Assembly (NCBI GenBank): GCA_011524395.1
Contig: WTKN01000259.1
Location: forward strand, 1-35,815
DNA length: 35,815 nt
From: Moorena sp. SS36440bin_2
Lineage (GTDB): Bacteria > Cyanobacteriota > Cyanobacteriia > Cyanobacteriales > Coleofasciculaceae
Direction of reading: 5' to 3'
Below are positions 1-35,815 of the stretch, one piece after another. The notes under the pieces are model-generated. The model was not told where the DNA came from and did not search any database. It saw only the letters and a list, made by a program, of their open reading frames with translations. The translations under genes and the position numbers were made by a program. Numbering within the stretch: the stretch's first letter is position 1; the number at the start of each line of letters is the position of its first letter.

Positions 1-103
1 ACACTTTCAATAATATCATGATTTTGGTATTTTTGCAAAACTGAGATGCACCCATGGGGAACTGGCAGAAGCAGAATTACAGTGGTATATTGACGAGCAG
101 GAA

Positions 104-424
104 ATGATGCTAGTCGAATCTGAAGAAAACAAAGAATACATTGAGGCGCTCCGCCAATTCGATTGGAAAAATGCTAACCTAGAGGAGCTATTGAGTAGTC
201 TCAAGTATGACTTTCCTCTTAATTTTCGCCGAACCATGTTGTACCAAGCGATCAAGATGTGTCGAGCCGATGGTAATTACCATGACAAAGAAAAAGCATC
301 TGTGGCTAAAGCGGCGGAAATTTTAGGCATTGAAAAAAGCATGGCGGTTAGCCTGGAGTCTCTGGCAGAAATGGAAGATTCAGCAGATCGATTGCGCCTT
401 TCCTTATTTGAAACCGACGTTTAA
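104..424 (+). CDS. TerB-like small protein, 5' end probably truncated
   Basis: Encodes 106 residues from the first ATG. The second half (YQAIKMCRADGNYHDKEK, then KAAEILGI) resembles the TerB-type helical fold, in which an acidic ADG-x-DKE loop precedes a helix ending LGI; the family role is poorly defined. The frame is open upstream to a TAA at 11-13, and the translation from about 59 (GELAEAELQWYIDEQE) looks like real protein, yet no ATG, GTG or TTG lies in that stretch. The conserved-looking sequence begins just after TGAGATGCACCC (43-54), a 12-mer that recurs at 5902-5913. The original N-terminus may therefore have been replaced by repeat DNA, leaving internal ATG codons at 104 and 107. 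Whether it is expressed is unclear. TerB-like is a fold-level guess. Confidence 0.55.
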   Translation: MMLVESEENKEYIEALRQFDWKNANLEELLSSLKYDFPLNFRRTMLYQAIKMCRADGNYHDKEKASVAKAAEILGIEKSMAVSLESLAEMEDSADRLRLSLFETDV

Positions 425-491
425 TTCCGCTGTAAGAATTCAGCCGTAAACTATCAGCCGTCAGCTGTCAGCTGACGGCCAAAAACATCTA

Positions 492-596
492 ATACCAAAT
501 CTGGTTATAATAGAGTAATTAAACAAATATTCAAATCCTCTCTAGGCAAGGACTTTGACTGTTTTGAATAAAGTCTCAGTAAAGCGGATTTGGTAT
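492..596. repeat. MITE-like element with 10-bp terminal inverted repeats
   Basis: ATACCAAATC at 492-501 is matched by the perfect inverse GATTTGGTAT at 587-596, enclosing a 105-bp non-coding segment. The right end stops 6 bp before the ATG of the cyclodipeptide synthase gene, so that gene's leader, promoter and ribosome-binding region are now repeat-derived. No transposase is encoded. Terminal repeats of the ATACCAAATC kind are common in cyanobacterial small mobile repeats; assignment to a named family is not possible here. Confidence 0.6.
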
Positions 597-602
597 AACA
601 GA

Positions 603-1475
603 ATGAGTAGCCATAGGGACGAAGAAACGATCATTGAAAATTTTGACTGGAATCAGCTTTCCCTGGAACAATTAAAGCTCCTTCAGTCTAAAATAAGCCA
701 AGCAATCAATCTTAAGAAACGCAACTTAAAGTTGACCGAATCTACTGCCAATATCACCAAAGTTTATGGGTATAAAGCAACCTTAGCTAAGGTCTCTCCC
801 GCTCACATACGTAGCTCCCTGTCTGAGTATCAAAAGTGTGTTTTTATCATCAGTCTGGGAAGCAAAAACTTCGTTGATAGTAAGCGAATCAAAGCCTCGA
901 TTAAATGGATTAGCGAAAACTTTAAGGCTTGCCTAGTATTAGTTGGCGACAGTGTATATCGACTGACAATCGAGCTTAGACAGAGAGTTAAAGGGGATCA
1001 AGCTTGGCTGGAGGCAATGCGCACTGGAGAGACCTTTATTAATGAAAACCGTTTCTTGTTCCAGCAATACTCTGGAACTTGTCAATTCCAGTTCCAGATG
1101 GCTTCCCAAATAGAGAAGCAATTAGAATTTGAGATCTATTACAAAGACGTTCAGAGTCTTTATCAAAAGGATGAATCTTTTCAAAAGATGGTCAACTCCT
1201 TTGCCCAGACCTATCTTAATCGGGGGGAACAGCCAGAAGAAGAGGAAGTAGAGCAACTTCTCCAAAGGCAAAAGCACCTGGCGATCACCTACCTGCTGGA
1301 AGAGTCAGCTTTGTTTACCTGCCTTGCTAAAGAAGGATGGCTAGTTTTTGTTTATCCTGGGTCAATTAAAACTTTTGAAGAAATTGCGGAAGGGTTACAT
1401 CCAGAGGTTCCTTTACCTCTTCAGCAAATGATCTGGGTCAGCCTACGTCTTAAAAGGAAGGCTACTGCTGGATAA
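603..1475 (+). CDS. tRNA-dependent cyclodipeptide synthase (CDPS), XYP type
   Basis: Predicted to join two aminoacyl groups taken from aminoacyl-tRNAs into a cyclodipeptide (diketopiperazine). The 290-residue product carries the CDPS signature set. FIISLGSKNF (81-90) aligns with the loop holding the catalytic serine, here S84 (AlbC S37). VGDSVYRLTIELRQR follows at 114-128. AITYLLEESALF (227-238) supplies Y230 and E234 (AlbC Y178 and E182). FVYPGS (249-254) supplies Y251-P252. Non-Asn at the AlbC N40 position (S87) with Tyr-Pro marks the XYP subfamily. Residues 1-45 are an extra, probably helical, N-terminus. The ATG at 603 is chosen because upstream in-frame codons, from a TTG at 555, lie in the MITE-like repeat; that TTG has a purine-rich stretch before it and cannot be excluded. 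No tailoring oxidase, P450 or methyltransferase lies next to it. Substrate amino acids cannot be read from the sequence. Confidence 0.85.
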   Translation: MSSHRDEETIIENFDWNQLSLEQLKLLQSKISQAINLKKRNLKLTESTANITKVYGYKATLAKVSPAHIRSSLSEYQKCVFIISLGSKNFVDSKRIKASIKWISENFKACLVLVGDSVYRLTIELRQRVKGDQAWLEAMRTGETFINENRFLFQQYSGTCQFQFQMASQIEKQLEFEIYYKDVQSLYQKDESFQKMVNSFAQTYLNRGEQPEEEEVEQLLQRQKHLAITYLLEESALFTCLAKEGWLVFVYPGSIKTFEEIAEGLHPEVPLPLQQMIWVSLRLKRKATAG

Positions 1476-1704
1476 AGCATCTAACGGCTTTGAGGTCGGA
1501 GAATAACTTTTTTAAATGAGGGTTTGGCAACAGACATGAAATTACCTCAATTTTTCCGACTATTTTCATTTTAGCAACTGCCCCTAAGCATTTAGCCATC
1601 AGCTGTCAGTTGCGTAGGGTGTGTTAGGGACGGGCTCCTCTTGATTTTACGCCTCTTGACATCGGTTGAGACAGCCCGGCCCCTAACGCACCACCGGGTC
1701 AAAC

Positions 1705-1740
1705 TCCCGATTCCCGATTCCCGACTCCCTACTCCCTACT
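1705..1740. repeat. heptamer tandem repeat (TCCCGAT/TCCCTAC)
   Basis: Five consecutive 7-bp units of the form TCCCGAT, TCCCGAC or TCCCTAC lie in the 313-bp gap between the CDPS and NACHT genes. The rest of that gap (1476-1788) shows no coding pattern. Similar heptamers sit behind several other genes here and match the short tandemly repeated repetitive sequences known from filamentous cyanobacteria. Confidence 0.7.
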
Positions 1741-1788
1741 TCCTTTTCTCTATAATGAGAAATAAATCAAAAAACAACTACCAATATC

Positions 1789-2304
1789 ATGCTGGATTGG
1801 TTAGCAGTTTGGGGAATTTCTAGTGCCGGTGGCTATCTCGTTAAAGAAGTGATCGGTCCCTTGGCAAAAGACGCTCTAGAAGACTACACCAAAGACTTTT
1901 TCAAAGAGTCTATCAAAGAGTATACTGGACTATCTGATCAAACTACCCAGAAAAAACTATTCGGTAAAGCCTTAAAAGAATTTGTAGCCTTAGTTGAAAA
2001 GGAATTGGAAGATGCTGACCTATCCAAGCAAGAATTAAAACAGTATACTAAACCCCTCAAGCAGTATATTAAAAACCAATCCATTAAAGCTATCCTAGGA
2101 AGTGCGTTTAAGTATGGCTGTGAACAAATAGATACTGAGACATTAGCCAAGACTTGGATTGAGCTTAAGTTATTACCATTACCGGAAGAATTTCGTTGGA
2201 AGTATATTGCTAGACAGTATCTCAAGCAAGTACACACTATCATCCGGGAATCCGATCAGTTACGGCCTATCCGAGATTCCCAAACCTTGGATGCGATCGC
2301 GTAG
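1789..2304 (+). CDS. N-terminal part of interrupted NACHT/HEAT STAND protein
   Basis: 171 residues ending DSQTLDAIA and then a stop. It begins MLDWLAVWGISSAGGYLVKE, a hydrophobic and glycine-rich opening, followed by a mainly helical, lysine- and glutamate-rich segment. It has no enzyme motif. It is the amino-terminal part of the NTPase encoded just downstream: deleting 2301-2326 fuses the two frames as ...TLDAIA-KNTNATAGIIPDF... with no other change, giving one protein of about 934 residues. Such N-terminal regions in bacterial NACHT proteins act as effector or recognition domains, but this one is not recognised. As the sequence stands, translation stops inside the inserted repeat, so only a truncated product is expected unless the ribosome shifts frame. 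Confidence 0.7.
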   Translation: MLDWLAVWGISSAGGYLVKEVIGPLAKDALEDYTKDFFKESIKEYTGLSDQTTQKKLFGKALKEFVALVEKELEDADLSKQELKQYTKPLKQYIKNQSIKAILGSAFKYGCEQIDTETLAKTWIELKLLPLPEEFRWKYIARQYLKQVHTIIRESDQLRPIRDSQTLDAIA

Positions 2305-2326
2305 CGTAGCCCTTCGGGCTAATCGC
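2301..2326. repeat. 26-bp palindromic insertion splitting the NACHT gene
   Basis: The insert is 21 bp (2301-2321) plus a second copy of ATCGC (2322-2326); the first ATCGC is at 2296-2300. Its core TAGCCC-TTC-GGGCTA is a perfect 6-bp hairpin. It contains stops in both relevant frames (TAG at 2302 and 2307). The reverse complement starts GCGATTAGCC and ends with ACGCTAC, the same modules as the dispersed repeat at 16950-16969, so it belongs to the GGCCACGCTACGCG repeat group. Its length, 26 bp, is exactly the shift between the two open frames. Confidence 0.8.
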
Positions 2327-2417
2327 AAAAAACACTAACGCTACAGCAGGCATTATCCCAGACTTTGACTTAAGCACCTATCAAGAAGGACTTTTAGAGC
2401 GCTACGGTAATCTCGGC

Positions 2418-4619
2418 TTGGATAGTTTAGATACCAGTGGCTATGCCTATAATGAACTAAAACTCTGGAGGATATTTATCCCCCAAAATGTGCGAGAGGT
2501 TCATGACCTGATGCCGTCAGCTCTTCATGAACTTCCTAAAGATTATTATAAACAACTGGGAGACAGTGATCAACTAGACATAGCAATTGAGCTAGAGGAG
2601 TTGAAGCGAGCTAAAGACGCTTATCATCAACAGCCGGTTAAATCCGTATTGGATGTTATTAATGACTCTCAAAGTTATCCCTATTTGGTGGTTTTAGGAG
2701 ACCCAGGCTCTGGTAAATCTACTTTGCTGCAATATTTAGCATTAAATTGGGCAAGAACAGATCTAACTACTGCCCTTTCTCTACCAATTCCGTTACTGAT
2801 TGAATTACGCACCTATATCCGCAATAGCGATAGTGGACAGTGTAATAACTTCTTGGAATTCTGCCATCAAAGCAGTGGAGCGATATGTCATCTTAATCAA
2901 CATGAACTGCATCACCAGTTAAAGGCTGGTAACGTATTAGTGATGTTGGATGGCTTGGATGAAGTCTTTGAGCCAGGGAAACGAGACGATGTGATTACCG
3001 ATATTCATCGCTTTACCAATACCTATCCTAAGGTACGAGTAATTGTTACATCTCGCGTCATTGGTTATAAACCCCAACGGTTCCGAAATGCTGAATTTCG
3101 TCATGTGATGCTCCAAGACTTGGAGTCAGAACAAATTCAAACCTTTATCGAGCACTGGCACGAGTTAACCTTTACTAATCAAGCCGATAAAGATAGGAAA
3201 CGGGAGCGCTTACAAAAAGCCATTGAGACATCCTCCCCGATTCGACAACTGGCGGTAAATCCCCTACTACTAACCATGATGGCAATCCTGAACCGCAATC
3301 AAGAATTGCCTCGTGACCGTTCTGAACTCTATAACCAAGCGTCTCGGTTACTGCTCCATCAATGGGATGTGGAACGAGCATTACTAGAAGATAATCGTGT
3401 TGATCCCAAGACTATTGATTATAAAGATAAGCAACAGATGCTCGGTAAAGTGGCATATTTCATGCAGGGAAATCAAGCAGGGTTAGCGGGAAATATGATT
3501 AGTGGAGAGGATTTAGAAACGATTATCAAAGAGGAGCTGAAATTACGAGACGTTACTAATCCCAGAGCCGTTGCTAAGGTAATGATTAATCAGTTGCGCA
3601 CCCGCAATTTTATATTGTGTTTCATGGGAGCCGATTACTACGCTTTTGTGCATCGGACATTTTTGGAATATTTCTGTGCTTGGGAATTTGTCAGGAAATT
3701 TGAGAAAAAACAGGAGATTTCCCTAGAACAGTTAAAAACTGAAGTCTTTGGTCAGCACTGGCGAGATGAATCTTGGCATGAAGTGCTCAGGTTGATTGTG
3801 GGTATGATTGATTCCAACAAAGCTGGAGAGATTATTGAGTATTTGATGGCACAAGATGGAGAAGAGGATAGGTTTTGGAATTTATTTCTGGCAGGGGATT
3901 GTTTGTCTGAGGTTAGGAATCGGTATGAGATTAAATCAACGGATTATCAATTACTGAATCGCTTCAAAGACTTAATTCATTATGATCTAAATTATGATTA
4001 TGACCCATATGGATATCAGGCCAATTTAGTCCGTGATCTTCATACTCAAGCTGTTGTAGCAGTAGCCACCCATTGGCAAGACCATCCAGATACCTTACCC
4101 CTACTTCAAAAATGGGCTCGCTCTGATACTGATTTGTTCGTGCGAGGTACAGCAATTGAACAGTTAGCTCAAGTTTACAAAGACTACCCAGATACCTTAG
4201 CCATACTTCAACAATCGGCTCGCTCTGATACTGATTGGGAGGTGCGAATTACAGCAATTCAACAGTTAGCTCAAGGTTACAAAGACCACCCAGATACTTT
4301 ACCTCTACTTCAACAATCCGCTCGCTCTGATACTGATTGGGAGGTGCGAGCTACAGCAATTCAACAGTTAGCTCAAGGTTGGCAAGGTCAGCCTTGGTTG
4401 TTTGAATTTTTATGGGATTGCACTCTCCATGACCCCTTTGAGCGTGATCAAGACGAGGATTACGACAATGTCAATCCTCGACAAGTAGCCCTTCAGGCCA
4501 TCCTGAAATATTATCCTAACCATTCCCAAACCCGATCCTTATTGCAGGATAGAGCAGAGCATGACCCCGAGCCTAAACTGCGGGTGTTTGCTCAGACGCA
4601 ATTATTCAAATTACCGTAG
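2418..4619 (+). CDS. NACHT-domain NTPase with C-terminal HEAT-like repeats (interrupted gene)
   Basis: STAND-class (NLR-like) ATPase. The Walker A motif is GDPGSGKST (about residues 95-103) and the Walker B motif LDGLDEV (about 177-183), followed by a sensor strand VRVIVTSR and a winged-helix/arm region (SPIRQLAVNPLLLTMMAIL). The last 190 residues hold at least three 34-residue HEAT-like repeats (consensus DHPDTLPLLQQSARSDTD then WEVRATAIQQLAQGYK). In bacteria such NACHT proteins are often antiphage sensors, and C-terminal repeats usually recognise the trigger; that role is inferred. The coding frame is really open from about 2310 and continues the 1789-2304 gene; the listed start is an internal TTG with no clear ribosome-binding site, so this half may not be made independently. 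The gene is best regarded as split or a recent pseudogene. Confidence 0.8.
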   Translation: MDSLDTSGYAYNELKLWRIFIPQNVREVHDLMPSALHELPKDYYKQLGDSDQLDIAIELEELKRAKDAYHQQPVKSVLDVINDSQSYPYLVVLGDPGSGKSTLLQYLALNWARTDLTTALSLPIPLLIELRTYIRNSDSGQCNNFLEFCHQSSGAICHLNQHELHHQLKAGNVLVMLDGLDEVFEPGKRDDVITDIHRFTNTYPKVRVIVTSRVIGYKPQRFRNAEFRHVMLQDLESEQIQTFIEHWHELTFTNQADKDRKRERLQKAIETSSPIRQLAVNPLLLTMMAILNRNQELPRDRSELYNQASRLLLHQWDVERALLEDNRVDPKTIDYKDKQQMLGKVAYFMQGNQAGLAGNMISGEDLETIIKEELKLRDVTNPRAVAKVMINQLRTRNFILCFMGADYYAFVHRTFLEYFCAWEFVRKFEKKQEISLEQLKTEVFGQHWRDESWHEVLRLIVGMIDSNKAGEIIEYLMAQDGEEDRFWNLFLAGDCLSEVRNRYEIKSTDYQLLNRFKDLIHYDLNYDYDPYGYQANLVRDLHTQAVVAVATHWQDHPDTLPLLQKWARSDTDLFVRGTAIEQLAQVYKDYPDTLAILQQSARSDTDWEVRITAIQQLAQGYKDHPDTLPLLQQSARSDTDWEVRATAIQQLAQGWQGQPWLFEFLWDCTLHDPFERDQDEDYDNVNPRQVALQAILKYYPNHSQTRSLLQDRAEHDPEPKLRVFAQTQLFKLP
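4080..4385 (+). repeat. three 102-bp tandem units encoding HEAT-like repeats
   Basis: Units begin at 4080, 4182 and 4284, each starting GACYAYCCAGATAC, with exactly 102 bp spacing (34 codons). The second and third units are nearly identical at the DNA level (for example CGCTCTGATACTGATTGGGA in both), which implies recent duplication or gene conversion in the repeat array of the NACHT protein. The first unit is more diverged (TTGTTCGTGCGAGG in place of TGGGAGGTGCGA). Confidence 0.85.
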
Positions 4620-4788
4620 TTCTGATAGTAATCAAGTATACAGGATTTTTTACTTGTTCCCTATTCCCTAACATTCTCAACTGATTTAGCTCACCCAATT
4701 GATAACTGCAATCTATTATCAATAAGTTCTTAAAAAGCCTTGATAATTATTATGAAATATAGTAAATTGCTTAACAGCCAGTAAAGCA

Positions 4789-4812
4789 CTCCCAAAGTCT
4801 AAAACCTTGGGA
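4789..4812. terminator. possible terminator hairpin
   Basis: CTCCCAA (4789-4795) pairs with TTGGGAG (4806-4812) around an 11-nt loop, followed by AGTCATTTTAGG. It lies 170 bp downstream of the NACHT gene. The T-run is short and interrupted, so termination activity is uncertain. Confidence 0.35.
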
Positions 4813-4901
4813 GAGTCATTTTAGGTTACATTAAACCAATTCTAGCATCCCTGTTTGAATTGTAAAAATCCAACCATGGGAATAGATTTGAATGTAGGAT
4901 G

Positions 4902-5070
4902 TAGAATTTAAAATGAAGAATGAAGAATGTAGAATTCTGCATTCTTCACTCTTACAGAAAACCTTGGCCAAAGGCCACGCTACGCGAACGGCCACGCTAC
5001 GCGTTCAACCTTTTTTAATTAAGAATGTATAATCGGGAATTCTTTATTCTTCATTCTAAATTCTAAATTC
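4902..5070. repeat. imperfect inverted repeat with GGCCACGCTACGCG core
   Basis: The left arm (TAGAATTTAAAATGAAGAAT from 4902) is roughly complementary to the right arm (ATTCTTTATTCTTCATTC from 5039). Between them lie two direct copies of GGCCACGCTACGCG (about 4974-5003) preceded by CCTTGGCCAAAGGCC. It looks like a nested dispersed repeat and is not coding. Confidence 0.6.
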
Positions 5071-5362
5071 CCAATTCTCCCTTCGATAACAATCGCTGCC
5101 TCCCCAAGACCGCGCTACCTCGCTGCATCGCTTTTTTTGCATGATAGAGTTACCTCCATTTAACTTGGGGGAAAAGCCGCCCTTGCAGGTTTGTGGCCGG
5201 AAATCGCGGTTTTCTTCAATTATTATAATATAACGATTGACTATTATTATTGTCAACAATAAAACAAAAAAAAATTAAAAAAATAATGTAATAAATAGTT
5301 ACATTTTAAGGATTACAATGGTAATTTGTTTAGCTAATAACTTAAATTTATATATAAAAGGA

Positions 5363-5540
5363 AACAGGGAACAGCGGATCTGGGAATAGGGAACAGGGAA
5401 TAGGGAATAGGGAATAGGGAGTAGGGAGTAGCGATGCAGCGCGGTCTTGGGAAGGCAGCGCGGTCTTGGGGGTCTCCCCCATGAGCGACTGCCGTGGTTT
5501 CCCCCATGAGCGACTGCATCAAGACGGGAGTAGGGAGTAG
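5363..5540. repeat. GGGAATA heptamers plus GCGGTCTTGGG / ATGAGCGACTGC modules
   Basis: GGGAATA, GGGAACA and GGGAGTA heptamers run to about 5430. Two copies of GCAGCGCGGTCTTGGG and two copies of CCCCCATGAGCGACTGC follow, then more GGGAGTA units. The modules recur elsewhere: CCCCAAGACCGC near 5102 and 20129, and ATGAGCGACTGCAT at 19477. Confidence 0.75.
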
Positions 5541-5750
5541 AGAAAAAAATTATCACAATTCATTGATGATTGCTGTATTAACTGTGTATCAGTTTATCAA
5601 CTTATCTCATCTTAGGATAATTGTAAGCAGTTAGCTGACAGCTTAAAATAAACTTCTTTGGCCTATGGCCACGCTACGGGAACAGGAGAATTTAATATTG
5701 ATAGAGAAGCATGAGAATTGAAAGTCTGAGTAAAAGCCCATTGCGCATAA

Positions 5751-5794
5751 GCTGAATGCTGAATGCTGAATGCTGAATGCTGAATGCTGAATGC
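5751..5794. repeat. GCTGAAT heptamer array
   Basis: Six consecutive GCTGAAT units lie about 130 bp past the 3' end of the reverse-strand thermonuclease gene. An octamer array of CTCCCCAT/CTCCCTAT, seven units, follows at about 5822-5877. Confidence 0.8.
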
Positions 5795-5923
5795 TTACGG
5801 ATAATTACCCATAATAAAAATCTCCCTATCTCCCCATCTCCCCATCTCCCCATCTCCCTATCTCCCCATCTCCCCAAACTTCCCTTATTTTTTACAACTA
5901 TGAGATGCACCCAATTGATAGTA

Positions 5924-6640
5924 TTACTTGAGGGTCTCCTTAAAGGTATCCTCAAACTGATCGTTAGTCATTTTGCCAGCTTCTAGGTCTTCACAGAGGG
6001 TTTGAATTTTTTCTGTAAGCTGCTGATATGCATCTGGGTCTCCAAGCAAGGCTTTTTGCTTTTTCTTAAGGGGACGAAACAGCCAAGGCTGGATAAAACC
6101 TGACTTCGGTTCTTGCCATAACCCTTTGCCTTGGCGTTCCGCATCTGCCTCTGCCAACAGAAGAGAGATAGCCATCTCGCGAGGGCACTTACTAAAATAA
6201 TCGTAATAAATCAGTGATAATCCTTCTTTTACTAAACTATGCTGAAGAAAGGTGCCATCCAATAAGTAAACTTCGCCAATTCTACGATTGTAGCGAGTGT
6301 CGATGTCAGTAATTCTCAATTTAACTTTATCACCGTTTTCTTCTACCAAATTTTTGACCCACTCTTTCCCTTCATTGCCCCACTTAAATTGACTTTGATA
6401 GAGGGCATTGTCCTGATTTTTATCCTCAAGTTTTTTGTAACCCCACCCCTTAGGCGTTTCTGGTGCATCAATGTAAACGAAGCGCACTGTAATCTCTTCT
6501 CCGGAGCCATCAATCACATCAATGGTGTCAGCATCGGAAACTTTCTTAACAGCGTAGGTTTCTAAGGACTCAAAGTATGGCGGTACTTGAGGAGCAACTG
6601 ACCCTACTTTACTTAAAATTTCAGTAATCAAGTCTGTCAT
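5924..6640 (-). CDS. thermonuclease (staphylococcal nuclease-like)
   Basis: SNase-like nuclease of 238 residues, expected to hydrolyse DNA and RNA phosphodiester bonds in a calcium-dependent way. The staphylococcal catalytic set is present: D38 in VSDADTIDV (D21), R53 and D58-x-x-E61 in VRFVYIDAPETPK (R35, D40, E43) and R119 in YNRRIGEVYL (R87). There is no signal peptide; the N-terminus (MTDLITEILSKVGSVAPQVP) is soluble, so a cytoplasmic location is likelier than secretion. The C-terminus (LTEKIQTLCEDLEAG through the end) resembles a short helical SHOCT-like tail, which is a guess. TAGGA eight bases before the ATG supports the start. It is monocistronic, and its stop lies beside repeat DNA (TGAGATGCACCC at 5902-5913). 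Confidence 0.88.
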   Translation of the reverse strand: MTDLITEILSKVGSVAPQVPPYFESLETYAVKKVSDADTIDVIDGSGEEITVRFVYIDAPETPKGWGYKKLEDKNQDNALYQSQFKWGNEGKEWVKNLVEENGDKVKLRITDIDTRYNRRIGEVYLLDGTFLQHSLVKEGLSLIYYDYFSKCPREMAISLLLAEADAERQGKGLWQEPKSGFIQPWLFRPLKKKQKALLGDPDAYQQLTEKIQTLCEDLEAGKMTNDQFEDTFKETLK

Positions 6641-7419
6641 GGCCTAAATCCTATCAGAACTCAGATAAAAGTAATCGATGAACAGGCAATCAGTGTCTCA
6701 AATCAACAGTTGATGCTATTCTAGATTTAAAACTAACCATAGCAAAACACTTACTAGCTGTCCATTCGCTTCAATCATCCCACAACAGAAGCAATGCCAG
6801 GGAAGTCACTTATTTCCGTCTCCGCTCCACCAGTAACCTTCAAGACAGGTGTTACCAGATTGATCTATAATCATAGATCGTGACAATTGTTGTTAAAAAC
6901 AAGACCAAATCGAGAAGCGTTGGTGGTGATCAGGTATTTCTTGATCTCAAAGGCAGTTGAAACCCCTTGTGTACAAGCGCGGGGTATAAAAACAAGTTAG
7001 GGGCGTGATTCCCCTTGTCTACTAAATTTGTGATGAGGAATCATAAACGTCAAAAGCTAGTTAACTAGATCAGGATTTTCTAGCAGTGTTTGGTGGTTAA
7101 AAAAACCCTAGCTGCTTCCCCCTGAGAGACTGCATCAAGGCTTAAGTATAGTCAAAGTCAGCCCTGGGAGTTTTGCTCCGGAGCCAACGGTACTATGTTT
7201 TAAATTATATGAATACTTGATATCGTAGCTTGTTTTCTTAGTGCTTTAGCCCAGGGAGAGTTCAAGTTGGCACTAGCAAGTTTTTCATCAAGGCTGTTAA
7301 CTAATTGGTGCTTCCGTTTTTTTACCATTTTATCAATGGGTGATTCTGCTGTTTATAAAACGTTTATCTATAGTTCTGTAAAGTACTCAACTGTAAGACC
7401 CACTATTCGAGGAAAAACG
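6641..7419. other. gene-free divergent spacer
   Basis: Lies between the divergent thermonuclease and deoxyhypusine-synthase-like genes, and must carry both promoters, though no convincing -35/-10 pair is evident. It contains a perfect short palindrome (6862-6879) and a degenerate copy of the CGACTGCATCAAG module (about 7117-7140, CCCCCTGAGAGACTGCATCAAG in two parts). An open frame from 7267 runs into the downstream gene but reads unlike protein before 7420. Confidence 0.5.
6862..6879. promoter_or_regulatory. perfect 7-bp palindrome, possible operator
   Basis: GATCTAT-AATC-ATAGATC is a perfect inverted repeat with a 4-bp spacer, 222 bp upstream of the thermonuclease start. Its symmetry fits a dimeric regulator site or a small hairpin. 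No regulator is encoded nearby, so the role is open. Confidence 0.25.
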
Positions 7420-8382
7420 ATGATTCGAGAGTTCATGAAGAGAAATTTTCGACACTTTAATGCAGCCGTGTGTGTTGAGGTGGCTGAAGGATGGGTGAAA
7501 CACCTGGAATCTGGTAATAAAATGTTTCTGACTATGGCTGGTGCCATGAGTACAGGAGAGTTGGGTATTTCTCTGGCTGAAATGATTCGCCAAGACAAGG
7601 TACATGCAATTTGCTGTACTGGAGCGAATCTTGAAGAGGATATCTTCAATCTGGTTGCCCACTCTAAATATAAGAGATTACCGGATTATCGTTCACTGAA
7701 ACCAGAAGAGGAAAAGGCTCTTTTTGAGTCCGGTATGAATCGAGTTACTGATACATGTATCCCTGAAGAAGAAGCGATGCTCAAAATTGATCGGCATATG
7801 CTGAAACTGTGGCAAGCAGCTGATCAATCTGGCCAAAGCTTTTTCCCATACGAGTTCATTTATCAACTTATTGAAAGTCAAGAGCTTAAAGACTCTTATG
7901 AAATTGATACTCGTGAATCATGGGTAATCGCAGCATGGCAGAAACAAATTCCTATTTTTGTTCCTGGATGGGAGGATTCAACTCTGGGAAATTCCTTTGT
8001 TTCTGAATTTATTAAAGGCAATATCAGTCGCTTAAATGTTGTGCGTAGCGGTCTTGAGCTGATGGTATTTCTTGTTAATTGGTATAAAGAAAATACTAGA
8101 TATTTTTCCATGGGATTCTTTCAAATTGGGGGTGGAATTGCTGGAGATTTTCCCATCTGCGTTGTGCCACTGATCCACCAGGATATCAAGGAAGACTGTA
8201 AGTTGTGGAGTTACTTCGCCCAAATTAGCGATTGTACCACCTCATACGGTTCCTACAGTGGCGCACTACCTAGTGAAAAGATTAGTTGGGGCAAACTTGA
8301 TACGGACACCCCTAGTTACGTGATTGAATCGGACGCATCAATTGTAGCTCCGCTGATTTTTAATTACGTCCTAGGTCACTAA
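7420..8382 (+). CDS. deoxyhypusine synthase family protein (possibly homospermidine synthase)
   Basis: 320 residues matching the deoxyhypusine synthase family: MFLTMAGAMSTGELGISLAE (35-54), CCTGANLEEDIFNLVAH (65-81), NRVTDTCIPEEEA (107-119) and the active-site segment SWGKLDTDTP (289-298), where K292 corresponds to the lysine that carries the aminobutyl intermediate. Eukaryal enzymes transfer the aminobutyl group of spermidine to eIF5A with NAD. Bacteria lack eIF5A, and bacterial relatives can transfer it to putrescine to make homospermidine, so a polyamine role is inferred. GAGG (7409-7412) lies seven bases before the ATG at 7420, and family proteins start near this MIREFMKRNF; the longer frame from 7267 is rejected. 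The TAA stop overlaps the first bases of the repeat at 8382. Confidence 0.85.
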   Translation: MIREFMKRNFRHFNAAVCVEVAEGWVKHLESGNKMFLTMAGAMSTGELGISLAEMIRQDKVHAICCTGANLEEDIFNLVAHSKYKRLPDYRSLKPEEEKALFESGMNRVTDTCIPEEEAMLKIDRHMLKLWQAADQSGQSFFPYEFIYQLIESQELKDSYEIDTRESWVIAAWQKQIPIFVPGWEDSTLGNSFVSEFIKGNISRLNVVRSGLELMVFLVNWYKENTRYFSMGFFQIGGGIAGDFPICVVPLIHQDIKEDCKLWSYFAQISDCTTSYGSYSGALPSEKISWGKLDTDTPSYVIESDASIVAPLIFNYVLGH

Positions 8383-8487
8383 TATCATGTCCGGTTGAAT
8401 ACTTACACGCTTGCGCCGAATTGAAGGCATTTAGCAGAAGTAAAGGAATAAGGTTTTTTTTTATCACTAATTATCCGGATATGATAT
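8382..8487. repeat. MITE-like element, TIR ATATCATGTCCGG
   Basis: ATATCATGTCCGG (8382-8394) pairs with CCGGATATGATAT (8475-8487) with 12 of 13 matches, enclosing a 106-bp non-coding segment. Its left end meets the stop codon of the preceding gene, so the 3' end of that gene may be repeat-derived. The remaining spacer to rpsD (8488-8756) shows no gene; the frame at 8498-8695 looks non-coding. Confidence 0.55.
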
Positions 8488-8756
8488 AAACCTAGAAGTG
8501 ATTATTTACGGTAGTTGCGTCAAAGCCTTTACCCCGCCTTCTTTCCTGAAGCGATCGCCTATGGGTTGGGTAGCGCTAATCCCGTTATATAGCACTAAGG
8601 TGGTTTGCAGTATAGAAATTTCCGTCGATAGGGCTATTGACCTAACACCTGCTGGAAATTTTCCCCATGGCAATTTCCTTCCTAATAAATTGTAAGATAA
8701 TAGTTTTGGGAAATCTTTAGTCAAAATAGTACACAAGATAGTACAGAGGAAGTTAT

Positions 8757-9365
8757 ATGTCCCGATATAGAGGCCCGCGTCTGCGGGTCGTTCGCCGTCT
8801 GGGTGATTTGCCCGGTTTAAGTCGTAAAACACCCCGCCGTGCCTATCCCCCTGGTCAACATGGTCAAAACCGTCGGAAACGCTCAGAATATGCGATCCGT
8901 CTCGAAGAAAAGCAGAAACTGCGCTATAACTACGGAGTGACTGAAAAGCAGTTAATTCGCTATGTCCGTAAAGCTCGTCGAGCCACCGGTTCCACTGGAC
9001 AAGCTTTGCTGCAACTGCTAGAAATGCGACTGGATAACACAGTCTTCCGCATGGGTATGGGAGGTACCATCCCAGCAGCTCGTCAGCTCGTGAATCACGG
9101 TCATGTTACTGTAAATGGTCAAGTAGTTAATATTGCTAGCTATCAGTGTCGCCCTGGCGATGTGATTGCGGTTAGAAACCGTGATCAATCCCGCCGTCTA
9201 GTAGAACGCAACTTGGAATTTCCTGGCTTAGCAAACCTTCCTAGCCATTTAGAGTTTGATAAGAACACCTTCACCGGGAAGGTGAATGGGGTTATTGATC
9301 GCGAATGGGTAGCATTACAAATTAACGAGCTACTGGTGGTTGAGTACTACTCCAGGAAAGTCTAA
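8757..9365 (+). CDS. rpsD: 30S ribosomal protein S4
   Basis: 202 residues, the usual length of bacterial S4. The N-terminal region [20 protein letters not shown] and [17 protein letters not shown] (about 31-47) is followed by the S4 RNA-binding domain from about residue 90 ([30 protein letters not shown]). S4 binds the 16S rRNA 5' domain early in small-subunit assembly and in some bacteria represses its own operon. AGAGGA (8745-8750) six bases before the ATG is a strong ribosome-binding site. It stands alone, as is typical in cyanobacteria where rpsD is outside the S13-S11-rpoA cluster. Confidence 0.97.
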
Positions 9366-9670
9366 CCCGGGTTGAAGGTTAACAGGTTTAAGGTTAACAG
9401 GTTTAAGGTTAACAGGTTTAAGGTTAACAAGTTGAAGGTTGACAACCGTTGAAAGTTAACAGGTTGTTCGCCTGTGGCGTTCCCATAGGGTAGGTTGAAG
9501 GTTATAATCTGGAACCTACTAACCTGTAACCTGCTAACCTGCAACCTTGGCCTTTGGCCACGCGTGGGCGAACAACCTTCAACCTAAATAACCTTGCCCT
9601 TTGGCCACGCGTGCGCGTTCAACCTGACTAACCTGTAACCTGCTAACCTGCTAACCTGTAACCTAAAAAA
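9366..9670. repeat. GGTTAACAGGTTTAA repeat array with GGCCACGCGTG modules
   Basis: Fills the convergent gap between rpsD and moaA. The 15-mer GTTAACAGGTTTAAG occurs in tandem at 9378, 9393, 9408 and, imperfectly, 9423. AACCTGYAACCTGCTAACC-type units follow, with two CCTTGGCCTTTGGCCACGCG modules (about 9544-9565 and 9592-9612). No gene is seen. Confidence 0.8.
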
Positions 9671-10672
9671 CTATCCGCCAATTTGTGACATCGTCCTTGT
9701 ATATGAACTATCAGTACCAGAGTCTCTCTCCTTGAAGTTGATTTCTGGTTTAATCATCAGCAACTGTCTGACCTGCTCTCTTAAGTCAGCGGTATCAACG
9801 CCGCTGCGTAGAGCAGTTTTTAAGTCAACTTGACCTTGTTCATTAAGTAGGCAGGGACGCAGCCAACCATCAGCAGATAGACGCATTCGATTGCAGCGAT
9901 CGCAAAAACATTCTGACATCTGACTAATAAATCCCAGGGTGCCCTTGGCACCAGGAATCTGGAACACATCAGCTGGGCCATTACCCCGGACACTCGATTC
10001 TATCAAACCCCAGCTTTCGCGAATCCGCTGCCGTAATTCTTCCGAAGGTATCCACGCCCGCTCACCAAATAGCTGGGAGTTCCCGATGGGCATAAACTCG
10101 ATAAATCGAACGTGCCAGGAGCGGTCAATAGTTAGAGCAGCTAAATCCAGCACTTCCTGGTCATTAGTTCCTGGAATTACCACCACATTCAGCTTTAACG
10201 GGTCAAATCCAACCTGATGGGCAGCTTTTATCCCTTCCCAAGTCTGTTCCCAGCGCGAACGTCCCCGATTGCCAATAATTTTGTCAAATGTCTCTCGATT
10301 TAGGGAGTCCAGACTAATATTAATCCGCCGTAAACCCCCCTGGTAGAGTTCCTTTGCCATACCAGCCAGTAAAAAGGCATTGGTAGTCATCGCTAAATCT
10401 TGTGTTTCCGGTAAAGATGCGATCGCTCTAACTAACTCCACTACACCTGGACGCAATAGGGGTTCACCTCCCGTGAGGCGAAACTTTCTAAACCCTACCG
10501 GGATAAACACCTCCTTGAGCAGAGTCAGCAGTTCTTGATCAGTGAGTAATTCTTGCCGTAGGATATAGTCAAGCTCTGCTCCTTGAGGCATACAGTACTG
10601 ACAACGGAAATTGCAGCGGTCAATCAAGCTAATCCGGAGATAGTCTACAGTATTCATCATTGCTGGAACCAT
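9671..10672 (-). CDS. moaA: GTP 3',8-cyclase (molybdenum cofactor biosynthesis protein A)
   Basis: Radical SAM enzyme that rearranges GTP to 3',8-cyclo-7,8-dihydro-GTP, the first step of molybdopterin synthesis with MoaC. The N-terminal cluster motif CNFRCQYC gives C20, C24 and C27. LTGGEP (65-70) is the SAM-binding GGEP motif. The second [4Fe-4S] site is [18 protein letters not shown] (C256, C259, C273). The protein ends in Gly-Gly (SQIGG), the conserved tail needed for catalysis. Length of 333 is normal. The start is uncertain: ATG codons at residues 1, 5 and 6 are all possible and none has a good ribosome-binding site; family alignment favours residues 5 or 6. No other moa gene is in the window. 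Confidence 0.95.
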
Positions 10673-10915
10673 CGGGTTTCAAACAGTTTTGGTAATAGGT
10701 TATATCTATTCCGGAATAAGTCCCTCAGCCCTTGTAGCTAATGCTATGCAGCATCTCTTTCCAAGAATCCAGTGATACTGCAACGGTCAGGGTGCATTCC
10801 TTTTCTTGCAAAGCCTATTCTGTGACCCTCAAGGGATTGTCACAATTACTGACTCATGGTTTACTGCCCTACCTAAAATCAAGAAGAAACTACCAGTATC
10901 CTAGATTTAGGGGCA

Positions 10916-11821
10916 ATGACCGATAAACCAGATTTTCTTCTATACGCACAACACGGATGGGCGGATACCTCTAAAGCGATCGCAAGCCTTGCCCAATCCA
11001 TAGCCACATCCCGCACTGCCATCATTGCTCCCGATCTTGGTTGGTTCAAAACCTGGCTCTGGATAGAACCCCTAATCAACCAACTCGAACACATCGTCTT
11101 AGATACCATTGTCACATATCCCCAAACACCAATCCGAATTATTGGTCATTCCATGGGTGGCTTAATTTGGCTAGAACTCCTCAGCCGTCACCAAGACTGG
11201 TGGTCACAAGTAGAATCCTTAGTGTTGATTGGTTCTCCTATTGGTGGTGCAGATCTAGCTAGAATTATTGACCCCTTGGGCATTGGTATTGGTATCGCAA
11301 AGGATTTAGGTATCAACCGCCGACAACTAGCAGAGTCCATTGGCGCAGTGATTCCCACATTAGTAATAGCGGGTGATAGTGATCACGGTAGCGACGGTAC
11401 GATTACAATACAGACAACCAAGTTTTCTCCTAGTCAATTCGTTTGTTTACCTAATCTGCGTCATGCTGCTCTCAAAAATCATCCGTTAGTCGCAGCAGAA
11501 ATCCAGAAATTTTGGACGAATCCAGTTATCACACAATCTCCTCCACCAGGAGACTTTATTACTAGCTTAATTCAACAATTACACTCAGTCCCAGGTATGA
11601 CTGATGGTCATGGTCGAAATTTTCACCGAGCCAAGACCTATATAACATTTAAAAATGGCATTTCCATTCGGAGTTGGCAGAATCCTTTACTAATACACCA
11701 TGTATTTGTAGCTAGCCCTGAAGGAAACTGTCTCTACAGTGGTTTTGTAGGTTGGATACATACTCAAGCGTTATATCAAACCCTTGGGAATATCGCAAAG
11801 GCAACAGGGAGTAGTGAGTAG
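10916..11821 (+). CDS. alpha/beta hydrolase fold protein
   Basis: 301 residues. The nucleophile elbow is GHSMG (77-81, S79), after a strand IRIIG; the early HG pair (AQHGW, 11-15) supplies an oxyanion-hole region. The acid is probably D154 or D156 in IAGDSDHGSD, and the base H183 in NLRHAALKNHP. This makes a lipase/esterase-type triad, but the natural substrate is not evident. AGGGG lies only two bases before the ATG, closer than ideal. The last 100 residues (from about 205) are not part of a minimal hydrolase fold. It may be co-transcribed with cbiD, which starts 54 bp downstream, though no functional link to cobalamin synthesis is apparent. Confidence 0.75.
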   Translation: MTDKPDFLLYAQHGWADTSKAIASLAQSIATSRTAIIAPDLGWFKTWLWIEPLINQLEHIVLDTIVTYPQTPIRIIGHSMGGLIWLELLSRHQDWWSQVESLVLIGSPIGGADLARIIDPLGIGIGIAKDLGINRRQLAESIGAVIPTLVIAGDSDHGSDGTITIQTTKFSPSQFVCLPNLRHAALKNHPLVAAEIQKFWTNPVITQSPPPGDFITSLIQQLHSVPGMTDGHGRNFHRAKTYITFKNGISIRSWQNPLLIHHVFVASPEGNCLYSGFVGWIHTQALYQTLGNIAKATGSSE

Positions 11822-11875
11822 CGATGCATAGGTGAAACTGCTATAACTAAGCGATCGCAAATTTCACATGGCTTA

Positions 11876-13021
11876 ATGACTACCTCCCTACCTAAATCTG
11901 GATATACCTTACCCGTATTCGCCTGTGCCTCAGCCATAGCCGCCCTCCATCAGTTACGCAACGATCAACCCTTGGAAACAGTTTCAGTGGACTTAATTAA
12001 CCCTCCTGAAACCCCAGACATTCCCATTGAGCAAGTGGCTAGAATTCGAGAAGGGGTAGCGCTAGCTATCACTCACTCTAACCCTGGTGATAACCTTGAC
12101 CTTACCCGTAATACCCCGATTTGGGCAGTCGTAGAATGGGGTTCCTCGGAGCAAACTGAATCGATACAGTTATTGGGGGGTGAAGGAATTGGACGACAAA
12201 TCAATGCCGGAGGTAAACCAGCCATCTATGCTTACGCGGAGAAACTATTGCACCATAACTTGAGTTGTCTGCTAGCACCCTCAGAGAAAATTCAGGTGAC
12301 GATTATCTTGCCGGAAGGGCGGAAGTTGGGACAGCGTACTTCTAATTCGGCCTTTGGTGTAGTAGAAGGACTTTCCCTACTAGGAACTACTGGCATTTCC
12401 CAGCCTCTGAGTGCTCCTGGTCAATTAGCTGCTTACCAGGAGGAATTAAAAGCAAAAGCCAGCAAATTACTAAAAGAGCAAGCCTCCTCACATTCGACAA
12501 CACTAGTATTCTGTGTCGGAGAAAATGGCTTAGATTTGGCGCGAACCTTGGGGATTAATCCCGAGCGGCTGGTTAAAACAGCCAATTGGCTCGGACCGTT
12601 GTTGGTAGCAGCTGGGTACTCCCAGGTGCCAGAAATCTTGTTATTTGGCTATCATGGTAAGTTAATTAAACTGGCTGGAGGAATTTTTCACACTCACCAC
12701 CACCTAGCTGATGGACGACTGGAAATTCTCACTGCTCACTGTGCGCAGTTAGGAGTACCAAACCCACTAATCAGGCAAGTATTTGGCAGTCAAACTACTG
12801 AAGCTGCTCTCAATTGTCTGCGTCAATGGGATCAGACTCAGGGCACTGATTGGGTAAATCAGGTTTATCATGCGATCGCATTGACCATTGACCAACGCTG
12901 CTTTGACTACATCCGCAAACACAGTGAGCAGCATATCCAGGTAGGCTCTGTATTGTTCGATCGCGATCGCAAGATTATAGTTACCAGTCCCACAGGTGGC
13001 ACATTATTTTCAAATTTGTGA
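11876..13021 (+). CDS. cbiD: cobalt-precorrin-5B C1-methyltransferase
   Basis: Methylates C-1 of cobalt-precorrin-5B using S-adenosylmethionine in the anaerobic (early cobalt) route to cobalamin. The 381-residue sequence has the CbiD hallmarks: SGYTLPVFACASAIAAL near the N-terminus, ARIREGVALAITHSNPGDN (54-72), and RTSNSAFGVVEGLSLLGTTG (154-173) ahead of SQPLSAPGQL. FGYHGKLIKLAGGIFHTHHH lies at about 257-276, with a histidine-rich stretch. Placement just before guaA is a common order in cyanobacteria. No clear ribosome-binding site precedes the ATG. A strong hairpin begins 19 bp after the stop. Confidence 0.92.
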   Translation: MTTSLPKSGYTLPVFACASAIAALHQLRNDQPLETVSVDLINPPETPDIPIEQVARIREGVALAITHSNPGDNLDLTRNTPIWAVVEWGSSEQTESIQLLGGEGIGRQINAGGKPAIYAYAEKLLHHNLSCLLAPSEKIQVTIILPEGRKLGQRTSNSAFGVVEGLSLLGTTGISQPLSAPGQLAAYQEELKAKASKLLKEQASSHSTTLVFCVGENGLDLARTLGINPERLVKTANWLGPLLVAAGYSQVPEILLFGYHGKLIKLAGGIFHTHHHLADGRLEILTAHCAQLGVPNPLIRQVFGSQTTEAALNCLRQWDQTQGTDWVNQVYHAIALTIDQRCFDYIRKHSEQHIQVGSVLFDRDRKIIVTSPTGGTLFSNL

Positions 13022-13039
13022 TAAATTTTTATAAATCTT

Positions 13040-13081
13040 CATACATTGGGGGGCGGATCTTGTAGCCGAACCCAATGTATG
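13040..13081. terminator. strong 11-bp hairpin after cbiD
   Basis: CATACATTGGG (13040-13050) pairs perfectly with CCCAATGTATG (13071-13081) around 20 nt. It starts 19 bp after the cbiD stop. No T-run follows, so it may act as an mRNA-stabilising or attenuating structure or be part of the next structured region. Confidence 0.4.
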
Positions 13082-13099
13082 ATAAATTAACCTGATTAT

Positions 13100-13380
13100 C
13101 AGCTGAAACTTCGGATTTCAGGACATATAAACTGAAACCCTGAAAAATCTCCTGACTAGAAGTCACGAGAGTGTCAACAGACATACCACTGCCAGGCAGG
13201 TCTATGAAGTGCGTGTGGGAGTGGAAACTGACATAACCGTAAACAGATAGAGTTCTGTATCGTCGATGAGAGTCTACGACTCAGACTAACTGGTTAATGC
13301 CAGCGCTACCATCTACATCAAAGTGTTGGGGCGTTGAAGGATTAATTTACGGAAACCATCAGCTTTCAACCTATCTGTTC
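13100..13380 (+). ncRNA. hairpin-rich leader or RNA upstream of guaA; possible group II intron 5' fragment
   Basis: About 280 bp with no reading frame but several local hairpins: CTGAAA-CTTCGGA-TTTCAG, TGACT-AGA-AGTCA (about 13153-13165) and CTGG-TTAATG-CCAG near 13289. GTGCG at 13209 matches the 5' consensus of group II introns. The following text (AACTGACATAACCGT, TGGTTAATGCCAGCG, TTGGGGCGTTGAAGG) looks to me like domain I of such introns, from memory only. No domain V or VI and no reverse transcriptase is present, so if it is an intron it is a 5' remnant. A guaA leader or an independent small RNA are alternatives. Confidence 0.3.
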
Positions 13381-13451
13381 ATAGCAATTAATTTATGCTG
13401 CCCAGAAGCACACCTAGGCAGCGACCTGTTCGTACATTCACACAACTAAAC

Positions 13452-15095
13452 ATGACGAACACAGCAGTAACCCTAAGGACCAACAAACTATCTTACCAGA
13501 AAGAGGCATTGCCTGTAGCCTCTCTAGGAGAGCAGTTGAATCGCCAGATGATTGTGATTCTGGACTTCGGCTCTCAATACTCGGAACTGATTGCTCGTCG
13601 CATTCGCGAGACTAACGTTTACTCCGAGGTACTATCCTATCAGACCACAGCTCAACAGCTACAGCAGCTTCATCCCCAGGGCATCATTCTATCTGGAGGT
13701 CCTAATTCCGTCTATGACGATGGAGCTCCCCTATGTGACCCAGAAATTTGGAATCTCGGTATACCCGTGCTAGGGGTTTGCTATGGGATGCAGTTGATGG
13801 TGCAACAACTAGGTGGAACAGTCACCAGGGCAAAAAAAGCTGAGTATGGCAAAGCCGCCTTACTAATTGATCACCCCACTGACTTACTGAGCAATGTGCG
13901 AGACCACTCAACCATGTGGATGAGCCACGGAGATTCCTGTGTGACCTTGCCAGATGGCTTTGAAGTCCTTGCCCATACTAAGAATACCCCTTGTGCTACC
14001 ATTGCTAACTATCAGAAAAAACTTTATGGCGTGCAATTCCATCCAGAGGTTGTGCATTCAACCGATGGTCTTGCCCTAATCCGTAACTTTGTTTACAACA
14101 TCTGCGAGTGTGAACCCACTTGGACCACTGCTGCTTTTATCGAGGAAGCGATTCGAGAAGTGCGTGCCAAGGTAGGGGACAAACGGGTTCTGCTGGCTCT
14201 GTCTGGTGGAGTAGATTCCTCTACCCTTGCTTTCTTACTCCATCGCGCAATTGGGGATAAACTAACTTGTATGTTTATTGACCAAGGCTTCATGCGCAAA
14301 GGTGAGCCAGAGCAGTTGGTGAAGCTATTTGAGGAAGAATTTTGTATTCGAGTAGAGTATGTGAGCGCTCGCGATCGCTTTTTGGATCGCCTTGCTGGTG
14401 TCACTGACCCAGAAGAAAAGCGTCGCCGCATCGGTCACGAATTCATTCGCGTCTTTGAAGAAGAATCCCAGCGTCTTGGTCCATTTGATTATTTAGCTCA
14501 GGGTACCCTCTATCCCGATGTGATTGAATCAGCCCATACCAACGTTGATCCCAAAACCGGTGAGCGGGTAGCTGTGAAAATCAAGAGCCATCACAATGTC
14601 GGAGGCTTACCCAAAAACCTGCGCTTCAAGTTAGTAGAACCATTACGCAAGCTATTTAAAGACGAAGTGCGCCAACTCGGTCGTGACCTCCGCTTGCCAG
14701 AAGCGATTGTGCGCCGACATCCCTTCCCTGGACCAGGATTGGCGATTCGCATCATTGGTGAAGTGACCTCAGAACGCTTGAATATTCTGCGAGATGCTGA
14801 TTTCATCGTTCGAGATGAAATTCGCCGACAGGGAATGTATAACGACTTTTGGCAAGCCTTTGCCGTGTTGCTCCCAATACGCAGTGTCGGAGTAATGGGG
14901 GACAAGCGCACTTACGCTCATCCGATTGTATTGCGCTTTGTTTCCAGTGAAGATGGTATGACCGCTGACTGGTCACGAGTACCTTATGACTTACTTGAAA
15001 CTATTTCCAACCGCATTGTTAATGAAGTTAAGGGAGTTAATCGGGTAGTCTATGATATTACCTCTAAACCTCCTGGAACCATAGAGTGGGAATAG
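13452..15095 (+). CDS. guaA: GMP synthase (glutamine-hydrolysing)
   Basis: Converts XMP to GMP using glutamine and ATP. The class I amidotransferase domain comes first: [15 protein letters not shown] (36-50), GVCYGMQL with nucleophile C110, and GVQFHPEV with H197 and E199. The ATP-pyrophosphatase domain follows with the P-loop SGGVDSS at 251-257. The C-terminal dimerisation domain ends KPPGTIEWE, the usual GuaA terminus. The start is set at the ATG of MTNTAVTL, giving 547 residues; the in-frame ATG at 13395 adds 19 residues that read like leader DNA. Neither start has a clear ribosome-binding site. The upstream region is hairpin-rich, and a heptamer array follows the stop. Confidence 0.97.
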
Positions 15096-15107
15096 TTTCT
15101 TCAAAGG

Positions 15108-15142
15108 GTGATTAGTGATTAGTGATTAGTGATTAGTGATTA
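15108..15142. repeat. GTGATTA heptamer array after guaA
   Basis: About five consecutive units of GTGATTA start 13 bp after the guaA stop. The array lies between the stop and the hairpin at 15189. Confidence 0.8.
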
Positions 15143-15188
15143 ACCATTGTTAATTGGTCAAATGACTAATCACTAAACAACATAATAA

Positions 15189-15221
15189 AACCGAAGTTTC
15201 ACTAAACTGGAAACTTCGGTT
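15189..15221 (-). terminator. intrinsic terminator of the PEP-CTERM gene
   Basis: AACCGAAGTTTC (15189-15200) pairs perfectly over 12 bp with GAAACTTCGGTT (15210-15221) around a 9-nt loop. On the reverse strand the stem is followed by TTTTATTATG, a good U-tract, 40 bp past the PEP-CTERM gene stop. On the forward strand a weaker tract follows, so it may also help end guaA transcripts. Confidence 0.75.
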
Positions 15222-15261
15222 AATACACTATGGCAAAAGCAATATTAAATAATAATAATTA

Positions 15262-15975
15262 TCAACTCTTCCTATTCCGTTTTGTTTGTGTCAACAACCC
15301 CAGTCCTACCAAACCAAGACCGATAACACTGGTAGGCTCTGGCACCGACTGATACTCGTAGGTCAATGTAACTTCCCCTGCTACGTCTGTCTGGAACCCA
15401 GAAAGCAAATTGCCCGCACCCGTTACTGTGGAAGTACCAAGGGCTGTGAATATCAACTCCTGGTCTCCAGATCCTACAAAGTAACTCAACTCAGAGTCTT
15501 CAGACATAAATGTATTAGTGGTGCGATCCTGAGCGGTACGCTCAGGCAATGTGATTCCTGAAGAGCCTGCGTAATCAAGTACACCGTCATAGCTAGAGAG
15601 ATCAACCTTTTCTGAAACTAGAGGTATCACTTCAACTAGGGTAATATCAGGTTCACTCAAGATTAAGCCAATTTTAGATGCCAGATCCAAGGTTACTGTG
15701 CTCGCAGAGGCCTCCATGTTTTCCGTACGGGCATTTCCCTGGACAAATCCGACTAGGTCAATCGTGACACTTTCGAGAGTCCCCAAAGCCTCATCAAATT
15801 TGGGAAGAATGAAAAATGTATCAACACTTGTCGGTTGCCATTCAATGCTCTGAGTATGGGTGATACTAGCTGCATTAGCTGCACCAGTAGTAGTCAACAT
15901 ACCAGCCAAAGTAGTGGCAGTAGTTGCTAAAAATACTTTTAGACGGGAATAGGTCTTTACAGTGGATTGAGTCAT
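15262..15975 (-). CDS. exported PEP-CTERM protein (choice-of-anchor E-like)
   Basis: 237 residues with a clear signal peptide (basic start, hydrophobic VFLATTATTLAGMLTTTGAANA, cut probably after ANA at about residue 35). The C-terminal sorting signal is VPEPTSVIGLGLVGLGLLTQ then TKRNRKS: a Pro-Glu-Pro motif, a hydrophobic helix and a basic tail, recognised by exosortase-type systems. The body is beta-rich and Thr/Ser/Asp-rich, resembling the choice-of-anchor E domain, with no catalytic motif. It is probably an extracellular or cell-surface matrix protein. The exosortase must be encoded elsewhere. A strong terminator follows. Function beyond surface export is unknown. Confidence 0.8.
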   Translation of the reverse strand: MTQSTVKTYSRLKVFLATTATTLAGMLTTTGAANAASITHTQSIEWQPTSVDTFFILPKFDEALGTLESVTIDLVGFVQGNARTENMEASASTVTLDLASKIGLILSEPDITLVEVIPLVSEKVDLSSYDGVLDYAGSSGITLPERTAQDRTTNTFMSEDSELSYFVGSGDQELIFTALGTSTVTGAGNLLSGFQTDVAGEVTLTYEYQSVPEPTSVIGLGLVGLGLLTQTKRNRKS

Positions 15976-16671
15976 GGTAGTAACGAGTGATTAGGGTCTT
16001 ATGGTCATATCTCTGTAAATGTCACTCCAACTTCCGATTTAGCTGGAGAGCTAATTTGTGTCTCTTTGAGCTAAGCAACTCTAGCGATCGCATAAATTGC
16101 CTGATTTCCGACAAAAAGCTTAAAATTTAGGAATTACCACCAGTTGTAAGGGTTTGTCAGTATAGATGCGGTTAAGCGGTTAAGTAGTAGAATAAAATTA
16201 AAGTAAACTGTTAAGAAAAGGTAACTTCGGACAAGGCAACACGAAACAGAGAGGGATTCAATGCCTTGACAATTCTTGACAACGTTAACTTTATTTATTT
16301 TCAGGTACTTACCACTAGGACTCTGTTGACCTTGCAAAACCAGCTCAACAAACTTATAAAAGCTGACCATAATAGTGATGCAATTGGAAGAGCAAACTGT
16401 GATTTTATCGGATAGCCATAGGGTTGTTCATGGTAGCTCAATCAGTTAATTCCAATTTTTTTTGTCTATAAATTTATCGTAGAAACCTCATGTTTTTCAT
16501 CAGGTTTAAATTAAGCTTAAAATGTATTTTTAATGTAGATTTTTTGTATAAATACTTTTTGTACAAAATCCGTATTGATAATCCCTTTATTTTTAGGGCT
16601 ATAACTTTACATCTTATTTATAAAGTAAACCTTATCCCAATTTGATTTATTCGAGCTACAGATGGTGAGGA

Positions 16672-16760
16672 GGTTAAAGGTTACAGGTTAAAGGTTACAG
16701 GTTAAAGGTTGCCGATTATCCCTTACAGGTTGCCGGTTATAGATTAAAGGTTACAGGTTA
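16672..16760. repeat. GGTTAAAGGTTACA repeat array
   Basis: AGGTTAAAGGTTAC recurs in near-tandem 14-bp steps, then degenerates (TTACAGGTTGCCGGTTATAG). It is the same style as the array behind rpsD. Confidence 0.7.
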
Positions 16761-16918
16761 TATCAAATCTGATCGCATCGGAATTGTTTACAACTTGCAT
16801 TTGCCTCAATTAACTCTCTTCCCATCCACCCATCTCTCCATCAATGTTTACAATTAATATGTAAACTGAAATGCTATTACCAGGTTACTAGGTTGCTAGG
16901 TTAAAAGTTATCTTCTGA

Positions 16919-16975
16919 ACCTTGGCCTTAAGGCCGTAGGCCACGCTACGCGATTAGCCACGCTACGCGCACAAG
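16919..16975. repeat. GGCCACGCTACGCG / GCGATTAGCC module block
   Basis: Reads CCTTGGCCTTAAGGCCGTAG, then GCCACGCTAC, GCGATTAGCC (16950-16959) and ACGCTACGCG (16960-16969). The last two modules are the ones found, in reverse and with a 9-bp centre between them, in the insertion that splits the NACHT gene at 2301-2326. Confidence 0.75.
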
Positions 16976-17292
16976 CAAATAAGCTTCAACCTGGAATTTA
17001 TACCTGGTGTGTTCATGTTCAAGTATGGGTCAATAGTTAACTGATTATTTTTTATTTATAAGTATTTGTATATAAGTTAATTATAAAAATGGGGTGAACA
17101 AGATAAAGTCCACTTCTTAATTGGCAAGAATAAATAAATTAGCTTAGATCCCAACTGCTCTATTCCCACTTCCGCTTTTACCCTCCTGGTAGGGGTTAGG
17201 GGTGGGTTCCTGTTCCCTAAAAACCCATAAATATGTACTTAAAAACTCGCAAACCCCTATACTTTGTAAATTTACGAATTAATACCATTAAG

Positions 17293-17320
17293 AAATCCCC
17301 TACCTAAAGGCAGGGGATTT
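17293..17320. repeat. orphan IS200/IS605-type end hairpin
   Basis: AAATCCCCT-A-CCT-AA-AGG-C-AGGGGATTT is a near-perfect 28-nt hairpin. It has the same plan as the hairpins at both ends of the tnpB element (CCCC, inner arm, AA, inner arm, GGGG at 26190-26210 and 27632-27652). No transposase lies beside it, so it may be a relic element end or may serve as a terminator. Confidence 0.5.
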
Positions 17321-17519
17321 AACCTAAGTGCTCATATTTATATTTTAGCTAACTAATGGTATTTTATCAATAAAAATGATAGTTTTAAACGAAATTAACT
17401 GCCATAAATAAAAAAAATTTAAAAATAAGGCAAAAAAAACAGAAAGCTTAAAATCATCACCTTAACCATTAATCTAATCCTGCCAGCAGAGGGAATTAAG
17501 CTAACTTGGTATTACTACT

Positions 17520-18212
17520 TTAGTCTAGGTCACGACATGGGATCAGAAATGTAGCACCTAATAAGACCAAACTAGCCATCGTTATTGGCTCAGGAGCAGA
17601 CTCTAAATCATCAACACTCACTAAAGACTGATTAAAGTGAAATCCAATCGGATGCTGCCTAGGAGATTGCTGCCAGCTGAAGCTAGCTTCATCAGTGAGA
17701 TTTTGACTTGCTACCGAAGAGATACGATCATTAAGACCCTCCAGCAAAATACTCAAAATAGTGCCTGGTGCAACGGTTTTACTACTAGCTAACTGAGCAA
17801 GTGCAGAAACTATACAGGCAGCAGCAGCAAACGTTTTCAGTAATACTTCGAACTGAAAGTGATTGCTTAAGATAAGTTGTTTCCGTTCTAATAGTGTATT
17901 AAGCTTGACTGGTGATATATCTAAAAATTTCAATCCTGCTTCATATTTAGCTGGTGAATCTAAACCAATTTCCCTTTGCCAGGCAATTTTAACCATAGAA
18001 GTAGCTGTGTAACTTATTCCTGGTAAGCAGAACTTATTTTTTTTATTTTCCCCAGTTTTTAAGGGTTTGTTAATGTAAATTTTTCCACCGCCTCGACTCA
18101 GATTAACTACTAAATCATTTTGTTCGGAAATCAGTCCTTCTATCTGATAATTTAGTAAGGTTATATGACGTGGAAACTTCCTACGCTCTTTGAGTAGATG
18201 AGTGTTAGTCAA
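17520..18212 (-). CDS. PilZ domain protein with internal membrane segment and PEP-CTERM tail
   Basis: 230 residues in three parts. Residues 10-110 are a PilZ domain: the RxxxR switch R11-KFP-R15, the NLSRGGG motif (37-43, matching D/NxSxxG) and the closing strand YEAGLKFLDIS (90-100); PilZ domains bind cyclic di-GMP in the cytoplasm. Residues 123-143 (VLLKTFAAAACIVSALAQLAS) form a hydrophobic segment preceded by lysine, resembling a signal anchor. The C-terminus is APEPITMASLVLLGATFLIP then CRDLD, a Pro-Glu-Pro, hydrophobic helix and arginine arrangement typical of PEP-CTERM sorting signals. This predicts a cytoplasmic sensor joined to an exported, exosortase-processed tail. The fusion is unusual, and a gene-fusion artefact cannot be excluded, although the frame is continuous. 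Confidence 0.75.
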   Translation of the reverse strand: MTNTHLLKERRKFPRHITLLNYQIEGLISEQNDLVVNLSRGGGKIYINKPLKTGENKKNKFCLPGISYTATSMVKIAWQREIGLDSPAKYEAGLKFLDISPVKLNTLLERKQLILSNHFQFEVLLKTFAAAACIVSALAQLASSKTVAPGTILSILLEGLNDRISSVASQNLTDEASFSWQQSPRQHPIGFHFNQSLVSVDDLESAPEPITMASLVLLGATFLIPCRDLD

Positions 18213-18230
18213 ATTAATCTCCTGAAAGAT

Positions 18231-18287
18231 AGGTGTTAGGAGTTAGGGGTTAGGTGTTAGGTGTTAGGTGTTAGGTGTTAGGTGTTT
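18231..18287. repeat. GGTGTTA heptamer array
   Basis: Seven or more GGTGTTA-like units lie 19 bp upstream of the PilZ/PEP-CTERM start, on the promoter side, in contrast with most arrays here, which sit behind genes. Confidence 0.8.
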
Positions 18288-18410
18288 GGTTAATGAGTAA
18301 TGGTTTTAGTAATTAATGCCTGAGTTAATACCTAATATCCCTAATATCTAAAGTCTACAGCCTAGGGCCTAGGATTTTTGAGTAATTTATTATTGTGCTT
18401 GTCTTAATTC

Positions 18411-18623
18411 TTAACACCTGTTGAGTATTTTTGATGGTTGAGAGGATGAGGTTTTATTCCGATTGCCTAAGTTATAGTTTTGTTTGATTAACCGATTGTA
18501 AGTTCGATAGGGCATATATTGCAAAGGATTGTAGCCAGAAAACCGTAATATCAATACACAAGCCCAGGAATACTTGCCAGAAATGATTGCTTCTATAACT
18601 TGATTTAATTGTTCAGTACTCAT
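18411..18623 (-). CDS. HetP-like protein
   Basis: 70 residues from the [16 protein letters not shown]; a TTG start would add eight more. Residues 10-46 ([20 protein letters not shown] then [17 protein letters not shown]) match the HetP core, with SWACVLxLRFxGYNP and PYRTYNRL as its hallmark. HetP and paralogues control commitment to heterocyst differentiation in Anabaena; homologues also occur in filamentous strains without heterocysts, where their role is not settled. The C-terminus ([15 protein letters not shown]) is low complexity. No ribosome-binding site is evident. It lies between two PilZ genes on the same strand, which hints at a link to signalling or filament behaviour. Confidence 0.8.
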
Positions 18624-18910
18624 AAATCTATATAAAGGTAGATGCAACTAAGCAAAGGGTTAAATTCACTGTAACAACTCCTAAGCAAGTTGTGCTAGGT
18701 GAAGTTCTGAAATGATAGCAGATGGTAAGATTACCGATCCTGCTGTGTATAAATCTATTCTTTAGAGCATAGGTTTACGTTTAGGTTTGCGTTCAGGTTT
18801 GATTTAGTATGATTTATGTATGTTTATGTATACTTTTTATTTTGGCACCTCAGCATAAAAAAAATGCTATAATTACTGATTAAAAACCAAATCAAAAGTA
18901 CATACAGTAA

Positions 18911-18945
18911 AACTGCCATGAACCTTGACATAGTCCATGGCAGTT
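18911..18945 (-). terminator. 10-bp hairpin, terminator-like on the reverse strand
   Basis: AACTGCCATG (18911-18920) pairs with CATGGCAGTT (18936-18945). On the reverse strand the stem runs into TTTTACTG. It lies 700 bp after the second PilZ gene and upstream of the HetP-like gene, so it could insulate the two. Confidence 0.45.
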
Positions 18946-19449
18946 AACTTATTCGATATCACTGATTAAGAGCCCTTATGTAGATAGTCTGCTTAATACC
19001 CCCCCAAATCTATTATCGCCTTACTGGGCAAAGATTTGACTTTATCAACAGATTTTTTACTCTGAAAGCAATGGCCAGTAAATATTTGAGGACAAATTAA
19101 CTAAATAGGACGCATAAACTTGTGAGGAAGATCCTGATTAAGTTGTAGATATTAGTTGACTTTAGTGAGCTTATCTACGTCACTTATTTTAATAACCACA
19201 AGCTGGTTTGTCTTCCTTGACATTAAGTTAATCAGTATAAATAACTAATCAGATAATTCCAATTTATTTGTAAGCTTGTTATAAATACATATTCCTAGTA
19301 ATCGCTAATCGGTAATTATTTTGTCAATTCCCAATTACCTTCTTCCCAATTACCAGTCAATCATCTTTAGCCTTAATAACTAAAAATGGTCTAATAGTTA
19401 AGATTGACTGTCCTTGATGTTCACTCCTGATGAGCAAGTTTACAAAGCG

Positions 19450-19490
19450 ATGCAGTCGCTCATAGGGGGGACTTCAATGAGCGACTGCAT
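19450..19490. repeat. perfect inverted repeat ATGCAGTCGCTCAT / ATGAGCGACTGCAT
   Basis: The 14-bp arms at 19450-19463 and 19477-19490 are perfect complements with a 13-bp centre that includes GGGGGG. The same arm occurs singly or degenerately near 5481, 5506 and 7121, so this is a dispersed repeat that here forms a full palindrome. Confidence 0.75.
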
Positions 19491-19653
19491 AAAGATATAA
19501 ACTATCTTTGATTGCAACTTATACCAAGTTTACTTAAAATTAATACTTAAAATTAATCACTAGTAACTGCTTACCTTATTAATCATTAACCCCATCACCC
19601 GTCATCTGTTCAAAGGGTAATATCTTTTCTGGAAGCGCAACTTAGCCTGAGGA

Positions 19654-20067
19654 TTAGCTATAGCAGGTGTTAGAAGTCTTAGCCGGATAATTTCTTAGTA
19701 ACTTATTGAGCTGAAGTTGAGGCGTTGAAATAGGTGTTGCTGGCAAACCCAACAGACAATCTATATTTTCTGGTGAGACTGTTACAAACTGTAAACCAGC
19801 TCTATAGTTTCCTATAGAATTTCCTTTAGATCCTTTGCACCACATGACTTTAACTGTAGCAGTAACTGTGTGATTTTGCGGTAAGAAAAACTGTATTTTT
19901 ATAACTTGACCGACTGGGATAGGTTTTTCACTGCAAATGCTGCAACCTCCTCTACTAATATTAACGACTGGCTGACGAGCTGAGAAGAGACCAGCCAATC
20001 GATAAGAAATAGAGGTTTGTTGACGAGGTGATCTTCTTTTTTCTCGCATGCTGCTGGCATTAATCAT
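19654..20067 (-). CDS. PilZ domain protein
   Basis: 137 residues from the ATG of MINASSMREKRRSPRQ. PilZ hallmarks are R11-RSP-R15, the NISRGG motif (36-41), the strand TVTATVKVMWCKG and the closing YRAGLQFVTVSPENIDCLL, equivalent to the first PilZ protein (YEAGLKFLDISPVKLNTLL). It therefore probably binds cyclic di-GMP. The tail after the domain (SIGNYRAG aside, from about residue 110: LPATPISTPQLQLNKLL) is short, with no membrane segment or PEP motif. The frame is open upstream to 20190, but that part translates repeat DNA (20118-20192), so it is excluded. The ATG at 20049, six codons later, is an alternative start. Confidence 0.75.
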   Translation of the reverse strand: MINASSMREKRRSPRQQTSISYRLAGLFSARQPVVNISRGGCSICSEKPIPVGQVIKIQFFLPQNHTVTATVKVMWCKGSKGNSIGNYRAGLQFVTVSPENIDCLLGLPATPISTPQLQLNKLLRNYPAKTSNTCYS

Positions 20068-20117
20068 ACGCTTGACATTACTTAAGTAAAACGTTTCCTT
20101 GTCTTGATGCAAAGCGC

Positions 20118-20192
20118 GAGTGGGGTTTACCCCAAGACCGCTTAGGTACCCTTGACCCGTAATTAAATTCGCCACGCGCACCTGGTGCATCG
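20118..20192. repeat. dispersed repeat, CCCCAAGACCGC ... GGTGCATCGC type
   Basis: Contains CCCCAAGACCGC (as near 5102 and, reversed, near 5437 and 5461), a short hairpin TGGGGT-TT-ACCCCA, and CGCCACGCGCACCTGGTGCATCGC in two parts. It lies directly upstream of the second PilZ gene. The remaining spacer to hemJ (20193-20512) shows no gene. Confidence 0.6.
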
Positions 20193-20512
20193 CTTTTATT
20201 TGTCTTTATTTGTCCATTGTCTCAACCCCAGGTTTACGCTATGGTTCATCTATCTGTTTGACTCTGCATGGTTTTTGTATGAGTTTAAGAAGACATGAGA
20301 TAATCGTAAGCATTTAGGGATCAGCTCTGGTCTACAAAGCTTTTGAAGTAAGGAAAACTTAAGCATTTGGCTCAGGAGCGTGAGTATATGATTATTTGTG
20401 AACAACCCTCAAGAACCTGATAGCTGATACGCGACACGCGCTATAGCTGAAGTCAGGAGGGTAGACACTGCTGAGCTGCATGACGCTGTTGTAATAATGG
20501 AGGACACAATCT

Positions 20513-21094
20513 ATGGCTTATTTCTGGTTCAAGGCGTTTCACTTCATGGGTGTAGTCGTTTGGTTTGCCGGTCTGTTTTATCTGGTGCGTCTGTTTGTCT
20601 ATCATGCAGAAGCTTCACAGGAGCCAGAACCTGCCCAAACCATTCTCAAAAATCAGTATGAGATTATGGAAAAACGTCTTTATCACATAATTACTACCCC
20701 AGGTATGGTGGTAACCGTAGCGATGGCAATTGGTTTACTGCTAACAGAACCAGAAGTGCTCAAGCAAGGTTGGTTACATATCAAGCTGGCTTTTGTAGCC
20801 CTGTTACTGGTCTATCATTTCTATTGCGGTAGGATTATGCGACGGCTGGCTGCCAATGAATGCAGTTGGACTGGTCAGCAGTTCCGTGCTCTCAATGAGG
20901 CACCTACTGTCTTGCTGATGGTAATTGTTTTACTGGCAGTGTTTAAGAACAGTTTGCCTACAGATATTACGTCTTGGTTAATTCTTGCGATGGTTATAGT
21001 AATGGCTGCCTCAATTCAGCTGTATGCCAAAAAGCGGAAGCGGGACAAAGAGAAAAGGTTGGCTACCACGTCCCAACCAGAGCCTCAGCTTTGA
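20513..21094 (+). CDS. hemJ: protoporphyrinogen IX oxidase HemJ
   Basis: 193-residue integral membrane protein that oxidises protoporphyrinogen IX to protoporphyrin IX, the step before the heme/chlorophyll branch; HemJ is the usual form in cyanobacteria. The family opening AYFWFKAFHFMGVVVWFAGLF (H10) is followed by RLFVYHAEA. EIMEKRLYHIITTPGMVVTV (about 50-69), WLHIKLAFVALLLVYHFYCG (about 86-105) and a last helix near 130-165 complete four or five membrane spans. The C-terminal KKRKRDKEKR tail is basic and probably cytoplasmic. GGAGG (20499-20503), nine bases before the ATG, is a strong ribosome-binding site. A hairpin follows 24 bp after the stop. Confidence 0.93.
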   Translation: MAYFWFKAFHFMGVVVWFAGLFYLVRLFVYHAEASQEPEPAQTILKNQYEIMEKRLYHIITTPGMVVTVAMAIGLLLTEPEVLKQGWLHIKLAFVALLLVYHFYCGRIMRRLAANECSWTGQQFRALNEAPTVLLMVIVLLAVFKNSLPTDITSWLILAMVIVMAASIQLYAKKRKRDKEKRLATTSQPEPQL

Positions 21095-21118
21095 TTATCA
21101 ACTTTGATTAATAGTCAT

Positions 21119-21140
21119 TGGGGACCGATGTTAGTCCCCA
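21119..21140 (+). terminator. hairpin after hemJ
   Basis: TGGGGAC (21119-21125) pairs with GTCCCCA (21134-21140) across an 8-nt loop. No U-tract follows, so termination is uncertain. Confidence 0.35.
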
Positions 21141-21299
21141 CAGGCAAGTATAATAAGGGCTTAATGTTTTTGCCGTTGAAGTTAACCGTTTATCCTTGAC
21201 TTGAACTGCATCGGCTGCGCAGAATGTTTCGTTTATTTTTCCCGACTTAACTTATCAACCACGATTAACAAACAATCCATAAAATCTCACATTTGCCTT

Positions 21300-21647
21300 A
21301 TGTCCGCTATACCACTTAAATTAAATCTTAATGACGGTTCGGTGTCTTTTCCATTCACCGCCGATGCTGCCAAAAAATTACAACGTGAGCTTTACCAACT
21401 GATGCAGAGTTTGAAAGCTGCTGCTCAAGTATCTAGTGGTGGTAGACCTAAGCCTCAAAAACCGATGGAGTACCAATTTACTGGGGATGTCTTTCTTGAG
21501 ATTTTCTGCAATCCCAATATCTATCCTTCTCCATTTGCTGCTAAGGTCTTAATTACTCTCAGAGATGATCGCATCCGCTTGAGTACGGAAGCTGAACTGA
21601 CTCGTGTGGTAGAAGATGTTAACCTATATTTGGAACAAGTCAGCTGA
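21300..21647 (+). CDS. conserved cyanobacterial hypothetical protein
   Basis: 115 residues from ATG MSAIPLKLNL. It is a soluble small protein with a helix (DAAKKLQRELYQLMQSLKAAA, in two parts), a Gly/Lys/Pro linker (SSGGRPKPQKPMEY), a strand-rich part (FLEIFCNPNIYPSPFAAKVL) and a final helix (ELTRVVEDVNLYLEQVS). There is no catalytic motif, membrane segment or signal peptide. The in-frame codons from 21201 to 21299 have unusual composition and are excluded. It looks like a small conserved cyanobacterial family, but I cannot name a function. Confidence 0.65.
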   Translation: MSAIPLKLNLNDGSVSFPFTADAAKKLQRELYQLMQSLKAAAQVSSGGRPKPQKPMEYQFTGDVFLEIFCNPNIYPSPFAAKVLITLRDDRIRLSTEAELTRVVEDVNLYLEQVS

Positions 21648-21862
21648 AGGCTTGGGTGTCATTTCCAGCAACTGTTGTCCGGTGACATCCTGCCTAATGT
21701 CTCTTAAGAAACTAAGGTCAGAGGCAACAGGCGGGTCAGAGGCAACAGGGGGAGATGGTTAAGATGGGGAATTTGTTAACCGTTTCGGCTCTTCCATAGC
21801 AGATGAACTGCACGTCCTTGGGACGTTCTTAAGAAAAAATTTATGGGAAATCGTTAGTATAA

Positions 21863-22255
21863 ATGAACTCCGACAATCTCCTGGAATTACTGCAAACTGG
21901 GTTTCGCGCCTCCTTGGGGGCAACAGCCTCTTTCGTTGAAACCCTGCAAGACCCTCAAAAGCGTGAAGAAAGTCTGGCTCAGCTTCAGTCAGATTTAAAT
22001 GAACAGGTGACTGAGTGGGCGGAAAAAGGAGAGACTACTGAACTTGAAGCCCGACGTTTTATTGAGCAGATGTGGAATCAATCAGGTAATCCTGTGGGTA
22101 CACCGACAACAAATACTTCCAGTGATCCTGCTGCACCGTCATCTAGCAATCCTGTTCAGTCCAATGCACAGGATGATATTGAAGAACTGACAACACAACT
22201 TGCTGATCTTCGCAATCAGTTAGAGGAGTTGCGTAAATCAGACAGTAATAGTTAG
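21863..22255 (+). CDS. small helical protein with C-terminal coiled coil
   Basis: 130 residues. The N-terminal half is helical (MNSDNLLELLQTGFRASLGA, TASFVETLQDPQKREESLAQ, then LQSDLNEQVTEWAEKGETTE). A Ser/Pro/Thr/Asn-rich linker follows at about 73-100, then a heptad-like coiled coil (DDIEELTTQLADLRNQLEEL). The architecture recalls phasin-like granule proteins and other small scaffold proteins of cyanobacteria; phasin is only a possibility. No good ribosome-binding site precedes the ATG. It stands alone between repeat-containing spacers. Confidence 0.65.
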   Translation: MNSDNLLELLQTGFRASLGATASFVETLQDPQKREESLAQLQSDLNEQVTEWAEKGETTELEARRFIEQMWNQSGNPVGTPTTNTSSDPAAPSSSNPVQSNAQDDIEELTTQLADLRNQLEELRKSDSNS

Positions 22256-22443
22256 ATTGACGCGGAGCGTGAAAAAACTCAGCCTGAGTGGGAGACTAAA
22301 GTGGGAGACTAATAGGCTATAAATCAACCACGGGAAACAGAAACTTTGCTCAATCTCTGACATTTCTGTTCCCATCTAATCTAATCGATTTACCCACTCA
22401 GCGCTGAGATATCATCAATTCAAGGCTTTTAAAAAATGGCAGT

Positions 22444-22560
22444 TTAAAACTCCCCAACACCATTCCCTGAAGTTTGCTGATATTTAGTCAACCGCTTACG
22501 GTTGCCCAACCAATCCGGTAAGTCACTATAGCCTTTATCGGTGGCATTGATGGGGTTTTG
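22444..22560 (-). pseudogene. possible 3' remnant of an unidentified gene
   Basis: A 38-codon open stretch with protein-like content (NPINATDKGYSDLPDWLGNR, then KRLTKYQQTSG) ends at TAA (22444-22446) but has no start codon. The same frame continues upstream through two stops to an ATG at 22635 inside the end of the DUF4327 gene. It could be the tail of a decayed gene. I do not recognise the family. The surrounding gap (22256-22627) shows nothing else. Confidence 0.25.
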
Positions 22561-22627
22561 TTAGTTACGGACTCGATCGCACTTTTTATTCTAAAGATCA
22601 GCTTCTATGCCGTTTGATTGAGATCCT

Positions 22628-22870
22628 TTAGTCATTTTCCCATTGTTGAGAACCGATCAGGTCAGCAATGCGGTCTCTTAGCAGGAATTCGCACTGCTCT
22701 AGCTCACACTCCACACACAGCCATTCTCGAGCTGGAATATATTGGCAAAGAACGTAAATAGGCTGTTGACGACTGACAAATCCTTTATCCACCAACCGAC
22801 GTGCTTCGTCTTGGATCACATCGATTGAGTAACGGATAGAAGGGGTAGATGGCACTGTGTTAACACTCAT
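22628..22870 (-). CDS. DUF4327 family protein
   Basis: 80 residues. The sequence IRYSIDVIQDEARRLVDKGF, VSRQQPIYVLCQYIPAREW and CELEQCEFLLRDRIADLIG follows the pattern of the small cyanobacterial family DUF4327, whose function is unknown. It is a soluble protein with three cysteines (positions 42, 52 and 60 approximately) and no signal peptide. It starts with ATG at 22870 and appears monocistronic. Confidence 0.82.
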   Translation of the reverse strand: MSVNTVPSTPSIRYSIDVIQDEARRLVDKGFVSRQQPIYVLCQYIPAREWLCVECELEQCEFLLRDRIADLIGSQQWEND

Positions 22871-22949
22871 GGAATCTTATCAGCTTGATCTAAAAAACGG
22901 GGATACGATTATCTTAATCGAAATTTACTTACTGTGAAATAAAATTATT

Positions 22950-23162
22950 TCAGTATAAGAAGTTACCATTAACCAAGATTTGTTGATAAGGATCTTCAAA
23001 TACCTTGGCCAAGTTGTCAAAGTCTAACCCATGCTCAGCTAAAATGCCTACTGGGTTATAACTGAGCCATTGATCATTGGCTGTAGGAGCTACCGTCCTC
23101 TGAAATACCCTATCTCTGTATGGATCACCTGAGTGCCAAATCTGTATGACCAACCCAATCAC
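22950..23162 (-). CDS. hypothetical small protein, possibly a fragment
   Basis: 70 codons from a GTG. The text (PYRDRVFQRTVAPTANDQWL, NPVGILAEHGLDFDNLAKVF) has the composition of a real protein, with a balanced mix of charged and aromatic residues, but there is no ATG and no clear ribosome-binding site. It has no recognised motif. It may be a short species-specific gene or the tail of a decayed one. Confidence 0.35.
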   Translation of the reverse strand: MIGLVIQIWHSGDPYRDRVFQRTVAPTANDQWLSYNPVGILAEHGLDFDNLAKVFEDPYQQILVNGNFLY

Positions 23163-23675
23163 ATAACATTGGTTGAGTAATCAGAATATGGCATATATTT
23201 TAGAGACTGTTTGTTAAATAAAGCTTAAATCCTTGCTTAGGGTTGGATAGGGGCCTAGTACTTTAGCAGTGCGACATTGGTCGGGTTTCCCGACAATGGT
23301 GAACGCGCACCAAGAGAAAAGCTCATCTTCTAACAGAGCTGTCCGCCGTAACCCACCCATATTCATTACTATAGCTCTCTTAAGATTTACTTTATAAATA
23401 GTCATTTATAAAGAGTCTCTCAATAATCAGGGGATAGGGGATAGGAGTAAAGGTGGAATTCTCGGTGTTTTTTTAGATTTGATTGAATATTTTGTCAACT
23501 CCTATTAATTAACCAGAGCTATATGGTTCTGTTATAACCTAGTTTTTTTTAAAAGATCTATCTACTTTAAGAGATCTATCTACTATAGATATTGCAGTAG
23601 TTCATCTTCATCTTGTCCTCTGATCAAGCTGTAGAGGGGCAAATTGCCAAAAATTATCTTAAAACTCAATAAAAC
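23163..23675. other. gene-free spacer with a bulged hairpin repeat
   Basis: The stretch near 23274-23298 folds as CATT(G)GTCGGG-TTT-CCCGACAATG. A 63-codon reverse frame across it (23214-23405) follows repeat-like DNA and is not taken as a gene. The rest is AT-rich and without features. Confidence 0.5.
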
Positions 23676-25436
23676 TTAAATAAATCTCACAAAAGTATCT
23701 ATTGTTGAGCTTTCGGGTAACAATGTTTCAAGAGCGATCGCTTGAGCTGCTGGCATCTGCCCGTAAGAAAATACATATGGTGTTTCCGGTGGCAACTCTG
23801 GCAGGAACTGCTCTAACACATAAGGACTACCGTAAATCACCAGAGCTTGTAAATCCCCAGTTTTCAACAACATCTTCAGCCATGCCCTAGCTACTGCTGT
23901 TAATCCAGCACTACCCCGAAACGGGTTACCTCGGATAAATAGCTGTAGCAGAGTAGTTTTAGCACCAACAGGATTATCGACTACTTCCGAAGGTAGGGTC
24001 GTGTGACTATCAACCAGTTGGAGTTTGTAACCCAGCCTTCTTGGTAAAGCGACTGCTGGTGTATGCTGCCCCAAAAAGTCACAAGCTAAGAGATCATCGA
24101 CCAAAATTAGATTACGTAACGGTTGATTACTGCTGCTGGATATTGATGATAAAGCTAGAAAACCTCTAGTTATCTGGGAAGCTTGGAGAATATCGGCTAC
24201 AGTCGTTAGGGTAGTTGGTTGAGCTAGTTGCGAGAGCCAATTGCGGTTGGGTTGAAATGTTATCGGTTGTTGAGCTGGATCATCGTCTAAGCCCGACTCC
24301 AGGACAGGTTGTGAGGGCGGGTTTTGTAGAGATGGTATTTGTTGTGCAGCGGAGTGTTCGTCTAAACCCTCTGTTTGAGAGTGATACCCCACTTTACGTT
24401 TTGCACGACTGATGCGCTCTATTGATGCCTGAATCCGCTGCCGTGAGATCCGTCCTTGTTCGACTGCTTGACAGACTGCCTCAATTGCTGTTTCGGGATT
24501 AACGGGCATCAAGAGAATATCAGCACCGGCTTCTACAGCCATGACTGTGGCTTCATCGGCACCATAGCGATTAGCAATTGCCCCCATTACTAGAGCATCG
24601 GTCACAATCAGTCCTTCAAATCCCAAGTCTGTGCGCAACAGTTGAGTCAAAATCGCTGATGACAGGGTGGCTGGGTGTTGGTCATCCCAAGCTGTAATTA
24701 GGAGGTGAGCGGTCATGATGGCATCTACCCCAGCAGCGATCGCATTGGTAAAGGGAGGCAATTCAACCGTAGCTAGTCGGGGTGGTGAGTGGGGCAATAC
24801 TGGTAAATCCAGATGGGAATCTGTAGCGGTATCGCCATGACCGGGAAAATGCTTGGCAGTGGTTAAGACTGGATAGGGTCGGGTTCCTTGGATAAAGGCA
24901 GAAGCCAATTGGCTAACGATTTGAGGGTTATCACCAAAGGACCGGACATTGATAACAGGATTTTGGGAATTGTTGTTGACATCAACCACTGGTGCCAGGA
25001 TCCAGTTAATCCCAATTGCCAACGCTTCAGTAGCCGTGATTTCTCCCATGGTACGGACATACTGCAAAGCTGGCTCAGGATCGTTTTGGGCAATGGCTCC
25101 CAGTGCCATCGGTGGGGGAAACCAGGTGGCACCGGCAAACCTTTGACCCACACCTTCTTCAATATCAGCAGCGATCAGTAAGGGAATTTTGGCCCATTCT
25201 TGGAGTTGTTTCGACCTGAGGGCGAGTTCCACAGCACTCCCGCCTAGTAAAATAACACCCCCAATACCTAACTCTTGCAACAAATGCTGCAATTGTTCGG
25301 CTGGGGGTTCCCAAATCGGATACTGAATTTGGTGATCAAATAGGTAGCCGGATGCTCGAACCACTACCATTTGCGCCACCTGTTCTGCTAGGGAAAGGTT
25401 ATTTAGATCAGGCAGTGACTTTGGGAGAGAATTCAA
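23676..25436 (-). CDS. glycoside hydrolase family 3 protein (NagZ-like beta-N-acetylhexosaminidase)
   Basis: 586 residues. The N-terminal 340 form a family 3 barrel with the NagZ signature [18 protein letters not shown] (195-212). D206 and H208 form the Asp-His acid/base pair seen in NagZ, and D280 in [10 protein letters not shown] is the probable nucleophile. It would remove N-acetylglucosamine from muropeptides in wall recycling. A Ser/Pro/Gln-rich linker (about 355-390) leads to a C-terminal domain of about 190 residues, as in the longer two-domain family 3 enzymes. There is no signal peptide, so a cytoplasmic location is likely. Its ATG overlaps the rbfA stop by 4 bp (25433-25436), implying translational coupling. 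Confidence 0.9.
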
Positions 25437-25831
25437 GCTTGTGCTCCAGAAATATCGTCTTCGAGTTGCTTGCTCTGGCGTTCTTGAGAAAGCTGATTCA
25501 GTAAGTTCAGCATCTGATCGCCTCCTTCGAGACCACGGTCTTCAATAAACATCACCTCTGGTGTGCGGCGCAGGCGAATCCGCCGACCTAGTTCTCGGCG
25601 GACATAACCTGTAGCTGATTTTAATCCAGCCATTGTTTTAGATCTTGCCTCATCAGTGCCATAGATGCTGACATAGATCTTAGCGTGCTGGAGGTCACCA
25701 GAGACATCAACGTTGGTAATGCTAACCATCCCACTACCGACCCGGTCATCTTTGATATCGTTAAGCAACATTTGACTAACCTCCTGCTGAATTAGGGAGG
25801 AAACCCGAAAAACACGGCGATTTGTAGTCAT
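25433..25831 (-). CDS. rbfA: 30S ribosome-binding factor A
   Basis: 132 residues, a cold-shock 16S rRNA maturation factor that binds the immature 30S subunit near the 5' end of 16S rRNA. The family opening [18 protein letters not shown], the strand [20 protein letters not shown] (35-54) and the helical [20 protein letters not shown] ahead of TPEVMFIED are typical. The C-terminus ([19 protein letters not shown]) is variable. It is followed by the GH3 gene with a 4-bp overlap, and preceded by the DUF751 gene 74 bp upstream, an order known in cyanobacteria. Confidence 0.95.
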
Positions 25832-25905
25832 GACGTTCCCTTTGTTAAAGTATGGGCATCATCGAAAGCTGCGCGCACCTAATCTAAACCTAGTCTAAAC
25901 CTAGT

Positions 25906-26109
25906 CTAAACCGGACTGAAGCCGAGCATGCCACGTAGGGTGAAAAGCAAGAATAGAGAAACTCCCACGGCTATGCCAATTAATGCGATCGCAGTTAGGG
26001 GGCGGTTCAGTAGTGGTTTTACCAGCAAAAACACGGAATAGAATATTCCTAGAGTAATACTGATTAGATAGCGTGGGTAACGAGATACATTTTTAAAAAA
26101 GTCTTCCAT
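25906..26109 (-). CDS. DUF751 family small membrane protein
   Basis: 67 residues: MEDFFKNVSRYPRYLISITL, then two membrane spans (GIFYSVFLLVKPLL and ALIGIAVGVSLFLLFTLRGM) and a short tail GFSPV. The FxxNVSRYPRYxI opening and LRxMLGxSP ending are characteristic of the cyanobacterial DUF751 family; function unknown. It is the probable first gene of the DUF751-rbfA-GH3 group. The broken IS element lies immediately upstream, so its promoter may have been disturbed or replaced. Confidence 0.85.
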   Translation of the reverse strand: MEDFFKNVSRYPRYLISITLGIFYSVFLLVKPLLNRPLTAIALIGIAVGVSLFLLFTLRGMLGFSPV

Positions 26110-26196
26110 TATCCTATAAACTCTTATAGTGCCATTTTTAATACTGGTAGCACTTTTTTAGCTTCTTCCGTACTTATTCTGTTGACACTCCCCGGT

Positions 26197-26709
26197 CTAA
26201 AGACGCGGGGATTCTTTGTTCGCAGACTCGACTTGCTTAACCAGGTCGGAACCAGGAAAAGTAGAGGCCAAATCTCCCAAAACGTTCGGATCTAGGATCC
26301 AGGTTCCGGTGTGCCCCACCGTACCCAAGGCTCTCTTGAGGATATTGATGGCAGCGTTGTGGTCGCGGTCTAATTGACAACCGCATTTGCAGGTGTGAGT
26401 CCTAGTTGATAGAGACTTTTTTACAACCTCACCACACTCAGAGCAGTTCTGGCTAGTGTAGGCCGGGTTGACTGCAACAGTGACCCTGCCAAACTTAGTT
26501 CCAAAATGCTCCAACCATTTCCTAAACTGATACCAACCCGCATCATTAATAGACTTGGCCAGACAATGATTTTTCACCAAATTCCTAACCCTTAGATCTT
26601 CGTAGGCAACCAAATCGTTAGATTGGATTACGCAACGTGCCGGAGATGAAACCTTAGAAGAGTGCAGCCTTACAACAAAATCTGTCACCTTTGATGCATA
26701 ACCTACCAA
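26197..26709 (-). pseudogene. tnpB: TnpB, C-terminal part (frame-broken)
   Basis: 170 codons. After about 24 codons of inserted sequence it reads ARCVIQSNDLVAYEDLRVRN, containing the second RuvC acidic residue (E38 of this frame). The zinc-finger half-sites CSEC (89-92) and CKCG (107-110) follow, then the third RuvC residue in LDRDHNAAINIL (D116). The listed start is an arbitrary TTG. All RuvC and zinc-binding residues of the original TnpB nuclease survive across the two pieces, so the inactivation looks recent. The stop lies inside the right-end hairpin, as is usual for this family. Confidence 0.85.
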
Positions 26710-26746
26710 CTATAAAGGCTGCACTCTTCTTGCGGTAACTTCGTTC
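26640..26746. repeat. 107-bp insertion with 16-bp inverted repeat in tnpB
   Basis: AGAAGAGTGCAGCCTT (26656-26671) and AAGGCTGCACTCTTCT (26715-26730) are perfect complements around 43 bp. Removing 26640-26746 rejoins the tnpB frames as ...HAKRL-ARCVIQSNDLVAYEDL..., the expected family text. The length of 107 bp (2 modulo 3) is exactly the observed frame shift. Edges are assigned from the protein family and may be off by a base or two. Confidence 0.65.
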
Positions 26747-27539
26747 CCAGTCTCTTGGCGTGTTCTTCACGTTGCCGACTTATTCTAAGGTGTGTCCTAC
26801 CTAGTTTATTAACAGCTTTCTTGCGGTTGGATGTTCGCGAAGCGTGGCCTACGGCCTTGCCTTTCTTTTTTCGAGATACCCGACGCTGATAAAACTTTAA
26901 GCGCTTTTCACCAATCCGATAAAACCGGGGGTTAGGTTCAGTTTTTCCAACGGAATCCGTGTAGAAATCCTTCAGCCCGACATCTAACCCGATGGCTGTT
27001 CCAGTTGGCTCCAGTGCTTCCGTTATGTCAACTGAAACACAGAACTGGACATAGTAGCCATCAGCTCGTCGAACTATCCGAACCCGCTTAATTTGCTTCT
27101 TGTCAAAGCACCACAAGTCCCAATTCCCCTTGAGTTTGAGCTTCCCAATTCCCTTCTTGTCCCTGAACACGATCGACTTTTTATCTGGGGACAATTTCCA
27201 GCCAGACTGTTTGTATTCAACCGATCTGCCACGCTTTTGGAACTTTGGGAAACCTTTTTTTTCAGGTACCTTTTTTTTGCAATTGTCAAAGAATCGAGAA
27301 ATTGATGACCATGCCCGTTCAGAACTGGCCTGACGAGCGGTAGAGTTCAATTCATTAGCAAACGGGAACTGATGGGCTAAAACTTTGCTGTATTTCGACA
27401 GATCGTATTTATTGACGCCCTTGTTGTCCATCCAATATCTGAGACAACTGTTTCGGATAAAACGGGCTGTCCTAATAGCCTCATCAATAGCAAAATATTG
27501 AGGTTTTTTGCCGTATGCCTTGAACTCCAGAATGATCAT
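26703..27539 (-). pseudogene. tnpB: TnpB, N-terminal part (frame-broken)
   Basis: 278 codons starting MIILEFKAYGKKPQYFAIDE. The N-terminal helical region includes RNSCLRYWMDN, the RNA-binding beta part includes KGFPKFQKRGRSVEYKQSGW, and the first RuvC strand is AIGLDVGLKDF with catalytic D186. From about residue 265 (GTKLPQEECSLYSW) it runs into inserted DNA and stops. Residues about 229-236 (AVGHASRT) are encoded by a dispersed GTTCGCGAAGCGTGGCCTAC-type repeat inserted in frame. TnpB is an RNA-guided nuclease related to Cas12; this copy cannot make a full product. Confidence 0.85.
26832..26861. repeat. dispersed repeat inserted in frame within tnpB
   Basis: The segment GTTCGCGAAGCGTGGCCTAC followed by GGCC is nearly identical to 34362-34385 downstream of uppS (GTTCGCGCAGCGTGGCCTAC then GGCC). 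In tnpB it adds about eight codons without breaking the frame. Confidence 0.7.
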
Positions 27540-27704
27540 CAGTATCGACCTTTAACTGCTTTATTTTATTCTACAAGATTCCGGTCTCTGAATATTTTTC
27601 ACGGCGGCTAAAGCCACCATCTCGCTTTCATCCCCGGTCTAAAGACACGGGGCTTTCAGCATCGTTGATTCTTTGTAATTTCTCATAAACAATGCCAAAA
27701 ATTT

Positions 27705-27725
27705 CCCCCCTCTTAGTAAGGGGGG
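27705..27725 (-). terminator. probable intrinsic terminator of clpC
   Basis: CCCCCC-T-CTTA-G-TAAG-GGGGG on the forward strand forms a GC-rich hairpin. On the reverse strand the stem is followed by AAATTTTTGG, about 50 bp past the clpC stop. CCCCC/TAAGGGGGG motifs of this kind are also common dispersed repeats in cyanobacteria. Confidence 0.65.
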
Positions 27726-27774
27726 ATTAAGGGGAGTTAGCACAGGATAATTAGGGGCTTTACCCTAAAATCAC

Positions 27775-30243
27775 TTACTCAACTCCTTGAGGTAAAAGCT
27801 CTCGGTTTTCCTTACGACTGACTTGCACCTTACCCTCTTCATTGACATCAACATAGGCAATATCTCCTTCCTTAATGCGACTGGAGAGAATTTCTTCTGC
27901 CAGCACATCCTCCAACAACCGCATGATGGCTCGGCGTAATGGTCTGGCACCGTAGCTGGGGTTGTAACCCTCTTCAATCAAACGGTCTTTGAATTTCTCG
28001 CTGACTTCTAGAGTAATGCCTTGTTCGTACAGACGACCAAACACTTCTTTTAACAGAATCTTGGCAATGTCCTTGACTTCTTCTTTGGTCAACTGACGGA
28101 AGACGATAATCTCATCTAAACGATTCAGAAACTCTGGGCGGAAGTACTGTTTAAGTTCTTCGTTCACTAGATTCCGAATTCGATTATATTGGGATTCCGC
28201 TTGATTATCGCTGAACTCGAAGCCCAGTTGTCCGCCACCCTTTTCAATAACCTTGGAACCGATATTGGAGGTCATGATCAGCAGGGTGTTCTTAAAGTCT
28301 ACCGTCCGACCCTTGGAGTCAGTCAACCTGCCATCCTCTAGGATTTGCAGCAGCATATTGAACACATCTGGGTGTGCCTTTTCAATTTCATCGAACAACA
28401 CTACTGTGTAAGGACGACGACGCACTGCCTCAGTTAGTTGACCACCTTCGTTGTAGCCCACATATCCAGGAGGAGAACCTACCAACTTACTAACGGTATG
28501 GCGCTCCATGTATTCGGACATATCTAGGCGCACCATGGCTTCTTCAGACCCGAAGAAGTAAGCTGCCAAAGATTTAGCTAATTCTGTCTTACCGACCCCT
28601 GTAGGTCCAGAGAAGACAAAACTGGCAATAGGACGGTTGGGATTCTTTAAGCCTACCCTGGCTCGACGAATTGCTCGGGAAACGGCTTTAACCGCATCTT
28701 CCTGACCAATCAGGCGCTGATGCAGGGTATCTTCCATGTGCAGTAGTTTCTCTGACTCTGATTCAGTCAGTTTTTGTACCGGCACACCAGTCCAAGAGGC
28801 AACAATGTGAGCAATGTCCTCTTCATCGACAACGGGGCTGTCATCAGTACCCCGAGATTCGCTCTTCTTGCTTTGGGCAATTGAGCGAATTTCCGCCTTT
28901 ATTTCCATTTCGCGATCGCGTAGTTCCCCAGCTCGATCAAAGTCCTGGGAGCGTACCGCATCATCTTTTTCTTTGAGGACCTGACGCAGTTCTTTATCTA
29001 GCTCTTTTGCTGCTGGGGGCAACTGGGAGTTAATCAAACGCACTCGGCTTCCTGCTTCATCGATCAGGTCAATGGCCTTATCTGGCAGGTAACGGTCGGA
29101 AATATAACGGTCTGAGAGGTTTGCTGCTGCTTCGAGAGCCTCATCGGAAATTTTCAATTTATGGTGTTGCTCGTAGCGCTCCCGCAAGCCGTATAGAATC
29201 TCAATAGTTTCTTCTACTGACGGTTCACCGACCATTACTGGTTGGAAACGACGTTCTAAGGCTGCATCCCGCTCAATGTGTTTGCGGTACTCATCCAAAG
29301 TTGTCGCTCCAATGCACTGCAATTCTCCCCTTGCTAAGGCTGGTTTGAGGATATTTGCCGCATCAATTGCGCCTTCAGCTGCACCTGCACCAATCAGGGT
29401 ATGAACCTCGTCAATCACCAGGATTACGTTAGATGCCTGACGAATTTCATCCATAATTTTTTTCAGGCGTTCTTCAAACTCACCCCGGTATTTGGTTCCA
29501 GCGACCAGTAAGCCAATATCGAGGGTAACGACTCGCTTTTCTTCCAAAATGTCTGGAACATCATTGTTAGCGATTCGTTGGGCTAAGCCTTCTGCGATCG
29601 CCGTTTTCCCTACCCCTGGTTCTCCGATCAATACTGGGTTATTCTTGGTACGGCGTCCCAATATCTGGATTACCCGTTCTATTTCCTTTTCCCGTCCTAC
29701 TACTGGATCTAGCTTGCCTTCACTAGCCATCTGGGTTAGGTTTGAGCCAAACTCATCGAGAGTAGGAGTTTTTGTACGACCTTGAGATGCTCCTGCTGTA
29801 ACTTCCGCCGTTTCACCCAACATTCGGATAACTTGGGTTCTGACTTTAGACAGGTCTACTCCTAGGTTTTCCAAAACCCTAGCCGCTACGCCTTCTCCCT
29901 CCCGTATTAGCCCAAGTAGCAGATGCTCTGTACCAATGTAGTTATGGCCTAGCTGGCGAGCCTCTTCTAGGGATAGCTCCAGAACCCTTTTTGCTCTGGG
30001 GGTAAAGGGGATTTCGACAGCAACGAAGCCGGAACCCCTGCCAATAATTTTCTCAACTTCAATCCGAGCGTCTTTGAGATTTACGCCCATAGATTTGAGG
30101 ACCTTGGCAGCTACGCCAGTTCCTTCTCCAATCAAACCCAGGAGGATTTGCTCTGTGCCTACGAAATTATGACCTAGGCGACGTGCTTCTTCCTGAGCCA
30201 GCATGATCACCTTAATGGCTTTTTCTGTAAAGCGTTCAAACAT
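27775..30243 (-). CDS. clpC: ATP-dependent Clp protease ATP-binding subunit ClpC
   Basis: 822 residues, a HSP100 unfoldase that feeds substrates to ClpP-type proteases and acts as a chaperone; it is essential in several cyanobacteria. Domains in order: the double Clp N-repeat (1-145, two copies around [15 protein letters not shown] and [15 protein letters not shown]), AAA1 with GEPGVGKT (207-214) and VILVIDEV (273-280), the UVR motif middle region (about 414-450), AAA2 with GPTGVGKT (546-553) and VVLFDEI (614-620), and the small D2 domain. The UVR/M-domain identifies ClpC rather than ClpA or ClpB. It starts with ATG of [12 protein letters not shown], the standard ClpC start. Confidence 0.97.
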
Positions 30244-30383
30244 GGCGTATTCCCATCACCTGTTGCATGCCCGTGTAAGCTGATTCTAGCACAGGTAAAT
30301 CAGCCCACCGTTGATTTTTACACAACTCGCAGCAATTGAAACAGTTATTTACTTACTTCCCAGCCATTTCTGGCGATTAGCCA

Positions 30384-30986
30384 CTAACCAATTTCCAGGT
30401 CAATCGCAGCCAAGCGCTGTTTAATTTCCTGGTAACAATCGGCCATTGTTTTCTCAAATTCAGAGGTTTTCAGACCCCCTCGCCATAAAATCAGAGCATC
30501 CTCCCCAGTGTCTTTGTAATAGTTTTTTCGTCGTCCAGCTTCAGTGAAGCCGAACTTTTGGTAAAGAGCCAGTGCTGCTTGATTAGATGGTTTCACCTCT
30601 AAGGTTGCCCACTTTAAATTACGCTGTTTAGCTTCCTTTAGCAAGGAATAAAGCAATAATTGACCCAAACCTTGACGTTGGTAGTCAGGATGGACTGCCA
30701 GAATAATAATATGGGCTTCCTCCAAAATTGACCAAAAACAACCTAAGCCTACCAGGCAATTGGGTAATGAGGTGATGGGAACACCTGTGCCTTCAAGCAA
30801 AGTTTCTTTTTTGCCCCCTTTTGGAGGAGCTTCCAAAACCAACAACTGACTGTTGGGGCTATCCAACTCTCGCTCGTAACCCGACCGAGTCCAAAGTCCA
30901 CCAAAACACAGCTGATCTAGTGCCACTGCGGCACTTAGATGCTCTGCTTTGAGGGGTTTAAGTTTTAAGACAGTCACAGCCTTCAA
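30384..30986 (-). CDS. rimI: ribosomal protein S18-alanine N-acetyltransferase
   Basis: GNAT-fold acetyltransferase of up to 200 residues. The acetyl-CoA motif is VHPDYQRQGLGQLLL, after strand HIIILAV; then EVKPSNQAALALYQKFGF and GRRKNYYKDTGEDALIL, the typical RimI ending. It would acetylate the N-terminal alanine of S18, though GNAT substrates are hard to call from sequence. An insert of about 25 residues (LEAPPKGGKKETLLEGTGVP) separates two early strands. The frame opens with a TTG at 30986; a GTG three codons later is equally possible, and no ribosome-binding site decides. It is divergent from lysA with a 64-bp gap. Confidence 0.85.
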   Translation of the reverse strand: MKAVTVLKLKPLKAEHLSAAVALDQLCFGGLWTRSGYERELDSPNSQLLVLEAPPKGGKKETLLEGTGVPITSLPNCLVGLGCFWSILEEAHIIILAVHPDYQRQGLGQLLLYSLLKEAKQRNLKWATLEVKPSNQAALALYQKFGFTEAGRRKNYYKDTGEDALILWRGGLKTSEFEKTMADCYQEIKQRLAAIDLEIG

Positions 30987-31050
30987 TTGTACACTGATTA
31001 ACGAGACGTAAGTTCCAACTCTAAAGCAAAATCAGGAAAATAATTACATA

Positions 31051-32466
31051 ATGCTATCGACTCAACCCACTCAGGTTAAGAATTCAGGGCTTCAGTATCT
31101 CGATTCATCTATCACTCCAGACCCAGACAATGGTGGGTCAAACCCCTCACCAAATCAGAAACTGCTACCTCTAACCGCCAAAGTTAACAGCCGTGACTGT
31201 TTGGAAATTGGTGGTTGCGATGTGACGACTCTAGTCGAGCAATTTGGATCCCCCCTTTACATTTTGGACGAAGTAACCTTTAGAACTGCTTGTCATCAGT
31301 ATCGGGAAGCCTTTGCTAACTACTACCCCGGAGAATCTCTAGTCCTCTACGCCTCTAAAGCATGGAATTGTTTGGCAATTTGTGCGATCGCAAACTCTGA
31401 AAGCCTTGGAATCGATGTGGTTTCTGGTGGTGAGCTCTACACTGCTCTACAAGCTGGTGTTAGTGCTGACAAACTCTATTTCCATGGCAATAATAAATCT
31501 ACTAGTGAACTTGAACTAGCTACCGATAGTGGCTGCACCATCGTAGTGGATAACTGGCTGGAGTTAAAAACCCTGGCTTCGTTACCACAAGAGAGTATCC
31601 CGATCATGATTCGCTTGACCCCAGGGATCGAGTGTCACACCCACGATTACATTCGCACTGGTCACCTAGACAGTAAGTTTGGCTTTGATCCCGATACCTG
31701 GGATGAAGTTTTTACCTTTATCAGCCAACACCAAACCCTTAACTTTGTTGGTTTACACGCTCACATTGGCTCTCAGATTTTTGAGAGGCAACCTCATCAA
31801 GATCTGGCCAAAGTGCTAGTGGAGTGTATTGTTAAAGCGGCTGACTACGATTTGCGAGTAGAACAGATCAATGTAGGAGGAGGCTTAGGGATTTGTTATC
31901 TAGAATCCGATGACCCTCCTACTATTGATGATTGGGTCAAGGGAATCTGTGACTCCGTTGTTGCTGCTTGCACTTCTCGACAACTCGTCCTACCAAAACT
32001 GCTATCGGAACCCGGACGTTCCATTGTTGGTCCAGCCTGTGTAACCGCTTACACTTTAGGGAGTTCTAAAGTCATCCCCGAAATCCGGACTTACTTGACA
32101 GTTGATGGAGGTATGTCAGATAATCCGCGTCCGATTACCTACCAATCCGTTTATCGCTCTGTGGTTGCCAACCGGATGTCAGATCCCCTAACCGAAAAAA
32201 TCACAATTGCTGGTAAACATTGTGAATCAGGGGACATTTTGATTAAAGATGCCACCTTACCTCAAACTCAACCAGGAGATATTTTAGTTGTAATGGCTAC
32301 TGGTGCCTACAATTACAGCATGGCATCTAATTACAATCGGTTACCCAGACCAGCAGCAGTTTTAGTCAAGGACGGAGAAGCCCAGGTGATTGTACAGCGG
32401 GAAACTTACCAAGATTTAATTCGCCTAGATCGAATCCCAGAACGACTCACCCAGAGCATAAATTAG
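31051..32466 (+). CDS. lysA: diaminopimelate decarboxylase
   Basis: Decarboxylates meso-diaminopimelate to lysine, the last step of lysine synthesis, using pyridoxal phosphate. The 471-residue protein is a fold III decarboxylase. LVLYASKAWNC holds the PLP lysine K103, LHAHIGSQIFE and VNVGGGLG-type text (INVGGGLGICY) are phosphate- and substrate-binding segments, SEPGRSIVG follows, and KHCESGDIL supplies the active-site cysteine donated across the dimer. Residues 1-40 are an unusual low-complexity extension (SSITPDPDNGGSNPSPNQ), so a later start is conceivable, though no ATG is close. It is divergent from rimI and followed by a heptamer array. Confidence 0.95.
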   Translation: MLSTQPTQVKNSGLQYLDSSITPDPDNGGSNPSPNQKLLPLTAKVNSRDCLEIGGCDVTTLVEQFGSPLYILDEVTFRTACHQYREAFANYYPGESLVLYASKAWNCLAICAIANSESLGIDVVSGGELYTALQAGVSADKLYFHGNNKSTSELELATDSGCTIVVDNWLELKTLASLPQESIPIMIRLTPGIECHTHDYIRTGHLDSKFGFDPDTWDEVFTFISQHQTLNFVGLHAHIGSQIFERQPHQDLAKVLVECIVKAADYDLRVEQINVGGGLGICYLESDDPPTIDDWVKGICDSVVAACTSRQLVLPKLLSEPGRSIVGPACVTAYTLGSSKVIPEIRTYLTVDGGMSDNPRPITYQSVYRSVVANRMSDPLTEKITIAGKHCESGDILIKDATLPQTQPGDILVVMATGAYNYSMASNYNRLPRPAAVLVKDGEAQVIVQRETYQDLIRLDRIPERLTQSIN

Positions 32467-32518
32467 CTAAAAGCTAAAAGCTAAAAGCTAAAAGCTAAAA
32501 GCTAAAAGCTAAAAGCTA
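32465..32518. repeat. GCTAAAA heptamer array after lysA
   Basis: Seven or more perfect GCTAAAA units overlap the lysA stop region and extend 50 bp. A second short repeat, TTAACCAT, occurs at 32558-32582. The rest of the gap to cdaA (to 32667) is featureless. Confidence 0.85.
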
Positions 32519-32667
32519 TTGGTTGTTGATGGTTGACTTTGGGCTAACCGCCAATAATTAACCATTAACCATTAACCATTAACTTTTTAATAAATAATCA
32601 CTTGGCTGACGCTAAAATCAAGCCAGTTCGACTCCATCTCCATCCTTAATTCTTTCCTGAACGTTCA

Positions 32668-33588
32668 ATGCCTCCGTTGCCGAGTCCTGGTACTGACCAT
32701 AGCTGGGCTCAGTCATTGTTGCTTCACAGCATCGATGTTGGGTTGGTTCTAGCCCTTACTTATCTTGTGCTCCTCATCATTGGGGAGCGACGCACCTTAT
32801 GGATGGTTCGAGGGCTCATTGTCCTGATGTTAGCCGCAGCAGTAAGTAATAGGTTAGGGTTGACGCTATTGAGTTTTGTGCTAGAAAAGTTGGTGGTTGG
32901 CTCAGCTGTGGCAATGGCTGTCATCTTCCAATCAGAGTTTCGTCGATTTCTTGAACAGTTAGGTCGAGGAGAGATTGTGCAGTTGTTTCAAGGACAACGA
33001 CGTCCCACTCCTAAGCCTGACAGTGTAATCAATGAAATCGTAGACGCCGTCAAAGAGTTGTCTCAAAATCGAGTGGGCGCTTTGATAACTTTAGAAACTA
33101 ATGGTCCAATTGATGAGCGGGATGTTTCTGTACCAGGTGTTCAGCTAAATGCTGAAATTTCTAAAGAACTACTGCAAACAATTTTCCAAACAACTACGTT
33201 GTTACACGATGGAGCTGTATTAATTCGTGGCTCTCGGGTTGTGGCTGCGGGGGTAATTTTGCCTCTTTCTGAGCGCACAGCCTCTCGGAAGCTTGGTACC
33301 CGCCATCGGGCTGCCATGGGAATTACAGAACGTGTCGAAAATTGCCTTTGTATTGTTGTATCTGAAGAGACGGGTTCAATTTCTTTGGCGGAAAAAGGAG
33401 GATTGTACCGACCACTAACTAGCACGAAACTCAAACAATTGCTAGAGGAACGATTTTCTCCAGTCGTGGATCGTGAGGTAGTTGCTCCAGGTCTACGCAA
33501 CCTAGGTCGCCAATTCAAGTCCCAGGGACGGGTGCTAGTTTCACGTTTCCTCCGTCTTCCATCATCAACGTCTCAAGAGAAAAAATAA
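32668..33588 (+). CDS. cdaA: diadenylate cyclase CdaA
   Basis: Makes cyclic di-AMP from two ATP. The 306-residue protein has three N-terminal membrane spans (about 21-38, 45-60 and 65-86), then the DAC domain with DGA (181-183) in [13 protein letters not shown] and RHR (212-214) in GTRHRAAMG, both needed for catalysis. The order of spans plus DAC matches the CdaA class. The C-terminal 40 residues ([20 protein letters not shown]) are basic and variable. In cyanobacteria c-di-AMP affects osmotic balance and potassium transport. uppS starts 5 bp downstream, so the two are probably co-transcribed. No ybbR/cdaR gene follows, unlike in Firmicutes. Confidence 0.94.
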
Positions 33589-33593
33589 CTGCT

Positions 33594-34334
33594 ATGCAAA
33601 CTATCCTAAACAAATTACCAAGCGACCTTTCACCAGACCGTTTGCCTAGACATGTGGCAGTGATTATGGATGGTAATGGTCGTTGGGCAAAACGCCGGGG
33701 ACTACCTCGGATTATAGGACATCGGCAAGGGGTGGAGGCTCTGAAAAAACTACTGCGTTGTTGTGATGATTGGGGAATCAAAGCCCTTACCGCCTATGCA
33801 TTTTCTACAGAAAACTGGGGACGTCCCTTAGAAGAGGTGGAGTTTCTGATGACCTTGTTCGAGCGAGTTTTGGCTAGAGAACTTCAAGAAATGATGGAGG
33901 AGAATGTTCGGATTCAGTTTGTGGGAAATTTGACGGCCTTACCACCATCGTTGCAAGCACAAATTGAGCATTCTATGAATGAAACTCTCAATAATACTGG
34001 CATTCAGTTTACTGTGGCTACTAACTACGGAGCACGCCAGGAAATTATACAAGCCTGTAGAGCCATTGCTACTCAGGTCCAACTTGGTCACATCCAACCA
34101 GATGACATTGACGAAGCCCTATTTTCACGCCATCTCTACACTGCCAATATCTGTGACCCAGACTTGCTAATTCGCACAAGTGGGGAAATGCGCTTGAGCA
34201 ATTTCCTACTTTGGCAAATGGCTTATGGGGAACTTTACATCACAGATACCCTATGGCCGGATTTTGACCGTGGAGAGTTTCACCGTGCTTTGTCTACTTA
34301 TCAGCAGCGTGAACGTCGGTTTGGCAAAGTCTAA
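33594..34334 (+). CDS. uppS: isoprenyl transferase (undecaprenyl diphosphate synthase)
   Basis: cis-Prenyltransferase of 246 residues that adds isopentenyl units to farnesyl diphosphate, giving the carrier lipid for peptidoglycan and polysaccharides. The signature [20 protein letters not shown] (18-37) includes catalytic D26; the following [17 protein letters not shown], and the C-terminal [20 protein letters not shown] with [14 protein letters not shown] complete the set. The start ATG follows the cdaA stop by 5 bp. Repeat DNA begins about 10 bp after the stop. Confidence 0.96.
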
Positions 34335-34340
34335 TATTTT

Positions 34341-34640
34341 AGTTGTTCGCGTAGCATGGCCGTTCGCGCAGCGTGGCCTACGGCCTTAAGGCCAAGGTTG
34401 CATGTTCAAGGTTGCAGGTTCAAGGTTATAGCTAAGAATTGCAATAGTATTTCTCTGAGTTATGAGGTACATCCAATTTTCATCGATGCCACTTCCTCAA
34501 ACACTAAGGGCGGGGTACTTCACCCAATTGAGAACTGCTACCGTTGGAACATTCAACCTACCCTACACCGAACGCCAAAGCCGAACAACCTTCTAACCTT
34601 CCACTTTCAACCTTCTAACCTTCCACTCAAGCAGACCCTT
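34341..34640. repeat. repeat-rich spacer after uppS
   Basis: GTTCGCGTAGCATGGCC and GTTCGCGCAGCGTGGCCTAC modules (34344-34385) run into AAGGTTGCA...TTCAAGG units. A 21-bp unit TCAACCTTCTAACCTTCCAC occurs twice near 34588-34627. The forward frame at 34356-34757 is made of this repeat DNA and is not taken as a gene. Confidence 0.7.
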
Positions 34641-34646
34641 CACCCA

Positions 34647-34919
34647 CTAAGGACCACAGAAAACTGCATCTTCTATATCTTTGCGGCTGAGGGAATACTT
34701 GAAAGATCGTTGAATATCTTGTCCATCTTCCCCAGACTTGAGGTAGCGCACGATTAACTCCTCTACCTCAAGGCAAATTTCTGCTTTCCAGGTAGGTCGA
34801 TCAATACGCCAGCAATGTAGATCATTACTGTCTTGTTCACATCCTAGTATTTTCAGCCAGCTTTCTATTTCAGGTAGAGGGTGGTTATACAAGGGGGTAT
34901 CACCTGGCGGAAGTGTCAT
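34647..34919 (-). CDS. DUF3143 family protein
   Basis: 90 residues: DTPLYNHPLPEIESWLKILG, LHCWRIDRPTWKAEICLEVE, then ELIVRYLKSGEDGQDIQRSF and KYSLSRKDIEDAVFCGP. This follows the small DUF3143 family of cyanobacteria, of unknown function. It is soluble with no signal peptide. It lies 178 bp downstream of the J-domain gene on the same strand, an association also known from other cyanobacteria (from memory), which hints at a chaperone-related role. Confidence 0.85.
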   Translation of the reverse strand: MTLPPGDTPLYNHPLPEIESWLKILGCEQDSNDLHCWRIDRPTWKAEICLEVEELIVRYLKSGEDGQDIQRSFKYSLSRKDIEDAVFCGP

Positions 34920-35097
34920 ATCGAGTCCGGTTAACTATTTATAATTATTGGTAGTACATCAGTATAAAATTGAAAATTGTAACGTGACCATTAACAATTT
35001 TCAATTAACAATTCAGACAATTAAAATCCATGGTATCAAACCTATTATAAGGGATTAACCAGACTTAACATTATAAGTTATTCTTGATCAGTTATTC

Positions 35098-35712
35098 TTA
35101 GGGATGCGTCATCTGGTGATTTTGGGCTGATTGGTTATTAACCGGTATTTGACTATCCAAATTATCAGGTTTCGCCTGTTCAATAAAATTAATCTCGGGT
35201 AAAGTAAGCAAATCATTACCACTGGGTTTAGAAATTAGCAGAGCAGCTTCACCTTGGGTTAATCCAATAGCTATGGCTAGTAGTAAGCAGCATAAAAAGG
35301 TTAGTCCTAAAATGAATAGGACAAAAATCTCCCCAGCTGAAAGGGGGCGGTCAGTGGGATCAAGGTAAGCTGAGGACCAGGAGCTTGGTGGCTTTTGATT
35401 AACGGGATTGTTTAAACTAGGGGGTGGCTGAATCACATTTAGGCGGGAATAACCAATTTTTTGGTCATAGATTGCTCGTCGCTCTGGATTACTTAGGGTA
35501 GCATAGGCTTGGTTCAGCTTTTGGAATTTAATCGTGGCAGTTTCAGTGGGTAAGTCGGTTGTATCAGGATGATAGCACTTACTGAGTTGCCGATAGGCAC
35601 GTCGGATAGCTATGGGTGATGCACTAGGGTGCAATCCCAGTATTTCGTAATAACTCGTGGAGTTTGGGCTTTCGCGATTCCTAATGTTTTGTCTGACCCG
35701 ATCTTGTGCCAC
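35098..35712 (-). CDS. J-domain protein with one membrane span
   Basis: 204 residues. The N-terminal J domain (about 20-87) contains SYYEILGLHPSASPIAIRRA, the HPD tripeptide (48-50) that stimulates DnaK-type ATPase activity, and KLNQAYATLSNPERRAIYD. A Pro/Asn/Ser linker follows (about 95-125), then one hydrophobic segment (about 128-151, IFVLFILGLTFLCCLLLAIA), and a polar tail of about 50 residues. There is no Gly/Phe region or zinc finger, so it is a specialised, membrane-tethered type III co-chaperone rather than DnaJ itself. It starts with ATG at 35712; the last 100 bp of the window are its upstream region. Confidence 0.88.
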   Translation of the reverse strand: MAQDRVRQNIRNRESPNSTSYYEILGLHPSASPIAIRRAYRQLSKCYHPDTTDLPTETATIKFQKLNQAYATLSNPERRAIYDQKIGYSRLNVIQPPPSLNNPVNQKPPSSWSSAYLDPTDRPLSAGEIFVLFILGLTFLCCLLLAIAIGLTQGEAALLISKPSGNDLLTLPEINFIEQAKPDNLDSQIPVNNQSAQNHQMTHP

Positions 35713-35815
35713 TGCAGTTTTATCCTAACTGGTTAGACAACGCTTTCGATTATTGTGACATTTGGAGTGCGGCTTGTTCCGAGTAGGAGCTACTCATAAT
35801 AGAGTAGGGTATGAC

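Follow-up and report, generated by a model that had tools for sequence, protein, structure and literature searches.

An intact cyclodipeptide synthase gene of the XYP type beside a truncated TerB-domain gene in a Moorena genome

Cyclodipeptide synthases (CDPSs) are known as enzymes that work alone, and tailoring enzymes act afterwards. In AlbC numbering, XYP enzymes show Tyr202-Pro203 with any residue at position 40, while NYH enzymes show Asn40, Tyr202 and His203. Among the solved structures, the CDPSs of Fluoribacter dumoffii (PDB: 5ocd), Rickettsiella grylli (5mlp) and Nocardia brasiliensis (5mlq) are presumably of the XYP type. The XYP residue trio is mentioned in the portion of PMC5816076 consulted, and Table 1 of that paper lists the Parcubacteria CDPS 90 (7qat and others) as XYP. 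The same portion reports that 32 of 42 CDPSs were active when expressed in E. coli and that many of the inactive XYP enzymes came from fungi, cyanobacteria or metagenomes, and it suggests, as possible causes, tRNAs of E. coli that do not suit these enzymes or a wrongly chosen start codon. The sole cyanobacterial enzyme in its Table 1, the XYP-type CDPS 99 of Lyngbya confervoides, showed no activity when expressed in E. coli; it may or may not share the clade of the CDPS described below.

The window analyzed here is an entire contig (35,815 bases) of Moorena sp. SS36440bin_2. Its first 5 kb contain the following features, for which the AlbC residue numbers S37, Y178 and E182 are those that we take to denote the catalytic Ser and the Tyr/Glu pair:

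1-53, no strand: contig end, where the terminal part of a multicopy repeat, probably a mobile element, abuts terB; also at an end of six other contigs
54-424, forward: 5'-truncated TerB-domain gene (PF05099; 71-75% amino acid identity to four TerBs over 119 codons)
490-598, no strand: MITE insertion, with terminal repeats at 493-501 and 587-595 and TAA at 490-492 and 596-598 (genome copies)
603-1475, forward: CDPS of the XYP type, 290 residues (TIGR04539, PDB alignment, predicted fold and conserved residues)
852-863, forward: codons of S84 (AlbC S37) to S87 (AlbC position 40), from the alignment to 9j61 and 7qat
1290-1304, forward: codons of Y230-E234 (AlbC Y178/E182), from the alignment to 9j61
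1353-1358, forward: codons of Y251-P252 (AlbC positions 202-203), from the alignment to 9j61
1789-4619, forward: NNH2-NACHT-HEAT protein in two ORFs, 1789-2304 and 2418-4619 (Pfam NNH2 and NACHT); neighbour of the CDPS gene

The CDPS gene is a single open frame with an ATG start, and starting from a TTG at 555 instead would lengthen it by 16 codons, mostly within the MITE-like repeat. The first-pass annotation, made from the sequence alone, had read this frame as a CDPS and proposed a profile search. NCBIfam TIGR04539 (tRNA-dependent cyclodipeptide synthase) matches residues 68-279 with 65.7 bits (cut-off 45, E 4.2e-18) and the best PDB sequence match is 9j61 (E 2.2e-38), which upholds that reading, though the Pfam CDPS family PF16715 scores 21.7 bits, under its cut-off of 27, so annotation by the Pfam cut-off alone would overlook this gene. 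A profile built from 19 proteins retrieved 15 distinct PDB sequences (E up to 10), 14 of them named CDPS and the other, 5mlp, titled as a CDPS from Rickettsiella grylli. The top matches were 9j61 (E 3.7e-54) and then 5ocd (E 1.1e-21); AlbC, Rv2275 and YvmC were absent from the matches of this profile at E up to 10. The dN/dS of the gene against six relatives was 0.15-0.20, an average over the whole divergence that reports long past constraint and is blind to recent loss or present function.

The motifs ISLGSK (S84), YLLEE (Y230 and E234) and VYPGS (Y251-P252) had been picked out beforehand, together with a residue other than Asn at position 40, and the alignments bear out all of them. In the alignment to 9j61, S84 corresponds to the catalytic Ser, Y230/E234 to the Tyr/Glu pair and Y251-P252 to the XYP Tyr-Pro, while S84-L85-G86-S87 aligns with S-L-G-N of the Parcubacteria enzyme 7qat, which places a Ser at position 40. 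Residues S84, S87, Y230, E233, E234, Y251 and P252 are identical in all 17 proteins aligned, that of the window included (L096, which has a stop codon, the broken L100, L104 and L106, and the fragment L108 were omitted), and likewise in a second set of 19. By its residues, S87 at position 40 and Y251-P252, the protein fits the XYP definition, as the first-pass annotation had proposed; the 41-protein tree described below was built with no NYH reference. Using the pocket positions given for CDPSs in the consulted portion of PMC5816076, eight of 15 were mapped: positions 33, 35, 185, 186 and 200 are V80, I82, L237, F238 and F249, and positions 204, 206 and 207 are G253, I255 and K256. Because the other seven are unmapped, no product is named for this enzyme.

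The AlphaFold2 model, computed from 17 sequences, shows a mean pLDDT of 76.3 and a pTM of 0.71, and its first 50 residues, of low to middling confidence, are mostly one predicted helix at 21-41. In a fold search the model matched 9j61 best (Z 25.4, rmsd 2.2 Å, 219 residues aligned), followed by 5ocd (21.6), the Nocardia brasiliensis CDPS (Nbra-CDPS, 21.1), YvmC (18.8), Rv2275 (17.7) and AlbC (15.3). CDPSs thus occupied the range Z 15-25, and the next matches were tyrosyl-tRNA-synthetase variants at Z of about 14. The predicted fold is the class-I aminoacyl-tRNA-synthetase-like Rossmann fold and it agrees with those of the characterised CDPSs, the comparison that had been suggested for this protein. 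The first-pass annotation named a model in which S84, Y230, E234 and Y251 lie apart as grounds for refutation; the alignment to solved CDPSs indicates, indirectly, that the four would share a pocket.

Three of four genomes of the genus gave CDPS matches: the intact gene in the own genome, fragments plus a CDPS of another type in a second, and a single fragment in a third; M. bouillonii has only a fragment. A profile search detected CDPSs of any type in six of 20 genomes for the family and in 26 of 388 for the order, while a protein search of the phylum, which is less sensitive, matched two of 386 genomes, the own and one other. Scanning named genomes yielded 21 loci related to the CDPS of the window, all cyanobacterial, in agreement with the cyanobacterial origin assigned earlier. 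They belong to Moorena, Okeania, Symploca, Calothrix, Richelia, Hydrocoleum and Oscillatoria, and the remaining ones to Microcoleaceae, Prochloraceae and one unclassified cyanobacterium. The window itself had no match in the plasmid collection or the phage collection. A 41-protein tree places the 22 sequences with SLGS or SLRS, that of the window included, on one side of a branch with support 99/99. The 13 cyanobacterial CDPSs of another type ('SLEN' and variants) cluster with 9j61 (87/84; 98/94 for the grouping of 9j61 with this type); the outgroup branches are long and the deeper forks of this tree are unsure.

Some CDPSs of the other type carry an N-terminal aminoacyl-tRNA editing domain, PF04073 (L040 8789-9949, L041 9206-10381, L042 7044-8084 and L044 3744-4904; over the cut-off in three, below it in L044), so that an editing domain is fused there to an enzyme that should consume aminoacyl-tRNA. 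Large WD40-repeat proteins adjoin two of these genes (L040 5468-8770, 18 bp upstream, and L041 4972-8769), and that of L041 also has a patatin gene beside it. The CDPSs of L032 and L033 show a long N-terminal extension with no Pfam match.

The truncated gene at 54-424 points to a neighbour that recurs across the clade. Of the 21 named related loci, 15 encode a TerB domain on the strand of the CDPS, either fused to it or no more than 450 bp away (L088, L089, L090, L092-L096, L098-L101, L103, L105 and L107, with the TerB of L100 in two frames); L089, from Okeania SIO3I5, has an intact terB in its region 4962-6381. About 0.006 such neighbours would be expected by chance, a rough figure that derives from 98 TerB matches in 20 family genomes and assumes independent loci and a family-wide density. 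A full TerB was not found near the CDPS in the other six: L091 and L097 show an uninterrupted CDPS match, L102 reaches the contig edge 188 bp upstream of its CDPS match, the CDPS is broken in two in L104 and L106 (the latter with a 27-residue TerB piece), and L108 is a 46-residue CDPS fragment. The TerB gene is located upstream, downstream or between two CDPS genes, and these changes of gene order argue against inheritance of a single frozen arrangement. The Prochloraceae locus (L099, 7503-8864) encodes both in a single ORF of 454 residues, a TerB domain (PF05099 33.9 bits, cut-off 24.4) followed by a CDPS that matches TIGR04539; the Pfam CDPS family was not reported for it at E up to 0.01. 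Two further arrangements were seen: L037 (7097-11009) combines three consecutive CDPS genes (two of the window clade, the third of the other type) with a fused TerB domain and a second TerB domain, and L055 (9114-17976) has a TerB, a CDPS and an NRPS-like ORF of 2373 residues (labelled by eye) in a row on one strand.

TerB genes are also found near cyanobacterial CDPSs of the other type, up to about 2.6 kb apart, in L033, L034, L035, L037, L038 and L039, and L034, L035 and L039 have a gene of a cytochrome P450 cluster nearby (Pfam-tested in L035 only). An enolase-superfamily (mandelate racemase/muconate lactonizing) gene is present at 3440-4498 of L035, near its CDPS, P450 and TerB. We also picked 18 TerB relatives (identity roughly 50% or higher) that had no CDPS detected next to them. 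Nine of these 18 places have a biosynthesis-type neighbour: a P450-cluster gene in two (one Pfam-tested), a methyltransferase-like gene in four (three Pfam-tested) and an NRPS-like gene in three (labelled from the BLAST cluster and by reading the sequence), which hints at a wider link of TerB to natural-product loci.

The model of the fusion protein shows a pTM of 0.54, a linker of low pLDDT and no confident arrangement of the two domains, and no interface for TerB docking on the CDPS is claimed. A resemblance between the N-terminal extension of the CDPS and TerB (FDWNQLSLEQL and FDWKNANIEEL) was discarded, as 14 of 1000 shuffles scored as high. The pairing of TerB with a CDPS is apparently unreported: no report was found in the open-licence PMC papers searched, TerB and CDPS do not occur in PMC7159879 (eLife, conflict systems), neither TerB nor YbaK occurs in PMC2922099, and cyanobacteria and TerB do not occur in PMC5930311. 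The portion of PMC10548850 consulted concerns leucyl/phenylalanyl transferases and was set aside.

These neighbourhoods have to be weighed against another explanation, in which the CDPS works alone and needs no partner, and terB is only inherited alongside it, perhaps because it confers stress tolerance or shields the cell from the product. The uninterrupted CDPS matches without a nearby TerB in L091 and L097, the survival of the CDPS frame in the window beyond that of terB, and the proportion of CDPSs active in E. coli in the consulted portion of PMC5816076 are consistent with it. The TerB-CDPS fusion, the persistence of both genes together while their order shifts, and the presence of TerB near the other cyanobacterial type argue against it, and we rate it a serious contender that falls somewhat short of an even chance.

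That terB and CDPS act together is our preferred reading, and the state of the locus bears on whether they still do so in this strain. The terB ORF runs from an ATG at 104, with the frame open backwards into the repeat, and its PF05099 match (31 bits, cut-off 24.4) covers only positions 37-112 of the 118 of the profile; about 40 codons at its start have given way to the terminal part of a multicopy repeat, of which 52-55 bases recur with 98-100% identity at one end of six other contigs of the genome. Its codon pattern resembles that of the CDPS. Inspection of the sequence upstream of base 1 had been advised; that sequence falls outside the contig, whose end here is the multicopy repeat. The lost start of terB was not found in the assembly when the 50 N-terminal residues of a clade TerB served as query, a search that led to three places, one TerB relative and two distant TerBs. 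The relative is split over two contigs, with a frame that continues across their 55-base overlap, and another TerB of the subfamily therefore seems to exist in the genome, away from the CDPS, and might make up for the damaged copy next to it. The first-pass annotation had seen no tailoring enzyme next to the CDPS gene, which is narrowly true, but it had overlooked the terB remnant at 54-424, the conserved neighbour elsewhere.

Between terB and the CDPS lies a MITE (493-595, about 103 bp, with exact 9-bp terminal repeats and too short for a transposase) that ends 7 bp before the start codon. It has five copies in the genome, the four others 77-89% identical, and a 3-bp TNA duplication, TAA in this copy, flanks all five. 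A MITE-like repeat before the start codon had been described correctly, but an insertion describes it better than the proposed replacement of the leader: the gap between terB and the CDPS without the MITE would be about 70 bp, as inferred from the coordinates. Expression of the CDPS may have been altered by these insertions. The same locus of another Moorena genome (G002) is similar to the window from base 54 onward in terB (90.6%), over 596-780 in the CDPS (90.3%) and from 1498 on toward the NACHT gene (88%). In G002 terB is frameshifted, only about 60 codons of the window-type CDPS, from its start, align, and its place is taken by an opposite-strand CDPS of the other type. At the same locus in L032 (9779-12452), from a Moorena other than that of the window, a remnant of the window-type CDPS and an opposite-strand CDPS of the other type lie between terB and a NACHT gene. 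Elsewhere in the window, a TnpB-like transposon ORF split in two is found at 26197-27539 on the reverse strand (labelled by eye), and a deoxyhypusine-synthase-like protein at 7267-8382 (PF01916, 140.8 bits, far under the cut-offs of the matched NCBIfam subfamilies).

Such damage could mean that the CDPS is a relic, whose ORF is intact because the damage is recent and whose expression was lost when repeat and MITE replaced the promoter side. We find this about as credible as a CDPS without a partner, just under evenly balanced, and the two are compatible. The truncated terB, the MITE next to the start, the split NACHT gene, the degraded locus of the other Moorena and the fragment in M. bouillonii all point that way, as do the promoter-like sites at 400-1800, which were not above chance (two found, 2.2 expected). 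Against a relic stand the intact frame and catalytic residues and a dN/dS of about 0.18, which is a long-term average, and the promoter scan covered sigma-70-like sites only. The CDPS gene is in any case an ordinary enzyme gene, intact, within a decaying locus.

A link to the neighbour downstream, with the CDPS as the small-molecule arm of a NACHT/STAND conflict system and its product a signal or toxin tied to the NACHT protein, is very improbable: NNH2-NACHT adjoins the CDPS here and in the corresponding locus of another Moorena, where it is one unbroken ORF of 1033 residues, and also occurs in L049, and the WD40-repeat and patatin genes of L040 and L041 would suit such a system, but scoring 150 of 226 candidates already yielded at least 28 NACHT matches in the own genome, BLAST connects the NACHT ORFs to just three of 36 other neighbourhoods (L032, L049 and L059), the copy in the window is split, and in PADLOC the CDPS matched nothing and the NACHT protein matched weakly. 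NACHT was not taken as the main reading because it is common in the genome and rare beside related CDPSs.

Taken together, we consider it probable that the window encodes an XYP CDPS of a TerB-linked cyanobacterial clade, that TerB acts together with it, and that in this strain, where the CDPS is intact, the start of terB is lost and a MITE precedes the CDPS start, their unit is either in decay or being rewired. Following the established CDPS mechanism, an aminoacyl group from one aminoacyl-tRNA would be loaded on S84, and a second from another aminoacyl-tRNA would be added to it with release of a 2,5-diketopiperazine; TerB would most likely act together with the CDPS or with its product. More specifically, TerB might be a dedicated subunit or activator of this clade, for example presenting the tRNA or holding the CDPS at its site of action, and dependence on it would partly explain why cyanobacterial XYP enzymes were silent alone in E. 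coli. This we offer tentatively and regard as rather unlikely as it stands.

Compared with known systems, the closest is 9j61 of Streptomyces sapporonensis, which shows the same fold over residues 54-285 of the CDPS of the window, 28-33% identity, and aligned Ser, Tyr, Glu and Tyr-Pro residues. At position 40 it has Asn where the window protein has Ser, its matched part is preceded by 22 residues rather than 55, and several alignable pocket positions carry different residues; in the tree it groups with the other cyanobacterial type. Also close are 5ocd, 5mlp, 5mlq and the Parcubacteria CDPS 90 (7qat and others), which match in fold and profile with 14-24% identity in the fold search, and for which we know of no TerB partner. 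The TerB side resembles the TerB-like protein 2ou3 of Nostoc punctiforme (COG3793; E 3.2e-9 for a clade TerB sequence), which superimposes on residues 1-160 of the fusion model (Z 17.1, rmsd 3.2, 152 aligned); we know of no link of 2ou3 to a CDPS, and to our knowledge the function of the TerB domain is poorly understood. Genome surveys (PMC7825088 and PMC9967302) report CDPS genes in marine filamentous cyanobacteria, as here, whereas the sections of them consulted describe no partner gene in the CDPS clusters, in contrast to terB in this locus, and the main text of PMC9967302 does not mention 'TerB'. The CDPS is therefore a known kind of enzyme with an overlooked partner gene. If the partnership is real, a conserved and once-fused TerB would be a new kind of component for CDPSs, it would give the TerB domain a molecular role, and its absence would be a further putative cause of the inactivity of cyanobacterial XYP enzymes in E. 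coli.
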